Source: Eggerthella lenta DSM 2243
Lineage (GTDB): Bacteria > Actinomycetota > Coriobacteriia > Coriobacteriales > Eggerthellaceae
Direction: 5' to 3'
DNA: 64,000 nucleotides
NCBI RefSeq assembly: GCF_000024265.1
Contig: NC_013204.1
Span: 62,001 to 126,000 of the forward strand
A model generated the notes under the pieces. It was not told the origin of the DNA, made no database searches, and worked only from the letters and a program-made list of their open reading frames with translations. Below are positions 1-64,000 of the stretch, piece after piece. The position numbers and the translations under genes are program-made. Within the stretch, counting starts at the first letter, position 1. Every line of letters starts with the position of its first letter.

Positions 1-55
1 CGAGGCTCTTCGCTGTCCGGTTGCCATCGGCGCCACCATGAAGGCGGGGCGGTAG
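1..55 (+). CDS. C-terminal end of a PilM-like pilus assembly protein (partial)
   Basis: The frame open from base 2 ends at a TAG at 53-55 and reads ...PVAIGATMKAGR. Only 17 residues are visible. The identity comes mainly from position: the next two genes are PilN-like and PilO-like, and in type IV pilus clusters the actin-like cytoplasmic ATPase PilM comes directly before PilN. A Gly/Ala-rich end reading AIGATM fits the end of PilM, where the actin-fold domain closes. Only two bases separate this stop from the pilN start. Confidence 0.45.
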   Translation, partial: EALRCPVAIGATMKAGR

Positions 56-57
56 CC

Positions 58-702
58 ATGGATTTGAAGCAGGAGGTGTCGCTGAGCGCGCTGAAGCGCG
101 GCAAGGCGCCGGCGTACCCCGTCAAGACGTCCATCAACTTGGTAGACACCCAGCAGCAACGTGGCAATCTGCTGGCGCAGCTGGGTCTGTTCGCCATCGC
201 CCTGGTGCTGATCGGCGTATTCGCGAAGTTCGCCGTGGTGGATCCCTTGGCGGCGAGCGCGGCAAGCAGCAACGAGGTTTCCGCAGCTCAGGCGCGCCTG
301 GACGTGCTGGCGGCCGAGAACGCCGACTACGCAGAGCTGAACGCGCAATACGATCGTTATGTGGTGCCGGGGTTGTCCGAAGAAGAGCAGAACCTGGTCG
401 ATCGCGATGTGGTTCTGAACTTGCTGCAGCAGAAGGTGATGGGCGTAGGTCACCTGTCGTCGCTGCGCATGGAGAAGAACACGGCCACGGTTACCTGTTT
501 GGGAGCCGATTTGAACGAGGTGTCCGCCCTGGTGGAAAGTTTGGAAAGCGACCAGCGCGTAGCGCATGTGACGGTATCCACGGCGCAGGGCGAGAACGAT
601 AGCTCCACGTCGGCTACGATCCAGATCGTGTTCGCGGGGCCGCTGGACGTCGAAGGCGACGGCGGCTCGAAGGAGAAGGGAGCCGGCGATGGCGCGGCGT
701 AG
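58..702 (+). CDS. PilN-like type IV pilus inner-membrane assembly protein
   Basis: This 214-aa protein fits the PilN fold. It has a short cytoplasmic N-terminus containing the INL motif (SINLVD, about residue 25), which in the family docks into the PilM groove. One membrane helix follows at about residues 38-60, then an extracytoplasmic coiled coil (about 75-105) and a ferredoxin-like domain. PilM, PilN and PilO form the alignment complex of type IV pili. The gene starts 2 nt after the pilM stop and overlaps the next gene by 14 nt, so the three are probably translationally coupled. The C-terminal tail is Gly/Asp/Lys-rich and probably disordered. The role is inferred from domain order and neighbours. 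Confidence 0.7.
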   Translation: MDLKQEVSLSALKRGKAPAYPVKTSINLVDTQQQRGNLLAQLGLFAIALVLIGVFAKFAVVDPLAASAASSNEVSAAQARLDVLAAENADYAELNAQYDRYVVPGLSEEEQNLVDRDVVLNLLQQKVMGVGHLSSLRMEKNTATVTCLGADLNEVSALVESLESDQRVAHVTVSTAQGENDSSTSATIQIVFAGPLDVEGDGGSKEKGAGDGAA

Positions 703-1288
703 CGTGTTGAACCGCTCGTTCTCCACCAGCGAGAAGGTGCTCATGCTGGTGCTGGCGGTGCTGCTGGTGGTGGCATGCTACTACTTCCTGGTGGTGAAGA
801 ACGTGGCCGACACGATAGCTGCCAATGAAGACCGGCTGGCGGACATCGAGATCAGCATCAACGCGCAGGAGATGCTGGCGGCCGATCGCGCGCGCATGAA
901 GGCCGAGCTGGAGGCGTTGGGCGAAGACGGCACGCTGCCCGTGGTGGCCGTGTACGACAACATCCGCAACGAGTTGAACGAACTGAACGCGCTGATGGGA
1001 GGCGCGACCACGTACAACCTCTCGTTCGCGCAGCCCACCGTGGAGGACAAGCTGGTGCGCCGCGAGGTGACCGTGTCGTTCACGGTGCCCGATTACGCGG
1101 CTGCGCTGGACGTGGTGCGCAAGCTGGAGAACGGTACGTACCGTTGCGAGATCACCGACTTCTCCGTGATCGGCGACATGTTGGCCGACGGTACCGTGGA
1201 CAGCGTCGATGCTGTGCTGACTGTCACCTATCTGGAAACCACGAACGGCGCCGCAACCACCGCCGGCCTCGTTGAAAAAGCCAAGTAG
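689..1288 (+). CDS. PilO-like type IV pilus assembly protein
   Basis: This 199-aa protein has one N-terminal membrane helix (about residues 17-37), a coiled-coil segment (about 45-75) and a C-terminal alpha/beta domain, which is the PilO layout. It starts inside the end of the PilN-like gene, a 14-nt overlap that supports coupled translation. PilO pairs with PilN in the inner membrane to link the cytoplasmic motor platform to the pilus fibre. It is the last gene of the cluster here, and the next gene converges from the minus strand 41 bp later. Sequence identity to PilO families is usually low, so the call rests on topology and synteny. Confidence 0.65.
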   Translation: MARRSVLNRSFSTSEKVLMLVLAVLLVVACYYFLVVKNVADTIAANEDRLADIEISINAQEMLAADRARMKAELEALGEDGTLPVVAVYDNIRNELNELNALMGGATTYNLSFAQPTVEDKLVRREVTVSFTVPDYAAALDVVRKLENGTYRCEITDFSVIGDMLADGTVDSVDAVLTVTYLETTNGAATTAGLVEKAK

Positions 1289-1329
1289 AAAAAGCTTAGA
1301 GTCGCAGGATCTTCTGTCATCCTGGCGAT

Positions 1330-3942
1330 CTATTCCGCTTGGTAGCTACCGATGACGAAGCGGTTCTTGCCGGCGGCTTTCGCACGGTAGAGAGCTTTGT
1401 CGGCTTGGCGATAGGCGCTCTGGTACGAGGCGATTTTACCGTGCAGCTCTACGCCGCCGATGCTGAGCGTCACTTCGTGTTCGGTGCCGTACTGGTCGGT
1501 GAACGTCACGCCGCGTTTTACGATGCCGGCGCAAGCGATGGCCAAACGCTCATCGTCGATGCGTCCGTTTACGCAGATGGCGAACTCGTCGCCGCCCAGG
1601 CGTCCGATCAGGTCTTGCGGCCTGAACGCGGCCGCCAGCGCCGCGGCCGTCTGTTGCAGCGCTCGATCGCCGGCAAGGTGGCCGTACGTATCGTTCACGC
1701 CCTTGAAGTCGTCGGTGTCCACCACCAGCACGGCTCCGGCGTTGCCGTTTGACAGCAGCTCCCCCGCCGTTTCTTGGAACGTCTGCCAGTTCAGCAATCC
1801 GGTGAGGCCGTCGTGGTGGGCGCGTTCGGACAAGTCCATCTTCTCGCGCATCTCATCGTCGATGTTAGTGATTTTCCCGATTACCGAGATGGGTTTGCCC
1901 GTATCGTCCTCCACGAAATGGGAAGTGATGCGTATCCACTTCCTATCCTTGTCGGGATTCGCTTCCTCGTGGCACAGCACCTCGGTCACGGCGTTCGACG
2001 GCGAGGTGAACGCATCCAGCAGCTCGGGGTTCGCACTGTGCTTGATGAGCTGGCGTGCGTTCTCGTACGAGACGTAGGAGGATCCGTCGTCCATGCTCGT
2101 GGCATCGTCAACGTAGGAGCTGGAAAGAAGCGATTTCGACTTCGAAATGCGCAGGGTGTCCGATTTTATGGAATACTCGAAGAACTGCTCGTTTGCCAGG
2201 CGGTACAGCTCTTGAAAGCGCAAATTCTCTTCGCGTACGGCGCGCGCCGCATGCATGCGGGAGCGCAGGTACAGCGCAAGCAGAACGATGATGAGCACCA
2301 GGATGGAAATGCAGACAAGTGCAAACTCGAGTACGTGGTCCCTGATGAACAGGTTGATCTGCTCTTCCTGGGGAATCAATGAGTTGTCGTAGACGATGGA
2401 GTCGAGCTCGGTGGGGCTAAGATCGCGCAGCGATTTGTTGATGACGACCAATAACTGCGGATCAACTGGCTGCACCAAGCCGAAGCAGACGTCCAAGGTT
2501 TTCGTAGAGGTGGGCAGATACAGCAAGTTGTTTAACTCGTCGATGTTGAGGTAGTACGGAGTAGTGTACGATGTCGCGTACGTGTAGTCGGCCTCGCCCT
2601 CGTTCACTGCCTGAAAGCATTCCTCAATGGTGCCGTACACCTGCACCGGCGCGTTGTCCGGAGCGGAGTAGGCTTGATCCCACGGCAGTGCGATGGTTTT
2701 GCCTTCTAGCTGGTCGGGGTCGATGAACTTGCTGTATACCAGCAACATCGAGGTGGTCATGTAGGGAGCCGACAGCGCGATGCCGTTGTCGATCGAGGTA
2801 TGTCCGTCGTCGCTCACGCCCGCGATGATGTCTACGTTAAAATCACTCGCGGTCTGTTGAGAATCGAGTTGATACGGGATCTTCACCACTTCGAACGAGA
2901 AGCCCGCATGCTTCGAGAGATACTGCAGGATGTCGTTCGTCACGCCTTTGAACTCGCCTGTTTTGGCGTCGAACGACTGGAGTGGCGCCTTCTCCGACGC
3001 CACGCCCACGCGCAGCGTTCGGTAATGGCTGACGTACTGCATTTCCTCGTGGGTTAGTTCGAAGTTATTCTCAGAGGTTAGGAAGTACTTTTTGTAGAGG
3101 TTGTTCTGGAGTTGGGGGTTGCCCTCGTTGATATGCTCGATAGTGGCGTCGATCTCGTCGATTATCTCGCGATCGCCTTTAGGGGCGGCGAAGAAGAAGG
3201 GACGCTCGGCGAACGACGCGATAATATGGAAGCCGTCTTGCGCGTTGACGTCGATATCGAGAAACGCGTCCGCCTCGCCCGCATTGGTCCTGTCCCGCAT
3301 CTCTTGTGAGGAGGAGCATTCTACGGTGGTTAGTCGTATGTCGTTCTGATCGCAGTAGTACTCGAGCTCCGCGCGGCGTTTCTTCGCGGTGGCGAGGATG
3401 GCCACGCGCAGCTCGCTGCGGGTGAACAGATCGGTTTTCGAGACGGCGGCATGTATGTTCGGGGCGAACAGGGCCGTGTGGGCCGAGCCGTAGCTGTTTT
3501 CGGGGTATTCGTAGGTTTCGGCAAGGGCGGCGCTGTACGACATGCTTCCCTCGATGTCCACCTCGCCGTTGTCCAGCATCTCTAAAAGCCGCAAAGCGCG
3601 TTCGTTTGCATTGTCGCCCTCGGCTTCCACGAACTCGAACGACCAGCCGGTGAACTGGGCGATGCGCATGAGGTAGTCGTAGGTGTAACCTTCATAGGTG
3701 CCGTCATCGTTTTTTGTGAGCAGGCCTTCGCTGTCGGTGTAACCCACCTTGACGATGCGTGGCTGGTCGGAAGCGTGAGCTTCTTCGGCGGTGACCGGTA
3801 TGAGAAGCGCGCAGGCTAAAACCGCCGAGAGCAGCACTCTCGTGCATAAGCGCAAGGCAGTCGTATGTGATCTCTTCTTCGTCGTGCTTCCTTGTTCCGG
3901 GTGGAATATCGGGGTTACAGTATAGCCTCTTTTTGTAAACAA
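1330..3942 (-). CDS. Membrane diguanylate cyclase with tandem periplasmic solute-binding (SBP_bac_3) sensor domains
   Basis: This protein of up to 870 aa has a signal or anchor segment at about residues 34-58 (ends EEAHA). Two type-3 solute-binding domains follow: about 60-290 (starts IVKVGYTDSEGLL) and about 305-525 (starts LRVGVASEKAPL). Then come one membrane helix (about 540-562), a PAS-like region (about 575-690) and a C-terminal GGDEF domain. The active site GGDEF is intact, and the product-inhibition I-site RPQD lies exactly five residues before it, so an active, feedback-inhibited cyclic-di-GMP synthase is expected. It probably senses an amino acid or similar small ligand outside the cell. 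The longest frame starts at a TTG (3942), but a TATACT -10-like hexamer lies inside this at 3917-3922, so a TTG near 3855 just before the signal peptide may be the true start. It converges with the pilus genes. Confidence 0.85.
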   Translation of the reverse strand: MFTKRGYTVTPIFHPEQGSTTKKRSHTTALRLCTRVLLSAVLACALLIPVTAEEAHASDQPRIVKVGYTDSEGLLTKNDDGTYEGYTYDYLMRIAQFTGWSFEFVEAEGDNANERALRLLEMLDNGEVDIEGSMSYSAALAETYEYPENSYGSAHTALFAPNIHAAVSKTDLFTRSELRVAILATAKKRRAELEYYCDQNDIRLTTVECSSSQEMRDRTNAGEADAFLDIDVNAQDGFHIIASFAERPFFFAAPKGDREIIDEIDATIEHINEGNPQLQNNLYKKYFLTSENNFELTHEEMQYVSHYRTLRVGVASEKAPLQSFDAKTGEFKGVTNDILQYLSKHAGFSFEVVKIPYQLDSQQTASDFNVDIIAGVSDDGHTSIDNGIALSAPYMTTSMLLVYSKFIDPDQLEGKTIALPWDQAYSAPDNAPVQVYGTIEECFQAVNEGEADYTYATSYTTPYYLNIDELNNLLYLPTSTKTLDVCFGLVQPVDPQLLVVINKSLRDLSPTELDSIVYDNSLIPQEEQINLFIRDHVLEFALVCISILVLIIVLLALYLRSRMHAARAVREENLRFQELYRLANEQFFEYSIKSDTLRISKSKSLLSSSYVDDATSMDDGSSYVSYENARQLIKHSANPELLDAFTSPSNAVTEVLCHEEANPDKDRKWIRITSHFVEDDTGKPISVIGKITNIDDEMREKMDLSERAHHDGLTGLLNWQTFQETAGELLSNGNAGAVLVVDTDDFKGVNDTYGHLAGDRALQQTAAALAAAFRPQDLIGRLGGDEFAICVNGRIDDERLAIACAGIVKRGVTFTDQYGTEHEVTLSIGGVELHGKIASYQSAYRQADKALYRAKAAGKNRFVIGSYQAE

Positions 3943-3992
3943 TTCGCACGGGGGTTCTGCCTGCGCACGACCATTTGCGTGTTCCGCACGGA

Positions 3993-4008
3993 TGTTTCAC
4001 GTGAAGCA
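3993..4008. promoter_or_regulatory. parS-like palindrome, one mismatch
   Basis: The site reads TGTTTCACGTGAAGCA, one base (A to G) away from the perfect palindrome found 14 times elsewhere. Its flanks extend the symmetry (CGGA on the left, TCCG on the right). It lies between the dual-sensor GGDEF gene and tRNA-Phe. The mismatch may weaken ParB binding. Confidence 0.6.
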
Positions 4009-4082
4009 TCCGTGCATGGCCGCTCGACAGCAGCCGGGCGCGCAAAAAAGCGCCCCCGAAAGGGAGCGCTTCTGCATTCGAA

Positions 4083-4158
<76 letters not shown>

Positions 4159-4332
4159 ACGATCAACCGTCCATGGGGACGTGGGACGATATTCTACCAT
4201 ATCCCATAGCCTCAGCAAGAGGAAATTCCCAAAAATCCCCCTCTGCTTACCGGGCCGCCTGCTTGGAAGCCCGGCGCGCATCCATCGGCCGCCTGTACGC
4301 ACACCTGTCGGCGTACCTGCCGCGCCGTTCTT

Positions 4333-4863
4333 CTAGCGATAAACGATCTTGCCAACCGTCACGCCCTCGGCGATCATCGCGACGCCGCGCCACAGCACGA
4401 ACACGGCTACGAGCAGAGAGAACAAGATCGGCGAGACGAACAGCATGATGGCGCACACGATGTTGACGATGCCCGAGAACAGGCCGATCCCCCATGCGGA
4501 GAAGCCGATGCTTTTCGATTTCATCGCCGCGAATATCTCGAACAGGCCGAACACGAGGAAGCACAGAGCCACCAGCCACGAGATGGCCGCGCCGCCCACC
4601 AGCGGATGCAGCACGAACATCAGGCCGATCAGCACGTCGAGGATCGCGTAGGCCAATGACCATCCCGACACGCTCATCATAGACCTGAAACGCACGTAGA
4701 ACACGATGCCCAGCACGCCTGAGAGCAAGAAGCCCACGCCCGCGATCATGGCGATGGTGGCCAGCGTAAGGTTCGGCGCGAAGCAGCAGAGCAGGCCGCA
4801 TGCGAGCAGCAGGATTCCCGCCAGTATCAGGCTCCAGTCCCATTTCTTCTTCAATGTCGCCAT
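4333..4863 (-). CDS. HdeD/DUF308-family integral membrane protein
   Basis: This 176-aa protein is almost entirely hydrophobic, with about six membrane helices arranged as repeated pairs. That is the HdeD/DUF308 layout, a family named for an E. coli acid-resistance membrane protein. Its molecular role is unknown in most bacteria. The ATG at 4863 was chosen because a strong GGAGGAG ribosome-binding site sits just upstream, and the start MATLKKKWDW gives a short positively charged N-terminus before the first helix. Longer upstream extensions of the frame are Arg-rich and look non-coding. It is monocistronic, with no functional link to the adjacent tatA evident. Confidence 0.75.
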   Translation of the reverse strand: MATLKKKWDWSLILAGILLLACGLLCCFAPNLTLATIAMIAGVGFLLSGVLGIVFYVRFRSMMSVSGWSLAYAILDVLIGLMFVLHPLVGGAAISWLVALCFLVFGLFEIFAAMKSKSIGFSAWGIGLFSGIVNIVCAIMLFVSPILFSLLVAVFVLWRGVAMIAEGVTVGKIVYR

Positions 4864-5083
4864 GAGCGCTCCTCCTCGTCTTGCCTTTCGGCATGCGTTT
4901 CTCTGACGCATTGTATCACCGGCTTGCGAGCGTTCGAGCGTTTGTGCGCGAAGGGCGGCTTGACGGCGCGAATCGCCGATTCGCCATACAAGAGCCTTCG
5001 CCATACGAAAAAGCCCCGGTCTACTCAAGCGGTTTGCGATGAACTGCGTGAGGGGACCGGGGCGAGGCGTGGGCCGAGGGTCG

Positions 5084-5263
5084 TTATGCGGTTTGTTTTC
5101 CCGGAGCAGCGTCGACGTCGTCGTCTTCCACGCGTCCGCGGATCTTCTTGACGCTGCGGCCAAGCATGCCGCCGAGCTTCGGAAGGTTTTTCGGTCCGAA
5201 GATGATAAGCACCACCACCAGAATAAGTATGAGCTCAGGCATGCCCATTCCGAATATCTTCAT
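5084..5263 (-). CDS. tatA: Sec-independent protein translocase subunit TatA/TatE
   Basis: This 59-aa protein has the compact TatA plan: a very short N-terminus, one membrane helix (about residues 8-26, [20 protein letters not shown]), the conserved [10 protein letters not shown] hinge, then an amphipathic helix with SVKKIRG and an acidic tail. TatA oligomers form the pore that exports folded proteins with twin-arginine signals. This fits the window, which encodes two FAD proteins with RR-type signals (at 33.8 and 54.3 kb). The ATG at 5263 has GGAGGAGCG upstream. No tatC is next to it. At 59 aa it is at the short end for TatA, so TatE is an alternative name. Confidence 0.9.
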
Positions 5264-5426
5264 CGTGCGCTCCTCCCGGGCTTCCTCGCGTTCGGTGCCG
5301 AGCATTATAGCAACTTTAAATTTGTAGTTACTATAATTTTGTAGTAAAACCGACAATTTCGACGAAAAGCGCGGACGGCTCTTATAATGCAGAGCAAACG
5401 GCACGGCGAATCGCGGAGGGCGGACG

Positions 5427-6065
5427 ATGGAACAGCGGCAGGCGGACGGCGGGCAGTCGATGGGATTGCGCGAGCGCAAGCGCCGCGCCACGCGGGACGC
5501 CATCGAGCGGGCGGCCATCGCCTTGGTGAGCGAGCGTGGCTACGACAACGTCACCGTGGCGCAAATATGCGAGGCTTCTTCCGTGTCCCAAGGCACGTTC
5601 TTCAACTACTTCCGCACGAAAGACGCGGCTATCGTGGGCATCGGCGAGTACGACCTCGATGCCGACTCTGTGCGCGCCGCATTCGATCGCCTCATGCCCT
5701 GCTCGATGCTGCACGCCACGCTCACCTTGTTCCTCGAGGTGGCGGGATCGTTCGATTGGGAAAGCGACATCGCGGCGCAGCGGATCGCGCTCGTCAGTGA
5801 AACGCCCTCGCTCATGCAGCTGTTCTTGGACAACGCGTTCGGCTTCGTCAGCGATTTTCGCAATATCGTGGAGGCGTATTTTGAAGCGAATCCTTCGCTG
5901 CGCACATGCTCCGATGTTCTGAGCTCGGCGGAAGAGTCGTACATCGTCGTGTCCGAGGCGCTTGAAGCCGCGAAGTTCGCGCTGTACCGCGTCGCCGACG
6001 ATCCGGCGTCCGGCCTGCCCAGTGCAGACGAAGTAGAAGCGGTGATCAGGCGCATCGTGGGATAG
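5427..6065 (+). CDS. TetR-family transcriptional regulator
   Basis: This 212-aa protein has an N-terminal TetR helix-turn-helix: [16 protein letters not shown], then [21 protein letters not shown] at about residues 42-62, with the typical [10 protein letters not shown] recognition-helix ending. The C-terminal ligand domain is diverged and gives no ligand clue. A GGAGGG element precedes the ATG at 5427. A second possible start is the ATG at 5460 (MGLRERK). It is divergent from tatA across about 160 bp of AT-rich DNA (5270-5390) that could hold both promoters, so the tatA/HdeD side is the most obvious candidate for a target besides itself. Confidence 0.85.
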
Positions 6066-6078
6066 CGCCCACGGCGGC

Positions 6079-6102
6079 GGTTCGCTACACTGAATGCGAA
6101 CC
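6079..6102 (+). promoter_or_regulatory. Candidate purE promoter/operator: inverted repeat around a -10-like hexamer
   Basis: A 7-bp perfect inverted repeat, GGTTCGC (6079-6085) and GCGAACC (6096-6102), brackets TACACT, a plausible -10 hexamer. A regulator bound to the two arms would block the promoter. The CGAA half-sites recall purine-repressor boxes of Firmicutes, but that link is only a guess. Confidence 0.35.
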
Positions 6103-6127
6103 AGTTACGGCGACAGAAGGAGTGCGA

Positions 6128-6598
6128 ATGTCCTGCGAACAGAACAGCCCGGTAGTCGGCATCATCATGGGATCCGAAAGCGACATGCCCGCAATGGAGC
6201 CGTGCATGAAGCAGCTCGACGAGTTCGGTGTGCCCTACGAGGTGAAGGTGGCTAGTGCGCACCGCAAGCCGGCCGAGGTGCACGAGTGGGCAAGTTCGGC
6301 GCACGAGCGAGGCATCCGCGTGATCGTGGCGGCGGCGGGCAAGGCGGCCCACCTGGGCGGCGTCGTGGCGGCATACACGCCGAACCCCGTGATCACGGTG
6401 CCCATGAAGACCAGCGACCTGGGCGGGTTGGACTCGCTGCTGTCCATGGTGCAGATGCCCTCCGGCGTGCCCGTGGCCTGCGTCGCCATCAACGGCGCGA
6501 AGAACGCGGCCATCCTGGCCGTGCAAATCCTCGGCACCGGCTGCGACGCCGACCGTCAGAAGATCATCGACTTCAAGCGAGGCATGGCCGACGCGTAG
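6128..6598 (+). CDS. purE: N5-carboxyaminoimidazole ribonucleotide mutase (PurE)
   Basis: PurE catalyses the rearrangement of N5-CAIR to CAIR in de novo purine synthesis, in the cytoplasm. The roughly 156-aa length matches class I PurE. Diagnostic motifs are GIIMGSESDMP near the N-terminus, SAHRKPAEV (His in the active site) and AAAGKAAHLGGVVAAYT. The Ser-Asp-Met and Ala-His-Arg signatures are intact. The ATG at 6128 is preferred over the GTG at 6122 because AAGGAG ends 5 nt upstream of it. It stands alone, not in a purEK operon, and is followed by a strong hairpin terminator. Confidence 0.95.
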   Translation: MSCEQNSPVVGIIMGSESDMPAMEPCMKQLDEFGVPYEVKVASAHRKPAEVHEWASSAHERGIRVIVAAAGKAAHLGGVVAAYTPNPVITVPMKTSDLGGLDSLLSMVQMPSGVPVACVAINGAKNAAILAVQILGTGCDADRQKIIDFKRGMADA

Positions 6599-6627
6599 GC
6601 GGCGTCCTGCTCGAGCGGTTGCAGCGT

Positions 6628-6656
6628 GCGGCCGGATGCGACCTGCATCCGGCCGC
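6628..6656 (+). terminator. Hairpin terminator after purE
   Basis: A perfect 12-bp stem (GCGGCCGGATGC and its complement) closes a 5-nt loop. The T-tract after it is weak (GCTGTTTCGTT). Confidence 0.7.
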
Positions 6657-6769
6657 GCTGTTTCGTTAGAACGCTTGCGTTGCCACGTAGTCGGTGACGC
6701 TTGATTCTCGATAGCGCTTTCTTGGCAACGAGCGTTGCGCCCTTCATGCAAGCCGATAGGGGTAGTCCG

Positions 6770-6935
6770 CTGTTAAACCAGGATTGGCATAGCCCGGGTA
6801 GGCCCGTCCCGCGAAAGCTCGCCGGCGGCTCGGAAGCCCTCCTCGGCCATCGGACAGGCGCTCGTCCCGCCTGATCGCCAGCCGCCCGACAGGGGAAGCG
6901 GCGCGCGGCAGTGCATGTCGATCCTGGTTTAGCAG
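6770..6935. repeat. Long-spaced inverted repeat beside REPIN-like element 1
   Basis: A 15-bp arm CTGTTAAACCAGGAT (6770-6784) recurs inverted as ATCCTGGTTTAGCAG (6921-6935), 14 of 15 matching, with 136 bp between. The short string AGCCGATA occurs just outside both arms in direct orientation. It could be an older or different palindromic element next to the CCGAATTCG pair. No gene is evident within. Confidence 0.5.
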
Positions 6936-6950
6936 CCGATAAGGCAGCGA

Positions 6951-7114
6951 ATGGCGAAAAGGCATCGAATTCGGAATCGCCCGCGCGGATCGCAAGGGCA
7001 AAAGAAAGCCCCTCTGTGCATAACGCCTGTTCGTGAGCGTGCTCTTCCGAGCGGCTTTGCGTCGGACACGGTCAAGGCGCAAGATTTCTTCCGAATTCGA
7101 TGCCTTTTTGCCAT
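6951..7114. repeat. REPIN-like element 1 (paired inverted repeats on CCGAATTCG)
   Basis: The left arm 6951-6976 and right arm 7089-7114 are reverse complements at 25 of 26 positions. Each carries CATCGAATTCGGAA (or its reverse) followed by an A/T run and GCCAT. The spacer is 112 bp. The same architecture recurs at 29.8, 46.0 and 47.5 kb. The whole 6599-7374 gap holds no credible gene. Confidence 0.75.
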
Positions 7115-7149
7115 TTAGAGATACTGCGAGTTGCGCGGAAGCGCCACGA

Positions 7150-7165
7150 TGTTTCACGTGAAACA
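7150..7165. promoter_or_regulatory. parS palindrome
   Basis: A perfect TGTTTCACGTGAAACA, 210 bp upstream of the sigma factor start. No gene or other motif is recognised between 7166 and the sigma factor ribosome-binding site at 7355. Confidence 0.8.
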
Positions 7166-7374
7166 TTTGTACGTCTTCGCGCGGATGCAGGAGAAGGGCG
7201 CCAGCTGCATCCCGCACCGAATGCGCCCGTGCGGGCCGTGCTTTTCGCGCCTTCGTCCCACGCGCTTCTCATGCCCGTATGCTTCGCTTTCGGAGGCGTA
7301 CTATATGGTTTCAAGAACTTTGCAACATTTTCCATGGCGTCGGCATGTTTGGGGTAAGGAGGCGATTGGAAACC

Positions 7375-7947
7375 ATGGCTGATTTGCGCTCGGACGAATT
7401 CATGAACCATGCCCTGCGCGATTGGGAGGACATGGTGTATCGTCTCGCGCTCAGCCAGACGCGCGAGCCCGCCGACGCAAGCGATGTGTGCCAGGAAACG
7501 TTTATCAGCCTGCTGAAGGACGCAACTGTGTTCCAAGACGACGAACACCTCAAGGCATGGCTCATCCGCGTGACCATCAACCGGTGCAACCAGCTTCGCC
7601 GTACCGCGTCGCGCCATCGGACCCAACCTCTTCCCGATGATGAAACGCTGCTTCCCAAAACGCCCCCGGCATCGGCCGCGCTGATGGCGAACGAGGTGTG
7701 GAGGGTTCTCGACACCCTTCCGCCCAAGTATCGCGCGGTGGTGCATCTGCACTATGTGGAAGGGTATTCGACCGAGGAGATCGCCGAGATCGCGAAGTGT
7801 CGGCCCTCGACGGTGCGAAGCCGCTTGCGTCGTGCCCGCGCCCAGCTCAAGACGTTGATAGAACAGGAGGAATCTCATGAAGCCGTCGCCGATGGACGAG
7901 TATCGTGCTTTGATGGAGGAAATCGAGAGCCCGAGTACGGTGCATGA
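7375..7947 (+). CDS. ECF-type RNA polymerase sigma factor
   Basis: This 190-aa protein has sigma region 2 at about residues 10-75 (DWEDMVYRLA, then ASDVCQETFISLL, the region 2.2/2.3 core) and region 4 at about 105-160 (LPPKYRAVVHLHYVEGYSTEEIA, ending STVRSRLRRAR). There is no region 1.1 or 3, so it belongs to the extracytoplasmic-function class. The ATG at 7375 gives the usual N-terminus, with AAGGAGG upstream at a slightly long spacing. A TTG at 7366 is the alternative. The last 71 nt overlap the next gene, a membrane protein that is probably its anti-sigma factor, so release of this sigma by an envelope signal is likely. Its own promoter and regulon cannot be read here. Confidence 0.9.
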   Translation: MADLRSDEFMNHALRDWEDMVYRLALSQTREPADASDVCQETFISLLKDATVFQDDEHLKAWLIRVTINRCNQLRRTASRHRTQPLPDDETLLPKTPPASAALMANEVWRVLDTLPPKYRAVVHLHYVEGYSTEEIAEIAKCRPSTVRSRLRRARAQLKTLIEQEESHEAVADGRVSCFDGGNREPEYGA

Positions 7948-9709
7948 GAGCATTCTTTCCGAGATCGAACACACGCGTCGCGAGGAGCGTCGGAAGGGTC
8001 GCGCACCGCATGCGCGCCGAGCGGGCGTTCGCGGAGATACGGCAGAGGAAGCGCGCGACGGTGCAACGGCGGCGGTCGTTCGGCGGTGCCGGTGGAGGCC
8101 GGTTATTGCGGGGGCGTGCGCGCTTGCAGTCGTGGCGGCGCTCGTGCCGTTCAGCGGCCAGCTTGCCGGGTTGCCGGGCGATATGGGTGGCCATGGCAGC
8201 GCCGTTGCGGGTCAGGCGTTCTCCGTGCGGGCGTACGCGTCGGACACGCGCATGCTGGTCCCTCCTACCGATAACGGGATGATCGTGTTCGACCGCTCCG
8301 GCAGCCTGACCACGCCAACGAAGGATTGGTACTTGCAATACGGGAAGTACACCGGCTGCATGTTCACCGTGGAGGGCGAGGGCATCGTGCGCATCCAGGC
8401 CACCACCTCGGCGGGGATGTTCTACCGCAACAGCTACGAGACCATCAACGGGCGAGACGATCCTGAGCGCGTGGCCGAGGTCACTGCATGGAAACCGGAG
8501 AAGGCGGGCTTGGGCGATCATTACGGAAAGTACGAGAGCGTGCAAGTGGTCGACGGATTTGGCCTGCCCGATCCCGATCGTGACATGACGGTGCGCCTCA
8601 CGAAAATGCTCGGTTCCACTATCGACCTGCCTATCAGCGCGGACGATGACGGCGACGCGAAGAGCTTCGGCCTGTGGACCAACGAGGATTACGGCGACGC
8701 GGTCGAAACCGCGGAAGACCCACTTGCGGCGACCGATGCGGTGTTCGACACGTTCGAGGGCCAAACCATAACGGTGACGGCCTACTTCGAGGACGGCAGC
8801 TGCGCCACGCAAACCATCGAGCTGCACACGGCAGACTTCAAGGCGACGATGAACGATCCGATGGCGTTCTACGGTTACGGTTCCATCGAGGTGTATCCCG
8901 AGATCGTCGACCGCTCGATGCTGCCGAACGTGTTGGGGGACGGGGTGGATGAGGGCGCTCCCTTCTGTCTGCACTCGTTGTACGGCGTCATCGTCGACGA
9001 GAACGACGGGCCGCATCCGTACTCGCTCGACAACGCGAACGAGTGGCTCGATGCGGCGGTGCCCTACACGTTCGAGCGGCGCGAGACGTTCACCAGCATG
9101 GGAGATGCGGTGTTGGCTGACCAGTCGATAAGCGATCCCGACGGACGGGTGACGGTTTCGGTGCCGGCGGATCCGCTGTCAGAAGAGCGCTACGGCGAGA
9201 TGTGCGACATCGAGCTGTCGAACCTTCGCATCGAGCGGAGCGACCGGCTGCCGTTCGGGCTGGCGGTCGAAGACACCTCCGACTACGCGGGCTTTCTGGG
9301 AGACTTCGCCTATATGAACAAGGTGTCGGACGAGACGCTGGGCTACCAAATCGCAGACGACGGCACGTTGACGCCGGGGTTCTCGTACCGCACGGTCACG
9401 TTCGAGGCGACGAACCCGTCCGACGAGGAGGTTCCCGTCGATGCGAGAACATTGGGCACGTTCGCCGTTCGCGACGCCGACGGCCGCTGCTCTGCGTTGG
9501 CGACGCGCGCCCTATGGATGACCGGCTTCGAAGCCGGGGTCGATTCGAATTGGGGAGCGGCACTGGCACCTCACGAAACGCGGGATCTTTCGGTTGTGTA
9601 CGTCGTGCCCGACGAGTTCGACGAACAGGCCGATCCGCTGTTCGTCTTCTCCTCGTATGCGAACGACGATGCCGATAGGGTTGCTTTCCGCATCAAGTCG
9701 CTGCTGTAG
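7877..9709 (+). CDS. Membrane-anchored anti-sigma-like protein with large extracytoplasmic domain
   Basis: This 610-aa protein has a cytoplasmic N-terminus of about 75 residues (starts MKPSPMDEYRALMEEIE, helical and charged, the place where anti-sigma domains bind), one membrane helix at about 77-99, and about 510 residues outside. The outer part looks all-beta, with repeated Gly-Asp-Thr-rich strands and no catalytic motif seen. It starts 71 nt inside the sigma gene behind a clear AGGAGG, so the two are translationally coupled. The layout matches sigma/anti-sigma pairs of Firmicutes and Coriobacteria in which the outer domain (DUF4179-like) senses the envelope. Binding to the sigma is inferred from the layout and not visible as a known motif. 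Confidence 0.7.
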   Translation: MKPSPMDEYRALMEEIESPSTVHESILSEIEHTRREERRKGRAPHARRAGVRGDTAEEARDGATAAVVRRCRWRPVIAGACALAVVAALVPFSGQLAGLPGDMGGHGSAVAGQAFSVRAYASDTRMLVPPTDNGMIVFDRSGSLTTPTKDWYLQYGKYTGCMFTVEGEGIVRIQATTSAGMFYRNSYETINGRDDPERVAEVTAWKPEKAGLGDHYGKYESVQVVDGFGLPDPDRDMTVRLTKMLGSTIDLPISADDDGDAKSFGLWTNEDYGDAVETAEDPLAATDAVFDTFEGQTITVTAYFEDGSCATQTIELHTADFKATMNDPMAFYGYGSIEVYPEIVDRSMLPNVLGDGVDEGAPFCLHSLYGVIVDENDGPHPYSLDNANEWLDAAVPYTFERRETFTSMGDAVLADQSISDPDGRVTVSVPADPLSEERYGEMCDIELSNLRIERSDRLPFGLAVEDTSDYAGFLGDFAYMNKVSDETLGYQIADDGTLTPGFSYRTVTFEATNPSDEEVPVDARTLGTFAVRDADGRCSALATRALWMTGFEAGVDSNWGAALAPHETRDLSVVYVVPDEFDEQADPLFVFSSYANDDADRVAFRIKSLL

Positions 9710-9737
9710 TAACCGCGCGGTTTGGCGGTGCGTCCTT

Positions 9738-9773
9738 CGCGCCCCTCGCGGATGCGACCGCGCGAGGGGCGCG
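9738..9773 (+). terminator. Hairpin terminator after the anti-sigma gene
   Basis: A 13-bp perfect GC-rich stem (CGCGCCCCTCGCG and its complement) closes a 10-nt loop. There is no long T-tract. Confidence 0.6.
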
Positions 9774-9812
9774 CTTGTACGCTATCATGGATGCTCGAGC
9801 GAAAAAGCCGGA

Positions 9813-9828
9813 TGTTTCACGTGAAACA
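9813..9828. promoter_or_regulatory. parS palindrome upstream of iorA
   Basis: A perfect TGTTTCACGTGAAACA, 29 bp before the chosen iorA start. It overlaps where a promoter or leader would lie, so ParB bound here could affect iorAB expression. Confidence 0.8.
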
Positions 9829-9856
9829 TTTGTACGTGATGGGGCAGGCGAGGATC

Positions 9857-12064
9857 ATGACGAAGAAACTGCTGATGGGGAACGAGGCGTTCGCGCATGC
9901 GGCGTTGGAGGCCGGGGTGCGCGTGGTGGCGGGCTACCCGGGCACGCCGTCGTCCGAGCTGATCGAGACGGTGGCGAAGCTGCATGCCGACGGCGCCGCG
10001 CGCGGCATCCACGTGGAGTGGTCGACGAACGAGAAGTCGGCCTTGGAGCTGCTGGCGGGCGCGTCGTACACGGGCGCGCGCTGCCTGTTCACCTGCAAGC
10101 AGGTGGGGCTCAACGTTGCCAGCGACGCGCTGATGAGCTTGAACTACGTGGGCGTGAAGGGCGGCATGGTGCTGTTCGTGGCCGACGATCCCGGTCCCAT
10201 CTCGTCGCAGACCGAGCAGGACACGCGCCGCTTCGCCAGCTTCGCGAAGCTGCCGGTGCTCGATCCCGCCACGCCCGACCAGGGCTTCGACATGATGCAG
10301 GCCGCATTCGACCTGTCCGAGCGCTACCATACGCCCGTCATCGTGCGTCCCACCACGCGCATCAACCACGCCTCGACGTTCTTCGACGTCGCGGACGCCA
10401 CCGACGCGCGCCCGGTGCCCGACGAGGGCTTCGAGCGCAACCCGAAGTGGGTCATCTTCCCGCGCCGCGCCTACCAGGCGCACGGCGAGATCAACGAGCG
10501 TTTGGCGGCCATCGCGCACGATTTCGCCGTCGATCCCGCGCTGGCCGCGTTCAACCCGATGGTCGAGGGCGGCGCGCAGTCGACCGAGGATGTACGAACG
10601 AATGTTTCACGTGAAACATTCGACGACGGGAGCATGCCGAAGACGGCGACGAGTGCGGGCGCCAAGGCGGTGGGGATCGGCGCGGGCGTGTTGGAGTCCG
10701 CATCTGCCGCAGTCGCGCCGCGCCTCGGCATCGTAGCGGGTGGCGTGTCGGCCGCCTATGCGCGCGAGGCGCTGCGCATGGTGGAAGCGCGCGCGGCGGC
10801 AGCGGGCGTGGAAATGCCCGCATACCGGTTCTGGCAGGTGGGAACGCCCTACCCGTTCCCGGAGGAGCTGGCCGCGACGTTCGCGGAAGGCCTCGACGAA
10901 GTGCTCGTTCTGGAAGAGCTCGACCATGTGCTGGAGGATGCGCTGCTCGTGCACGCGGGTCGCACGCATGCGTCCTACGAAGTGCGCGGCCGCCTGACCG
11001 GCGACACGCGCGATCGTGGCGAGAACGACGTGGACGATTGCGCCGCCCGCATCGCGCTCTTCCTCGGTATCCCGCAGGTGCTCGCCCCCGCAGCGGGCGC
11101 CCCTGCGTCGCCGACCGCCGCATCGGCCGCTTCCGCGTCCGCGACGTCCTCTATTCCGGTTGCCGAAACTGGAACGAATGTTTCACGTGAAACATTCGCC
11201 TACGATGCGCCTGCCGACGCGCCGCTGCCCGTGCGCCCGCCCGTGCTTTGCGCGGGCTGCCCCCATCGCGGCAGCTTCTACGCGGTGAAGCGCGCGCTGG
11301 GGAAGACGCCCGCCGTGCTGTGCGGCGACATCGGCTGCTACACGCTGGGCAACGCGATGCCGCTGGACGCCGTGGACACCTGCCTGTGCATGGGCGCGGG
11401 CATCACGATGGCGCAGGGCTTCGCCGTGGCCGAGCCGCACAAGAAGACGCTGGCGTTCGTGGGCGACTCCACGTTCTTCGCCAGCGGGCTGCCTGGCCTG
11501 GTGAACGCTGTGTACAACGGCCACGACATCACCGTGTGCGTGCTGGACAACGCCACCACGGCCATGACCGGCTCGCAGCCGCATCCCGGCACCGGCGTCA
11601 CGCTCATGGGGCCGAAGCGCCAACCCATCTCCATCCCGCGCGTGTTGGAGGCCGTCGGCTTCGACTGCATCGTGCATGCGAATCCGCTCGACCTCGATGC
11701 TTCGGTGGCGGCCGTGCGCGAGGCGCTCGACCATGAAGGCCCCAGCGCCGTCCTGTTCGAGTCGCCGTGCATCCAGCTGGTGAAGCCGGACGCGCCCGCC
11801 GTCGTGGATGCCGAAACGTGCACGGGCTGCAAGAAGTGCATCACCGAGATCGGCTGTCCCGGCATCGGCTTCGACGCCGACGCGCGCGGCCCGCGCAGCA
11901 AGCAGCGTGGCCAGGCGTTCGTCGACCCCAGCCTCTGCAACGGTTGCGGCCTATGCGTCCAAGTGTGCCCCTTCGATGCGCTGTCGATGACGGAACCCCA
12001 AACAGATGTTTCACGTGAAACATCTTCGGACGCTTCTGGGTCGGAAGGAGGCTGCCATGCGTAA
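9857..12064 (+). CDS. iorA: Indolepyruvate:ferredoxin oxidoreductase, alpha subunit
   Basis: IorA with IorB oxidatively decarboxylates aryl pyruvates (from Trp, Phe, Tyr) to aryl-acetyl-CoA, reducing ferredoxin. The 735-aa protein shows the pyrimidine-binding half at the N-terminus (GYPGTPSSELIE), a TPP-binding half with CAGCPHRGSFYAV and GDIGCYTLG (about residue 490), and two C-terminal [4Fe-4S] motifs (CTGCKKC and CNGCGLCVQVCP). The ATG at 9857 has GAGG upstream and starts at the conserved MTKKLLMGNEA. Three perfect parS palindromes lie in frame: two encode NVSRETF within Ala/Ser/Thr-rich linkers (about residues 249-256 and 441-448), and one encodes DVSRETS at the C-terminus. These linkers look like insertions between conserved domains. 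The gene overlaps iorB by 8 nt. Confidence 0.95.
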   Translation: MTKKLLMGNEAFAHAALEAGVRVVAGYPGTPSSELIETVAKLHADGAARGIHVEWSTNEKSALELLAGASYTGARCLFTCKQVGLNVASDALMSLNYVGVKGGMVLFVADDPGPISSQTEQDTRRFASFAKLPVLDPATPDQGFDMMQAAFDLSERYHTPVIVRPTTRINHASTFFDVADATDARPVPDEGFERNPKWVIFPRRAYQAHGEINERLAAIAHDFAVDPALAAFNPMVEGGAQSTEDVRTNVSRETFDDGSMPKTATSAGAKAVGIGAGVLESASAAVAPRLGIVAGGVSAAYAREALRMVEARAAAAGVEMPAYRFWQVGTPYPFPEELAATFAEGLDEVLVLEELDHVLEDALLVHAGRTHASYEVRGRLTGDTRDRGENDVDDCAARIALFLGIPQVLAPAAGAPASPTAASAASASATSSIPVAETGTNVSRETFAYDAPADAPLPVRPPVLCAGCPHRGSFYAVKRALGKTPAVLCGDIGCYTLGNAMPLDAVDTCLCMGAGITMAQGFAVAEPHKKTLAFVGDSTFFASGLPGLVNAVYNGHDITVCVLDNATTAMTGSQPHPGTGVTLMGPKRQPISIPRVLEAVGFDCIVHANPLDLDASVAAVREALDHEGPSAVLFESPCIQLVKPDAPAVVDAETCTGCKKCITEIGCPGIGFDADARGPRSKQRGQAFVDPSLCNGCGLCVQVCPFDALSMTEPQTDVSRETSSDASGSEGGCHA
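10603..10618. promoter_or_regulatory. parS palindrome inside iorA (first)
   Basis: A perfect 16-bp site in the iorA frame, translated as NVSRETF. The symmetry extends outward through CGAA and TTCG. Confidence 0.8.
11179..11194. promoter_or_regulatory. parS palindrome inside iorA (second)
   Basis: A perfect 16-bp site in the same reading phase as the first, again NVSRETF, directly after a low-complexity Ala/Ser/Thr linker and just before the TPP domain. Confidence 0.8.
12007..12022. promoter_or_regulatory. parS palindrome at the iorA 3' end
   Basis: A perfect site translated as DVSRETS in the C-terminal tail of IorA. It ends 22 bp before the iorB ribosome-binding site. Confidence 0.8.
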
Positions 12065-12653
12065 CGTGTTGCTTTCGGGCGTAGGCGGACAGGGCACCGT
12101 GCTGGCGGCGAAGGTGCTGGCCCAGGCCGCGCAGGACAAGGGTTGGCAAGTGCGCACGGCCGAGACTATCGGCATGGCGCAGCGCGGCGGCAACGTGGTG
12201 TCGCACGTGCGCATGGGCGACGCGGGCGAGGAGGTGTTCGCCCCGCTGCTGGCCGAGGGCACGGCCGACCTCGTCATCGCGTTCGAGCCGGCCGAGGCCG
12301 CCCGCGTGCTGCCGTTCCTCGCGCCCGACGGGCTGCTGGTCACGGCCACTACAGCCATCCAGCCGGTCACGGCGGCGCTGTCCGACAAGCCCTATCGCGC
12401 CGACAACGTGCTGGCGAGCATCGAGCGATCGCTGGCGGGCACCGGCGCGCGCTTCGTCGCGGTGGACGATGTCGCGCTTACCGACGCGGTGGGCAGCCGC
12501 AAGGTGTTGAACTCGGTGCTGCTGGCCAGCGCTCTCAAGGAGGGCCGCATCGCGCTCGACCTCGACGACCTGCGACGCGCCCTCGAGGAGTGCGTGAAGC
12601 CGCGCTTCGTCGCCCTCAACCTGGCCGCCGTCGACGCGGTGGCTGCGCGATAA
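12057..12653 (+). CDS. iorB: Indolepyruvate:ferredoxin oxidoreductase, beta subunit
   Basis: This 198-aa protein begins MRNVLLSGVGGQG, the typical start of the gamma-type domain of 2-oxoacid:ferredoxin oxidoreductases. TAETIGMAQRGGNVVSHVRMG and the SVLLASAL region are also typical. It completes the IorAB heterodimer. The start at 12057 lies 8 nt inside iorA behind GGAAGGAGG, so the subunits are made together. An upstream in-frame ATG would begin within the parS site (MFHVKH...), which is an artefact of the palindrome. A perfect heptamer tandem array follows right after the stop. Confidence 0.93.
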   Translation: MRNVLLSGVGGQGTVLAAKVLAQAAQDKGWQVRTAETIGMAQRGGNVVSHVRMGDAGEEVFAPLLAEGTADLVIAFEPAEAARVLPFLAPDGLLVTATTAIQPVTAALSDKPYRADNVLASIERSLAGTGARFVAVDDVALTDAVGSRKVLNSVLLASALKEGRIALDLDDLRRALEECVKPRFVALNLAAVDAVAAR

Positions 12654-12660
12654 TCTTCGC

Positions 12661-12730
12661 GCCCCGCGCCCCGCGCCCCGCGCCCCGCGCCCCGCGCCCC
12701 GCGCCCCGCGCCCCGCGCCCCGCGCCCCGC
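12661..12730. repeat. Heptamer tandem repeat, 10 perfect copies
   Basis: Ten uninterrupted copies of GCCCCGC follow the iorB stop, framed by partial units. It is a simple-sequence array likely to vary in copy number by slippage. It cannot form a normal terminator hairpin, because one strand is almost pure C runs with single Gs. Confidence 0.95.
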
Positions 12731-12800
12731 GCGCGGTTAGTTGGGGAAGGCTCCTTGCGCGTTCGGGGTCGCCATCGTCTTTAAGCACCGCCCCCTGATG

Positions 12801-12831
12801 TATACTGCGGTCATTCAAATTTTGTTTGAAT
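12801..12831 (+). promoter_or_regulatory. Candidate promoter and operator of the NTF2-GGDEF gene
   Basis: TATACT (12801-12806) fits a -10 hexamer. Just downstream, ATTCAAA and TTTGAAT (12813-12819 and 12825-12831) form a perfect 7-bp inverted repeat with a 5-bp centre, near the expected transcription start. It looks like a repressor site. Confidence 0.4.
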
Positions 12832-12854
12832 AGTCGGCGGAAGGCGAGGGCGTT

Positions 12855-13841
12855 ATGGGGCGGGCGATGGATCAGGTGTTGCTGCAGGAAGCGGTCGATT
12901 TGGCGCGCAAGCTTTGGCACGCGTACATCATCGAGCCTTCGGACGAAAGCGTTCAATTCATCGTGGACACCATGGATCCGCAGAACCTCTCGCTCATCGG
13001 CACAGGAAAGCACGAGCTCTATGTCAACCTCGAGGCGTTCTTCGCGGGACTCGAGCGCGATCAGGAAGAAGCTCAGGACATCACCTTCGAGATCCTCGAC
13101 GAGTACTACGAGCCGCGCGCCATCGGCGAGGACACCTGCATCGTGTTCGGCACGTTGTGGGCGCGTGAGCGACCCGACCGTCCGAAACCGTTGCTCGTGG
13201 AAATGGACACGCGTTTCACGCTGGTATTCCGTCGCGAGGGCGACCGGTGGCTGCTGGTGCATCTGCATCATTCCACGCCCAACGTCGATCAACGGCGCGA
13301 AGAGTACTATCCGAAAACGGCTACCGAGCAGGCGAACGCCGCTTTGGAGTATTCCAAGGCTATGGAGCGCCGCGCCGAGCTCGATTCTATGACCGAGCTG
13401 TTGAACCATGCCGCGTTCGAGAAATATGTGGCAGCGGCGCTTGTCGAAGGCGGCGAGGGCAGCGCTTTCTTCATGATCGACCTCGACAACTTCAAAACGG
13501 TGAACGACACGTTGGGCCATCCTGAAGGCGACCGGGTCATCCAAGAGTTCGCCGACGTGCTGTTGCGCGTCTTCCCGCGCGATGCGCTGGTCGGGCGCAT
13601 GGGAGGCGACGAGTTCGCCGTGTTCTCTACCTGCCCGCTTTCGGTAGAGGAAGCCCAATGCAAAGCGTGCGAGCTTATCGAGGCATGGGGATCGCATTCT
13701 GCTTCGCGTGCCGTAGAGCTGGGATGTTCGGTGGGCATCGTGCGCGTTGTGCGAGGCGAGACGTTCTTCGACCTCTACCGCGCCGCCGATTGCGCTCTGT
13801 ACGCCAGCAAGGACAACGGAAAAGGCTGCTACAGCTGGTGA
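12855..13841 (+). CDS. Cytosolic diguanylate cyclase with N-terminal SnoaL/NTF2-like domain
   Basis: This 328-aa protein has an N-terminal half of about 145 residues resembling the SnoaL_3/NTF2 fold (TGKHELYVNLEAFFAGL, then RFTLVFRREGDRWLLVHLHHS near its end). The C-terminal half is a GGDEF domain with an intact GGDEF at about residue 253. The I-site position reads FPRD instead of RxxD, so feedback inhibition by c-di-GMP is probably lost, unlike the cyclase at 1.3-3.9 kb. It has no signal peptide or membrane helix. NTF2-like domains bind small ligands, so a soluble ligand-controlled cyclase is inferred. It lies between iorAB and the aryl-CoA ligase with its own likely promoter. Confidence 0.85.
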   Translation: MGRAMDQVLLQEAVDLARKLWHAYIIEPSDESVQFIVDTMDPQNLSLIGTGKHELYVNLEAFFAGLERDQEEAQDITFEILDEYYEPRAIGEDTCIVFGTLWARERPDRPKPLLVEMDTRFTLVFRREGDRWLLVHLHHSTPNVDQRREEYYPKTATEQANAALEYSKAMERRAELDSMTELLNHAAFEKYVAAALVEGGEGSAFFMIDLDNFKTVNDTLGHPEGDRVIQEFADVLLRVFPRDALVGRMGGDEFAVFSTCPLSVEEAQCKACELIEAWGSHSASRAVELGCSVGIVRVVRGETFFDLYRAADCALYASKDNGKGCYSW

Positions 13842-13940
13842 TCGCCGTCGGCGCTGTGTCGCATGATAGCCGGTGCCGAACTGCCCTGCGCGCTGGTTCG
13901 TCTTGTTGTTCTGGCCAGAAATCGTAAGGCCGATATCGGA

Positions 13941-13999
13941 GCATCATCGCCCCAAAAACACGCTTCACGCGTTGAGGCGTGTTTTTGGGGCGATGATGC
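13941..13999. terminator. Very strong bidirectional hairpin (terminator, family shared with 29,574)
   Basis: A perfect 23-bp stem (arms 13941-13963 and 13977-13999) can be extended into the loop by a few more pairs. The arms contain CCCCAAAAACACGC and its complement, so there is an A/T run on either strand. The core AACACGCTTCA...GAGGCGTGTT recurs in the hairpin after the SSS transporter. The rest of 13842-14197 holds a possible leader ORF. Confidence 0.75.
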
Positions 14000-14053
14000 T
14001 TCCCGGGGAACTTGCGGGTTTGCAATCGCACGCCCTTCGCCTAGAATAGACGC

Positions 14054-14122
14054 ATGGAATTCGCGAACGACAACGACATCCTCTTCTTCCCAGCCGTGGT
14101 TTCGGCGGGTCGATGGCTTTAG
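14054..14122 (+). CDS. Possible 22-aa leader peptide upstream of paaK
   Basis: A short frame starting at ATG 14054 encodes a 22-residue peptide beginning MEFANDNDILFF and ending AGRWL, with three Phe and one Trp. Its stop overlaps the left arm of a hairpin (14122-14129 with 14145-14152). Phe/Trp codons ahead of an aryl-acetate gene suggest attenuation, but there is no good ribosome-binding site and no T-run after the hairpin. The support is weak. Confidence 0.25.
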   Translation: MEFANDNDILFFPAVVSAGRWL

Positions 14123-14197
14123 CTTCAAGACTCGCGCCCGCGGGCTTGAAGCATCCTCATATCCGGTAGAAGACCATCGTCCCAGAAGGGGATCATC

Positions 14198-15439
14198 ATG
14201 CAGCTTACCAACGACCAGTTCGCCCTCATCAAGCAGCAGTTCGCCACGCTGAAGGAGCGCTCGGCGTTTTACGCCGCCAAGTTCGACGGCATCGATTTGA
14301 CCGATGTGCAAACCCAGGAGGACTTCGAGAAGCTTCCGTTCTCCGAGAAGGACGATCTGCGCAACGCCTACCCGCTGGGCCTGCAAGCCGTGCCCGACGA
14401 GGAGATCGTGCGCATCCACAGCTCCAGCGGCACCACGGGCACGCCGGTCATCATCCCCTACACGCAGCAGGACGTCACCGACTGGGCCGTCCAGTTCGCG
14501 CGCTGCTACGAGACGGCGGGCATCACGAACCGCGACCGCATCCACATCACCCCCGGCTACGGCCTGTGGACGGCTGGCATCGGCTTCCAGCTGGGCGCTG
14601 AGCGCCTGGGCGCCATGACCATCCCCATGGGGCCGGGCAACACCGAGAAGCAGCTGCGCATGATGCAGGATCTCAAGTCCACCGTGCTGTGCGCCACCAG
14701 CTCCTACGCGCTGCTGCTGGCCGAAGAGATCGCCGAGCGCGGCATCCGCGACCGCATCTGCCTGCGCAAGGGCGTCATCGGCAGCGAGCGGTGGGGCGAC
14801 AAGATGCGCCAGCGCATCGCCGGCGAGCTGGGCGTGGAGATCTACGACATCTACGGCCTCACCGAGGTGTACGGCCCCGGCATCGGCATCTCGTGCGACG
14901 AGCATCACGGCATGCACATCTGGGACGATTACGTGTACGTGGAAGTGATCGATCCCGACACCGGTGCGCCCGTGCCCGACGGCGAGGTGGGCGAGCTCGT
15001 GCTGACCACGCTGCGCAAGCAGGGCGCCCCGCTCATCCGCTACCGCACGCACGACCTCACGCGCATCATTCCGGGCGACTGCACGTGCGGCTTCGGCCAT
15101 CGCCACCCGCGCATCGACACGCTGACCGGCCGCACCGACGACATGTTCAAGGTGAAGGGCTGCAACATCTTCCCCGCCCAGGTGGAGGAAGTCATCGCCG
15201 CCACCGACGGCACGTCCAGCGAGTACCAGGTGATGATCGAGAACATCAGCGGCAAGGATGTGCTCACCGTGCTGTTCGAAACCCCGCTGCAAGACGAGGC
15301 GAAGGCGCGCGCCGAGGAGGAGCTGGCCCTCATCTTCAAGGCGAAGTGCGGCTGCACCCCCGATGCCAAGGGCGTCCCCATGGGCGAGCTGCCCCGCAGC
15401 GAGAAGAAAACGAAGCGCATCTTCGACAGCCGGTACTAA
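14198..15439 (+). CDS. paaK: Phenylacetate-CoA ligase family protein (aryl-acetate:CoA ligase, AMP-forming)
   Basis: This 413-aa adenylate-forming enzyme has the PaaK signatures: the P-loop SSSGTTGTPVIIPYT at about residue 74, IYGLTEVYGPGIG (about 222), the LIRYRTHDLTRI hinge (about 282) and a C-terminal lysine region (SEKKTKRIFDSRY). It joins CoA to phenylacetate-like acids, or runs the reverse when coupled to other steps. Placed near iorAB, it probably works on aryl-acetyl-CoA or aryl acetates from Trp/Phe/Tyr breakdown: IorAB yields aryl-acetyl-CoA, and this enzyme interconverts it with the free acid. The exact substrate is not readable. GAAGGGG lies upstream of the ATG. It is followed by a terminator shared with the island. 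Confidence 0.9.
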   Translation: MQLTNDQFALIKQQFATLKERSAFYAAKFDGIDLTDVQTQEDFEKLPFSEKDDLRNAYPLGLQAVPDEEIVRIHSSSGTTGTPVIIPYTQQDVTDWAVQFARCYETAGITNRDRIHITPGYGLWTAGIGFQLGAERLGAMTIPMGPGNTEKQLRMMQDLKSTVLCATSSYALLLAEEIAERGIRDRICLRKGVIGSERWGDKMRQRIAGELGVEIYDIYGLTEVYGPGIGISCDEHHGMHIWDDYVYVEVIDPDTGAPVPDGEVGELVLTTLRKQGAPLIRYRTHDLTRIIPGDCTCGFGHRHPRIDTLTGRTDDMFKVKGCNIFPAQVEEVIAATDGTSSEYQVMIENISGKDVLTVLFETPLQDEAKARAEEELALIFKAKCGCTPDAKGVPMGELPRSEKKTKRIFDSRY

Positions 15440-15445
15440 GAAAAA

Positions 15446-15480
15446 GCGCTCAGCCAATGCGATTGACGTTGGCTGAGCGC
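15446..15480. terminator. Bidirectional terminator between paaK and the Wadjet-linked gene
   Basis: A perfect 12-bp stem GCGCTCAGCCAA/TTGGCTGAGCGC closes an 11-nt loop. AAAAA on the left becomes a T-run on the minus strand, so it best terminates the island transcript. Confidence 0.8.
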
Positions 15481-15496
15481 GTTCAGCGTGGGCGCT

Positions 15497-16900
15497 CTAC
15501 TTTACCGCCCTATATCGCTGGTTTCTGCTCGTAGGTTTGCCGGGTATGGTCATTTCGATCAAGCCGGAATCTAACGAGGGCTTCAAGTAGAGATCTCGAA
15601 AGTTCTTGCGGTCGGCCAAGCCTATCTTGCCCATGAGCTCAACAAGGCTCATCTCGCTTTCTCCGAGGGCTTCCAATACGGCCTTAACTTGGGGGGTATC
15701 TTGAGGGGTATCTTGAGGGGTATCTTGGGGGGCGTCGAGGTTCATGTTCCAAAGAACCACCTTGAAGAACCTGCCGTCATCGACGAATCTCGGCATGAAC
15801 CGTTCCTCGTAGTTCGGAGCGAGTGCGGTGCGCTCCCGTATGAGCTTGAGGCCGCTCCCTTTGCGCTCCATGAAGCGCATCCTTTGGAACAGGTCGGCTA
15901 TCACGGGGTTTCTTCGAACGCTCTCGATGGCTCCAAGGTCGGCATCTTCGTGTAGCATTCCGTCTACTTTGCCGCCGGGCGACGTGATTTCCAGACGATC
16001 GTCGAAAACGTATACCGTGACTTCAGCGCCTCCTATTTCGTACCGTCGGTGGATCAATGCATTGACGAGCGCCTCTTCGACTGCGCGCATGACGTAGCTC
16101 GGCGTCTCGATGCGGTCGTCGTCGGTTTTTGTCCATGCAACGCGGTTGTGCCGATCAACGAAGTCCATAGCCTCGCGCAGCAGCTTTACGAGACAGCCGG
16201 AATACTCGTGATCGTCGAGAACCTCGCCGTCGACCTTTGCCTTGTCGAGCCCATTCCAGCGTGTGCAGAATACGCGGTTCTGGCGCAGTATGGGCTGGTC
16301 GGCGAGGAGAACTCCTGCATTGGTAAGGAGGCCGTCGGACTTGGCGAGGCCGAATGAAACGAAGTCGGTGTCGGCCAAGCGATCCCCCGTACGTTCGAAG
16401 TACGAAGCCCTCAAAGTCTCGAAACTGTAATCGTCTTTGCGAAATGCGGTTTCGATCTCGTCGAAATGGGTATGTGATCCCCGCATGGACAAGCTCCTGA
16501 GCTGGACGGAGGAGGCGGGCAGCGATTGGTTTCCGGATCGTACGTATACGATTTGGGAACCGTCGCCCACATAGACGTAGGGGCAGTCGTCGCCTGGCCC
16601 TACGCGCAAGAGCACGATACGACAGTCATCCTCCTCCACGGCTTCCAGGCGAAATGGTGGGGTAGGATCGATCCTAGCGTTAATCAGTTCGCTCGCTTTC
16701 TCGGCAACATGCTGGGGGTCGTCGAGTCCCACAAGATGGCCTTTGTCGTCTATTCCAAAAGCGAGCATACCGCCGGTTCCATTGGCGAATGCGCAAACTG
16801 ACTTGAGCCAGCTTTTCGGCTTCGTCTCTTCGAGAGTGACCTTGTAATCGATACTGGTCGTTTCTGCTATGAATTTGCCAAAGATGCCGTCCTTCTGCAA
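15497..16900 (-). CDS. AlbA_2 (Schlafen-like) / HATPase_c_4 ATP-binding protein, last gene of the Wadjet operon
   Basis: The protein has an N-terminal AlbA_2 domain (about residues 10-130: KVTLEETKPKSWLKSVCAFANG, then GGMLAFGIDDKG). A GHKL-type ATPase segment follows at about 280-400 (EEALVNALIHRRY, then DRLEITSPGGKVDG), then a winged helix after four DTPQ repeats. This family is usually annotated as a transcriptional regulator or helicase-like protein and is frequent in defence islands. The TTG at 16900 is preferred as start because GGAGGGCGAGGAG precedes it and it lies 35 nt after the jetD stop. A TTG-free alternative at 16999 would overlap jetD. A 12-bp DNA repeat encodes the DTPQ units (15691-15733). 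It is not one of the four known Jet proteins, so a control or accessory role is only inferred. Confidence 0.75.
   Translation of the reverse strand: MQKDGIFGKFIAETTSIDYKVTLEETKPKSWLKSVCAFANGTGGMLAFGIDDKGHLVGLDDPQHVAEKASELINARIDPTPPFRLEAVEEDDCRIVLLRVGPGDDCPYVYVGDGSQIVYVRSGNQSLPASSVQLRSLSMRGSHTHFDEIETAFRKDDYSFETLRASYFERTGDRLADTDFVSFGLAKSDGLLTNAGVLLADQPILRQNRVFCTRWNGLDKAKVDGEVLDDHEYSGCLVKLLREAMDFVDRHNRVAWTKTDDDRIETPSYVMRAVEEALVNALIHRRYEIGGAEVTVYVFDDRLEITSPGGKVDGMLHEDADLGAIESVRRNPVIADLFQRMRFMERKGSGLKLIRERTALAPNYEERFMPRFVDDGRFFKVVLWNMNLDAPQDTPQDTPQDTPQVKAVLEALGESEMSLVELMGKIGLADRKNFRDLYLKPSLDSGLIEMTIPGKPTSRNQRYRAVK
15691..15733. repeat. 12-bp in-frame tandem repeat (DTPQ units)
   Basis: Three near-identical copies of GGGGTATCTTGA encode DTPQ repeats in the linker before the winged helix. 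Copy number could change without breaking the frame. Confidence 0.85.
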
Positions 16901-16935
16901 TGCTCCTCGCCCTCCTTTTCGAGATGCCGGTACGA

Positions 16936-18177
16936 TTATCGCTGGACGGTATCGAGTGGCAATAAATGTTTTTGCAGTTGGTTGCAAGCCCAAGGCCATT
17001 CGATCCGCTCCTGTTCGAGGCGGATGGCGCCGAAGCCTTGATTTGCATCGCCGGCCAGCAGCCTGGCAAGCGCGGCTTGTTCGCTTTCTTTCAGATAGCT
17101 AAGCGTTCCCGTGTTTGGTTTTGGCTCCTCTACGCACAGATCGTAGTGCCGATCCAGCGTCGCCTCATCCATCATAACCGAGTTGACATGGTCAAAATAA
17201 CAACGGAACTGGTTGAGGATGGCGAACCCATTGCTGTCCAGGTCGCCCCAATAGAGAATCGGGGTGGATGCAAACCACGACACTTCTCGGAAATCCTTTA
17301 CCGCATAACCGCTTCCATGAATGGCGAAAGCTCCTTCTATCGAAGGCATGGCCAGCACGTTTACCAGATTCTCGCATACGATAACGACATCTGGCCGATG
17401 CGTGCAACGATCTAACTGCGCAGCCGATACGGAAACTTCCGTCAAACCGCCCAATGCCAGTCGAACGTCGAGCGCGCGCATCCGGAACTGGGTAGATTGC
17501 TTGCAAAAACATGGATTGCGTCCGATCATGGCTCGATGAAGCGGATCGACAACAGCGCGGTGGCGCTCCATCCATTTCGTGTCAATGCCCCGGATCGGCA
17601 GTTGGCGAATGTAGGGGGTTGCATCGGGGTGTCCGACGAGCCAGTCGAGAACGCCCAGAACTATGGACCAATCGCGCTCCTCAAGCTCGCAACACTTCCC
17701 AACGCTCGATTGAACCGCAGCAACCAGCACATCGGCCTGCGCATCCGGGCACATCTCGGACCATCGATTCGACCATCGATCGGCCAACTGCTTCGAGCGT
17801 AGGACAAGCGTGTTCCATTGCTCGGAACGGTTCGCGCAACGCGCTATTGCGTCGGGGTCTTCCAAAACGAGCCGAACGGGAACCGTCTGCGGTCCTGCGC
17901 TTCCCCACTCGCGTTTTTCCCAAAGAATCGCGTCAGTCCAGGGACACGCACGCCACGACTGCGCCCATGCTCGAGCGGCACCGGGATTGTTCAAGACGCG
18001 ACGCTCAGTAGGAGGGTGCAAAGAGATGGAGCAGCGCACCGGCTCGCCATCTGCGCACTGTCCGATCTCCTGTCGAAACAGGAGGGCCGCCCAAGAGCGG
18101 GAGTCCCTATCGAAGCGCCTCGCTGCCTTTTGACTGGCTTCGGGCACTGATACCATGCAGGGAGGGCTATCGGCCAT
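16936..18177 (-). CDS. jetD: Wadjet nuclease subunit JetD (DUF3322/DUF2220)
   Basis: JetD is the Toprim-fold nuclease that cuts circular DNA after the JetABC motor has extruded it. This 413-aa form has the arm domain (DUF3322) in the first half and DUF2220 in the second. Likely catalytic residues are the Glu in VVIVCENLVNVL (about residue 285) and the acidic pair in LYWGDLDSNGF (about 330), the usual Toprim E...DxD layout. The ATG at 18177 overlaps the end of jetC and has GGAGG upstream. A longer frame upstream of it is antisense-like sequence within jetC. It is the fourth gene of jetA-B-C-D, in the canonical type I order. Confidence 0.92.
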   Translation of the reverse strand: MADSPPCMVSVPEASQKAARRFDRDSRSWAALLFRQEIGQCADGEPVRCSISLHPPTERRVLNNPGAARAWAQSWRACPWTDAILWEKREWGSAGPQTVPVRLVLEDPDAIARCANRSEQWNTLVLRSKQLADRWSNRWSEMCPDAQADVLVAAVQSSVGKCCELEERDWSIVLGVLDWLVGHPDATPYIRQLPIRGIDTKWMERHRAVVDPLHRAMIGRNPCFCKQSTQFRMRALDVRLALGGLTEVSVSAAQLDRCTHRPDVVIVCENLVNVLAMPSIEGAFAIHGSGYAVKDFREVSWFASTPILYWGDLDSNGFAILNQFRCYFDHVNSVMMDEATLDRHYDLCVEEPKPNTGTLSYLKESEQAALARLLAGDANQGFGAIRLEQERIEWPWACNQLQKHLLPLDTVQR

Positions 18178-21100
18178 CGACGACCTCCATCCACCTGTCA
18201 TCAGCTTCGAATACGACGGAAGACAACCGCGAATGCCTATCGTCGGAGCATGTGACCATAACCATGGCTCCGATATGATCTTCCGCCGTCTGCAGGAGCT
18301 TGCCCGGCGTTGCCAGAACCATATGGAAGCCGAATGCCTCGAATATCCCCAAGGCTTCCTCTGCGAAATGCCGATCGGATTTGTCGAAAGCCTCATCGAG
18401 GATGATCGTGCCGTACGACGGCACGGGCTGGTCTTCGTCGGAAAGCTGATAGCGCAATGCTGCCGCAAGGCAGAAAAAGACGAGCTTCTGCTTTTGACCG
18501 CCCGAAAGGCCTCCGTCGTTGCTGTGGACGTTCACCACGGCACCGTCGCCCGCAACCTCCTTGGCGATGAACTTCATATGGTCGGGCGTATTCAAACACG
18601 CCATGCGCCATGTTTGGTCGGATCGGTCGTTCGATCCCAGCCTTTTCATGATGGCTGCCGTCCGCGCGTAACGACGCTCGGCCGCCTCGAGGTCGTCTTC
18701 CTCCCATGATCCCCGGGTGATCTCTTTCAGGTCTGCAAGGAATTCGTTCACGCGGAGACTCCGATGCTCCTTCACTTCGATCTGCAAATGGATGCCGGAA
18801 CTAAATTCTGACAGGAGTAGCGATCGGTTGACCGGCACGAGACGGTCGCGCACCTCGCGAAACGCGTTGCGGATTTCCGACGAGATTGCGGTTATCTGAT
18901 CTTGGCTGAAGCTGTTCAGCACATCGAGGAATTTGCGCTCGTATTGGGGCAGCCCGCTTGCTCTTATCTGGCGGTAACGGCCGATGTAGGCGTCTCTGTC
19001 CTCGAAACTCGCGCTCAAGTCGGCAGCTAGGAGTTTCCAGGTCGACTTGTATTGTTGCAGTACCAACTCGGTTCGCCTTCGCGCATCTTGTTGGGCTCGC
19101 GCTGCTTTAGCCACGCGAGCATCCAATATCCTTTGGACATCGTTCGACGTTTGGTATACGAGGGACGTGTCCGAATCGAATCGGTCGTTCGCCGACGAAA
19201 ACAAATCGATGAACTGGGCCCTCGTTTCGTCGTCCATCGCGATGCCAGAAGGGTTTCGCTTGTTTATGCGTCTCTCGACCTCGGCGATGTCCGAACGCGT
19301 GTCCTGTATTCGCTCCTCGTTTGTCTGCTGGTTGACGAGCGCCTTTTGAACGGCCTTGTTCGCCTCGTCAAGACGCCCCTGCGCAGTTGCGCGCCTGGAT
19401 TCGGCCTCTCTGAACGCATCGCTTTGAGCGAGTTCGTCGTAGAATGCTTGCGCGCGTTCGAGATCGAAAGCTGCCTGCGCGTTGTCGTAATCTTCCCAAT
19501 GCTTGTCTCGCAGGCTTCTCTCGGTGCGGCATAGGGCTTGGCATTCCTGCTCTTTGGCGGTGATCTCGGCCGTCGCATTGGTTGCGACGGCGAGGCTTTC
19601 GGAGCACAGGCGCAATTCCTGTTCCAAGCGCTCGATTTTCCGGTCGTTCGTGCTGCCGAGGACCCAGCGGCTTCGATCGGTTATCTTGCGTCGGTCGTCC
19701 TTGACATGGTGTTCCCCGGCTTTCGTTTGGCCTCCCCGCGTGAGTGCGCGATCATGACGCTCCATATCTGCAGGGGAATCGACGCACACGTAGTCGAAGC
19801 GATCGCGCAGGAGCTTGTTCGCCCATCGAGAGAGAGACTCGTGGCTCGGCACCTGCACGACGGTAACTTTTCTCACAAGCGACTGCGGGTGGAGCGGCCG
19901 GTCTGGGACGGATACGTCGTCGGGCACCGCGTCGTACTCGAATCGTTCTCCGAGGTGAATGCTCTCGAGATACTCGTTGATCGACGCTGCGTGACGCTTT
20001 TCCACAAGCATCGTGCGCGCTCGACCGCCCAGGACTCGCTCGATGGCGGGCTGCCACGAGTCCTCTTCAGGCTTCACATCGATAAGTTCCCCCATAAAGG
20101 GCAGATCCTCCGTCGAAACTCCCAGGTGCCGGGCAATGCTCAGCCTGATATCGTGCAACCGGGAGGAGATGTTGCTCCTTTGGCCCCTGAGAAAACGGAG
20201 CTCCCCGGCGATCTCGGCATGCCGCTTCTTCTGCTCGCTTACTTCTCCGAAACGCGCTATCTTTTCATCTTCGTGGCCGTCCAGCCATGCGCGCGCAGTG
20301 TCCGCGCATGCTGCGAGCGTTCGCTTCAAAGCCTCGAATTCCTCTCGCGTGGAGGGCAAGGGGGATTCGATGGCCATCTCGAGATCCTTCTCGAGCGAAT
20401 CGCGGTTGCCTTCGATATGGAGCAGCTGGCGCTCTCGGTCGGAAACCTGCATGAGAGCGGCTTCGAGCGCTATGCCGCCCTGCTCGTTTAGCACGGCCTC
20501 GGCTGCTTCGAGCTTCTGCTTTGCGAAAGCTTGCTCGCTCTCGGCTTCTTTGACCGCTGTGGTCAGTGCGTCGGCATCGTGCAGCTGCCTTTCGAGGCGC
20601 CGTTTGAGCAGCGTAATCGAGGTATCGTCGGCAAACGACGCGAGTTTGTCGAGAAGTTGCCGGTTCTGGTCTTCTGTTATCTTCGCCTCAACGTATGCCT
20701 CTTCGTGACGCAGGAGCGGTTCCAGGCATTCCGTCTGCCGACGTTGGTCGACCACGCCGTCGTGGGCTTCTTCCAGCTCCTTGAATTGGGCGACCGCCGC
20801 AGTGGCCAAGGCGTGCGTACGCGGCGTGTCCAGCATGTACTTGCGGAACAGATCATCGAGCGATCCGATGTTTTTGGCGGCTTGCGTCTTGTGCAGGAGG
20901 GTGAGTGTTTTCGGGCTGCTGATGTGCAAAATATTGCATAGGTATCCTTCGAACGCCGCATGGTCTCTCCATGCCCGTCCCGTCTCTTTGTGATCCTTGT
21001 TGAATTGAGCCATGTCCGCTTCGTTCAAGCCGTAAGGCTCGAATTCGCTGAGCGCATGGTCTCCGCGGACGACTGCGAAGAATTTCTTCAGTCCTTCGGG

Positions 21101-21577
21101 GTTGACCGTGTTGGCCTTTTGGAAGAAGATGCCCAGCACGTTGATCGCCTCGTGACGACGCGCTTCCGAAGGGGAGCACTGCTCGATGTCGAAACCGTCC
21201 TCGTATCGAAGCATGACGCCGCTCCATACCGCGGCTTTCGGACGAAGATAGGTGTGCACGACCTCGCCCTCTTCGTCGGCGCTGTGCCCGCACGCGCCGC
21301 GCACGTAGTTGGAAATCGAACGGCCCTTATCTCGCTGGCCGCCGTTGCTGGCCGCTGCATTTAGGCTCAACTGGGTCGGGGGCGTCAGTACTGCCGCCAC
21401 AGCATCGAGGACGGTCGACTTGCCAGAACCCGAAGGGCCGGTGATAAGCAGTCCGCGCCTGTCGACGGGAAGGCTCTGAAAACCGTTGAACGTCCCCCAA
21501 TTCGCCATGTCCACCCGAGCAAGACGCCATTGTCCTGGGTACGGCACGCTTCCAGCGGTGTTAACGGTCGTCGTCAT
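18167..21577 (-). CDS. jetC: Wadjet SMC-like ATPase JetC
   Basis: JetC is the MukB/SMC-like motor that extrudes DNA loops in the anti-plasmid Wadjet system. The 1136-aa protein has a Walker A (GPSGSGKST, about residue 47), long coiled coils either side of a hinge (about 230-470 and 640-860), a signature motif LSGGQKQK (about 1030) and a Walker B ILDEAFDKSD (about 1065). All ATPase motifs are intact. Its N-terminus (YPGQWRLARVDMANWGTFNGF) is typical of this family. It starts 17 nt inside jetB and overlaps jetD, so the operon is tightly coupled. Base composition is less GC-rich than the flanking chromosome, which suggests acquisition. Confidence 0.95.
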   Translation of the reverse strand: MTTTVNTAGSVPYPGQWRLARVDMANWGTFNGFQSLPVDRRGLLITGPSGSGKSTVLDAVAAVLTPPTQLSLNAAASNGGQRDKGRSISNYVRGACGHSADEEGEVVHTYLRPKAAVWSGVMLRYEDGFDIEQCSPSEARRHEAINVLGIFFQKANTVNPEGLKKFFAVVRGDHALSEFEPYGLNEADMAQFNKDHKETGRAWRDHAAFEGYLCNILHISSPKTLTLLHKTQAAKNIGSLDDLFRKYMLDTPRTHALATAAVAQFKELEEAHDGVVDQRRQTECLEPLLRHEEAYVEAKITEDQNRQLLDKLASFADDTSITLLKRRLERQLHDADALTTAVKEAESEQAFAKQKLEAAEAVLNEQGGIALEAALMQVSDRERQLLHIEGNRDSLEKDLEMAIESPLPSTREEFEALKRTLAACADTARAWLDGHEDEKIARFGEVSEQKKRHAEIAGELRFLRGQRSNISSRLHDIRLSIARHLGVSTEDLPFMGELIDVKPEEDSWQPAIERVLGGRARTMLVEKRHAASINEYLESIHLGERFEYDAVPDDVSVPDRPLHPQSLVRKVTVVQVPSHESLSRWANKLLRDRFDYVCVDSPADMERHDRALTRGGQTKAGEHHVKDDRRKITDRSRWVLGSTNDRKIERLEQELRLCSESLAVATNATAEITAKEQECQALCRTERSLRDKHWEDYDNAQAAFDLERAQAFYDELAQSDAFREAESRRATAQGRLDEANKAVQKALVNQQTNEERIQDTRSDIAEVERRINKRNPSGIAMDDETRAQFIDLFSSANDRFDSDTSLVYQTSNDVQRILDARVAKAARAQQDARRRTELVLQQYKSTWKLLAADLSASFEDRDAYIGRYRQIRASGLPQYERKFLDVLNSFSQDQITAISSEIRNAFREVRDRLVPVNRSLLLSEFSSGIHLQIEVKEHRSLRVNEFLADLKEITRGSWEEDDLEAAERRYARTAAIMKRLGSNDRSDQTWRMACLNTPDHMKFIAKEVAGDGAVVNVHSNDGGLSGGQKQKLVFFCLAAALRYQLSDEDQPVPSYGTIILDEAFDKSDRHFAEEALGIFEAFGFHMVLATPGKLLQTAEDHIGAMVMVTCSDDRHSRLSSVVFEADDRWMEVVDGR

Positions 21578-22244
21578 GGGGCTCTCCTTGGTTCGGAACG
21601 GCTTGCTGCGCTCGTTTGAGCATGAGCTCGAATTCCTCGCTGACTGCCGCCGCTTCTTCGGTTCCGAATATCAACTTGAGGACCGGAGATATTTCGAAAC
21701 GGTCTTCGATGTCGCTCTTCAACAGTATGCGAGCTTCCACGAGCCTGTTCCACGATGCTTTCAGCTTGCTTTGGTAGCTCGACTGATCTTGACTTTCCAA
21801 GCGTCGATACTGAGCCAATTGCTCGAAAAGCTCGCTTTGCCCGATGAATACTCGGTTGGTGCCGCCCATCTGCAGCTCTTTGCGCAACGTGAGCACCATG
21901 ATGGTGTCGAGCAGAGTCATCACGTTGCTTCGCGTTGCCTTCAGCACCGTTCTCTCGCCTGTCGAGGCGTTACGCGCGAAAGCGATTCCGGTCTCTGCGT
22001 CCACGTAGAGTTCAAGAAGCATGTCGGCAAGGTGCGAGGACAGATCCTGCTGGTTGTTCAAGACGGCCGACCATAGCGGGTCGCTTTCGTCGATGTGCGG
22101 TCCCTTGATCAGCTGCAGCAACGCGCATCGCGCATCATAGGGAAGCTTTCCCGTGTCCTGTGGCCACAAGTGCCTCTCGTCAAGAGGCCGATCCTCGTCG
22201 CACCTCTCCACGGTGTCAGGCGAAGGATTCCAGAAGTCGTCCAT
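21561..22244 (-). CDS. jetB: Wadjet kite-type subunit JetB (DUF4194)
   Basis: This 227-aa protein matches JetB (MukE-like, DUF4194) in size and position. It is built of winged-helix units (TGKLPYDARCALLQLIKGPHI near the start, QSSYQSKLKASWNRLVEARIL near the end) with an acidic C-terminus. JetB dimers link JetA to the JetC heads. Its ATG shares one base with the stop of jetA (TGATG arrangement), which means coupled translation. No damage is visible. The name rests on order and length as much as on sequence. Confidence 0.9.
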   Translation of the reverse strand: MDDFWNPSPDTVERCDEDRPLDERHLWPQDTGKLPYDARCALLQLIKGPHIDESDPLWSAVLNNQQDLSSHLADMLLELYVDAETGIAFARNASTGERTVLKATRSNVMTLLDTIMVLTLRKELQMGGTNRVFIGQSELFEQLAQYRRLESQDQSSYQSKLKASWNRLVEARILLKSDIEDRFEISPVLKLIFGTEEAAAVSEEFELMLKRAQQAVPNQGEPHDDDR

Positions 22245-23722
22245 CAGCGCACCTCTTTCACGAACAGGAATGTGTCGACGCGGGCTTGAAGGTGTCTCCC
22301 GCTTTTCGACTGCCAGCGAATGATTTCCGATTCATTGGTCCTGATGCCCTGATCGGAGGCGAGCACCATGAGCCCTGCGATGCTTGCGATACCTTGAGTC
22401 GCGGGATACTTATCCAGGATCTCGCCGATCGAGGGATGCTTTGAATTGGAGGCGTCGCGCTCCGCGAAGAACGCATTCACGTTGCCGACCAGCTCGTCGT
22501 AATCGATTTCAACCTCGCGTACCTGCTCGTACAGCTCGGCCAACGTGAGCCTGCCGTTCTCTTCGAACGCGCTCGCGGGAATGGGCTGTGCGCTTGCGTC
22601 GGCAGGGTTGTACAGCTCCAATCGGGAGATGGGCGCGATCATGGTTTTGGTGAGCTCGAGCTCGATCGGAAGAGCGAAGGTGCAGCTATACGATTCCGTG
22701 AGCACGCTTGCCATGCCGAGGGTCTGGTCGAGAAATCTTCGCAGCACGCGGTCTTGCTGAAAACTCTGGCTCTGCACAAGCTTCCTCAAACCGCGCGACA
22801 ACCCTGTTTTGGTCTCGTTCACGTCGCGCGCTTGATCGAGCAGTGTTTGCACGAATCTTCTGAGGAATCGGCGCTCTTCCGCTTCGAGCATGCACGCGAA
22901 ATCGGTGTCGAGGATGGAGTCGATGTCGTCTTGAAGTTTCTCGAGCGCCTCTGAGTCGCGCAAAAGCGCATAGAAGCCCCCGAACGACTGGCCAGGAGGA
23001 GACTGCGTGATATGGTCGATGCCGGCGAACACGCCTTCGAGCGTGTCTTGATAGCCTTCTTCATAGCCGATAAGTTTGATGTACAGGTTTTTCGCGATCT
23101 CCTCGAACTCGGCGCTGACGCTGACGAAGTCGCGCGGTATCTCCTGAGCGAGATTGAGGATGTCGCGCGCTTGCTCCAATGCCTGATCGGGATCCATCGT
23201 GTCCAAGGTGCCTTGATCGAGTTCCGCAAGCTGGTCTTCTATACGCTGCTTCTCGGCCAGGAGGACTTTGCGGCGCCGGTCGATGTCGCAGTCGGTTGCG
23301 AGCGACGATTCCGCTATCTGGTCGAGGATCATGTTCAGCCTCGATTTCGTCGCTGCCCTATGGGGCTTCGCCAACCCTTTGGCGAAGCTGATGGCTGCCA
23401 AAGCGCCTGCGGAAAGCTCGTAGGTCTCCTGGCGCGAATCCGCGAGCGGCTTGCGCACAAGGTATCCGTCGCGTCTCCACTGCTCGCAATAGTCCCGCGC
23501 CGAGCGCTTTGGCCCTATCTCGGGAACCCGCTCGCGTAGCACTTCGAGATCCGCATCGACAAGGCTGACTAGATCGGCAACGGTTCTTTTGCCGGTCTCT
23601 TTCCCCAAATTCTCGTCGAGTATGGAGAGGATGATAGGCGCGTTTTGTGCATGAAGAAGCTTCCAGGCAACGTTGTCCTGCTGTAGAGATATGAAAGCAA
23701 GCGTGCTGGATACGACTGCCAT
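22244..23722 (-). CDS. jetA: Wadjet kleisin subunit JetA (DUF3375)
   Basis: This 492-aa protein fits DUF3375/JetA, the MukF-like kleisin that closes the SMC ring. The N-terminal winged helix (residues about 1-100) starts with the family's STLAFISLQQDNVAWKLL pattern. A helical middle carries the linker, and the C-terminus is a second winged helix with ATQGIASIAGLMVLAS and ESEIIRWQSKSGRH. It is the first gene of the operon. Upstream, 158 bp separate it from the AcrVA2-like gene, including TATACT on the minus strand (23788-23793) that could be its -10. The ribosome-binding site is weak (AGGCAGG). Confidence 0.93.
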   Translation of the reverse strand: MAVVSSTLAFISLQQDNVAWKLLHAQNAPIILSILDENLGKETGKRTVADLVSLVDADLEVLRERVPEIGPKRSARDYCEQWRRDGYLVRKPLADSRQETYELSAGALAAISFAKGLAKPHRAATKSRLNMILDQIAESSLATDCDIDRRRKVLLAEKQRIEDQLAELDQGTLDTMDPDQALEQARDILNLAQEIPRDFVSVSAEFEEIAKNLYIKLIGYEEGYQDTLEGVFAGIDHITQSPPGQSFGGFYALLRDSEALEKLQDDIDSILDTDFACMLEAEERRFLRRFVQTLLDQARDVNETKTGLSRGLRKLVQSQSFQQDRVLRRFLDQTLGMASVLTESYSCTFALPIELELTKTMIAPISRLELYNPADASAQPIPASAFEENGRLTLAELYEQVREVEIDYDELVGNVNAFFAERDASNSKHPSIGEILDKYPATQGIASIAGLMVLASDQGIRTNESEIIRWQSKSGRHLQARVDTFLFVKEVR

Positions 23723-23880
23723 GCAACCTGCCTAACGTCGATGCCGGTTTTGAAATGCTCGTAAATGCGATCTTTCGACGCATACTCAGTATATGGCAAA
23801 TAAAAATCCGAGTTGGGGCCTTTCTGGGACAGGGAAAAAATAGTAGTGTGATATAGAGGGCGTTATTATGAAACCAACTA

Positions 23881-24987
23881 TTATTCGACTTTTCTCACCA
23901 TGACAGTCGAAGCATCGCCTTCCTTTTCCATGTTCACTGATGTCTGTGCGACCCATTTCAGAATTCTCTTTTGAGTTCTGTCTTTTCGTGAACCCGTGAG
24001 ATACGTGTGAAAATGGGCTCGGCGAATATGAGGAGTTATCGCACGGCCGCTGCCTGCGTTTTTGTTCGCGTGTCGATGCGCCTCGATAGAGGGCCCGATT
24101 TTTCCCCCAACGAGAAACGTTCGCGGCTCGTCCAGTGGCTCTTGATCGTTGTTGAAAGTGGAACTGCGATCAAGATCGTTCGTGTCCTTTCTCCGTGCGA
24201 TTTCCTTCTCTACTATATCCGGCTCTTTTGAAGCGATATAGAGAAGCAGGCTAAGAATCGTATGAAGATCCTCGTCGACGAACACTTTGATCATCTTGCT
24301 CTTGCCGCCATTCGCTTGCAGATATGTTTCAACTACATATGCGGATAAATCTTTTATCGTCGAAAATCTTAAGGGGATAACGACGGGGATCGTGTAGCCG
24401 TTGCTTCCGATTATCGTAATTATGAAATGTTTTTCTACTCGGTGAGGTTGGTCTGATCGAGGCATCCACGCGTAATCCAGGAAAAACCCAACCGCATGTT
24501 TGAGCTTGCCGTCTGCATTCGAGAGCCGGAAGCCAAGATGTTCGGCAGATATAAAGAAGCAGGAGAACGGGAGGTGTTCAAGATGCTCCGAAAGATCAAC
24601 GTCTGGATCGATGTCGGAACGCTGAAGTTCTTCAACGAGTGAAGAGTTGAACTCGAGTACCACGGGGGATCTCTTCCAATCGCAGCAAAGATTTGCTAAA
24701 TCTATTGGAGGTATGCAGTCCCATGCTCCTCCTGGGCGTTGCAGGGTTTTGCTCGAAAGCAAAATGCGCTGGATCGCGCGTTCTTGTATTGCCAGGAACT
24801 GGACCTTGTTGATATCGTCGATATCCTGGTCGCATATCGCGAACATGTCGTTCTTGCCCATGCGCCATAAAGGCTTGGATAGCGTGGTGGCTATCTCGTC
24901 AAAAAACCCCGGCCATTTTTTACTAATATATGATTCGATATTTGAAACGGATGCGCGTGCCGTTTCAACAGAATTTCGGATGGTCAT
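23881..24987 (-). CDS. AcrVA2-like protein
   Basis: This 368-aa protein has a C-terminal signature reading PHIRRAHFHTY, then TGSRKDRTQKRILKWV. It closely parallels the end of the anti-CRISPR AcrVA2 as I remember it (PHIRRGHWHGYW...KVRW). An internal LLLYIASKEPDI also parallels the LLWLCVAEPDI region of AcrVA2. AcrVA2 from Moraxella bovoculi lowers Cas12a by acting on its mRNA, but homologues are widespread in genomes without Cas12a and their role there is unclear. There are no membrane helices. The gene begins in the TAATG overlap with the 708-aa gene, so the two are co-translated. The DNA is visibly AT-richer than the chromosome. The homology is from memory and needs a profile search. Confidence 0.6.
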   Translation of the reverse strand: MTIRNSVETARASVSNIESYISKKWPGFFDEIATTLSKPLWRMGKNDMFAICDQDIDDINKVQFLAIQERAIQRILLSSKTLQRPGGAWDCIPPIDLANLCCDWKRSPVVLEFNSSLVEELQRSDIDPDVDLSEHLEHLPFSCFFISAEHLGFRLSNADGKLKHAVGFFLDYAWMPRSDQPHRVEKHFIITIIGSNGYTIPVVIPLRFSTIKDLSAYVVETYLQANGGKSKMIKVFVDEDLHTILSLLLYIASKEPDIVEKEIARRKDTNDLDRSSTFNNDQEPLDEPRTFLVGGKIGPSIEAHRHANKNAGSGRAITPHIRRAHFHTYLTGSRKDRTQKRILKWVAQTSVNMEKEGDASTVMVRKVE

Positions 24988-27113
24988 TAGAAACCCTTTC
25001 GTTTCGTTCCCGCGGTGTCAAGGTGCGCACCGCAGTGCCCGATCACAATTCGTTCGGTTTTCTCGTCTATTGCAAAGTGGACGCGCAGGGTCTCTCCTCT
25101 TTTCCCGCTCCTTCCTTTTACGTGCGGGGTGATGTCGATAATGCGTCCTTCGTATGTCCGTCGGCGGGCGCGTACATAGGCAGGGACGTCGTTGGTCGCT
25201 TTAGACTCTCTTAGCGAAAGGTCGTACCCCGTCATTCTCTTGTATGTGTCGGTGATCGACCCATCTTTTTCAGGATTATCCGAAAAGCAGAGGGGGTGTA
25301 GAACTGTTGCAAGGCCCAATAGGATCTGCCAGGTTTCATTTGCGCTTCCCGAAGCATGTGCCTGGGCGGATCGCACAGCTTCCGGAAGAGCGATGATTTT
25401 TTTCGGGAAGGCTTCGGTGGCAAGTTGAAGTGCATCTGCAACAGAAGAAGGAAGGCTCACCATTTTTTCCAAGGGATATGCATCGTTTGAGGTGGGTTCC
25501 TTCCGTTGGAGCTGCTCTGTCAAAGATTTCACGCGCCACTGCAATTGCTCGCTTTCATGAGCGATATCCCAAACACTATCAAGCTCTTGTTTAAGGGACG
25601 CAATTTTCTTCTCTTTGGAATCAATGTCTTTTTCTAGCAACGACGTGTATTCGCTCATATCGTCGATTTCTTGGTCCTTTTGCTCGATCGTCACCATAGA
25701 CTCATCGAGGAGTTGGCTCATCTGAGCGATTTCTTCGATGCTCGCATTCTTCTCGCGTTGAGTGCGGGCAAGTTCATCTAATGCCTTGCTGTATTGAGCT
25801 TGCAGCTTGATTCGCTCGGCGTTTCGCTCTTCTTTCCCTTGCCCTTCCCTGTATCTGCTTGCGAGCTCGTCACGCCTTGCTTTGTCGATTGCGTTCTGAA
25901 TATCTTGACAGCACGCGACGACTTTGTCTGACTGGGAAAATGCGCGAACGGAACCAGCGATGACATCGCTGGCGACACTCTCGCATATAGATCCCGAAAA
26001 CCGAGAGATCCATTCGGATGAAAAGCGATAATGCCGCTTTGCATCACGAGGGTCGTCCATATTGAGACCTGGGAAATATACCTGAATGGAATGACGAAGC
26101 GGTCGGTAGGCGTAATTCCGTGAACCGCGGTCGAAAAAGGTTCCTTCAAGAACCTTGTCTAGTTCTTTGTTGCTCTTGTCCAAAGCGACTACGAAGGCGA
26201 TGCCCGTCAGTTTTCTGGCAAGTTCATCAGGATTGACGGGGTACGCGCCGTCGTCGTCTGATGTGACGGCCACAAGCGGCACGTTTCTGATTGGCTTTGT
26301 GAGATCGTTGTAAAACTGATTGAAAGTATAAGGTTGTCCGTAAAAGCACTTGTCAATGAAGAGGGCGTTTCCGTCAAGGGGATCCTCGCCCGATATGCAC
26401 GCTATCCCCTCGGTGTCGAGCAGTTTTCTGATGCAAATAGGAACATTGCGCGGAGGGGTTTTAACATCGGATCGCATATAGGTTGGATCGATGCTGTAAG
26501 ACACCTGCACGGTTACGCTGTATACGCCTACGCTCGATTCTGTTATCCCGACGCAGGTGTGCCAGGTGCGCCACCAGCTTTCCGAGTCTTGCTCGCTGTA
26601 GTCCATAGCCCAGTGCTTTGGTATGCGATCCCCTTCCATGATTCTTGTTGTCAACGAGGAAGAAGGAGCGTCGATATCCATCGTCCCCTGTGCGAAGCTT
26701 TTCGAGAGGCGGACGGATCTTAGCGGCATGAAATCGTCGGAAGGATTTGAGACCCACGGCTCTAATGACTTCTGTATTTCTCCAAGAATGACACTGCTCG
26801 ATATTTTTGTTGATGTTGTGCCTTTGCGGGATCCCCATGTTTCGAGCGAGCTAGCCATTGCACCACGAAGTGTCAATGCTGAATAGGCGCTCAATCTCAT
26901 ACCCTGATTCCACTTCAAAGCGGTGGAGATATCGAAGTCTATCTGTCTGGCTGGAGACGGTGTACGGTTGCCTCTCTGCCGTCGTTCTTTCTCGACTATC
27001 CAGTTTTGAAAGACATCTACGATGACGGGCCAAATTTCAAATTTGGCGTTGTCCGGATAGGCTTCAAATGTTGTCGCGTAGAACAAGGTTGTGTTATTGC
27101 GTCGCGTTATCAT
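24987..27113 (-). CDS. 708-aa coiled-coil protein of unknown function, operon partner of the AcrVA2-like gene
   Basis: I do not recognise this protein. Residues about 1-400 form a mixed alpha/beta region with LAVAVTSDDDGAYPVNPDELA-like segments (VPLVAVTSDDDGAYPV, about 280). Residues about 410-560 form a long charged coiled coil. The last 60 residues form a small basic domain (THRITPHVK-like: DITPHVKGRSGKRGE, then RVHFAIDEKTERIVIGHCGAHLDT). That tail resembles compact beta modules at the ends of other uncharacterised accessory proteins. There is no signal or membrane helix. It leads the operon and overlaps the AcrVA2-like gene by one base. The region upstream (27114-27230) is AT-rich and probably holds the promoter. 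Low GC and rare-codon use suggest transfer. Confidence 0.6.
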   Translation of the reverse strand: MITRRNNTTLFYATTFEAYPDNAKFEIWPVIVDVFQNWIVEKERRQRGNRTPSPARQIDFDISTALKWNQGMRLSAYSALTLRGAMASSLETWGSRKGTTSTKISSSVILGEIQKSLEPWVSNPSDDFMPLRSVRLSKSFAQGTMDIDAPSSSLTTRIMEGDRIPKHWAMDYSEQDSESWWRTWHTCVGITESSVGVYSVTVQVSYSIDPTYMRSDVKTPPRNVPICIRKLLDTEGIACISGEDPLDGNALFIDKCFYGQPYTFNQFYNDLTKPIRNVPLVAVTSDDDGAYPVNPDELARKLTGIAFVVALDKSNKELDKVLEGTFFDRGSRNYAYRPLRHSIQVYFPGLNMDDPRDAKRHYRFSSEWISRFSGSICESVASDVIAGSVRAFSQSDKVVACCQDIQNAIDKARRDELASRYREGQGKEERNAERIKLQAQYSKALDELARTQREKNASIEEIAQMSQLLDESMVTIEQKDQEIDDMSEYTSLLEKDIDSKEKKIASLKQELDSVWDIAHESEQLQWRVKSLTEQLQRKEPTSNDAYPLEKMVSLPSSVADALQLATEAFPKKIIALPEAVRSAQAHASGSANETWQILLGLATVLHPLCFSDNPEKDGSITDTYKRMTGYDLSLRESKATNDVPAYVRARRRTYEGRIIDITPHVKGRSGKRGETLRVHFAIDEKTERIVIGHCGAHLDTAGTKRKGF

Positions 27114-27432
27114 AAGGGAGCCTTCCGATCTGCCTGAGGCCTATCTTGAGCGATGTATCGTAGAACTGTTAATCGCGTTTTAATAAGAATATTACGCTAT
27201 AAATCATATTTGAACCATAACATCGCATGCTCGCTTTCTTTGCTTTGCGTGGCGGTGGGTATGGTCCGGAGAAGCGTAAAAACAAAGCAATCCCTTGTGA
27301 ATTAGAGTCCATGTGGTTCGTATTGCGATGGGTCTCGCGCGAACGCGAGGCGCGAGGACGAACCTCCCACCTCGACGCTTCCTACGCCCGGTCTTCTTTT
27401 CCGTCACATCCCATGCTCCACTATGGTAGAGT

Positions 27433-27720
27433 ATGCGCATGCATTCCGCGAAGGGACATACCGCCGTCGAACAGCGCTGGCAGCTTCAGCTCGCCGTCGC
27501 GGCTGTGTGCCGCTCCCTCGCTCCGCGTCCCGCGGACTCGCTTGCAACGGTATTCGCTGTGCAGCCGGCTTCGCCCCACGCGTCCGATGTCGCCGCGACG
27601 ACCAGCGCAATCGACGAGGTCGGTGCTGTCGCCCATCGTGCGGCCGACGCCTCTGACGCGCCCCTGGCCGGTCGAACCGCCTACCGTGCCGTTTCCTATT
27701 ATTCCTATCGATATCTCTAG
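27433..27720 (+). CDS. Small hypothetical protein (doubtful)
   Basis: A 95-aa frame, Ala-rich with a Tyr-rich end (SYYSYRYL), sits in the 863-bp gap between the island and the SSS transporter. No ribosome-binding site, family or membrane segment is recognised, and its third-position GC is lower than in solid genes nearby. It could be a remnant. The rest of the gap (27114-27432 and 27721-27976) holds AT-rich upstream DNA of the 708-aa gene, GC-rich short palindromes and two parS sites. Confidence 0.25.
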   Translation: MRMHSAKGHTAVEQRWQLQLAVAAVCRSLAPRPADSLATVFAVQPASPHASDVAATTSAIDEVGAVAHRAADASDAPLAGRTAYRAVSYYSYRYL

Positions 27721-27819
27721 CACATGGGTTTGCCCGTGGTGCTTCGTCGGCGTCGTGCCGACGGGTGTTGCGTTCCGGCAAAGTCATGTGCGCCACCGCG
27801 CGGGCCCTTCCCGACGCGA

Positions 27820-27835
27820 TGTTCCACGTGAAACA
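27820..27835. promoter_or_regulatory. parS variant
   Basis: TGTTCCACGTGAAACA differs from the common site by one base (T to C at position 5), at a position that also varies in the known bacterial parS consensus. It lies 34 bp from the next site, the closest pair in the window. Confidence 0.75.
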
Positions 27836-27868
27836 ATTCATCGCATTGCAGTGCGACAAAGGAACAAA

Positions 27869-27884
27869 TGTTTCACGTGAAACA
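27869..27884. promoter_or_regulatory. parS palindrome upstream of the SSS transporter
   Basis: A perfect site 92 bp before the transporter start. It is the first perfect copy to the right of the parS-free stretch that contains the Wadjet island. Confidence 0.8.
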
Positions 27885-27976
27885 TCCGGTCGCGGAACAC
27901 GAAGCAAAACGGGGCTCGCTTTCTTGGGGAAGAGCGCCCGCCGACGGGCGGCGCGCATGAATCGATAGGAAGACTC

Positions 27977-29515
27977 ATGATCGAAAAGATATGCATGGCG
28001 CTTATTTTCGTCGGCGTGGCGGTGGGCGTCGGCATCTACTGCCGACGACACACCGGAAGCGTCGACGGGTTCATCCTGGGCGGCCGCAACGTGGGGCCGT
28101 GGTTGAGCGCGTTCGCGTTCGGCACCAGCTACTTCTCCGCCGTCATCTTCGTGGGCTACGCCGGCCAGTTCGGCTGGAAGTACGGCGTGGCCGCCACGTG
28201 GATCGGCATCGGCAACGCCATCCTGGGAAGCTTGCTGGCCTGGTGGGTGCTGGGCCCGCGCACGCGCGAGATGACGCACCGCCTGGGCGCGTCCACGATG
28301 CCCGAGTTCTTCGGCGCGCGGTTCCAGTCGAAGGGTTTGCGCATCGCGGCCGCGGCCATCATCTTCGTGTTCCTCATCCCGTACACGGCCAGCGTGTACA
28401 ACGGCTTGTCGCGCCTGTTCGGCATGGCGTTCGGCCTGCCCTACGAGGTGTGCGTCATCGGTATGGCGGTTATCACCTGCGTGTACGTGGTGCTGGGCGG
28501 CTACATGGCCACGGTGATGAACGACTTCATCCAGGGCATCGTCATGCTGCTGGGCATCGTTGCCGTCATCGTGGCGGTGCTGGTGAACAACGGGGGCTTC
28601 ACCGAGGCCCTCACCACGCTGTCGCTCATTCCCGCCGAGGGCAGCGAGATGGCCGGGCCGTTCGTCAGCTTCTTCGGGCCGAACCTGCCCGATCTCATCG
28701 GGGTCATCGTGCTGACCAGCTTGGGCACGTGGGGTCTGCCGCAGATGGTGCAGAAGTTCTACGCCATCAAAAGCGGTCCAGCCATCAAGCAGGGCGCCAT
28801 CATCTCCACCGTGTTCGCCATGGTGGTGGCCGGCGGCAGCTACTTCCTGGGAGGGTTCGGCCGCCTGTACGGCGATCAGGTGGAGATGACCGCCGCAGGC
28901 ACGCCGGTGTACGACTCTATCATGCCCACCATGCTGTCCACGCTGCCCGACCTGCTCATCGGCATCGTGATCGTGCTGGTGCTGAGCGCGTCCATGTCCA
29001 CACTGTCATCGCTGGTGCTGACGTCGTCGTCCACGCTGACGCTCGATCTGCTGAAAGACAACGTGGTGAAGAACATGAGCGAGAAGAAGCAGTTGGGCTA
29101 CATGCGCGTGCTGATCGTGGTGTTCATCGTGATCTCGGCGGTGATCGCGCTGGTGCAGTACAACTCGTCCATCACGTTCATCGCACAGCTGATGAGCATC
29201 TCGTGGGGCGCGCTGGCCGGTTCGTTCTTGGGGCCCTTCTTCTGGGGGCTCTACTCGCGTCGCGTGTCGCGTCCGGCTGTGTGGGCCAGCTTCATCGTGG
29301 GCGTGGGTCTGACCACGGGCAACATGGTCGCCGGGTTCGTGGGCGCGGCGTTCATCGCGTCGCCCATCAACTGCGGCGCCATCGCGATGGTGCTGTCGCT
29401 GATCATCGTGCCGGTGGTCAGCTTGTTCACGAAGCGCGTTGAGTTCGAGGTCGACCCGCCGCACGTCGAGGGAGCCATCGACCGCGAATACGAGCAGGAG
29501 CTGGAAGCGGAGTAG
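27977..29515 (+). CDS. Sodium:solute symporter (SSS family)
   Basis: This 512-aa protein has about 13 membrane helices and SSS features: GGRNVGPWLSAFAFGTSYFSAV in helices 1-2, GASTMPEFFGARF, the GGYMATVMNDFIQG motif (about residue 175) and LSASMSTLSSLVLTSSS (about 335), which carries Na-site Ser/Thr residues. It imports a small organic solute with Na+. The substrate (proline, pantothenate, acetate or similar) cannot be read. It has an acidic cytoplasmic tail. The ATG at 27977 has AGGAAGA upstream. It is monocistronic and followed by a strong hairpin. Confidence 0.9.
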   Translation: MIEKICMALIFVGVAVGVGIYCRRHTGSVDGFILGGRNVGPWLSAFAFGTSYFSAVIFVGYAGQFGWKYGVAATWIGIGNAILGSLLAWWVLGPRTREMTHRLGASTMPEFFGARFQSKGLRIAAAAIIFVFLIPYTASVYNGLSRLFGMAFGLPYEVCVIGMAVITCVYVVLGGYMATVMNDFIQGIVMLLGIVAVIVAVLVNNGGFTEALTTLSLIPAEGSEMAGPFVSFFGPNLPDLIGVIVLTSLGTWGLPQMVQKFYAIKSGPAIKQGAIISTVFAMVVAGGSYFLGGFGRLYGDQVEMTAAGTPVYDSIMPTMLSTLPDLLIGIVIVLVLSASMSTLSSLVLTSSSTLTLDLLKDNVVKNMSEKKQLGYMRVLIVVFIVISAVIALVQYNSSITFIAQLMSISWGALAGSFLGPFFWGLYSRRVSRPAVWASFIVGVGLTTGNMVAGFVGAAFIASPINCGAIAMVLSLIIVPVVSLFTKRVEFEVDPPHVEGAIDREYEQELEAE

Positions 29516-29573
29516 TTCTGAGCCGAAGCTTCGAAACCTCTGTCGTCTCAAAGTCTGCGGGACGGCAGAGGGT

Positions 29574-29626
29574 GCTTCGCTCCAAGAACACGCTTCAGCG
29601 AACGAGGCGTGTTCTTGGAGCGAAGC
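29574..29626. terminator. Strong hairpin terminator after the SSS gene
   Basis: A perfect 20-bp stem (arms 29574-29593 and 29607-29626) has the core CAAGAACACGCTTCA, near-identical to the hairpin core at 13941. Confidence 0.75.
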
Positions 29627-29801
29627 TTGCATCTCGGAAGCCGTTTGCCGCCTATGTCTCGCATGAAGCACCGGCTTGCTACGCGAGCGTATCGCGCGAA
29701 GCGCTGGTCGCGACCGCCTGTTTGGCGCATTGCGCTCGAAGAGGCTCCTTGTCAAGGGTCGCGCTGTTCCGTCTGACGGTCTTCCGTGCAGCCCGTCGCG
29801 T

Positions 29802-29974
29802 CCCGGATGGCGAAAACCCATCGAATTCGGAAGCTATCGCGCGCGTCGCGCTTGTTCGGCGCGAGGTTCCGCGTAAGGTATCCTCTGCCACCAGGCATTA
29901 TGCGGGAGGGGTTTCCTCAGCGCGGCTACGCCGCGGACGAAATTTCCGAATTCGATGGGTTTTCGCCATCCGGG
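29802..29974. repeat. REPIN-like element 2 (31-bp perfect inverted repeats)
   Basis: Arms 29802-29832 and 29944-29974 are perfect reverse complements over 31 bp and carry CGAATTCGG and GGCGAAAA. The spacer is 111 bp. It has the same design as element 1, and the perfect arms suggest a recent copy. The rest of the 802-bp gap 29516-30317 holds the terminator, one parS and no credible gene. Confidence 0.85.
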
Positions 29975-30051
29975 GGAGCCTTCGACTGCGCGGATAACTC
30001 GGTGCGCAACGCTGCCGAGGGCGATGCGTCGAACCGGCCGGTTAGCCCGGG

Positions 30052-30067
30052 TGTTTCACGTGAAACA
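30052..30067. promoter_or_regulatory. parS palindrome
   Basis: A perfect site flanked by CGGG and CCCG, 78 bp beyond the right arm of REPIN-like element 2. The symmetry extends with different flanks from the CGAA-type sites. Confidence 0.8.
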
Positions 30068-30277
30068 CCCGTTCGTCTTGGGTGGTGGCACCGCGCGCCG
30101 TCTACGGCTCGCATCAGCGCGCCGCGCGATGGCTTGTGTGCTGTTGGGGGGGGTTAGGGAGGATTCTCGTTCGACTCGCGACTCGGAACTTCCAGCCCCT
30201 GAGTACTCTGCGCTCGTTCCGTCCCTGCGTTCTCGCGCCCCGCGGGAGCGAAGGGGGCGGCGGCTCGCGTTCCGCGG

Positions 30278-30283
30278 TATACT
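30278..30283 (+). promoter_or_regulatory. Candidate -10 of the YdcF-like gene
   Basis: TATACT lies 35 bp before the chosen start. No convincing -35 is seen. Confidence 0.3.
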
Positions 30284-30317
30284 GTCAGCCAGTATCGGCT
30301 CTCGTGAAAGCGCGCGC

Positions 30318-31319
30318 ATGATCTTCCAGCTTGTTCTCATATACTTTCCCGCGCTGGTGTTCGGGTTTCTGTTCGCCAAGAACTACCGCAAGGAACCGCG
30401 GCAGTTCCGCAACGCGCTGTACTTCCTGCTGCTGTGCCTGTTCGCGCTGTACGGGTTGTCCATCCAGTTCGATCTGCCGTGGCTGGTGCTCATCGGCTTG
30501 GCGGCCATCCCGTTCGGCACGGTGGCGCTGGTGGTGTTCCTGCTGGCGAACACGTTCGTGGTGGTGAAGCGCGAAGGCCTGTCGCTGTCGCATCTGCTGC
30601 CGGGCCTGCTGGCGCTTTGCATCGTCATGGCGTGCGTGGGAGGTCCGGTGCTGCTGTTCGTCCAGGCGCCGCCCATCGTGCTGGCGTTGGCGCTGCTGGT
30701 GTTGATGGAGGGCTCGTACGTGGCGTTCACGTTCGCGGCCCTGCTGCTGTATTCGTGGTTGTACCGCCGTCTGCCCAAGCGCCGCGATTACGATTACATC
30801 GTCGTGCACGGCGCCGGCCTGTCGGGCACGAAGCCCACGCCCCTGCTGGCCGCGCGCCTGGACAAGGCCGTCGAGCTATGGGAGGCCGACCACCGCCGCG
30901 CCGTCATCATCGCGTCGGGCGGCCAGGGCGCCGACGAGGAGGTGTCGGAAGCCGAGGCCATGCGCACGTACCTCGTCGAGGAGCGCGGCGTGCCCGCCGA
31001 TGCCGTCATCGAGGAGAACCGATCCACCACCACGATGGAGAACCTGCGCAACTCCAAAGCCATCATGGACGCGCGGTCGGGCGCGGGCGCGTACCGCGCC
31101 GCAGTGGTGACCAGCGATTACCACGTGTTCCGCACGGCCGAGTACGCGCACAAGATCGGGCTGGCCGCCGACGGGGTGGGCAGCAGGACCGCGCGCTACT
31201 TCTGGCCCACCGCGTTCATCCGCGAATACGTGGCCGTCAGCAACGCCCACCGCTGGCCGTTCGTGGTTATCTTCGTGTTCTGGCTCCCTTTCGCCGCCAT
31301 CGCGCTGTTCCAGCTGTAG
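30318..31319 (+). CDS. YdcF/SanA/ElyC-family membrane protein (DUF218)
   Basis: This 333-aa protein has about five N-terminal membrane helices (residues about 1-150) followed by a DUF218 domain: YDYIVVHGAGLSG, then ARLDKAVELWE, ASGGQGADEEVSEAEAM and ENRSTTTMENLRNSK. The GQG and ENRSTTT motifs are the family hallmarks. Members affect cell-envelope or peptidoglycan precursor handling, and the biochemical role is unsettled. The start at 30318 is chosen because the protein then begins with a membrane helix and a TATACT lies just upstream. The longer frame upstream runs through the parS site and a repeat and is not credible. Confidence 0.85.
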   Translation: MIFQLVLIYFPALVFGFLFAKNYRKEPRQFRNALYFLLLCLFALYGLSIQFDLPWLVLIGLAAIPFGTVALVVFLLANTFVVVKREGLSLSHLLPGLLALCIVMACVGGPVLLFVQAPPIVLALALLVLMEGSYVAFTFAALLLYSWLYRRLPKRRDYDYIVVHGAGLSGTKPTPLLAARLDKAVELWEADHRRAVIIASGGQGADEEVSEAEAMRTYLVEERGVPADAVIEENRSTTTMENLRNSKAIMDARSGAGAYRAAVVTSDYHVFRTAEYAHKIGLAADGVGSRTARYFWPTAFIREYVAVSNAHRWPFVVIFVFWLPFAAIALFQL

Positions 31320-31329
31320 AACGCTTTGC

Positions 31330-31505
31330 GCCCGCGCCCGACGTCGCACGGCCTAACGCGTCGCGCTCGCACTTGCGTCCGACGTCGCGCGGCTCGCGTT
31401 CGCGCTTGCGCCCGCGTCCGACACGCGTGGCTCCTCGCGTTCGCGCTTGCTCCCGCGCCCGGCGTCGCACGGCCCCTCGCGTTCGTGCTCGCGTGCTTCG
31501 TCGAT
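31330..31505. repeat. Degenerate GC-rich repeats (about 4 units of about 42 bp)
   Basis: Four imperfect copies carry the pattern CGCCCGACGTCGC, then GGCTCGCGTTCGCGCTTGC. They fill the first half of the 365-bp gap between the YdcF-like and NhaC genes. They resemble the GC-rich runs at 33.42-33.62 kb and the insert in the folate gene at 37.68-37.86 kb. The rest of the gap contains TATACT at 31550 as a possible -10. Confidence 0.7.
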
Positions 31506-31684
31506 CGAAAACATCGGCGTTTTCGCCCCCTCGGGCGCGCTTGTCCTTGTATACTTAGGAAACTGGTGCCGAGCGGCGGCGATTCGGCCTGCGTCCTCAA
31601 GCATCGCGTCGGGAGAAGCGCGGCGAGGGTGAAGGCGGAACCACGTGCATGCCGTTCGGCGAATAGCACGACGAAGGGGATCAT

Positions 31685-33343
31685 ATGGAAGGATTCGACC
31701 TCATCAGCACGGGGGTATGGTCAATCATACCGCCGATTCTTGCGCTGGGTTTGGCGCTGATCACGAAGGAGGTGTATTCCTCGCTGGCCATCGGCGTGTT
31801 CGTGGGCATGGTGATCTACCAGTTCTCGCTCAACGGCGTGGGCGTCGAGCCGCTGGTGGACTCGTTCACCATGGTGCCGCAGATGATGGCCGAGCAGATA
31901 GCCGGCAACGGGGCGCTGCTGCTGTTCCTTGCGTTATTGGGCGCGCTCGTGGTGGTCATCGCGGCCGCCGGCGGATCGCGCGCGTACGCCGAGTGGGTGT
32001 CTACGCACATCAAGAACGCGAAGATGGCGCAGATTCTCACTGCGGTGCTGGGCATCATCATCTTCGTGGACGACTACTTCAACTGCCTCACGGTGGGCGC
32101 GGTCATGCGCCCCGTCACCGATCGATTTAACATCAGCCACGAGAAGCTGGCATGGATCATCGACTCCACCGCGGCGCCTATCTGCATCATCGCGCCGGTG
32201 TCTTCGTGGGCCGTGGCCGTAGGCGGCTACCTGGGCGAAGGCGGTTTCACCACGTTCGTCCAGTCCATCCCGTACAACTTCTATGCGCTGCTCACCATCG
32301 TGTTCGTCTTCTTCATGTGCGCTACCAAGAAGGACTTCGGCCCCATGCGCGTTGCCGAGGCCGAGGTGCAGAAGCCGGCCGACCAGCAGCATCGCATTCC
32401 GTCGAAGGACAGCGCTCTCGAGTCGATGTCGACGGTGGGCATTTCCGATCCGAACGCGGCCGACGCGCTGCCGGCGAAGCTGGATACCATTGTAGCCGAG
32501 GAGGACGAGCTGGACGAGGCTGCGAAGGTGGCCGTCGAAGAGTTCAAGGGCATGGCCATCTCTGACAAGGGACGCGTGTTCGACCTGATCATTCCCATCA
32601 TCGTGCTCATCATCTTCTCGATTCTGGGCATGCTGTACGCGGGCGGCTTCTTCCAGGGCGTCGACTTCGCCACGGCTGTGGGCGAGAACCCGGTGTTCGG
32701 CCTGTGCATCGGCGTGTGCGTGGCGCTGGTGGTGACGGCGGCCATGTTCCTGCCGCGCAAGCTGATGACGCTGTCGGGGTACATGGACGGCGTGGCCGAG
32801 GGCGTGCGCTCCATGGTGGGCGCCATCATGATCCTCGTGCTGGCATGGAGCCTAGGCGGCACGTGCCGCTACCTGCTGGGTACGGGCGAGTTCGTCAGCG
32901 GCTTCCTGAACAGCATCGGCGTGGGGCTGGCTCTGCTGCCGGTGGTCATCTTCGTGGTGGCGGCGTTCATCGGCTTCGCCATGGGCACGTCGTGGGGAAC
33001 CATCGCGCTGATCCTGCCCATCGTGATCGGCGTGTTCCCGGCGCAAGATCCGCTGTTCCTCGTGGCCATCGGCGCCACGCTGGGCGGTGCGGTGTACGGC
33101 GACCATGTGTCGCCTATTTCGGATACCACCATTCTGTCGTCGGCGGGCGCGCAGTGCAACCACCTGCGCCATGTGGCTACGCAGCTGCCGTACGCTTCGG
33201 TGGTGGCGGCCGTGTGTCTGGTGGGCTACATCATCGCCGGCTTCACGGGCAACCCGTGGATCGCGCTCGTCGTGGGCGCCGTGCTGATGATCGCGGCTGT
33301 GCTGGTGCTGAACCGCTCGAAGTACGGGGCGGTGAAGGCGTAA
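31685..33343 (+). CDS. NhaC-family Na+/H+ antiporter
   Basis: This 552-aa protein has about 11-13 membrane helices and NhaC signatures: an SIIPPILALGLALITKEVYSS start, FVDDYFNCLTVGAVMRPVTD (about residue 125) and GDHVSPISDTTILSSAGAQCNH (about 475). The polar residues in these two motifs carry ions in the family. Members exchange Na+ (sometimes with malate or lysine) for protons. A hydrophilic loop of about 80 residues (about 225-305, acidic) sits between helices. GAAGGGG precedes the ATG at 31685. It is monocistronic and followed by a textbook terminator. Confidence 0.9.
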   Translation: MEGFDLISTGVWSIIPPILALGLALITKEVYSSLAIGVFVGMVIYQFSLNGVGVEPLVDSFTMVPQMMAEQIAGNGALLLFLALLGALVVVIAAAGGSRAYAEWVSTHIKNAKMAQILTAVLGIIIFVDDYFNCLTVGAVMRPVTDRFNISHEKLAWIIDSTAAPICIIAPVSSWAVAVGGYLGEGGFTTFVQSIPYNFYALLTIVFVFFMCATKKDFGPMRVAEAEVQKPADQQHRIPSKDSALESMSTVGISDPNAADALPAKLDTIVAEEDELDEAAKVAVEEFKGMAISDKGRVFDLIIPIIVLIIFSILGMLYAGGFFQGVDFATAVGENPVFGLCIGVCVALVVTAAMFLPRKLMTLSGYMDGVAEGVRSMVGAIMILVLAWSLGGTCRYLLGTGEFVSGFLNSIGVGLALLPVVIFVVAAFIGFAMGTSWGTIALILPIVIGVFPAQDPLFLVAIGATLGGAVYGDHVSPISDTTILSSAGAQCNHLRHVATQLPYASVVAAVCLVGYIIAGFTGNPWIALVVGAVLMIAAVLVLNRSKYGAVKA

Positions 33344-33380
33344 GCGCGAACGCGGGCAAGCGAGCAAGCGAAGCGCAGCG

Positions 33381-33418
33381 AGCGCCCGGGACGGCCACTC
33401 CGCCCCGGGCGCTTTTTT
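33381..33418 (+). terminator. Intrinsic terminator after the NhaC-family gene
   Basis: A 10-bp stem AGCGCCCGGG/CCCGGGCGCT is followed by six T residues. Confidence 0.9.
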
Positions 33419-33419
33419 G

Positions 33420-33620
33420 CGCCCGAAGCCGCCCTGTGTCGCCCGGCGTCGCTTGCGCCCAGCGTCGCTCCCCGCCCGCCGCGCCCGCTTCGCCTCGCGC
33501 GCGACGGCGAGCGCCCCGCGTTGCCGCGCTCCGCATCTTCCCCGCCCGCCGCGCCCGTGTCGCCCCGCGCGCAATGGCTAACGCCCCGCGTCGCCCCGCC
33601 CGCCGTGCCCGCCAGATGTA
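33420..33620. repeat. Degenerate GC-rich intergenic repeats
   Basis: CCCGCCCGCCGCGCCCG starts near-repeats about 70 bp apart (around 33470, 33541 and a shorter copy near 33596), with shared GCGCCCCGCGT endings. No gene is seen. The gap 33344-33798 otherwise holds the terminator and one parS. Confidence 0.65.
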
Positions 33621-33624
33621 CGGA

Positions 33625-33640
33625 TGTTTCACGTGAAACA
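33625..33640. promoter_or_regulatory. parS palindrome upstream of the FAD reductase
   Basis: A perfect site with flanks TACGGA and TCCGTA, so the symmetry is about 28 bp, the longest of the set. It lies 158 bp before the reductase start. Confidence 0.8.
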
Positions 33641-33798
33641 TCCGTACCGTTCAACGCATATTCCCAGTTCAAACGCCCATAGCTCGTTTCGTGCGATTGG
33701 AAGTTACATCCTTTCGTGCGATGGTGCGCTCCTTCCTCCGTCGTATAGTGCGCAGCGTTCGAGGCGGCTCGGCCGCCTGTCTACGAGAGGAGAGAGCA

Positions 33799-35337
33799 AT
33801 GGGGAGCACGTTCACCAGAAGGCAGTTCGTCATGGGGGCTATGGTGCTGGGCGGGTCGCTCGCGCTGACCGGATGCAGCCCGAAGCCCGAGTCCAAGAAA
33901 CAGGACGGCGCGTCGGGCGCAACCGAGCCCGTGCAAGCCGACATCATCGTCATCGGTTCGGGTCTGGCCGGCTCGGCCTGTTCGATCTCCGCGGCGCAGA
34001 ACGGCGCGAGCGTGCTGCTGGTCGACAAGGCGCCGTTTCTCACGTCCACCTTCCTCACCTCGAAGGGCAACGTGTCCATTGCCCAGGTTCCAGAGAATAA
34101 GGACGAGTGGCGCTTCGAATCCGAGACGCCCGACACCATGGACCAGTTCGTCAGCCGCTACCGCAACCTCACCGAGATCGGCAAGGTGGACGCGCCGTAC
34201 CCCGACTATAGCCGCATGCAGCGCATGATGGAGGAAAGCTGCGCCACCATCGCGTGGGTAGAGCAGCTGGGCATCACGTTCGAGAAGTCGTTTACCAAGG
34301 AGATGGTGGGCACCGACACGGTAAAGCCCGACGTCAGCGCCGACCCTGCGACGGAAGCGGGCGTCCAGGTGGCGAACGCGTTCGCGGCCGAATTCGAGCG
34401 CTTGGGCGTGCGGACGATGCTGTCCGCCGAGGCGAAAGAGCTGATCATGGACGGTGACGCCGTGGTGGGCGTGAAGGTCGAGGGGCCTGACGGCGTCCAA
34501 GAGCTGCGTGCGAAGGCCGTGGTGCTGGCCACCGGCGGTTTCGGCGGCAGCGCGGAGTACTGCGACCAGCTGGTGCCCGCCATCAACGAGATGGGCTTCC
34601 AGTACCTGGGCAACGCTATGAACACGGGCGACGGCATGACCATGGCCTCCGCCATTGGCGCCGCGCTGTACGAGGATCCGTGGGTCATCCCGAACGTCAT
34701 CATGCCCACGCGCACGCTGACGAAGGCCGACGCGGGCTTCAAGAAGCTGTGCGACACCGGCATGGAAGGTGCTGCCACGTCGTCGAAGATGCTGGTGGAC
34801 TCCACGGGCGCGCGCTTCGTGAACGAGGCGGCTCCGGTGACGGCGCTGGCCACGTCCATGACCGACAACCAGGCGGGGCCGTACTACGTGCTGTTCGACA
34901 GCTCGAACGCCGAGGTGGTCGCAGTCATCGAGAAGGGCCTGTCCACGGGCGACGTGCTGAAGGGCGTTTCGATCGAGGAGCTGGCCGACGCGGCCGGCGC
35001 GCCCCAGCTTGCGGCGACGTTCGAGGCGTACCAGCAGGCGGCAGCTGCGGGTGCGGACGAGGCGTTCGGCAAGAAGGCCGACATGCTGGCGGCGTACGGC
35101 GACGGCCCGTTCTACCTGGTGAAGTTCGTGCCGTCCTATGTGGCCACGATGGGCGGCGTGAAAACCGACGCATCGTGCCAAGCGCTCGGCGAAAACGGCA
35201 GCGTCATCCCCGGCCTGTTCGCGGTTGGCGAGGCCACGCACCGCTTCATGTACAACCGCAGCTTTGTGCGCCACTGCTCCAACTCCAGCGCCCTCACCAT
35301 GGGTCGTCTGACGGGAGCGGCGCTGGCCACGGCGTAA
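33799..35337 (+). CDS. Secreted FAD-dependent reductase (fumarate reductase/flavocytochrome-like), lipoprotein
   Basis: This 512-aa protein has a twin-arginine-like signal with a lipobox (FTRRQFVMG, then LALTGC, Cys at about residue 27). An FAD-binding Rossmann motif follows (IIVIGSGLAGSACSISAAQNGASV), and the C-terminal FAD contact is VIPGLFAVGEATH. Family members reduce fumarate, urocanate or diet-derived compounds at the cell surface, with electrons from a cytochrome or quinol. In place of the usual H-T-M-G-G substrate loop the sequence reads VATMGG, so the conserved His is missing and fumarate itself is unlikely. The substrate is unknown. GAGAGGAGAG precedes the ATG. It converges with the LuxR-type regulator, a pairing common in this group. 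Confidence 0.88.
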   Translation: MGSTFTRRQFVMGAMVLGGSLALTGCSPKPESKKQDGASGATEPVQADIIVIGSGLAGSACSISAAQNGASVLLVDKAPFLTSTFLTSKGNVSIAQVPENKDEWRFESETPDTMDQFVSRYRNLTEIGKVDAPYPDYSRMQRMMEESCATIAWVEQLGITFEKSFTKEMVGTDTVKPDVSADPATEAGVQVANAFAAEFERLGVRTMLSAEAKELIMDGDAVVGVKVEGPDGVQELRAKAVVLATGGFGGSAEYCDQLVPAINEMGFQYLGNAMNTGDGMTMASAIGAALYEDPWVIPNVIMPTRTLTKADAGFKKLCDTGMEGAATSSKMLVDSTGARFVNEAAPVTALATSMTDNQAGPYYVLFDSSNAEVVAVIEKGLSTGDVLKGVSIEELADAAGAPQLAATFEAYQQAAAAGADEAFGKKADMLAAYGDGPFYLVKFVPSYVATMGGVKTDASCQALGENGSVIPGLFAVGEATHRFMYNRSFVRHCSNSSALTMGRLTGAALATA

Positions 35338-35356
35338 CGACCCGATCTTCCCTCGC

Positions 35357-35387
35357 GCGCAGGCCGGACCCCCTCCCCGGCCTGCGC
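35357..35387. terminator. Hairpin between the FAD reductase and LuxR regulator
   Basis: An 11-bp perfect stem GCGCAGGCCGG/CCGGCCTGCGC closes a 9-nt loop. There is no T-tract. Confidence 0.6.
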
Positions 35388-35490
35388 TTGCGTTTGCCCG
35401 CCGTCAAGCATGCGTCGAAAATCCCCGCTCTATCGTCCCATAGGACGATAGAGATCCGCACGCGCTTGTCGCGGCACCGAGCGCGACGAA

Positions 35491-35506
35491 TGTTTCACGT
35501 GAAACA
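35491..35506. promoter_or_regulatory. parS palindrome between convergent genes
   Basis: A perfect site with CGAA/TTCG flanks, between the ends of two convergent genes and so away from any promoter. Confidence 0.8.
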
Positions 35507-35588
35507 TTCGTTCGATTACGGATTCGTTGCGGGCTTTGCCCTCGCGACGGCGTCACCCCCTCCCCGATGGGGTTGCCAACGAAAAGGG

Positions 35589-37022
35589 CTAACTCTTCTT
35601 GGCGGCGCTCGTCTCCTCTATGAGGTCGAGCAATTCCTGGCGCGAGTGCACGTCCATCTTCGCGTAAGCGTGGCGCAGGTGGGTTTTCACCGTGTGCTCC
35701 GACAGCGTGAAACGCTCGGCGATGGCCCGGGCGCTGCGTCCCGCCGCAAACTCCTCGATCACTTCGAACTCGCGGTTCGTCAGCTCGTAGGTGCCCTTCA
35801 TCTGCACGAGCGCATCGCCTGCCGACAGGTGCGCCAGCGGGACGGCCGCCGCTTCCTCGGGGGCGCTCGCATCGCCGACCGCATCCCGCTTCGACGCATA
35901 GCGAAGGTAGCTGCAGAACATGAGCGCCAGCGTGGCCACCAGCAGCCACACCGAGCCGACGAGCGCGAGCTGCGGATCGACGCCGGTTTGCTCCAACAGC
36001 GTCTGCGCCGCGAAGCGCCCCAGCGCCACCGACAGCCTCGCGACGCCCAAGGCCAAGCCCAGCAGGAAGAACGCCGGCAGCTTCCGCTCGTTCGCCTCGC
36101 TGATGAACATGAGCCACAGCAGCACGTAGAACGAGATGAGGAACGCGGTCATCAGCGATCCGGCCACGTGCCCGTCGGCGACGTTGAGGCTGCGGTACAG
36201 CAAGATGGTGACCAGGCACAACGCGGTGATGGGCGTGATGTAGTCGATGTTCGCCTTGCGCGGCTTCGCCACCAGCAGCACGGCCAGCATGGCCACGGCC
36301 GCGATGATCCCGAACAGGCCGGTGAGGTCGGTCTGCGCGTACTGCAGGTTGTTGTGGATGTCGAGCTCTATCACGAACCCGCAGATCAGCGAGAACGCGA
36401 ACGTCCCTGCGACCGCGCGCTTCGTGCGCGAAAGCGCCTCGGCCATGGAGGTTGCGGGTGCGACGGATTCCTTCATCTGCTGGGCGACGAACGCGTTGTT
36501 GCGCAGGCACCACAGCAGCGCGGCGGTGGACAGGACGAACGACGCCAGCAGCATGATGCTGCGCCCGCCTGGGAACAGCGAACTGGTCAGCGGCGGAAGC
36601 AGCGTATCAATGAGGTACGCGACGGCGATCAGGGGAAGCGAGAGCCGCGGCCGGTAGCTGGTGAACACTTCCATCCAGCAGAGGATGGACAGCGACCAGC
36701 CCATGCCCGCCGTCACCTGCATGGCGATAAGCGCGATATCGTTTGTGTTGCCCGACGCAACGAGCACGGCGTAGATCGAGCTGACGACGACGGCCGCGAC
36801 GAACAGCGGCTTCGCCCGGTCGATGCGCCCGAGGTAGGAGAGGACGGCGACGACGAGGAACGTGAGCCCGTCGGCCGCGAGGCCTACCAGGGCGTAGGGG
36901 CTGGGGCTGTAGGGCCCCGTGTTGAGGTCGAGCAGCCGCGCGCCCTGCAGCAGGCCGAACCCGAGCGTGGCCACCGCCGCGAGGGCGAGGATTCGCGTTT
37001 TGTCAGATGCGTGCGCGTTCAT
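35589..37022 (-). CDS. LuxR-type transcriptional regulator with 12 membrane helices
   Basis: This 477-aa protein has about 12 predicted membrane helices (residues about 10-385) and a C-terminal LuxR/GerE helix-turn-helix (about 410-470: LTNREFEVIEEFAAGRSARAIA, then SEHTVKTHLRHAYAKMDVHSR). The topology is typical of a regulator family expanded in Eggerthella relatives, where the membrane part probably senses a small compound and the gene pairs with a secreted FAD reductase. Here it converges on the reductase at 33.8 kb. The ATG at 37022 has AAAGGGGAAA upstream. Its ligand and operator are not visible. Confidence 0.88.
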   Translation of the reverse strand: MNAHASDKTRILALAAVATLGFGLLQGARLLDLNTGPYSPSPYALVGLAADGLTFLVVAVLSYLGRIDRAKPLFVAAVVVSSIYAVLVASGNTNDIALIAMQVTAGMGWSLSILCWMEVFTSYRPRLSLPLIAVAYLIDTLLPPLTSSLFPGGRSIMLLASFVLSTAALLWCLRNNAFVAQQMKESVAPATSMAEALSRTKRAVAGTFAFSLICGFVIELDIHNNLQYAQTDLTGLFGIIAAVAMLAVLLVAKPRKANIDYITPITALCLVTILLYRSLNVADGHVAGSLMTAFLISFYVLLWLMFISEANERKLPAFFLLGLALGVARLSVALGRFAAQTLLEQTGVDPQLALVGSVWLLVATLALMFCSYLRYASKRDAVGDASAPEEAAAVPLAHLSAGDALVQMKGTYELTNREFEVIEEFAAGRSARAIAERFTLSEHTVKTHLRHAYAKMDVHSRQELLDLIEETSAAKKS

Positions 37023-37111
37023 CGTTTCCCCTTTGCTTGCGAAACAGTCGCGCCCCACTATAACGCACCCGCGCCCGCCGCGCTCTGCGAAGCCGAGCAG
37101 AACCGCACAGA

Positions 37112-37127
37112 TGTTTCACGTGAAACA
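37112..37127. promoter_or_regulatory. parS palindrome upstream of the LuxR-type gene
   Basis: A perfect site 90 bp before the LuxR-type start, in the position of its promoter region. One of a pair 72 bp apart in the 317-bp gap 37023-37339, which holds nothing else recognised. Confidence 0.8.
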
Positions 37128-37183
37128 CTCGCTGCTCGCACCGCCGCGATCATGCGACCCTGTCGGACATTGAAGCGAACGAA

Positions 37184-37199
37184 TGTTTCACGTGAAACA
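37184..37199. promoter_or_regulatory. parS palindrome (second of a pair)
   Basis: A perfect site with CGAA/TTCG flanks, 140 bp from the end of the folate gene. Confidence 0.8.
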
Positions 37200-37339
37200 T
37201 TCGGGCTGCGGAAGAAGCGCGCCAGGCGTTTTCGTGCCCACTGCAAATTGCGCTTCCTTGATCGAGCGCTTCCGCGTCGATCTGCGCGCTGCGGCGCCTG
37301 CGCCCAGTTTCGCCGTGCGAGGTTAGGGCGATGGGCGCG

Positions 37340-38173
37340 CTACCCGCTCACTACGCGGGGCAGGGCGATGTCGTGGGGCTCGCAGGGGACGGTTTTCACG
37401 CGCTGCTCGTCGAAGGCGATGCCGACCACGGCGGCATCGGCGCGCAAGCGGGGGAGCAGCTGGTCGTAGTTGCCGCCGCCGTAGCCCAGGCGCCGTCCGG
37501 CATCGTCGAAGGCGACCAGCGGCACCACCACGGCGTCGAGCTCCTCGGGATCGACGGCCTGGAACCCGTCACGCTCCAGCGCTTCGCAGGCAAGGCAGCG
37601 CAGGGGCGCGCCAAGGAACCCCGCTGCGGCCGCGTCCAGCTGCTCGCGCGCCACGCGGTAGAATCGCATCAGAGGCGACCCGCTCGTGTCGCCCGTTTCG
37701 CCCGCTGCCCGCCGTTCGCTCGCCTCGCCCGCTGCCCGCGATCCGCTCGGCATTCGCGGCGCGTCTCCCGCCCGCGGCTCGCTCGGCACCGGCGACCCGC
37801 CTGCTTCGTCCGCGCCCGCGCGACCCGCCGCCCGCGACCCGCCCGCCGCAGGCTCCTCGCGCACCATGCAGGGGAAGCACACGTCCCAGCCGCGCGCGTA
37901 CGCCGCCTCGACGAACGGCCGCGTGTCCACCTCGCTGCGCATCGACGCGAACACGGCCACAGTGGGAACCGCGCTCCCGCCCGTCGCATCCGCGCGCGAC
38001 GTCCCCTCGGCCGAAACCTGCGCCGTCCCCGCACCTTCCGCGCCCGCCAGCGCTTCCGCCAGCACCTGCTCCAACCGCGCGCATATCGCCGCGCTCTTGC
38101 GCGCACGCACCTCTTCCGGAAGCGCATCGCGACGAGCCAGCACGCGCGAGCGCAGTTGTTTTTTCGTCTCCAT
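37340..38173 (-). CDS. 5-formyltetrahydrofolate cyclo-ligase with a large low-complexity insert
   Basis: The enzyme turns 5-formyl-THF into 5,10-methenyl-THF using ATP. Family motifs are present: METKKQLRSRVLARRDALP at the start, then VAVFASMRSEVDTRPF, and a C-terminal FDDAGRRLGYGGGNYDQLLP with the GxGGGxYD ATP/folate loop. The length is 277 aa against about 180-200 in most bacteria. The extra residues are Gly/Ala/Ser/Glu-rich inserts at about 68-88 and 125-185. DNA for the second insert is a degenerate GC-rich repeat like those between nearby genes. A TATACT ends 7 nt before the ATG, so the mRNA is probably leaderless. Confidence 0.85.
   Translation of the reverse strand: METKKQLRSRVLARRDALPEEVRARKSAAICARLEQVLAEALAGAEGAGTAQVSAEGTSRADATGGSAVPTVAVFASMRSEVDTRPFVEAAYARGWDVCFPCMVREEPAAGGSRAAGRAGADEAGGSPVPSEPRAGDAPRMPSGSRAAGEASERRAAGETGDTSGSPLMRFYRVAREQLDAAAAGFLGAPLRCLACEALERDGFQAVDPEELDAVVVPLVAFDDAGRRLGYGGGNYDQLLPRLRADAAVVGIAFDEQRVKTVPCEPHDIALPRVVSG
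37683..37860. repeat. GC-rich degenerate repeat within the folate gene
   Basis: Imperfect units such as CCCGCTGCCCGC and CGACCCGC recur across this stretch. It encodes the non-conserved Gly/Ala/Glu-rich insert, not the folded enzyme. Confidence 0.65.
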
Positions 38174-38180
38174 AGGCCGC

Positions 38181-38186
38181 AGTATA
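38181..38186 (-). promoter_or_regulatory. -10 hexamer implying a leaderless transcript
   Basis: On the minus strand TATACT ends 7 nt before the ATG of the folate gene, so transcription should begin at or next to the start codon. No ribosome-binding site is present, in agreement. Confidence 0.45.
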
Positions 38187-38294
38187 GCATCGACGTAACG
38201 GCGCCGTTGCACGATAATGGCGGAGGTGTGGGGAGTTAGCGCAAACGTAACCGTTTCCATTCGATTTGACCTGCAAACCCATCATTGACCTTGC

Positions 38295-38404
38295 TATAAT
38301 CGTTTTGCATTGGGTACACTCGGACCACCTTAGATAGCTCTCCCTCGCAGTCGCAAGGGGTGCACCACCTCAAACGACGCTGCGTATGCGTCGTTTGTTG
38401 TTTT
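38295..38404 (+). ncRNA. Candidate small RNA or leader ended by an intrinsic terminator
   Basis: TATAAT at 38295-38300 is a perfect -10. About 70 bp on, AAACGACGC/GCGTCGTTT (38372-38380 and 38388-38396) forms a hairpin followed by GTTGTTTT. A transcript of about 95 nt would result, ending about 90 bp before the Rrf2 gene. No ORF fits. It could be a free sRNA or an attenuated leader. No known family is recognised. Confidence 0.4.
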
Positions 38405-38440
38405 CTAAGGAGAAATTGACTACCAAGCATATATAAGTAG

Positions 38441-38473
38441 GTCGCTCACCAGGCATCATGCATGCCGGGCGAC
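38441..38473. promoter_or_regulatory. Imperfect palindrome just upstream of the Rrf2 gene
   Basis: GTCGC and GCGAC end an imperfect palindrome whose inner arms are AGGCAT and ATGCC around CATGC. It lies 20 bp before the GTG start, a natural autoregulation site. Confidence 0.4.
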
Positions 38474-38492
38474 ATAGAGTAAGGAGACAGCA

Positions 38493-38969
38493 GTGCAACT
38501 CAAGGCATCCACCGATTACGGTATGCGCGCCATCTTGTACTTGGCTGCGCAAGGTACCACCTGCTCCTCGAAAGATATCGCGGAGGACATGTCCATTCCG
38601 CGCGACTACCTCATCCAGCTGGCGCAGCTGTTGCGCAACGCAGGCATCATCGAGGCCCGTCCGGGCAAGCACGGCGGCTATCGCCTGGCGAAGGATCCGG
38701 CCGACACGAACGTGCTGGAGATCATGGAAGCGCTCGACGACGATGCGAAGCAGTCCACGCGCGCGAAGCGCGATGCGCGCAAGGGCGGCGCGATGGTGCA
38801 GGAGATCAAGCAGGTCTACGATCTCATCGAAGAGAGCATGGACGCCTATCTGTCCAGCTTGACGGTGCAGATGCTGCTCGACTGCGCCCGCAACGGCGAC
38901 AACAGCCGCACGTTTTTGGCCGAACGACTGCAGGAAGAAAGCCGCCGCCTGCTCGACGCCGTCAAGTAG
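38493..38969 (+). CDS. Rrf2-family transcriptional regulator
   Basis: This 158-aa protein opens with the Rrf2 pattern MQLKASTDYGMRAILYLAAQG. A winged helix follows (SSKDIAEDMSIPRDYLIQLAQLLRNAGII, then ARPGKHGGYRLAKD, residues about 25-70). The three-cysteine cluster of IscR/NsrR is absent, so it is unlikely to hold an Fe-S cluster by that route. The GTG at 38493 follows TAAGGAGA. It faces the NRMT gene on the opposite strand but the two converge, so no target is evident apart from itself. Confidence 0.88.
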   Translation: MQLKASTDYGMRAILYLAAQGTTCSSKDIAEDMSIPRDYLIQLAQLLRNAGIIEARPGKHGGYRLAKDPADTNVLEIMEALDDDAKQSTRAKRDARKGGAMVQEIKQVYDLIEESMDAYLSSLTVQMLLDCARNGDNSRTFLAERLQEESRRLLDAVK

Positions 38970-39022
38970 CGTCGACGCAGCCCGGCGGCTGCGCTCTTTT
39001 CGCCGCGCCGCCGCCGAGGCGT

Positions 39023-40339
39023 CTAGATGCCCAGCACCTGCATCACCAGCAGCACGGCGGTGAGCACGGTAACGATGCCCACGGTGACCCAGATCAGCAC
39101 GCGCGACACGATGCGCGAACGGTACGCGCCCATAACCCGCTTGTCCGCGGCGATGATGGCCATGAACACCAGCAGCACCGGCAGCACCAGGCCGTTCACG
39201 AACTGGGCGGTCAGCATCACGCCCATGAGGTCGATGTTCGGCACCAGCACCACCACGGCAGAGAACGCGATCACGAACGTGAAGATGCTCTTGAACAGCG
39301 GCGCCTCTTTCCACTTGAACGAAACGCCCGCCTCCCAGCCGAAGGCCTCGCAGATAACGAACGCCGTGGTCAACGGCAGCACGCAGGCCGCCAAGAACGA
39401 CGCGGCGATCAGCCCGATGGCGAACAGCGCTTCGGCGTAGTGCCCGGCGAACGGCGCCAGCGCGCGCGCCGCGTCGGCGGCCGACTCGATCTCGATTCCC
39501 TGCGGGAACAGCACCGATCCCGTGGTCACGATGATGAACCAGGCCACGAGGCACGCGGCGATGGTGCCCGCGATCACGTCGACCTTCTGCGAGAACAGGT
39601 CCTTCACCGACACGCCCTTTTCCACGACGTTGCTCTGGTTGAAGAACATCATCCACGGCGCGATGGTGGTGCCGATCATCGCGATGACCAGCGACACGAA
39701 GCTCTGGTCGTTCACGATGCGCGGCACGACGGTGCTGGTCAGCGCCTCTTCCCAGTTCGGCTCGGCCATGAACGCCGCCACGATGTAGGTGACGAACACC
39801 AGCGACAGGATGAGAAACACCTTCTCCACGCGCTTGTAGCTGCCGCCCACCACCAGAAGCCACACGGCCACGGCGGCCACGGGCACGGCCAGGTACTTCG
39901 ACACACCGAACATCTCCATGCCGCTGGCGATGCCGGCGAACTCGGAGAACGTGGTGGCCACGTTGCCGATGAGCAGCGCCAGCATGGCCAGCGCGGTCAG
40001 GCGGATGCCGAAGCGCTCGCGGATGAGCGCGGCGAAGCCCTTGCCGGTGACGGCGCCCATGCGCGCGGCCGTCATCTCCACCACGATCAGCAGCACGCAC
40101 ATGATGGGGATGACCCACAGCGTGGCGAAGCCGAACTTCGCGCCCACGGTGGAATAGGTGGAGATGCCGCCCGCGTCGTTGCCGGCCATGGCCGTGACGA
40201 TGCCGGGGCCCAGCGCTGCCAGCAGCAGCCAGATCTTCTTGGGCTGCTTCTTCTCGGGAACCTCGACGAGCTCGGTCGACTCGGCCGCGTCGACGGCGAC
40301 GTCGCGCAGCTCGAGCTTCTCGTTCTTCTTCATCATCAT
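39023..40339 (-). CDS. SLC11/NRAMP-related transporter, NRMT-type (probable Mg2+)
   Basis: This 438-aa protein has about 11 membrane helices and the Nramp fold. Helix 1 reads PGIVTAMAGNDAGGIS in place of the canonical DPGN metal site, and helix 6 reads TTIAPWMMFFNQS, without the Met-Pro-His found in Mn/Fe transporters. Those changes define the NRMT branch, described structurally for Eggerthella lenta as Mg2+ (and Mn2+) transporters that do not bind transition metals tightly. So the call is magnesium uptake, by inference. It starts 4 nt after an MgtE/CBS-like gene whose last codons contain its GGAGGT site, so they are translationally linked. Confidence 0.85.
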   Translation of the reverse strand: MMMKKNEKLELRDVAVDAAESTELVEVPEKKQPKKIWLLLAALGPGIVTAMAGNDAGGISTYSTVGAKFGFATLWVIPIMCVLLIVVEMTAARMGAVTGKGFAALIRERFGIRLTALAMLALLIGNVATTFSEFAGIASGMEMFGVSKYLAVPVAAVAVWLLVVGGSYKRVEKVFLILSLVFVTYIVAAFMAEPNWEEALTSTVVPRIVNDQSFVSLVIAMIGTTIAPWMMFFNQSNVVEKGVSVKDLFSQKVDVIAGTIAACLVAWFIIVTTGSVLFPQGIEIESAADAARALAPFAGHYAEALFAIGLIAASFLAACVLPLTTAFVICEAFGWEAGVSFKWKEAPLFKSIFTFVIAFSAVVVLVPNIDLMGVMLTAQFVNGLVLPVLLVFMAIIAADKRVMGAYRSRIVSRVLIWVTVGIVTVLTAVLLVMQVLGI

Positions 40340-40343
40340 GGCG

Positions 40344-41696
40344 CTACCTCCCGGCGTAGCCGATGATCTGCAGCAGCACCAGCGTGTACAGCGCTAGGAA
40401 CAGGATGGACGCCACGAGGCCGCCCAGCACCTTGAGCAGGGTGGCCTTCGTCTTGTCGCCGCTCACGTCCTCTTCGATGGCGTCCCACGCGTCGTCGACC
40501 GTGACGATGCCCAGCAGCACGCCGTGCTCGTCCACCACGGGCATGGCGGGCAGCTCGTACTTGAAGATGTCGGCCGCCACGTCCTCCTCGGTCTCGTCCG
40601 GCGTCGCGGAGATCACGTCGTCGAACATCACGTCGCGCACGGGCCGCGCGTCGTCGGTGAGCACGAGGGTGCGCAAGCTCAGCACGCCCACGAACTCGTC
40701 GTAGTCGTTCAGCACGTACACGTAATGCACGGTGGGGTGGTCGTCGTCCAGCTCGCGCAGCACCTCGATGGTCTCGCCCACGGTGTTGTCGGCCTTCACG
40801 GCCACGAACTGCGTGGTCATCATGCCGCCGGCCGTGCCGTCCTTGTAGCCCAGCAGGCGGCGGATCTCGGTGGCGTCCTCCACGCCCATGAGGCGCAGCA
40901 GCGTCTCGGCTTTCTCGTACGACAGGTCGCGCACGATGTCGGCCGCGTCGTCCGGGTCCATGTCGCCCAAGAGGCCGGCGGCGCGGGCGTCGTCGAGGTC
41001 TTCGATGAAGTCGGCCTGGTACTCGTCGTCCATCTCGGAGATGGCCTCGGTGGCCTGCGCGTCGTCCAGGTGCTGGAACACGTTGGCGCGCTGCTGGGGG
41101 TCCAGCTGCTCCAGGATGTCGGCCACGTCGGCGGGGTGCAGCTCGTCCAGGCGCTTGTGCGTGACGGACAGCTGCACTTCGGACAGGTCGCGATCGAGCA
41201 GGTCCATGTAGTTCCAGGCGATGATCTGCTCGTCGATCTTCTTGCCGAACACCTTCGCCACGGCCACCACGGCGCGCTCCAGCCAGGAGGCCAGTCCGCG
41301 CAGGATGCCGCGCACGCCCACTTCGGCGCCCAGCAGGCGCAGCTGCGAGCCCGAAACGGACAGCTTGAGGTCGTTGACGCGCACCACTTTCAGGCCTTGC
41401 GTATCCACGATCTGACGGTTCAGCAGGTCGCGCGCCAGCAGAACTTCGTCAGGTTGCAGATAGCTGAAGCGGATGTCGTGCGCCTCGGCGTTGAGGGTGA
41501 TCCCGTCCTCGTCGAACGTGTCGACGTACTTGCGCCACGAGATCATGAACGGAACCTTGCCGGGCCCCTGGAAGGCCAGGCTGGTGATGCGCGGGAACAC
41601 TTCGCCGGTGGAGATGGCGAGGTCGGAGATGGTGCCGATCTTCTCGCCCTGGATGTCCACGACGGGTTTCCCCATCATTTGAGAGAGGTAGAGCAT
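40344..41696 (-). CDS. PRC-barrel / MgtE_N / tandem-CBS protein, probable Mg2+ sensor of the NRMT
   Basis: This 450-aa protein begins with a PRC-barrel (LSQMMGKPVVDIQGEKIGTISD) and a second PRC-like unit. An MgtE N-domain follows (about residues 190-300: LDELHPADVADILEQLDPQQ, with several acidic DDA/DD repeats), then two CBS domains (about 300-420) and a single C-terminal membrane helix. In MgtE channels the N and CBS domains close the pore when Mg2+ binds, but here the pore domain is absent. The gene is coupled directly to the NRMT transporter, so it probably senses Mg2+ and gates that protein. The ATG at 41696 fits the PRC start and has AAGGGA upstream. Alternatives are 41717 and 41723. Confidence 0.8.
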   Translation of the reverse strand: MLYLSQMMGKPVVDIQGEKIGTISDLAISTGEVFPRITSLAFQGPGKVPFMISWRKYVDTFDEDGITLNAEAHDIRFSYLQPDEVLLARDLLNRQIVDTQGLKVVRVNDLKLSVSGSQLRLLGAEVGVRGILRGLASWLERAVVAVAKVFGKKIDEQIIAWNYMDLLDRDLSEVQLSVTHKRLDELHPADVADILEQLDPQQRANVFQHLDDAQATEAISEMDDEYQADFIEDLDDARAAGLLGDMDPDDAADIVRDLSYEKAETLLRLMGVEDATEIRRLLGYKDGTAGGMMTTQFVAVKADNTVGETIEVLRELDDDHPTVHYVYVLNDYDEFVGVLSLRTLVLTDDARPVRDVMFDDVISATPDETEEDVAADIFKYELPAMPVVDEHGVLLGIVTVDDAWDAIEEDVSGDKTKATLLKVLGGLVASILFLALYTLVLLQIIGYAGR

Positions 41697-41958
41697 GGTG
41701 GTATCCCTTACTGTCATGCCCATGGCCGTACACCTCATGATACCGTGTGCAAAGACGCGCGCGTCGCGCGCAATGCAAAATGTGTGTCAAGCCATGAGCC
41801 GCCGCAGTCGTTCCTTCGACTGCCGACGTAAGGGAAGACGAAGGAAGAACTACTTACTGTGAGGCTTCGATTTTCGAACCTTCAAGTACGTTCCTTTCCC
41901 TGACCAATAAAAAATCCGCACGTGCTGCTGCCAGTCGTTGCGGAATTAGAAGCTGAAA

Positions 41959-42035
41959 TGGTGCGCCGTGAGGGATTCGAACCCCCGACGTACTGATTCG
42001 TAGTCAGTCCCTCTATCCAGCTGAGGTAACGGCGC
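41959..42035 (-). tRNA. tRNA-Arg (ACG), CCA encoded
   Basis: A 77-nt cloverleaf on the minus strand has acceptor GCGCCGT paired with ACGGCGC, the D arm CCTCAGCTGGATAGAGG, an anticodon loop CTACGAA giving anticodon ACG, the T arm GGGTTCGAATCC, discriminator A and an encoded CCA. The remaining gap 41697-42346 holds one parS and no other feature. Confidence 0.95.
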
Positions 42036-42217
42036 ACGTCGAAACAGCAAAAGTTATTATGCCGGTATTGCCCCATGCTGTCAACGACTTTTTCAGACTT
42101 TTTGGGAATAGTGCGCGAAATAGGTGTTTGAACTGGCGAAACGAGAAAAAAGTCGGACGAAGGCCGCCTGTTCGTCATGCACTGCGCCGAGTACGGGGCG
42201 CTTCCGGTGCGCGTCGA

Positions 42218-42233
42218 TGTTTCACGTGAAACA
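42218..42233. promoter_or_regulatory. parS palindrome
   Basis: A perfect site, 114 bp upstream of the Asn-rich lipoprotein gene. The nearest other copies are 5 kb left and 9.7 kb right. Confidence 0.8.
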
Positions 42234-42346
42234 TTCGCCCGCATTGCGGGGCGATTACAAGCGGGCATGCCCGGCCTCTTCGTGCGTGCGCGTGGCTAGG
42301 ATGAGGCGGAACGCGTCTTGAATCCAACGAAGAAAGCGAGGCTGTT

Positions 42347-42958
42347 ATGACGAAGACTGCGAAATGGTCGATGATCGGCGTGCTTGCCGCTCTGGTGCTG
42401 GCGCTGTTCGCCGTTGCCGGCTGCTCAAGCGACAACGCGGGCAACAACGACAACGGAGGCGACAACGCCAACCCTGCCACCGAGAACAACGACAATGGCG
42501 GCGGGAACAACGGCGACAACGCCGACAACAACGGCAACGACAACAACAATAACAACAACGGCAACCAGATGGGCGACGGCAGCAGCATCGGCGAAGGCAC
42601 CGTCCTCAAGGTTCCGAACGGCTGGGTTGCCTATTCCCAGAGCGACATGCTCGTGCTGCTGGACTCGAATGCCGACGTCCAGTACCAGTGGACGGCCGAG
42701 GTTAACGGCAACACCGTGCTGAAGGACACCGACGCCGACCTGCCGTCCTCCGGCTTCAACGATCAGAACTCCCAGGACGTCGTGGGCGCGGCCGGCATGC
42801 ACGCGTTCGGGTTCCTGGCCGACGACCAGAACAACGGCGAGTCCACCATCACGATGAAACTGGCGAACACGTCGAATGCCAACGATGTGAAGACCACCAT
42901 CGTAGTGAAGGCCACGGTGCAGAACGGCACGTTCACGGACGTGAGCGTGCAGGAGTAG
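42347..42958 (+). CDS. Lipoprotein with Asn/Gly/Asp linker and degenerate chagasin-like domain
   Basis: This 203-aa protein has a lipoprotein signal (ALFAVAGC, Cys at about residue 26). A 50-residue Asn/Asp/Gly-rich spacer follows, then a beta domain of about 125 residues that aligns with the next protein: AYSQSDMLVLLDSN against EFSQSNLVVKLDAN, and the ends VVKATVQNGTFTDV and VLHATVENGAFTQV. It is thus a paralogue of that protease-inhibitor-like protein, but the inhibitory loop NPTTGYEW is replaced by NADVQYQW. It probably no longer blocks papain-type proteases. AAAGCGAGG lies upstream of the ATG. Confidence 0.7.
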   Translation: MTKTAKWSMIGVLAALVLALFAVAGCSSDNAGNNDNGGDNANPATENNDNGGGNNGDNADNNGNDNNNNNNGNQMGDGSSIGEGTVLKVPNGWVAYSQSDMLVLLDSNADVQYQWTAEVNGNTVLKDTDADLPSSGFNDQNSQDVVGAAGMHAFGFLADDQNNGESTITMKLANTSNANDVKTTIVVKATVQNGTFTDVSVQE

Positions 42959-42964
42959 CGCGCC

Positions 42965-42982
42965 TCCCGCTATACTGCGGGA
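42965..42982 (+). promoter_or_regulatory. Candidate promoter with the -10 inside an inverted repeat
   Basis: TCCCGC and GCGGGA flank TATACT exactly. This is the same design as at purE, and it lies 29 bp upstream of the chagasin-like gene. Confidence 0.35.
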
Positions 42983-43010
42983 AAGCGAAACCGCTCGGAA
43001 GGAGTGCGCG

Positions 43011-43439
43011 ATGAAAGCTCGTCTGAAACTCGCGATAGCAGGAGCATGCATGGCGGCTTTCGTCGCGTTCGCCGTCGGATGCTCCGCTGCGCCGGGATCC
43101 GAGGTCCAGATCGCCGAAGGGTCGGCGGAGTTCAGCCAGAGCAACCTTGTGGTCAAGCTGGACGCGAACCCCACGACGGGGTACGAGTGGACCTTCCAGA
43201 TCGACGGCTCGGCCGTGCAGCCCGACGGCGACGAGTTCGTCCCCGCGAGCGACGGCGCCCAGCCCAAGACGGGCGAAGGCGGCGTGCACACGTTCAACTT
43301 CAAAGCCGACGGCTCGGGCGAGGCTACGCTTACGTTCACGTATGCGCGGTCGTGGGAGGCGTCGGACAGCGACAAGAGCGTCGTGCTGCATGCGACGGTT
43401 GAAAACGGCGCGTTCACGCAGGTTGAAGAGCAGGCGTAA
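43011..43439 (+). CDS. Chagasin-like (inhibitor I42) cysteine-protease-inhibitor lipoprotein
   Basis: This 142-aa protein has a lipobox (FAVGC, Cys at about residue 24) and the I42 family loops: NPTTGYEW (about 53-60), a GEGG loop (about 89) and YARSWE in place of the usual RPW (about 113). In chagasin these three loops plug the active site of papain-like cysteine proteases. A surface-anchored inhibitor against host or microbial proteases, or against own secreted proteases, is inferred. GGAAGGAG precedes the ATG. A hairpin with T/A ends follows. Confidence 0.85.
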   Translation: MKARLKLAIAGACMAAFVAFAVGCSAAPGSEVQIAEGSAEFSQSNLVVKLDANPTTGYEWTFQIDGSAVQPDGDEFVPASDGAQPKTGEGGVHTFNFKADGSGEATLTFTYARSWEASDSDKSVVLHATVENGAFTQVEEQA

Positions 43440-43444
43440 ACATC

Positions 43445-43481
43445 AAAGGGCGGGGACGGCCGAGCGCCGTTCCCGCCCTTT
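43445..43481. terminator. Bidirectional terminator (chagasin-like gene / ABC operon)
   Basis: A 15-bp stem starting AAAGGGCGGGGACGG has one G-U pair. A and T runs at the two ends serve both converging transcripts. Confidence 0.8.
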
Positions 43482-43496
43482 CTCGTGCGGACTGCT

Positions 43497-44294
43497 CTAA
43501 ATGCTGAGGTCGCGCCGATCGAAGGCCGCAACCGCCACGGCGAACAGCGCCACCGCGCCAACGGCCAGCGCGATCGCGCCGCCGACGGCTGACGCGTCGC
43601 CCGCGGCCAGGCCGTAGTAGTCGAACAGCGTCAGCGGGTTGACGTTCTTCAGGAACTCGAACTTGTCGCCCACCTGCGATATCATCTGCATGAGGAAGAA
43701 CAGGATGTTCAGACCGCCTCCCACCCACAGGGCTGCCGTCGCGTTCGAAAACAGACATGCGGACAGGAAGCACAACCCGGCCATCGCCAGCCACAGGGCC
43801 AGCAATCCCGCATTCACCTGCATCAGCGCCTGCATATCCAGCTCGCCCGGGAACAGCGCCTCGGCGAAACCCACTTCGAGCGCCGTGACCACCGCCATGA
43901 GCGCCACCAGAATGGTCACCATCACGCCCACCATGGTTAGCGCGATGCGCGTGCGGCTGTTCGGCGTAGCCAGCAGATACGCCATGGCGCTGCGATCGAG
44001 GTAGCGCACCATCAGCTTGTTCGCCACGATCAGGATGAGCACGAGGATGAAGATGGTCAGCAAGAACCCGTACAGGTAGTTCAGCATGAAGTCGATGAGG
44101 GTGGTGGCCTGTACCGACATGCCGAACGCCGCAAACATCTCGGGCATGCTCTGCATCATGGCATCCAGGCTTTCTCCCAGCTCCGGATCGTACATGCTGA
44201 CGATCACGCCGATGTACATGGCCAGCACCGCCGCGATGATGAGGCTGACGAACAGGTTCGCGCGCAGCTCTTTGGCGAACAAGGCTCTATTCAT
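43497..44294 (-). CDS. ABC-2 type transporter permease
   Basis: This 265-aa protein has six membrane helices in the ABC-2 layout. After helix 1 comes a loop (DPELGESLDAMMQSMPEMFAAF), then paired helices with a short coupling segment (NKLMVRYLDRSAMAYLLATPNSR). It partners the ATPase just upstream, with an 8-nt overlap. Family members export antibiotics, lipids or polysaccharides. The cargo is unknown. It is the last gene of a TetR-ATPase-permease operon. Confidence 0.88.
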   Translation of the reverse strand: MNRALFAKELRANLFVSLIIAAVLAMYIGVIVSMYDPELGESLDAMMQSMPEMFAAFGMSVQATTLIDFMLNYLYGFLLTIFILVLILIVANKLMVRYLDRSAMAYLLATPNSRTRIALTMVGVMVTILVALMAVVTALEVGFAEALFPGELDMQALMQVNAGLLALWLAMAGLCFLSACLFSNATAALWVGGGLNILFFLMQMISQVGDKFEFLKNVNPLTLFDYYGLAAGDASAVGGAIALAVGAVALFAVAVAAFDRRDLSI

Positions 44295-45204
44295 GAGAGC
44301 CTCCTTTCTCCACCTGGTTCGTCGTGCCGTACAGGTGCATGAACAGCTCTTCCAGCGTTTGCTCGCGCGCGGCGAGATCGACGATGTCGTAGGCGGCCAA
44401 GTCCTTTACGAACGCGTCGGGGTTGCCGGCCACAGCTGCCTCCACGCTGGCCGCGCCCTGTTTCCGCGCGTCGGGATGCGCCTGCGCGAAGCGGTCGCGC
44501 GCGGCCTCGTCGGCGAACGTCACCGCGAACACGCGCTTGCGGCTCTTCCGCACGTCGTCCATGCGCTCGACGGCGGCCATCCTGCCCGCGCGGATGAATG
44601 CGACGCGGTCGCACGTGCGCTCCACTTCGTCGAACAGGTGCGACGAAAGCAGGATGGTGGCGCCGCGGCGCTTCTCCTCAAGCACGAGGTCGATGAAGCG
44701 GCTTTGCATGAGGGGGTCGAGGCCGCTGGTGGGTTCGTCCAGCAGGACGATGTCGGGCGAGGTCATGAATGCGCACACCAGGCCCACCTTCTGCTTCGTG
44801 CCCTTCGACATCTTGCGGATGCGCCGTGCGGGGTCCAGCTCGAAGTACTCGACCAGCTGGTTCATGCGCGTGCGGTCGCGCAGCTTCTTCATGCGCGCCA
44901 TGAATTCCAGGAAGGCCGCGCCAGTCATCTCGTCCATGCAGGCGATCTCGCCCGGCAGGTAGCCCAGGCGCTCCTGGATGCGGCTGCGCTGGCTGAAGCA
45001 GTTCAGGCCGTCGATGCTCACGGTGCCCTCATCAGGCCGAATGAAGCCCATGAGGTTGCGCATGGTCACGGTTTTCCCGGCGCCGTTCGGCCCCAGGAAG
45101 CCGAACACCTCGCCGCGTTCCACGGAGAACGACACGTCGAACACGCCGCGGCCGTTGCCGTAGTCTTTCTTGAGCCCCTTGAGTTCGATCACGGGGTCGC
45201 TCAT
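44287..45204 (-). CDS. ABC transporter ATP-binding protein (ABC-2 exporter)
   Basis: This 305-aa ATPase has Walker A GPNGAGKT (about residue 40), a Q-loop region, the signature MSKGTKQKVGL (about 137), Walker B DIVLLDEPTSGLDP (about 155) and the H-switch LSSHLFDEVE. The signature is MSKGT, not the standard LSGGQ, which is common in this drug-exporter subfamily. The C-terminal 80 residues form a DUF4162-like tail. The ATG at 45204 follows TAAGGAGGA. It lies 42 nt after the TetR regulator and is probably co-transcribed with it. Confidence 0.93.
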   Translation of the reverse strand: MSDPVIELKGLKKDYGNGRGVFDVSFSVERGEVFGFLGPNGAGKTVTMRNLMGFIRPDEGTVSIDGLNCFSQRSRIQERLGYLPGEIACMDEMTGAAFLEFMARMKKLRDRTRMNQLVEYFELDPARRIRKMSKGTKQKVGLVCAFMTSPDIVLLDEPTSGLDPLMQSRFIDLVLEEKRRGATILLSSHLFDEVERTCDRVAFIRAGRMAAVERMDDVRKSRKRVFAVTFADEAARDRFAQAHPDARKQGAASVEAAVAGNPDAFVKDLAAYDIVDLAAREQTLEELFMHLYGTTNQVEKGGSHE

Positions 45205-45246
45205 CGGTATTCCTCCTTAATGAGACAAAGGGACGGGGTTGCTATC

Positions 45247-45882
45247 TCATCGTCCCCGGTACTCTTCTTTGTACGAATAGGCTTTCAGCATGTCGCACCA
45301 GCGGTACATCTCGTCCATCATGGCGTCCAAATCGATGCGTTGATGCAGCGCTTGCTGTTGGTGCAGATAGCCGTCGGCCAGCCAAATCAGCATGTTGAGC
45401 ACGTACTTCGGATCGATGTCGTCGCGGAACCGGTCAAACCGCACGTTCTTGAAGTACGTCGTGAACATAAAGTCGAGTTGTCGCTGCGTCCAGCTGTCCA
45501 TCGTATCCTTTATGTCCTTGTGCTCCGGGTAGAAGGCCCGGATGGAGAACTCCAGCAGGTAGGGAAACTTGCTCAGCACCTTGGACTTGGTTTCCGCCGC
45601 GTAGACGAGCAGTTCGAAGAAGTCGTCGATCTCCCAATACCCCTCGTCCAGCACCAGGTTGGACACCTTTTCCATCAGATGCTCCATGAGGTACAGGTAC
45701 AGCTCCTTCTTGTTCTTGAAGTAGAAGAACAGAAGGCCCTTCGAGATGCCTGCCCTGCGCGCGATCGTCTCGGTCGAGGCGTTCTTGTAATCGTTCTTGC
45801 CGAACGTTTCCACGGCGGCGCTGACGATGGCCTCGCGCCGCTCTTCGGGAAGGCTCTCGAATTTCGCATGTCGGTCGTCCAT
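45247..45882 (-). CDS. TetR-family repressor of the adjacent ABC exporter
   Basis: This 211-aa protein has the TetR DNA-binding domain at about residues 14-60 (ERREAIVSAAVETFG, then ASTETIARRAGISKGLLFFYFKNKKELYLYL) and an all-helical ligand domain. It leads the operon, and a perfect 22-bp palindrome lies 20 bp upstream of its ATG, so it very likely represses its own operon until the exported compound or a signal binds. GGAAAGGAGG precedes the ATG at 45882. Confidence 0.92.
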   Translation of the reverse strand: MDDRHAKFESLPEERREAIVSAAVETFGKNDYKNASTETIARRAGISKGLLFFYFKNKKELYLYLMEHLMEKVSNLVLDEGYWEIDDFFELLVYAAETKSKVLSKFPYLLEFSIRAFYPEHKDIKDTMDSWTQRQLDFMFTTYFKNVRFDRFRDDIDPKYVLNMLIWLADGYLHQQQALHQRIDLDAMMDEMYRWCDMLKAYSYKEEYRGR

Positions 45883-45902
45883 TGCCGCCTCCTTTCCTGC
45901 CG

Positions 45903-45924
45903 CCGTTGACCGGCCGGTCAACGG
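45903..45924. promoter_or_regulatory. TetR operator: perfect 22-bp palindrome
   Basis: Half-site CCGTTGACCGG is followed by its exact complement. A further half-site CCGTTGAC lies at 45942-45949, which could place a second dimer over the promoter. Confidence 0.75.
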
Positions 45925-45994
45925 ATCGAAGACCATGCTACCCCGTTGACTATTTTTTAGAAGGGGACGCGAGGAAGATTTTTTGCCAGGTCGA

Positions 45995-46013
45995 CCCCCC
46001 CCCTTTTTTTTTT
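45995..46013. repeat. Homopolymer tract C9T10
   Basis: Nine C then ten T residues stand in the gap 45883-46356, prone to slippage. The strand asymmetry (pure pyrimidine) may form an unusual DNA structure. No gene crosses it. Confidence 0.9.
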
Positions 46014-46040
46014 CTGTCCTTGCAAGTCGGAATTGTCTTT

Positions 46041-46192
46041 TGGCAAATAGTGTGCGAATTCGGAAGCCTGCACGTTCGCGATCGCCCCTGCGCTTTCGGC
46101 AAGCGCCCAAGGCGCAGCAAAAACCCCAGCTCGCGAAAACTGCCGGCTCTTTCCCGGTTTTTTCTTTTTCCGAATTCGACCAACTATTGCCA
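46041..46192. repeat. REPIN-like element 3 (imperfect arms)
   Basis: TGGCAAATAGTGTGCGAATTCGGAA-type arm 46041-46065 faces arm 46168-46192, which reads TTCCGAATTCG and ends TATTGCCA. The spacer is 102 bp. Just right of it comes CTGCCCGATCATG, which also follows element 5 at 52.35 kb. Confidence 0.65.
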
Positions 46193-46356
46193 CTGCTGCT
46201 GCCATGAACTGCCCGATCATGATAGAATCAGCCTCACTACAGAGCCAGTGCAGGCGCTCTCCATCGTTCGAGTAGCCCATTGCTGGAAGCGATGCCCTCG
46301 TCTTCCCCTACCACGTCTGCAAGATCCTCTCCGCCCAGGGCAAATAAGGGGGTCTT

Positions 46357-47370
46357 GTGCAGAAGATCGCACGTGCCTCGCAATCACGTATCGTTTTCGG
46401 ATACATCACGGCCTTGCAGATGCTGCGCATGGCCCAACCCTGCGAGCTAGCTTCGGTGAGGAGCGGAAAACCAAGCATCCCCGAGCGCGCCCCGCGCACC
46501 AAAGAGCTCAGCTCGGCGCTTGAGCGCATAGAAGGGGATCATCTGGGTCTGAGGTTCGAAAGGCCTAGTCACGTGCTGGCGAGCACGCCGAACGGTCGGG
46601 CGGGGGAGCTTTGCGTTCCTCATGTGTGCACGAGGGGCTTCTCGCGTTCCTCGTTCTTTCGATTGGGCGATGACGTGTTCTTCAGCAAGCCTGAGCTTGC
46701 ATTCATTCAAATGGCAACGCGGATCCGCAACGAGGTTTCGCTGCTTGAGTTGGGGTGGGAGTTGTGCGGGTCGTATCAGACGAGGCGTACTGGCGTTTCG
46801 GTTGGATACGATGTCGAGCCGCTGACAAGCGTTCGGGCTTTGCGCGACTACGTAGCGTGCAACAGCTCGCTCGGCGGTGCGCAGAAGGTCGCGCGTATTC
46901 TTCCGTTTCTCGTGGACGGGTCCGCATCGTCGCGCGAGACGAAATTCGCGCTTGTCCTGGGATTCAGTCCTTTCCGCGGAGGTTACGGCATGGGCTTTCC
47001 CCGCATGAACTACGAGGTGATCGCAAGTCCGGCGGCGCGCGCGATTTCCGGGAAGAAAAGCTTTCGCTGCGATCTCTGCTGGCCAGAAGCGAGGCTCGAC
47101 GTGGAGTATCAAAGCAGGGAGAATCACGAAGGCGAACTCAGCCGCATCCGGGATTCGAGAAGGGCTAACGCGTTGGCGGCCATGGGCTGGACAGTGCTCG
47201 GCGTCACCAATGACGAGCTGAACAGCCTTGCGGCTACCGATGCGGTGGCTGAAGCGATTCGTCGTCACCTCGGCAAGCGCCTGCGAACGAACGTCTCCGA
47301 CTGGCATGCCCGCAAGCTGCGCCTGAGAAGGCGGCTCGGGCTGCCCGTGGGATACGAGGAGGCGATCTGA
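46357..47370 (+). CDS. VSR/DUF559-like endonuclease-domain protein
   Basis: This 337-aa protein has a C-terminal part (about residues 235-310) resembling the PD-(D/E)xK fold of DUF559/VSR-type nucleases. CDLCWPEARLDVEYQSRENH supplies Asp and Glu-x-Gln, and a helix with ANALAAMGWTVLGVTNDEL closes the domain. The N-terminal 200 residues resemble AbiEi-like or winged-helix sensor regions. Such proteins are numerous in Eggerthella relatives and their role (defence, repair or toxin) is unknown. The GTG at 46357 follows AAGGGGG. It is flanked on both sides by REPIN-like elements (46.0 and 47.5 kb), so it may have moved with or near them. Confidence 0.65.
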   Translation: MQKIARASQSRIVFGYITALQMLRMAQPCELASVRSGKPSIPERAPRTKELSSALERIEGDHLGLRFERPSHVLASTPNGRAGELCVPHVCTRGFSRSSFFRLGDDVFFSKPELAFIQMATRIRNEVSLLELGWELCGSYQTRRTGVSVGYDVEPLTSVRALRDYVACNSSLGGAQKVARILPFLVDGSASSRETKFALVLGFSPFRGGYGMGFPRMNYEVIASPAARAISGKKSFRCDLCWPEARLDVEYQSRENHEGELSRIRDSRRANALAAMGWTVLGVTNDELNSLAATDAVAEAIRRHLGKRLRTNVSDWHARKLRLRRRLGLPVGYEEAI

Positions 47371-47482
47371 TCGGGTGGCGAATTGCGATGCCGGCGGTGC
47401 GCTTCTGGTCGGGTGCGGCTGTGCAGCGAGCCACCTTGAGCTGAGTGCGGGGGTACGGCGGTGCAGCGAACCCCGGTGCTTT

Positions 47483-47653
47483 TGGCGAAAAGTGGCCGAA
47501 TTCGGAAACCACAAAACGGATTGATCGAAGGCTACGAAGCGCGGCGTTTTCAGTACCTTGTTGACCAGGCGTTTTACGACACGGTCGTCCCTGTCTTTCA
47601 AGACGGTTGCCTTCGCCTCCCTTGAGACTTCCGAATTCGATGGTATTTTGCCA
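47483..47653. repeat. REPIN-like element 4 (decayed)
   Basis: Arm 47483-47507 (TGGCGAAAAGTGGCCGAATTCGGAA type) faces arm 47629-47653, which reads TTCCGAATTCGATGG and ends TTTTGCCA. They match well only at the CCGAATTCG core and the ends. The spacer is 121 bp. The gap 47371-47762 has nothing else. Confidence 0.6.
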
Positions 47654-47762
47654 TCGAGGGCCCTTCCGGCGTGCAAGGACCGGCTCGGGATAGTGGTGGG
47701 AGGGGCGGCTCCCTCGACTCGGGACGGCTTTCTCGCTGAGGGCGGCTATCTGGGGCGGCGCG

Positions 47763-48530
47763 CTACCGTGCGTACACGGTGCGCTTGCGCGTAACCAGGC
47801 GGTCGACGAACTCGGTGGCGGGGTTGCGCAGGATGTCGCACGGCTCGGCGAACTGCACGGCGCGGCCGGCCTCCATCACCAGCACCTTGTCGCCCAGGTC
47901 GAGTGCCTCGTCGATGTCGTGCGTCACGAACAGCACGGTGATGCCCGTCTGCCGATGGATGCGCTTGACCTCGTCCTGCAGGCTGGCGCGGGTGATGGCG
48001 TCCACGGCGCTGAACGGCTCGTCGGCCAGCAGGATGTCGGGGCTGGCCGCCAACGCGCGGGCGATGCCGACGCGCTGCGCCTGTCCGCCCGACAGCTCGG
48101 CGGGATAGCGATCCATGATGTCGTGCGGCAACCCGATGATGTCCATCCATTTCGCGACGGCCTCTTCGGTGCGACCCTCGTCGCCGCTGTTCAGCAGCGA
48201 GGGCACGTACGCGATGTTCTGCTCCACGGTGAGGTGGGGAAACAGCACGCTGCCTTGGATGGCGTAGCCGATGTTTCGGCGCAGCTCGATGGGGTTGACG
48301 CCGCTCGTGTCCTTCCCGTGCACCAGCACGCGTCCATCGTCGGGCATCGCCAGCGCGTTCACCATTTTCAACAGCGTGGTCTTGCCGCAGCCCGAGCTGC
48401 CGATGATGGTGACGAACGCGCCTTCGTCGATGTCGAGGTTCGCGTCGTCCACGGCGACGGCATCGCCGAATCGCTTGCTGACGTGCTCGAACGCAACGGC
48501 GGGCGTGCCGGTCTGCTGCATGCCGTCCAT
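47763..48530 (-). CDS. Osmoprotectant (glycine betaine/choline) ABC transporter ATPase
   Basis: This 255-aa ATPase is of the OpuCA/ProV type: Walker A GSSGCGKTT (about residue 42), RRNIGYAIQGSVLFPHLTVEQNI, signature LSGGQAQRVGIARAL (about 140) and Walker B LLADEPFSAVD. The C-terminal CBS domains that sense ionic strength in many OpuCA proteins are missing (length 255 against about 380). Gating by another route is therefore likely. It lies 1 nt after the permease/binding-protein gene and completes the importer. Confidence 0.9.
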   Translation of the reverse strand: MDGMQQTGTPAVAFEHVSKRFGDAVAVDDANLDIDEGAFVTIIGSSGCGKTTLLKMVNALAMPDDGRVLVHGKDTSGVNPIELRRNIGYAIQGSVLFPHLTVEQNIAYVPSLLNSGDEGRTEEAVAKWMDIIGLPHDIMDRYPAELSGGQAQRVGIARALAASPDILLADEPFSAVDAITRASLQDEVKRIHRQTGITVLFVTHDIDEALDLGDKVLVMEAGRAVQFAEPCDILRNPATEFVDRLVTRKRTVYAR

Positions 48531-48531
48531 G

Positions 48532-50118
48532 CTACATCAGCCCCTTCTCGGCCAGGAACGCGTCGGCCACTGCTTTCGGCTCCTGCCCTTGCGTCTCCAC
48601 TTCGTTGTTCATGCGCGCCATATCGGCATCGGTGATGGCCCCTTGCAGCTTCAGCAGCTCGCCGCGCAGCTCGGGGTGCTTTTCCAGCGCGTCCTGTCGC
48701 ACGACGTTGCCGCAAAGATACGACGGATAGAAGTGCCGGTCGTCCTCCAGCACCACGAGGCGCTCGTCGGCCACCTGCCCGTCGGTGGTGGACACGACGA
48801 TGGCATCCACCTGGCCCTCGAACAGCGCCTGGTACTTCAAGCTGATGTCCATGTCTCTCGTGGTGCCGAAGTTCATGCCGTAGGCTTGCTGCAATCCGGG
48901 GTAGCCGTCCTGCCGGTCGAAGAAGTCGGGCTCGGCGCCCAGCGTCAGGCCGCCCGCTGCGCCCGCCAGGTCAGAATACGTGCGCAGGTTGTAGCGCTCG
49001 GCCGCGTCGCGGCTCACAGCGAGGCCGTACGTGTTGTTGAACCCGTACATGCCCACCCAGGTGAGGCCTAGCTGCGATTCGTATTCCTGCTGCATCGTGT
49101 CGAACATCGACTCGTCGTAGGTGTCGTCGTGCTTGAGGACGGCGTTCCATCCCGTTCCCGTGTACTCGGGGTAGAGGTCGAAGTCGCCCTTCTCCATGCC
49201 GGGCTCGATGTTCGACGTGCCGCCGCCCACGCCCTGCGTGAGCTCCACCTTGAGGTCGGTATCGTGCTCGATCAGCGTGTTCAGCATCTCGCCGAGGATG
49301 TACTGCTCGGTCATGGGCTTCGTGGCGATGTTCACCACGTTCTCTCCGCCGCCGCGGTTCGCGAACGCGAAGGCCCCGCCCGCTATCAGCACCACGGCCG
49401 CGCCCGCCGCGACGGCCGGGGCCAGCTTGCGACGCGAAACCCGTCGCGCGCCGGAACGCTTCCGTCGCCGGGCGTTCGAAGGCTCCAGGTGGCGTCGTGT
49501 GGACTTCTCGGCTAAGCCCAGCAGCAGGTCCACCACGATGGCCAGCAGCGCGATCAGCACGCTGCCCGCCAGGGTCATGGCCAGGTTGTACGTCGTGATG
49601 CCGCGGAAGATGGCCACGCCCAAGCCGCCTGCGCCGATGAACGTGGCGATGCCGGCCAGCGCGATGGTCATGGTGGCCATGTTGCGGATGCCGCTCATGA
49701 TGACGGGCGCGGCCAGCGGCAGTTCGATACGGTACAGCAGCTGGCGGTCGGTGGAGCCCATGCCGCGCGCCGCCTCGATGATGGCAGGGTCGATGGTGGT
49801 GAGGCCGGTGTAGGTGTTGCGCACCATCGGCAGCAGCGCGTACACGGTGAGCGCCACGATGGCGGTAGGGTCGCCGATGCCCGTGATGGGGATGAGGAAG
49901 CCGAACAGCGCAATGGATGGGATGGTGTACACGAAATTGACCAGCGCAAGCACGGGCTTCGCCCCTCGCCTCCATGTGGCGATGGCGATTCCCAGCGACA
50001 GTCCGATGAGCGCCGCCAGTGCAATGGATATGAGCGAGATGCCGATATGCTGCAGAAGGAGCTCGAAAAACCAATCGCGTTTTTCAACGAGCAAGGCCAG
50101 GGTTTCGGTCAGAATCAA
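48532..50118 (-). CDS. Osmoprotectant ABC transporter permease-substrate-binding fusion
   Basis: The N-terminal part (about residues 1-215) is an OpuCB-type permease with about five to six helices (TIPSIALFGFLIPITGIGDP, then LPMVRNTYTGL, the EAA-like loop with AARGMGSTDRQLLYRIELP). After a basic linker and one more helix (about 245-260) comes a ligand-binding domain (about 265-528: VNIATKPMTEQYILGEML, then YPEYTGTGWNAVL, TFDFY-type aromatic cage region). Fusion of permease and binding protein is known for OpuC-like systems in low-GC and Actinobacteria. It imports glycine betaine, choline or carnitine. The TTG at 50118 has AGCGAGGA upstream. A GTG at 50139 is the longer choice. Confidence 0.88.
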   Translation of the reverse strand: MILTETLALLVEKRDWFFELLLQHIGISLISIALAALIGLSLGIAIATWRRGAKPVLALVNFVYTIPSIALFGFLIPITGIGDPTAIVALTVYALLPMVRNTYTGLTTIDPAIIEAARGMGSTDRQLLYRIELPLAAPVIMSGIRNMATMTIALAGIATFIGAGGLGVAIFRGITTYNLAMTLAGSVLIALLAIVVDLLLGLAEKSTRRHLEPSNARRRKRSGARRVSRRKLAPAVAAGAAVVLIAGGAFAFANRGGGENVVNIATKPMTEQYILGEMLNTLIEHDTDLKVELTQGVGGGTSNIEPGMEKGDFDLYPEYTGTGWNAVLKHDDTYDESMFDTMQQEYESQLGLTWVGMYGFNNTYGLAVSRDAAERYNLRTYSDLAGAAGGLTLGAEPDFFDRQDGYPGLQQAYGMNFGTTRDMDISLKYQALFEGQVDAIVVSTTDGQVADERLVVLEDDRHFYPSYLCGNVVRQDALEKHPELRGELLKLQGAITDADMARMNNEVETQGQEPKAVADAFLAEKGLM

Positions 50119-50322
50119 GAGGAATCCTCGCTTTCGCACGTGGTGACGGACGCTACGTCGAGGGTTGAGATGCGGACTGCATGGTTAAATCCTACAGACT
50201 TCGTCAACATTGTAATCAAGTGTCGGTGCTTGGGCGCGGCAAGGCGGTCGTGTTACCTAATCGCCACGAGACGGTGGATTCCCGGGTACTGCCTGTGGTT
50301 TTCGCCGGGTGACTGGCATGCA

Positions 50323-50355
50323 TTGATTGCGCAGCGGGTCGCTGCGCTTTATCAT
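50323..50355 (+). promoter_or_regulatory. Candidate promoter/operator of citrate synthase
   Basis: TTGCGC (50327-50332) and TATCAT (50350-50355) are 17 bp apart. An inverted repeat GCGCAGCG/CGCTGCGC (50329-50336 and 50340-50347) fills the spacer, so a regulator bound there would control the gene. The remaining part of 50119-50481 is a 5' leader with no other motif. Confidence 0.4.
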
Positions 50356-50481
50356 AATAAAGAGAGACGTATTTTCCCATTCGCCATATCCACCAGAGAC
50401 CGCGTGTTTCAAGGGCGGTCATCGCGTGCAGCATGGTATTTCGGAAGAGGGGCCGCGCTCGCGCGGCAGGAAGGATGCGCC

Positions 50482-51828
50482 ATGGCAACTGAAAGCCAGA
50501 TCGCTCTGTACGAGAACTTCAAGGCGATCAACACCATCGAAACCGCGAGCTACGACCAGTTCGACGTGAAGCGCGGCCTGCGCAACGCCGACGGCACGGG
50601 CGTCATCGCAGGTCTTACGAACATCGCCAACGTTCACGGCTACGTGGTCTCAGACGGCGAGAAGGTAGCCGACGAGGGTATGCTGCGCTATCGCGGCTAC
50701 GACGTGTACGACCTGCTGGACACCAGCGTGGCCGATCGCCGCTTCAACTTCGAGGAGGTGGCGTACCTGCTGCTCATGGGCGAGCTGCCCACACAGGAGC
50801 AGCTCGACCGCTTCATCGCCGCGCTCGATGCCGAACGCGAACTGCCCGACGGCTTCACTGCCTCCATGATCATGCGCGACACCCCGCCCGACATCATGAA
50901 CATGCTGCAGCGCACCATCCTGCTGCTGTACGCCTACGACGCGGACGCCGAGGATCGTTCGGCTCATCACGAGATCCACACCGCCATCTCGCTGATCTCG
51001 CGTCTGCCGCGCATCATGGTGCTGACCTACTACGCGAAGCAGGCTCGCTACAACAACGGCTCCATGATCATGCATCGCTTCATTCCCGGTCAGTCCACGG
51101 CCGAGACCATCCTGTCCATGCTGCGTCCCGATCGCCAGTTCACGGCTGAGGAAGCGCGCATGCTGGACATCATGCTGTGCCTGCATGCCGAGCATGGCGG
51201 CGGCAACAACTCCACGTTTGCCACGCGCGTGCTGACCTCGTCCGACACCGATCCGTACTCCACGTACGCCGGCGCTATCGGTTCGCTCAAGGGGTCGAAG
51301 CATGGTGGCGCGAACCATCAGGTGCTAGCTATGCAGCAGGAGATCAAGCAGAACGTAGCCGACTGGTCCGACGAGGGCCAGGTGGCCGATTACCTGGCGA
51401 AGATTGTCAACAAGGAGGCTTTCGACAAGACGGGTCTCGTGTACGGCATGGGGCATGCGGTGTACACGAAGTCCGACCCGCGCGCCATCATCTGCAAGCA
51501 GTTCGCCGAGAAGCTGGCCGTGGGCACGGAGTTCGAGGCCGAGTATCGTCTGCTGGAAAGCATCGAGCGCCTGGCGCCCGAGGTGATTCTGCGTGAAAAG
51601 GGCACCAGCAAGGACATGTGTGCGAACATCGACATGTATTCGGGCTTCGTGTACTCGATGATGGGCATTCCCGAGGATCTGTTCACGCCGCTGTTCGCGT
51701 GCGCGCGCATGTCCGGCTGGGCTGCGCACCGCTTCGAGGAGATCGTCTCCGGCAAGCGCATCATCCGTCCTGCGTACAAGTCCATTCGCAGCGGCAAGCG
51801 CGATTACGTTCCCATGAGCGAACGCTAG
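50482..51828 (+). CDS. Citrate synthase (type II/cold-active or 2-methylcitrate synthase family)
   Basis: This 448-aa enzyme condenses acetyl-CoA with oxaloacetate (or propionyl-CoA for methylcitrate). Catalytic motifs are GSLKGSKHGGANH (His), YGMGHAVYTKSDPR (His) and ANIDMYSGFVYSMMGIP (Asp). RFIPGQSTAETIL and LHAEHGGGNNSTFATRV also fit. The N-terminal 40 residues extend beyond short citrate synthases. The ATG at 50482 follows AGGAAGG. It stands alone, giving a first step to oxidative TCA reactions or glutamate synthesis in an anaerobe. Confidence 0.92.
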   Translation: MATESQIALYENFKAINTIETASYDQFDVKRGLRNADGTGVIAGLTNIANVHGYVVSDGEKVADEGMLRYRGYDVYDLLDTSVADRRFNFEEVAYLLLMGELPTQEQLDRFIAALDAERELPDGFTASMIMRDTPPDIMNMLQRTILLLYAYDADAEDRSAHHEIHTAISLISRLPRIMVLTYYAKQARYNNGSMIMHRFIPGQSTAETILSMLRPDRQFTAEEARMLDIMLCLHAEHGGGNNSTFATRVLTSSDTDPYSTYAGAIGSLKGSKHGGANHQVLAMQQEIKQNVADWSDEGQVADYLAKIVNKEAFDKTGLVYGMGHAVYTKSDPRAIICKQFAEKLAVGTEFEAEYRLLESIERLAPEVILREKGTSKDMCANIDMYSGFVYSMMGIPEDLFTPLFACARMSGWAAHRFEEIVSGKRIIRPAYKSIRSGKRDYVPMSER

Positions 51829-51917
51829 GGGCGGGGCGGCCGTCGGCTCGGGTCGCCTGTTCGCGCGGCGCCTGTGCGGCCGGGTGTCGGATCGTTCGAC
51901 ATTGCGCCGCGAACGAA

Positions 51918-51933
51918 TGTTTCACGTGAAACA
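51918..51933. promoter_or_regulatory. parS palindrome after citrate synthase
   Basis: A perfect site, 89 bp past the citrate synthase stop and just before a hairpin (51966-51991). Confidence 0.8.
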
Positions 51934-51965
51934 TTCACGACCGAACGCACTCTAATGAACAACGT

Positions 51966-51998
51966 GCTCCTTTCCCTAGCGGGTGGGGAGCGCGTTTC
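51966..51998 (+). terminator. Hairpin terminator candidate
   Basis: GCTCCTTTCCC pairs with GGGTGGGGAGC through two G-U pairs and one mismatch, around TAGC, followed by CGCGTTTCTTTTT. Confidence 0.5.
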
Positions 51999-52192
51999 TT
52001 TTTGCGAAAGATTCGCCCGCCTCGCTGCAGTGCCCGAGTTCTTCGCTGTCTCCTGAGATCGCTCCGCCACGAAGGCGCCCAAGCCCCTCGCTGCGTTTCG
52101 TCCGCTCCGCCACGAAAGGGCCTGGTCCCTTACCGTGCTCCGTCCGGTTCGCCGGCGCTCGCGGCTCATGGACGTTTTTTGCGCAGCCTTCT

Positions 52193-52341
52193 GCAGCAAA
52201 ATCGAGTTTTTGGCAGTCTTTTCCTGGTTTCAGCGCAGTTTGAGGACGCTCGGCGCCGTGCCTGCCGGTAAAACGCCAGGTCGCGTGTTTCCCTTTATGG
52301 ACGGAGAAGGGCTCAGTCTGCCAAACCGGCGATTTTGCTGC
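52193..52341. repeat. REPIN-like element 5 (different arm sequence)
   Basis: Arm 52193-52216 starts GCAGCAAAATCG and ends TTTTTGGCAG. Arm 52318-52341 is its near complement (CTGCCAAA...CGATTTTGCTGC, about 20 of 24). The spacer is 101 bp. It lacks the CCGAATTCG core but shares the size and the adjacent CTGCCCGATCATG with element 3. Confidence 0.55.
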
Positions 52342-52407
52342 GCATGAGCTGCCCGATCATGCACGGCCGAAGCCGGCTCCATGCGCGCGAAGCGGCCGCC
52401 TCCCGAA

Positions 52408-52423
52408 TGTTTCACGTGAAACA
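52408..52423. promoter_or_regulatory. parS palindrome (rightmost in window)
   Basis: A perfect site with CGAA/TTCG flanks. No further copy is found in the remaining 11.5 kb. The 51829-52513 gap contains only this, a second parS, the hairpin and REPIN-like element 5. Confidence 0.8.
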
Positions 52424-52513
52424 TTCGCTCGTGAGCAGGGAGTTCAAGCCGGAAGGCAGGACCGAACAAAGAAAAGCGCCCGGAACCAGCTGGTTCCGGG
52501 CGCGCTGCGTTTC

Positions 52514-52601
52514 TGGCGGAGGCGGTAGGATTTGAACCCACGAAGCCTTGCGGCTTAACAGTTTTCAAGACTGCCGCCTTCAACCACTCGGCCACGCCTC
52601 C
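52514..52601 (-). tRNA. tRNA-Ser (TGA), CCA encoded
   Basis: An 88-nt class II tRNA on the minus strand: acceptor GGAGGCG/CGCCTCC, D arm GGCCGAGTGG, anticodon loop CTTGAAA with anticodon TGA, a long variable arm, a T arm with TTCAAATCC, discriminator G and an encoded CCA. Confidence 0.94.
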
Positions 52602-52740
52602 GCATGGGGTTTGCGCGTGTGCGCAACGTTTAGGATATCATGCAGTCAATCGCAATGCGACAAGAAATTGACCGCGCATCGCACGAAGCCGCATCGCTCG
52701 TCCGTGTCGGCTGCTCGTAAGCGTCCTTTGCGCTTTCGGC

Positions 52741-54288
52741 TCATTCCACGATGGTTGCGCTCTCGGGGCTTTCAGTTGCGGCGGCGGCTCCGGCTATCTT
52801 GCCGAAGACGAGTGCCTGAATGAGGCCGTTGCCGCTCATGTAGGCTGCACCTCCGCGTGAGGAGAATCCTTCGGTGCAGCCGCCAGCTGCATATAATCCC
52901 TTGATCAGGCTCTTGTCTGCGCGCAGCACGTGACCTGCTAGATCGGTTGCCATGCCGCCCTGCGTATGGCGAATCTCGCCTGTAACCTTCACTGCGTAAT
53001 ACGGGCCATCGAAGCTTTCCGGCAGATGGGATCGGTTGAATTTATCCTCGCCCTTTTCGATGGCGGCCTGATACTCTGTGATCGTCTTTTCCAGCGTCGC
53101 GGCGTCCGTCCCGATGGCGGCGGCCAGCTCGGCACTGGATGCACCTTTCATTACGATGCCCTCCGCTTCCCACTCAGCGTATTTCGCGCTCTTCGCTACC
53201 TGCGCGTCGGTGAAGCATAGGTAGGCGATGTTGTCGGATTGCGCTATGACATGAGGGGACAGTTCGGAATAGCCGGTGTATTCGTTGGCGAAGCGGTTGC
53301 CTTCTTGGTTCACCATGATGCCGCCGTTGTTCGCAATGCCTTGTTCAAGCGTTTTGCCGTTGTCTACTCCGTGAAACGCATGGCCTTGGTAAGCGCCCAT
53401 GTTCTGGAGGTTCGCGCCCAGCTCTTGCGCCCAGAGGATGCCTTCGCCGGTAGCTCCTGGCGCCACCATTTTGAAAGCATCAACGGCCTCGGGGCAGTAT
53501 TGCGCCAGCATGTCGGGGTTGTTGGCGAACCCGCTCGATGCAAGGACGGTGTTCTTTGCCAGGATGGCCAGCTCGTCCTTGCCCATTTTGCCGTAAGCGC
53601 CTACGACGTCGTCGCTATCGTCCGCGAGCACCAGTCCCTGCATTTCGCATGACAGCATCTGCGTGATTGCGTCGTTGGCGCTCATGCTTGCGACGAGCGC
53701 ATCGGTCAGTCCCTTGCCGGCATCGGCGGTGGTATGCATGCGGTGCGCAGTCTGACCGTAATACAGCGCTTGGTCGATGGTCCACACCGCGCCGTGCTTC
53801 TCGGTCCACTCGACGATGTCTTTTGATTGTTCGGTCACGGTGCGCACTAGGTCGGGTCGAACGCTGTAGTTGTTCGGACGCATGATGTCCATAACGCATG
53901 CGTCCACGCTGTCGTTTTCGCCCATGTCCATTTGCTGCTGAGTGCCTACGGCGGGAATCTTGCCGCTTGAAAGCATGGTGGCTCCGCCCAGAACGCTTGT
54001 CTTCTCGCACAATGTCACTTGCGCGCCTTGCTCGGCAGCGCTGAGCGCGGCGCACAGGCCCGCTCCGCCTCCGCCGATGACCAGCACGTCGGTTTCGGTT
54101 TGCGTCATGCCGGCGATGTCGCTCTTGCGCTTAGCGAATTGATAGCTGCTACCTTGCGACGAGGTTTTTGCTGCGCCCCCGGTCTCGTTCTCGTTGGGCG
54201 AGCAAGCGGCGAGCGCGCCTCCCGAGGCAAGCACGACCGATCCCAACCCCAAGCCCTTCAAAAGGTCCCTGCGTGTCAGATTTCCCAT
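52741..54288 (-). CDS. Secreted FAD-dependent reductase (fumarate reductase/flavocytochrome-like), lipoprotein
   Basis: This 515-aa protein has a twin-arginine signal (LTRRDLLKGLG) with a lipobox (GALAAC, Cys at about 29), FAD motif DVLVIGGGGAGLCAALSAAEQGA (about 66) and C-terminal LIKGLYAAGGCTEGFSSRGG. Unlike the paralogue at 33.8 kb it retains the substrate-loop His in IRHTQGGM, so the classical active site is better conserved. It reduces an unknown acceptor at the cell surface. No haem domain is present, so electrons must come from another protein. The divergent LysR-type gene probably controls it. AAGGGGAT precedes the ATG. Confidence 0.9.
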   Translation of the reverse strand: MGNLTRRDLLKGLGLGSVVLASGGALAACSPNENETGGAAKTSSQGSSYQFAKRKSDIAGMTQTETDVLVIGGGGAGLCAALSAAEQGAQVTLCEKTSVLGGATMLSSGKIPAVGTQQQMDMGENDSVDACVMDIMRPNNYSVRPDLVRTVTEQSKDIVEWTEKHGAVWTIDQALYYGQTAHRMHTTADAGKGLTDALVASMSANDAITQMLSCEMQGLVLADDSDDVVGAYGKMGKDELAILAKNTVLASSGFANNPDMLAQYCPEAVDAFKMVAPGATGEGILWAQELGANLQNMGAYQGHAFHGVDNGKTLEQGIANNGGIMVNQEGNRFANEYTGYSELSPHVIAQSDNIAYLCFTDAQVAKSAKYAEWEAEGIVMKGASSAELAAAIGTDAATLEKTITEYQAAIEKGEDKFNRSHLPESFDGPYYAVKVTGEIRHTQGGMATDLAGHVLRADKSLIKGLYAAGGCTEGFSSRGGAAYMSGNGLIQALVFGKIAGAAAATESPESATIVE

Positions 54289-54390
54289 GACAATCCCCTT
54301 CCTGTAACGGTGCGGGCATCCCGGCCCGCTCTTGGAGCACTATACGTTTGACCGTGCGGGTGCGAAAAGAAACTCTTATATGCCATGAAG

Positions 54391-54409
54391 CGTCAACTAG
54401 AAGTCGACG
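54391..54409. promoter_or_regulatory. Candidate LysR binding site in the divergent promoter region
   Basis: CGTCAACT and AGTCGACG form an inverted repeat with one mismatch and a 3-bp centre, in the 311-bp gap between the FAD reductase and the LysR regulator. TATA-rich DNA on both sides (TTATATGCC, GTATATCGG) could hold both promoters. Confidence 0.45.
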
Positions 54410-54599
54410 TATATCGGTAATACCAGGTCAAAAGGGTGTACGTCATGCGCATCGACTTATCTTGCGATGAGGAGCGCAACTTTGTAGGCTTCAAGCGCAG
54501 TCGTTTTGTCTATACTGAGAAAAGGGGGATCCGACCGCGTCGTCACTTGTCGGGAGCGGTCGAGGGGACGCGCGAAGGCCATAGGCGAGGGGAACAACC

Positions 54600-55514
54600 A
54601 TGGCAAAGTTTCGTATGGATGTCGATCAGAAAAGGTATTTTTGCACGCTGTGCTCGGAGGGCAGCATCACTCGAGCCGCGCAGTCGCTTTACCTTTCGCG
54701 GCAAGGTTTGTCGAAGAGCATGAAGAGCCTCGAAAGCCAACTAGGCGCGCAGCTTTTCGTCCGTGGCAAGAAGGGCGTCGAGCTGACGGCGGCGGGCAGG
54801 ATCCTTCTCCGTTATCTGCACGAAGAGGGTCGGCTGTGGGATGCGTGCGTTGCCGATATCCGTTCGGTTAGCCAAACGGATTCCGAGCTGGTGCGCGTGG
54901 GTTTGCTCAGCATGTACGTGGGGTACAGCCAGAAGCGAGGGTTGCTGGCGAGCTTCCAAGATGATCCGCGCGTAAAGATCGAAGTGGTCGACGGCGACCA
55001 TGATGCATTCTGGAAAGCTATAGCGGAAGGGGAGCTGGAGCTTGCGTTTTCCATAAAGCCTCCTGATGATTTGGGATTGCCCTCAATAAAGCTATGCGAC
55101 GACGGTTTGTCGGTCTTGCTGTCGGCCAGCGACCCGTTGTCGCGCAAGAGGTTCATCGACTTCGAGACTGATTTGAGGGGGAAGACGGTCATCCAGACGA
55201 GCCCTTGCAAAGGCAGGCTGTACGAGGCGACGTTTCGAAAATACGGCATCAACATGACGTTGCTTATGCATGACAAGAACCTTATGTTGGCTCAGGTTTC
55301 AATCAGCAAAGGCTGCTTTATTATTCAAACCGAGTACGCAAAAATGCTGGTCACCGATCAGGTTTGCATGAGACCGCTGATCAATGCGCCCATCGAGATG
55401 GACTCTATGCTGGTGTTCGCCCCTGCGCTACGCCCTATGGCGCGTGCGGTGGCGCGTCATCTGCTAGCGCCGTACGGCAAGGAAAGCGAACTCGATGCGT
55501 ATTTTGGCATATAA
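54600..55514 (+). CDS. LysR-family transcriptional regulator
   Basis: This 304-aa protein has an N-terminal winged helix (about residues 8-65: YFCTLCSEGSITRAAQSLYL, then SRQGLSKSMKSLESQLG and LFVRGKKGVELTAAG) and a two-lobed effector domain. It is divergent from the FAD reductase at 52.7 kb, the classic LysR arrangement, so it probably activates that gene when the substrate is present. GAGGGGAA precedes the ATG at 54600. The next gene, tadA, starts 8 nt after the stop and may share its transcript. Confidence 0.92.
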   Translation: MAKFRMDVDQKRYFCTLCSEGSITRAAQSLYLSRQGLSKSMKSLESQLGAQLFVRGKKGVELTAAGRILLRYLHEEGRLWDACVADIRSVSQTDSELVRVGLLSMYVGYSQKRGLLASFQDDPRVKIEVVDGDHDAFWKAIAEGELELAFSIKPPDDLGLPSIKLCDDGLSVLLSASDPLSRKRFIDFETDLRGKTVIQTSPCKGRLYEATFRKYGINMTLLMHDKNLMLAQVSISKGCFIIQTEYAKMLVTDQVCMRPLINAPIEMDSMLVFAPALRPMARAVARHLLAPYGKESELDAYFGI

Positions 55515-55522
55515 TAAGCGAC

Positions 55523-56026
55523 ATGACCGATGAAGACTACATGCGCATGGCAATCGAGGAAGCGCGCCGCGCCGAAGAACTGGACGAAGTCCCCATCGGG
55601 GCCGTTGTCGTATACGAGCCCATCGATCCTGGAACGCGCCGCCCCTTGGCCGAGCCGCAGGTGATCGCGCGCGCGTGCAACCTGCGCGAGACTACGCAGG
55701 ATCCGGCGGGGCATGCCGAGTTCATCGCGCTCAAGCAGGCGGCCGAGCGTTTGGGCGTGTGGCGGTTAACCGGCTGCACGGTGTACGTGACGCTGGAGCC
55801 GTGTGTGATGTGCGCGGGCCTTATGCATCAAGCGCGCGTCGACCGCTGCGTGTACGGCGCGGCCGACCCGAAGGCGGGCGCTCTCGGCACGCTGTACGCG
55901 GTCAACGCAGACGAGCGCCTCAACCACACCTTCGAAGCTGTCTCTGGCGTTCTGGGCGATGAATGCGCCGAGCTGCTGCGCAGCTTCTTCGCGCGCAAGC
56001 GCAAGAAACGAATGGAATCGAAATGA
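55523..56026 (+). CDS. tadA: tRNA-specific adenosine deaminase
   Basis: TadA converts A34 to inosine in tRNA-Arg(ACG), so one tRNA reads several codons. Its substrate tRNA is encoded at 42.0 kb in this window. The 167-aa enzyme has the zinc site HAE in GHAEFIALKQAAERL (His, catalytic Glu) and PCVMC in TLEPCVMCAG. An extra loop (EPIDPGTRRPLAEPQ, about residues 30-45) lengthens the N-terminal part relative to E. coli. The ATG at 55523 gives the conserved MTDEDYMRMAIEEAR start. The ribosome-binding site is poor, so coupling to the LysR gene is possible. Confidence 0.94.
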   Translation: MTDEDYMRMAIEEARRAEELDEVPIGAVVVYEPIDPGTRRPLAEPQVIARACNLRETTQDPAGHAEFIALKQAAERLGVWRLTGCTVYVTLEPCVMCAGLMHQARVDRCVYGAADPKAGALGTLYAVNADERLNHTFEAVSGVLGDECAELLRSFFARKRKKRMESK

Positions 56027-57024
56027 CGCAACCGAGCAAGAACGGCGAAAACGCCGTAGACATGCTGGCCGTGGCTCGCATCGCGCAGGGCGTGGACATC
56101 GCGGGCTTCGCCGGCCCCGATGCCGTCAAGCTGGTGGCACCGGCGAAAGTGAATCTGTTCCTCGACATCGGCGCGAAGCGCGCGGACGGCTATCACGAGG
56201 CCGTCAGCATCATGCATGCGCTCATGCTGCACGACGTTTTACGCATGAAGCTGGCGCCGGGACGCGGAGAAGGTCTATCCGTCGATCTCTCGTGCGTTGC
56301 GCGCGAAGGGCTCGCGATGCTCGATGTGCCCGTGGAGAGCAACATCGTGGCGAAGGCCGTGCGCTTGCTGGCTGAAAAATTGGGACGCACGGCTGACGAG
56401 ACGGTGGTCGCCTGCCTCGAGAAGCACATCCCCGCCGAGGCCGGTTTGGGCGGCGGCTCCTCCGACGCCGCCGCGGCGCTGCTGGGCGCTGCGCACTTGT
56501 GGGGCGTGCCTGCCGACGATCCGCGTATCGAGGAAGCAGCACGAAGCCTGGGTGCCGACGTGGCGTTCTTCCTGCATGGCGGCTGCGCTTGCTTCACGGG
56601 CGTGGGCGATGCGTTCGACCATGCCCTTGCGCCCATGAACGGCAACGTCGTGCTCGTGAAGCCCGAGGGCGGCGTGTCCACGGCTGCCGCGTACCGCGCG
56701 TTCGACGAGCATCCCACGGCCATTTCCGAGGCCGATCGCGAAGCAGCCCTCGAAGCCCAGCGCGCCGCCGACGTGCCGCTGCGCAACAACCTCGTGCCCG
56801 TTTCCGAGCACCTGCTTCCGGCGCTCGTGGACATCCGCTTGTGGGCTAGCGAGCGCGCCGACGTGCAGCGCGTGCTCATGTCGGGCAGCGGGTCGGCCGT
56901 GTTCATGCAGTGCGCCACGTTCGCCGATGCAGGTCGCGTGGCCGCCGAGGCGCGCATGCGCGGCTGGTGGGCGCGTGCTACCATGTTTGGCTCGGCGCGT
57001 GCGGCCGTGGTGCCGAACCGCTGA
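56023..57024 (+). CDS. ispE: 4-diphosphocytidyl-2-C-methyl-D-erythritol kinase
   Basis: IspE is the fourth step of the MEP pathway for isoprenoids, phosphorylating CDP-ME with ATP. The 333-aa protein is a GHMP kinase: substrate motif APAKVNLFLDIGAKRADGYHE (about residue 35), ATP loop EAGLGGGSSDAAAAL (about 145) and C-terminal LMSGSGSAVF. About 30 extra residues lead the N-terminus (MTQPSKNGENAVDML), and the later of several possible starts may be used. It overlaps tadA by 4 nt (ATGA), so both are co-translated. Confidence 0.93.
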   Translation: MTQPSKNGENAVDMLAVARIAQGVDIAGFAGPDAVKLVAPAKVNLFLDIGAKRADGYHEAVSIMHALMLHDVLRMKLAPGRGEGLSVDLSCVAREGLAMLDVPVESNIVAKAVRLLAEKLGRTADETVVACLEKHIPAEAGLGGGSSDAAAALLGAAHLWGVPADDPRIEEAARSLGADVAFFLHGGCACFTGVGDAFDHALAPMNGNVVLVKPEGGVSTAAAYRAFDEHPTAISEADREAALEAQRAADVPLRNNLVPVSEHLLPALVDIRLWASERADVQRVLMSGSGSAVFMQCATFADAGRVAAEARMRGWWARATMFGSARAAVVPNR

Positions 57025-57149
57025 AATTTCGGCAGCCCGATGCATTCGCGAAATCTAAGTGTTACGATTCGGTTTACCAATCGGTAGCGGATTTCCTGAA
57101 TGGCATGCACGATGGTAGAATGCTAGCCACGTAACAGCAAAGGAGAGCT

Positions 57150-57704
57150 ATGAGCATCCCATTGATCATCATCCTCGTCATCGTCGTCGTGCTGGTTGTG
57201 GCCGTGATCGGGCTATACAACAACCTCGTCAAGCTCCGCAACATGGTGGATAACGCCTGGGCGCAGATCGACGTGCAGTTGCAGCGCCGTCTCGACCTCA
57301 TCCCGAACCTCGTCGAGACCGTCAAAGGCTATGCTGCCCACGAAAGCGGCACTCTCGAGGAGGTTACCAAGGCTCGCACCGCCGTCATGAACGCGCCTAC
57401 GCCCGAAGGCAAGATGCAGGCCGACGGCTTCCTCACCGGTGCGCTGAAGAACCTGTTTGCCGTCGCGGAGGCCTACCCCGACCTCAAGGCGAACACGAAC
57501 TTCCAGCAGCTTCAAGCAGAGCTGTCCAACACTGAAGACAAGATCAGCTACATGCGCCAAAGCTTCAACGACACCGTCATGAAGTACAACACTGCGATCC
57601 AGACGTTCCCTGCAGTGCTCATCGCGGGCATGATGGGCTTCAAGCAGCGCGATAGCTTCGACGCGACGGCGGGCGCGGAAGTCGCTCCCAAGGTGCAGTT
57701 CTAG
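57150..57704 (+). CDS. lemA: LemA family protein
   Basis: This 184-aa protein has one N-terminal membrane helix (about residues 3-24) and the LemA fold of long helices: YNNLVKLRNMVDNAWAQIDVQLQRRLDLIPNLVETVKGYA, then TNFQQLQAELSNTEDKISYMRQSFND. The function is unknown, and the family is widely linked to DUF2207 membrane proteins. Here the DUF2207 gene lies 2.8 kb away, separated by a kinase and a small membrane protein. AAAGGAGAG precedes the ATG. Confidence 0.93.
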   Translation: MSIPLIIILVIVVVLVVAVIGLYNNLVKLRNMVDNAWAQIDVQLQRRLDLIPNLVETVKGYAAHESGTLEEVTKARTAVMNAPTPEGKMQADGFLTGALKNLFAVAEAYPDLKANTNFQQLQAELSNTEDKISYMRQSFNDTVMKYNTAIQTFPAVLIAGMMGFKQRDSFDATAGAEVAPKVQF

Positions 57705-57869
57705 CCAAGTTCAACGAGCGTCGCGTCTCTGCGCGGCGCTCGTCGAAAACTATTTTGCGTAGGGTTCGCTGCGCTATCTTGGCGCCTCGTGCTGGCGGCC
57801 GTGCGCGCTAGCTTCGCTGAGAGGCGTCTTGCCGCCGTGGATCCTGCGCCCGTCTATCGGAGCGGCTTC

Positions 57870-59852
57870 ATGAAGAAGGTTTCATCGCGGAAGCACGATC
57901 GATTCGGTCGCGTGCTCGATTCCGACCCGGTCTATCTTATCGCGGCGCTTGCGCTCATGGCGCTGCTCGTGTCGTTCTACGCGGTTCTGTTGGTGAATAT
58001 GAACGCCATCGATACGAAAACCGAGGATCTCAAGGAACATCCCTACGCGGTCACCGTTGCGGCAGGTCGAGCCGAAACGCTGCTCATGCAAGTGCGAACG
58101 CTGGACAACCGCTTAGCGTTCGCGCGCACGCCGGAGACCGTCGCAAGCGTTAAAACGGAGTTCGCCTCCATCGACGAAAACCTGCGCACAGCGTTCAGGG
58201 TGGTTGAACAGCGCCATCACGGCAATCCCGAGAAAGTAAAGGACCTGGTAAGCAACTACGAGGAGTTCAGCGAGTTGCAGGATCGGCTTATCGCCCTCAG
58301 CTTGAGCGACGCAGACGACGAGGCGGTTGCCGCTTTTCTGGCGAGTGAAATCGACCCGCGCATCGATCGGATGCTGGAAGACAACCAGGCCATCATATCC
58401 GCCGCCGCCCGTTCTTTCGACCAGTTGTACAAGGCGGTCGGCAAAACCCGCCAGGATACCATGTTCACGGCGTCGGTGCTTATGACGGCCGTGATGGTGG
58501 CGCTGGTGCTGTTCCTCGCGGTGATCAAGCGCAAGAACCGGCAAGAGCGCGAGCTGCAGGAAAGCCTGCGGTGCGCGATGGAGAAGGCGCAGGATGCCAG
58601 CGAAGCGAAGTCGCGCTTCCTGTCGAACGTGTCGCACGACATCCGGACGCCTCTCACGGCCATCATGGGACTCGTCGATATAGCCGTCGAGCATATCGAC
58701 GAGCGCGATCGCGTGAAGGAATGCTTCGACAAAGTGCAGCTGTCGTCGCATCACCTGCTCAATCTCGTGAACGACGTGCTGGATATGAGCAAAATCGAAA
58801 GCGGTCAAATCAACCTGTGCTGCAAGCCGTTCGACCTGCATGTCGTCGTGGAAACGCTCGGGTCCATCGTGCGTCCGCAAGCCGATTCGAAGCATCTGAC
58901 GTTCTCGGTGTTGCGCGTCGACGTCGAAGAGGGGCTTGTGCTGGGTGACGAGATGCACGTGAACCAGGTGCTCATCAACCTGCTTGGCAACGCCGTCAAG
59001 TACACCGAGCCGAGCGGGACGGTAAGCCTTGCCGTCGAGGAGCTGAGGGGCGACGAGCGCGTGGAATATGCCGCCCAGCACGGTCTTTCGCTTGAGCCGA
59101 CCAGCCATGACGGCTTCGATATGTGTATTCGCCTGATCCGCTTCATCGTGGAAGATGACGGCATAGGCATGTCGAAAGAGTTCATGTCGCGTTTGTTCGA
59201 CCCGTTCGAGCGCGAGGAGGTGCCTACGCGCTTATCGGTGGAGGGGACTGGTCTGGGCTTGTCCATCGTTAAGAACCTCGCCGACCTCATGGGCGGTACC
59301 GTACAGGTGCAAAGCGAGCGAGGGCGCGGATCGCGTTTCACGTTGGTGCTGCCGTTCGAAGCTTGCGAAGGGGATGCGTGCAAACTGCAGTTGGAGGAGT
59401 CCATCGAGGCCGAGCGCTCGGATGCTGCGGTTTCGGCGGTGTCATGCTCCTGGCAGCATGTGCACGTGCTGCTTGCGGAAGACAACGAGATCATCGGCGA
59501 GATAGCGGAGGAGATCATCGCTTCGACGGGCGCCACGGTCGAGCGCGCCTGGAACGGCCTGGATGTGCTCGATCTGCTTGAAGGCGCGCCCGAAGGGCGC
59601 TTCGACCTCGTGTTCATGGATATCCAGATGCCCGGCATGGACGGCCTCGAGGCGGCGCGACTCGTTGTCGAACGCTACCGGGAAGCAGGTCGCGCACGGC
59701 CGCCTATCATCGCCACCACGGCGAACGCCTACGAGGAGGATCGCCGCCGCGCGCTCGACGCCGGGATGGACGGATTCGCCGTGAAGCCCATCGGGAAAAG
59801 CGAGGTGTGCCACCTGTTTGCGACGTTCGTCGACGCTAAGATCGACGAATAG
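57870..59852 (+). CDS. Hybrid sensor histidine kinase / response regulator
   Basis: This roughly 660-aa protein has two membrane helices (about residues 20-44 and 205-225) around an extracytoplasmic four-helix-bundle sensor (4HB_MCP-like). Then come HisKA (LSNVSHDIRTPLTAIMGL, phospho-His), HATPase_c (LINLLGNAVKYTEPSG as N-box, EDDGIGMS as G1, GTGLGLSIVK as G2) and a C-terminal receiver (LLAEDNEIIGEI, then FMDIQMPGMDG with the phospho-Asp). The Hpt or partner regulator is not adjacent. The ATG at 57870 (MKKVSSRKHDR) is preferred. A longer GTG start at 57789 adds 27 unconserved residues. Confidence 0.9.
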   Translation: MKKVSSRKHDRFGRVLDSDPVYLIAALALMALLVSFYAVLLVNMNAIDTKTEDLKEHPYAVTVAAGRAETLLMQVRTLDNRLAFARTPETVASVKTEFASIDENLRTAFRVVEQRHHGNPEKVKDLVSNYEEFSELQDRLIALSLSDADDEAVAAFLASEIDPRIDRMLEDNQAIISAAARSFDQLYKAVGKTRQDTMFTASVLMTAVMVALVLFLAVIKRKNRQERELQESLRCAMEKAQDASEAKSRFLSNVSHDIRTPLTAIMGLVDIAVEHIDERDRVKECFDKVQLSSHHLLNLVNDVLDMSKIESGQINLCCKPFDLHVVVETLGSIVRPQADSKHLTFSVLRVDVEEGLVLGDEMHVNQVLINLLGNAVKYTEPSGTVSLAVEELRGDERVEYAAQHGLSLEPTSHDGFDMCIRLIRFIVEDDGIGMSKEFMSRLFDPFEREEVPTRLSVEGTGLGLSIVKNLADLMGGTVQVQSERGRGSRFTLVLPFEACEGDACKLQLEESIEAERSDAAVSAVSCSWQHVHVLLAEDNEIIGEIAEEIIASTGATVERAWNGLDVLDLLEGAPEGRFDLVFMDIQMPGMDGLEAARLVVERYREAGRARPPIIATTANAYEEDRRRALDAGMDGFAVKPIGKSEVCHLFATFVDAKIDE

Positions 59853-59960
59853 ATGGCTCTTCTCGATGATATGAGAGCAACGCGCGCCGGTCTGGTATGA
59901 TGCGGACAACGCAAGCTGCCGGATGCCCGTGCATCCCGACCTGGGAAAGGAGCACTTTCC

Positions 59961-60326
59961 GTGTTCGCTCGACTGTTGCGCATCGTCCCGATGCTTATCG
60001 TGTTGGCCGTGGTGGCGGCAATCGTATACATCGTGGCCGCATGGCGCTATTCCCCGAACCGAGCGAAAGAGCTGCTCATCAGGATATTCACGGCTATCAC
60101 GGGCGCCGTTTCGGCGTTCTTCCTGCTGGTGTGCGCCTACGCGTGGCTCGAGCGCAACGGAGCCGTGTTCGATCTGTCGTTCAGCTTTTTGTTGACGGCT
60201 CTTATCGGGCTTGCGGCGACGCGGATATGCCGCGCGGTGTTTTTGCGCCACAACCCCGCGTACCGCATCAAGGCCGCGAAGACGACGACTCCGGGTTCCC
60301 GTGTCAGGCGTTGGCGGAAGAAATAG
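59961..60326 (+). CDS. Small three-helix membrane protein, unknown function
   Basis: This 121-aa protein has three hydrophobic helices (about residues 5-27, 40-62 and 70-90) and a basic tail (VRRWRKK). I do not recognise a family. A GTG at 59961 follows GGAAAGGAG at a normal spacing, which supports a real gene. It lies between the hybrid kinase and tRNA-Ser, with its own short leader. Confidence 0.7.
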   Translation: MFARLLRIVPMLIVLAVVAAIVYIVAAWRYSPNRAKELLIRIFTAITGAVSAFFLLVCAYAWLERNGAVFDLSFSFLLTALIGLAATRICRAVFLRHNPAYRIKAAKTTTPGSRVRRWRKK

Positions 60327-60357
60327 GAAAACCCTCTTACGAGGGTTTGAAATGCGG

Positions 60358-60448
60358 TGGCGGAGAGCTGGGGATTCGAACCCCAGACACCCTTTTGGGG
60401 TGTACTCGCTTAGCAGGCGAGCACCTTCGGCCTCTCGGTCAGCTCTCC
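60358..60448 (-). tRNA. tRNA-Ser (GCT), CCA encoded
   Basis: A 91-nt class II tRNA on the minus strand: acceptor GGAGAGC/GCTCTCC, D arm GACCGAGAGGCC, anticodon loop CTGCTAA with anticodon GCT, a long variable arm, T arm GGGGTTCGAATCCCC, discriminator G and an encoded CCA. TATTAT on the minus strand just upstream (60453-60458) could be its -10, and read the other way TATAAT may serve the DUF2207 gene. Confidence 0.95.
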
Positions 60449-60512
60449 GCGGTATAATAGGTGCGGTTTGCTATGATACCGTGACCACCTCCAAGTTGCA
60501 AGGAGCATGATC

Positions 60513-62516
60513 ATGCAAAACATGAGCGGTTCGCAACTCCGCGAATCCTTCGCTTTTTCCCGACGAAACGCCGTGCTGTTTTGCGCGGCGCTCCTGGCGC
60601 TCGCATGCGCGCTTGTGGCGCTGGCTCCCGGGCAGGCTCACGCGAAATCGTACACCATGCCGAAGGTGGATATCCAGGCCCAGGTGGAAACCGACGGCGC
60701 GTTGCAAGTGACCGAGCAGCGCACGTTCGATTTCGACGGCGATTTCTCCGCGGTGTGGTGGGCCTTCGACGGGCTTCCGCAGAACGCTTCCCTCAAGATC
60801 AACGGCGTGCGTATGGCGAACGTCGATGCCGATGGCACGGTGGTGGGCGATTGGACGACGTTGCCGAGCGAGGCGTTCGTGCTCGGCTGGCGCGAATCGG
60901 GCGGGCCTGGGAAAGATTCCTACTCGTTCGACGCGCCGAAGAACAGCGTGTACGTGTTCTTCAACGCCTCCGACGACCGTCGCATCATCGAGCTCGATTA
61001 TACGGTGGTCAACGGGGCGCAGGCGTATTCCGACATAGGCGAGGTGTATTGGAAATACGTGGGCTCCCAATGGAAAGAGGCTTCCGACAACGTCACCATG
61101 ACGTTGGCGCTGCCCGTACCGCAGGGTACCGAGGTCGTGCCGGGAGAGAACGTGCGCGCATGGGGTCATGGACCGCTCGACGGCAAGGTGACCGTGAACG
61201 CCGACGGAACCGTGACGTATGCCGTGCCGCATGTTGCGGCAGGTCAATTCGCCGAAGCGCGCGTGGCGTTTCCGGTGAAGTGGTTAACGAACCTGTCGCC
61301 CGAAAGCGCGGCGCTGCATCAAGGGGAAAACCGTTTGGACACGGTGCTGAAAGAAGAAAAGGACTGGAGCGACCAGGCGAACCGCACTCGCGTTCTTTCG
61401 TTGGCGTTCGTCATCGGCTGCGGTGTTGTCTGCGTGCTGCTGCTCGCCTGGGCGCTGCGCGCCTACTTCAAGTACGGACGCGAATACCAGCCCCGGTTTA
61501 CCGACGAGTATTGGCGCGACGTGCCTGACCCCTCCATCCATCCGGCGGCTATCGGACGCCTGTGGCGCTGGGATCGCGAGAGCCAAGACGATTTCACGGC
61601 TACGCTCATGCATCTTGCGCACGTCGGCGCCATCCGCATCGACGCGGGCAGTTACGAGGAACCCGGCGCGTTCGGGCGCATGAAGACCGTGGACGACTAT
61701 TACATCACAAGGTTGCCTGCTGCCGACAACGTGACCGATCCCATCGATCGTCAGGCGTTGGATTTGCTGTTCGGCACGTTGGCCGGGGGAGCCGACTCGC
61801 TGTGGTTCGGCACTATCAAGAAGTACGGCGAAGATCATCCGCAGGAGTTTGTCGACGCGATGCAGGGCTGGCAGGGCGCGCTTTCGGCGGCGACGAACCG
61901 CGAGGATTTCTTCGAGGCGAAAGGCAAGCGATACCAGGGCTACCTCATCGCGCTTGCCGTGGTGGTCGCTTTGTCCGGTGTCGCCATTTGGATACTCATG
62001 TCGAACTTCATCCCTCTGATATTCATGATTCCCACCGCCATCGCGTTGGGCGTGATCGGGAACTACATGCCGCGTCGCAGTGTGAAGGGCAACGAGCTGA
62101 CGGCCAAGAGCAAGGCGCTGCGCAACTGGCTGACCGACTTCTCGTCTCTTGACGAGCGTCCGCCCACCGACGTGAAGGTATGGGGCGAGTTCATGGTGTA
62201 CGCCTACCTGTTCGGCGTGGCCGACCAGGCCATCAAGCAGCTGCAAACCACCATGCCGCAGCTGTTCGAGTACGACGGATCTATGGGCATGACGTACATG
62301 CCTTGGTGGTTCTGGTACACGGGAGGCCATACGGCTGCCGGCTCAGCGATGCCTTCGGTTAGCGACATGCTGCAAACGTCGATGACGAACACGATGTCAA
62401 CGGCTCAGGCGGCGCTTTCGGGCGCTAGCGGGAACTTCTCCAGCGGCGGTGGATTCGGCGGCGGCTTCTCAGGCGGCGGCGGAGGCGGCTTCGGCGGCGG
62501 AGGCGGCGCCCGGTAA
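60513..62516 (+). CDS. DUF2207 domain membrane protein
   Basis: This protein of about 667 aa has a signal peptide (about residues 20-46, ends QAHAKS), an extracytoplasmic DUF2207 domain (about 47-270: IQAQVETDGALQVTEQRTFDF, then YWKYVGSQW and VPHVAAGQFAEARVAFP), one membrane helix (about 300-322), a cytoplasmic domain, two more helices (about 485-525) and a Gly/Ser/Phe-rich tail (about 630-667). This family co-occurs with LemA, here 3 kb upstream. Its function is unknown. The ATG at 60513 is spaced correctly from AGGAG, while the ATG at 60507 is too close. A terminator follows. Confidence 0.9.
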   Translation: MQNMSGSQLRESFAFSRRNAVLFCAALLALACALVALAPGQAHAKSYTMPKVDIQAQVETDGALQVTEQRTFDFDGDFSAVWWAFDGLPQNASLKINGVRMANVDADGTVVGDWTTLPSEAFVLGWRESGGPGKDSYSFDAPKNSVYVFFNASDDRRIIELDYTVVNGAQAYSDIGEVYWKYVGSQWKEASDNVTMTLALPVPQGTEVVPGENVRAWGHGPLDGKVTVNADGTVTYAVPHVAAGQFAEARVAFPVKWLTNLSPESAALHQGENRLDTVLKEEKDWSDQANRTRVLSLAFVIGCGVVCVLLLAWALRAYFKYGREYQPRFTDEYWRDVPDPSIHPAAIGRLWRWDRESQDDFTATLMHLAHVGAIRIDAGSYEEPGAFGRMKTVDDYYITRLPAADNVTDPIDRQALDLLFGTLAGGADSLWFGTIKKYGEDHPQEFVDAMQGWQGALSAATNREDFFEAKGKRYQGYLIALAVVVALSGVAIWILMSNFIPLIFMIPTAIALGVIGNYMPRRSVKGNELTAKSKALRNWLTDFSSLDERPPTDVKVWGEFMVYAYLFGVADQAIKQLQTTMPQLFEYDGSMGMTYMPWWFWYTGGHTAAGSAMPSVSDMLQTSMTNTMSTAQAALSGASGNFSSGGGFGGGFSGGGGGGFGGGGGAR

Positions 62517-62530
62517 ACCAGGCAGGAACG

Positions 62531-62561
62531 AACGCGGCCCCGGCAAGGGGTCGCGTTTTTT
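62531..62561 (+). terminator. Intrinsic terminator after the DUF2207 gene
   Basis: An 11-bp stem (AACGCGGCCCC/GGGGTCGCGTT, one G-U) is followed by TTTTTT. Confidence 0.9.
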
Positions 62562-62688
62562 GTGCGCGTATCCGCGAACGAGGTTCCACGTTGCCATCCG
62601 ATGGGCGAGCGGAGCGCACCTGGCGTCCGGAGCGAAGGCGCGAAGCGCCGGAGCATGAACAAGCACGGGCTGGCCGTGTGCGCCACCG

Positions 62689-62734
62689 CTGTCATCCTTC
62701 GACTCCGGCCCGCGGCCTCCGCTCAGGATGACAG
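62689..62734. repeat. Palindromic intergenic repeat (CTGTCATCC type)
   Basis: CTGTCATCC and GGATGACAG are inverted, with a 28-bp GC-rich centre that is itself partly symmetric. A similar half (CTGTCATCCTG) lies at 1315-1325. It is like a dispersed REP element. Confidence 0.5.
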
Positions 62735-63010
62735 GGCCTGCTAGTCAGAATGAACATGACTTAAAACATCATGGACAAAAGCATGACTTTTCGGTAGTTT
62801 TCCAAGGGAAAACCAGCAGAGTGGAAAAGGAGCCTGGAAGAAACCCCAGGTAAACGGAACGCCTCTTGTCGCGCGCCAAAGCAAAACTAGGTAGCGTCCC
62901 GAAAGTTGGTGTATCAATCCGTTTCTGGAGGGCGGGCGAAGCCTGCCCGAGAAAAACGGACATCGTCTAGAATCGTCAATCACCACAAAAGACAGATTCG
63001 AAGGAAGGCG

Positions 63011-64000
63011 ATGCCCGCTATGGACACTCTACTATTCAACGACCCCGAAGTGAAGGGGCTCGCGTTCGCGATCCTCGAGGAATGCACCGACCTGCAGGCC
63101 TTCGGGCGCAGGATGCTCGAGCTCCTGGCGAACGCCGCGATGTCGGCGAAGGCCGACGAGGCGTGCAACGCCCCCTACGGGGAGCGCGACGAGGGGCGCG
63201 TCAACTCGCGCAACGGCTACCGGGAGCGGGGGCTCTCGACCGCCGCGGGCGACGTCACCCTCAAGATTCCGAAGCTGCGCCGAGGCTCGTTCTTCCCCGA
63301 GGACCTGATCGAGCGCTACTGCAGGGTGGACCGGGCGCTCGTCGCGGCGGTGGCCGAGATGTACGTCATGGGGATATCGACGCGCAAGGTGGAGGCCGTC
63401 GCGGGCGAGCTCGGCGTGAGGTCGATGTCGAAGTCGCAGGTGTCGCGCCTGTGCGAGTGCCTGGACGCCGAGGTGGACGCGTTCAGGAGGCAGCGCTTCG
63501 ACGGGGTGCGCTTCGCCTACCTGTGGCTCGACGCCACCTACGTGAAGTGCCGCGTGGAGGGGCGCTCGGCGTCCCAGGCCGTCGTGACCGCGATCGGGCT
63601 CGACGACACGGGCCACAAGCGCTTCGTCGGCGTGGACTGCGTGGACACGGAGAGCCACGCCGGGTGGAAGGCGTTCCTCTCCGGCCTGAGGGCGCGCGGC
63701 GTCGACGGCGTGCGCCTCGTCGTCTCGGACGCCCACGAAGGGCTCGCGAAGGCGATAGCCGAGACGTTCCAAGGAGCGGCCTGGCAGCGCTGCGTCACGC
63801 ACCTCATGCGCAACGTGGCGGGCCGCATCCACAGGAAGGACGACCAGAGAAAGGCGCGCGAGGCCATGAAGGCCGTCTTCGCGCAGAAGAGCCCCGTCCT
63901 CGTGCGGGCGTGCTACCAAGAGGCGACCGAGGAGGTGCTGAAGATCTCGAGGGCGGCCGGAAACGTGCTCTTGGAGGCCGAGGAGGCGGCGCTCGCCTAC
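63011..64000 (+). mobile_element. IS256 (Mutator)-family transposase, partial at window edge
   Basis: The frame is open to base 64000 and encodes at least 330 residues starting MPAMDTLLFNDPEVKG. DDE-family features are visible: LWLDATYVKCR (first Asp, about residue 177) and VVSDAHEGLAKAIAETF (second Asp, about 240), followed by the family's CVTHLMRNV. The final catalytic Glu lies beyond the window. The left terminal repeat probably starts near 62890 (CCGAAAGTTGGTGTATC), but the right end is outside, so it cannot be fixed. The 62562-62890 stretch is AT-richer non-coding DNA with one palindromic repeat. Confidence 0.9.

Follow-up and report, generated by a model that had tools for sequence, protein, structure and literature searches.

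Introduction

Chromosomal ParABS systems with arrays of parS sites of the TGTTTCACGTGAAACA type are the closest described relatives of the sequences reported here. In the excerpts of the literature at hand, the number of parS sites per genome is given as one to 20 (PMC10197239) or as up to 20-23 (PMC7333895), and 24 are listed for Myxococcus xanthus (PMC3778016). Location within coding sequence has precedents as well, since the available parts of two reports place nine of the ten predicted sites of Pseudomonas aeruginosa (PMC4368675) and one of the ten of Corynebacterium glutamicum (PMC7083940) inside genes. The part consulted of a 2020 review (PMC7333895) poses as an open question the causes of clustering and of the variation in parS number, given that a single site is often enough. 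No report on the parS number in Eggerthella or Coriobacteria was among the matches listed in a literature collection that covers few subscription papers, and the portion consulted of PMC4255298, which names ParB and Eggerthella, holds nothing on this number.

Here we describe approximately 130 parS sites in the Eggerthella lenta chromosome, a number several-fold above those that these partial sources give for other bacteria. They are probably genuine ParB-loading sites of an expanded array, and the copies within coding sequence probably persist where the encoded peptide is disordered.

Results

A dense array of parS sites

The window, the 64-kb stretch of E. lenta DNA that was analyzed (positions 62001-126000 of one 3,632,260-bp contig), contains 14 perfect and two one-mismatch copies of TGTTTCACGTGAAACA. 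Shuffled sequence gave a mean of 0.02 copies with up to two mismatches, which excludes a chance origin. Apart from the four copies at the iorA gene, which are listed further below, the sites are as follows; the perfect copies were found by exact match and are intergenic with respect to predicted genes.

3993..4008, + strand: parS-like sequence with one mismatch (sequence scan)
7150..7165, no strand: perfect parS, intergenic
27869..27884, no strand: perfect parS, intergenic, with a one-mismatch copy at 27820
30052..30067, no strand: perfect parS, intergenic
33625..33640, no strand: perfect parS, intergenic
35491..35506, no strand: perfect parS, intergenic
37112..37127, no strand: perfect parS, intergenic
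37184..37199, no strand: perfect parS, intergenic
42218..42233, no strand: perfect parS, intergenic
51918..51933, no strand: perfect parS, intergenic
52408..52423, no strand: perfect parS, intergenic

The whole contig holds 130 perfect sites, and none was present in the reversed control. All match the 16-mer consensus exactly and they are clustered by parB and by position 1, which was taken as the origin. Their density declines with distance from position 1, from 85 per 100 kb over the first 10 kb to about 1 per 100 kb at more than 800 kb, a gradient computed from the 123 of 130 positions that were placed; the other seven lie between 2.93 and 3.23 Mb and are missing from the 400-800 kb bins. 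The genome has a single HTH_ParB gene, located some 6 kb away from position 1. The cognate ParB that it encodes carries ParB_N and HTH_ParB domains and is similar in sequence to solved ParB/Spo0J proteins.

Gene context was examined for 116 of the 130 sites, those in arms of 449 and 400 kb beside position 1 and in 19 further stretches, with genes called by an in-house hexamer predictor. Ninety-seven sites were intergenic, 18 were in predicted genes and one was partly so. In the two arms, 72 of 87 sites were intergenic although 86.6% of the DNA is predicted to be coding. Three antisense open reading frames (at sites 5491 and 46999, and one touching 1844003) were judged by the author to be false on their composition, and the site at 71813 (9813 in the window) was counted as in-gene because the predictor started iorA upstream of its conserved start.

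Closely spaced pairs of sites occur at 640497 and 668181 of the contig (G000:C1), 35 bp apart within a 93% repeat of about 290 bp, and elsewhere in the genome with spacings of 34-36 and 48 bp. Additional dyad arms of 10-12 bp were seen at five sites, four between convergent genes (3628387, 3559064, 3623352 and 3625432) and one between divergent genes (372119). Terminator hairpins were rejected as a general rule; the mean arm was alike for all gene orientations (2.4-3.0) and was 2.1 in genes.

Distribution among genomes

The 138 Eggerthellaceae genomes searched, some of them incomplete, contain 0 to 148 perfect sites, with at least 20 in 28 genomes and over 100 in ten. The numbers were 0 to 4 in 184 other Coriobacteriia and at most 21 in 381 Actinomycetota outside Eggerthellaceae, an even draw of the phylum. 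The 130 sites of E. lenta (G000) compare with 148 in its sister species (G052), 103 in G062, 126 in Enterorhabdus sp. P55, 78 in Gordonibacter pamelaeae and 48 in Enteroscipio rubneri; Paraeggerthella hongkongensis has nine, Adlercreutzia mucosicola two, and 17 others searched 0 to 9. The HTH region of ParB is nearly identical in parS-rich and parS-poor genomes. An altered ParB specificity was rejected as an explanation, as a single alignment column (V/I) separates the 18 parS-rich from the 12 parS-poor ParB proteins under the author's cut between the two groups. In the same set (L237-L266, own trimming), several parS-poor ParB proteins appear longer before ParB_N, with up to 433 amino acids compared with 338-378 in the rich genomes.

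In-frame sites in iorA

The features of the iorA region are listed here.

9783..9788, + strand: TATCAT, a -10-like hexamer before the leader parS, candidate promoter element only (sequence reading)
9813..9828, no strand: perfect leader parS, separated by 28 bp from the iorA start codon (exact match)
9857..12064, + strand: iorA, indolepyruvate ferredoxin oxidoreductase alpha subunit, 735 aa (POR_N, TPP_enzyme_C, 4Fe-4S)
10603..10618, no strand: perfect parS in iorA linker 1, residues 250-254, VSRET (exact match and AlphaFold2 disorder)
11179..11194, no strand: perfect parS in iorA linker 2, residues 442-446, VSRET (exact match and AlphaFold2 disorder)
12007..12022, no strand: perfect parS in the iorA tail, residues 718-722, VSRET (exact match and AlphaFold2 disorder)
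12057..12653, + strand: iorB, POR-domain subunit, overlapping the iorA end by 8 bases (domain match; start picked by eye)

The product was assigned to IorA by its POR_N, TPP_enzyme_C and 4Fe-4S domains and by the adjoining iorB. Immediately 3' of iorB, at 12658-12732, CGCGCCC is repeated perfectly in tandem (10.7 copies). A preliminary description of this DNA had located three perfect parS copies inside the iorA reading frame and a fourth outside the gene, four in 2.2 kb, and had read the inner three in one phase as NVSRETF, NVSRETF and DVSRETS. All of this was reproduced: the quartet measures 2.21 kb end to end, and the inner sites encode TNVSRETFD, TNVSRETFA and TDVSRETSS. A shared phase is by itself weak evidence, because the palindrome is interrupted by TGA in one frame, which leaves just the VSRET and FHVK frames open and gives three sites a one-in-four chance of agreement. 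The VSRET frame, which is hydrophilic, was used by all 24 in-gene sites (19 exact and five with one mismatch) among the iorA copies examined, although these are not 24 independent events since the copies are related. The FHVK frame is hydrophobic and supplies an ATG.

The same description had placed two of the sites in interdomain linkers and the third in the tail, and the AlphaFold2 model of IorA, computed with 35 aligned IorA proteins (mean pLDDT 78.4), agrees. Seven segments have a pLDDT below 50, and three of them (246-283, 413-466 and 715-735) contain the VSRET peptides at 250-254, 442-446 and 718-722. Judging from this model, parS in such floppy stretches is likely to do little harm to the protein.

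A leader parS upstream of iorA was found in 14 genomes (13 exact, one with one mismatch), and in nine of them TATCAT occurs within 30 bases before it. In the IorA tree, in-gene parS is limited to one clade (support 0.954), where 13 of the 14 members have it; ten genomes outside this clade have at least 20 parS each and not one in iorA. The tree mixes genera, and therefore iorA has probably been exchanged between lineages; the pairing of Enteroscipio G061 with Eggerthella G054, and of G065 with the genus g1, suggests exchange between genera. In the eight clade members measured, iorA and parB are 65-146 kb apart. The iorA linkers are richer in parS than their length would suggest (24 sites in 14 genomes, one clade). 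That iorA is a frequent host at all is probably explained by its location near the origin together with its richness in linkers.

Linker length and the presence of parS

The preliminary description had also proposed that the protein made room for the sites. An IorA alignment was used to see whether the linkers exist only where parS is present. Forty genomes were picked by hand, not at random, and 38 were fetched, with G109 (split over contigs) and G130 (weaker match) omitted. Together with the window copy this gave 39 loci, and 38 rows after G017 was dropped, its frame not having been recovered; the starts of G047 and G051 were left untrimmed. The part outside linkers and tail measures 592 aa in 21 of the 38 rows, and linkers plus tail range from 35 to 384 aa. 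Long linkers are found in parS-free orthologs of Eggerthellaceae (linkers 1 and 2 of 62 and 84 aa in G001, 59 and 42 in G071, 31 and 69 in G133) and in the Clostridia Cellulosilyticum (L150, 39 and 45 aa) and Lachnospiraceae (L159, 39 and 66 aa). The linkers of L209 measure 52 and 15 aa. No parS within two mismatches was present at the L150, L159 and L209 loci, and a one-mismatch parS-like site lies inside the iorA match of L144. Conversely, parS is carried by second linkers of only 20 (G020), 21 (G062) and 24 aa (G064). Whether a copy carries an exact site made no significant difference to its total linker length (medians 118 aa with and 87 aa without, n = 10 and 28, p = 0.40). These parS-free orthologs are the very case named beforehand as refuting the proposal, which is unsupported for the family as a whole.

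Some observations agree with the proposal. Within genus g1, the species of the window has linkers of 54 and 54 aa with sites, in comparison with 8-18 and 21-22 aa in three congeners that lack both, so that the long linkers and their two parS sites are gained or lost jointly. Exact sites in linker 1 are confined to linkers of at least 51 aa. Total linkers had a median of 114 aa in genomes with at least 15 sites versus 59.5 aa in the others (p = 0.011, among related species). These points favor the claim within genus g1 and for linker 1; across the family it lacks support, and the answer is mostly that the protein did not make room for parS. The tail site is also present in these three g1 congeners, exact in two and with a synonymous mismatch in one.

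Other genes carrying parS

Plausible genes hold 15 sites, not counting the iorA leader site and those in two open reading frames judged false: three each in iorA and hypF, one each in hypD, parB and a helicase gene (domains RNase_T, DEAD and Helicase_C_2), two each in a PhnH gene and an NTPase_1 gene, and two at start codons. We take the helicase to be DinG-like, and the two genes with parS at the start codon are presumably RlmN-like and PaaK-like. VSRET is the reading of ten of the 15 sites. The other five give FHVK, two as MFHVK at the start and the internal ones in the PhnH and NTPase_1 genes. Most are in linkers or termini. By Pfam boundaries, the HypF sites fall at residue 232, before Sua5, and at residue 491, between Sua5 and HypF_C; the third, at residue 738, is within the HypF_C_2 match and belongs to a part of the protein missing from the sister species. 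The sites in HypD, ParB, the helicase and PhnH are between or outside Pfam domains. At 193969-198157 of the contig, hypF has its three in-frame VSRET sites and hypD one near the start, and all four are missing from G052. In-gene sites of parB read VSRET in eight of eight cases (30 genomes). G052 was surveyed over 400 kb, where 40 of 45 sites were intergenic. Of the five others, three were internal and read VSRET and two were starts reading (M/V)FHVKH.

Conservation of the DNA sequence

Among 262,381 predicted residues the pentapeptide VSRET was counted 13 times, once in an antisense frame judged false, compared with 0.23 expected by composition; the other 119 orderings of the same residues average 0.23, with a largest value of 2. 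The exact parS 15-mer encodes ten of the 13 and a sequence one base off encodes three. Of the five sites with one mismatch in iorA copies, two carry a synonymous change and three a non-synonymous one, which indicates that the peptide is not the thing guarded. The F-D-D codons that follow the site vary synonymously among G000, G062 and G066, and the 16 bp, compared by eye, are identical; this synonymous-site comparison is between species, with one genome per species.

Conservation was assessed against G052 for 67 sites located in 300 kb to the right and 100 kb to the left of position 1. Twenty-nine were alignable; 24 were exact, three had one difference and two were gapped, and the median flank identity at the 24 exact sites was 0.735. 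Where flank identity was below 0.85, 17 of 21 sites were exact, compared with 6.7% (flank identity 0.50-0.65), 5.5% (0.65-0.75) and 12.0% (0.75-0.85) of control 16-mers, all of which were intergenic while some of the aligned sites are genic. Above 0.85, the figures were seven of eight sites and 29 and 78% of controls. Thus, among the 29 of 67 sites alignable with G052, parS is conserved beyond the surrounding DNA. Many sites turn over, as the matching G052 stretches hold 45 sites versus 67. The earlier suggestion that a coding gene is under selection for a function of its DNA gains support from the exactness of the codons, the non-synonymous mismatches and the comparison with controls. From these sequence comparisons, selection looks to be acting on the DNA and not on the peptide.

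Discussion

Several other explanations were considered for the recurrence of these sites. That VSRET is selected as a protein motif would account for its 13 occurrences in predicted proteins, but this reading was rejected on codon use, VSRET being encoded only by parS or its one-base neighbors; with three of five iorA mismatches altering the peptide, and the neighboring F-D-D codons, unlike the 16 bp, differing synonymously, we consider it extremely improbable. Equally concerned with the protein is the proposal that the IorA linkers arose or lengthened as landing places for parS. It draws on the joint occurrence of long linkers and both linker sites in genus g1, on the length of the linkers that hold exact linker-1 sites, and on the longer linkers of parS-rich, related species. 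The long parS-free linkers of parS-poor Eggerthellaceae and Clostridia, the sites in linkers of 20-24 aa and the lack of a significant length difference according to whether a copy has an exact site make it very unlikely. A regulatory cluster, in which ParB loaded at the leader and inner sites would tune iorAB transcription, could explain the recurrent leader site with TATCAT nearby, but sites of the same form are scattered genome-wide and in-gene sites are missing from the ten parS-rich genomes that fall outside a single IorA clade, and we give this idea an equally slim chance.

The sites might also be a small dispersed repeat spread passively or by an unknown mobilizer, ParB binding being incidental. 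The sequence TYYGTTCG extends one side of 51 of the 116 sites and both sides of two, and ParB recognition would not predict such a one-sided flank. A polarity of this flank was rejected: on the right arm it was found to the left of 23 sites and to the right of 21, and on the left arm to the left of six and to the right of one. At +1 to +3, the two palindrome arms match more often than independence would give (116 sites), and the pairs at 34-36 and 48 bp and the repeat at 640 and 668 kb would fit such spread as well. Nonetheless, this origin is unlikely, given the density gradient from position 1, the conservation of sites in G052 and, less clearly, the manner in which sites are absent. When seven iorA and hypF-hypD sites were compared with G052, whole linker blocks or ragged gaps were missing where the site was absent, and not clean unit-length insertions. 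Spread of the REP/RAYT kind was rejected: the Y1 transposase (PF01797), found in 16 of the 29 genomes searched, was not found in G000, G052 and G062, which have 130, 148 and 103 sites.

We favor the reading that these are ParB-loading sites of an expanded array. Selection for ParB/SMC loading around the origin would have filled the chromosome with parS in several Eggerthellaceae lineages, most densely near the origin, and we infer that ParB binds these copies, that clamps are loaded and SMC recruited there, and that many copies are of benefit. Most copies would be intergenic because the 16-mer usually damages a protein, and coding copies would survive where the peptide is a disordered linker or terminus. 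The VSRET frame would be mostly used because, of the two others, one contains TGA and one encodes the hydrophobic FHVK and supplies an ATG. The gene iorA would be a favored host by being near the origin and having three long unconstrained linkers, which would not have been made for the sites.

More tentatively, and with somewhat less than even odds in our estimate, over 100 ParB-loading sites graded from the origin may form a distributed centromere that replaces a few-site one in several Eggerthellaceae lineages, with selection so strong that the 16 bp stay exact even within coding genes and VSRET is thereby written into linkers of IorA, HypF, ParB and other proteins. If so, segregation and SMC loading would proceed from a broad domain rather than a point. 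The range of 0 to 148 sites per genome with a near-constant ParB HTH amounts to a natural experiment on parS number. The in-gene sites also illustrate cleanly how a function of the DNA can take precedence over codon choice, at places where the lack of protein structure makes this tolerable.

Comparison with known systems

The window's IorA is like known IorA in domain content and in having iorB as neighbor; it differs in its linkers and tail, 137 aa in total compared with about 30 in compact Bacillota IorA such as L163 and L198. REP/RAYT palindromes resemble the sites described here in being short palindromes with many intergenic copies, but here no Y1 transposase was found in the richest genomes searched and the copies follow a gradient from the origin side. 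The array shares with chromosomal ParABS systems the TGTTTCACGTGAAACA 16-mer, the crowding near position 1 and parB and the single HTH ParB, and differs in its 130 copies, and up to 148 in a congener, in comparison with the highest numbers of 20-24 in the sources consulted. As in P. aeruginosa and C. glutamicum, some E. lenta sites are within coding sequence, although most are intergenic. Compared with what the available parts of the reports on those two species describe, E. lenta is distinguished by three perfect sites per gene, in one frame and in disordered linkers, an arrangement that occurs twice, in IorA and in HypF.
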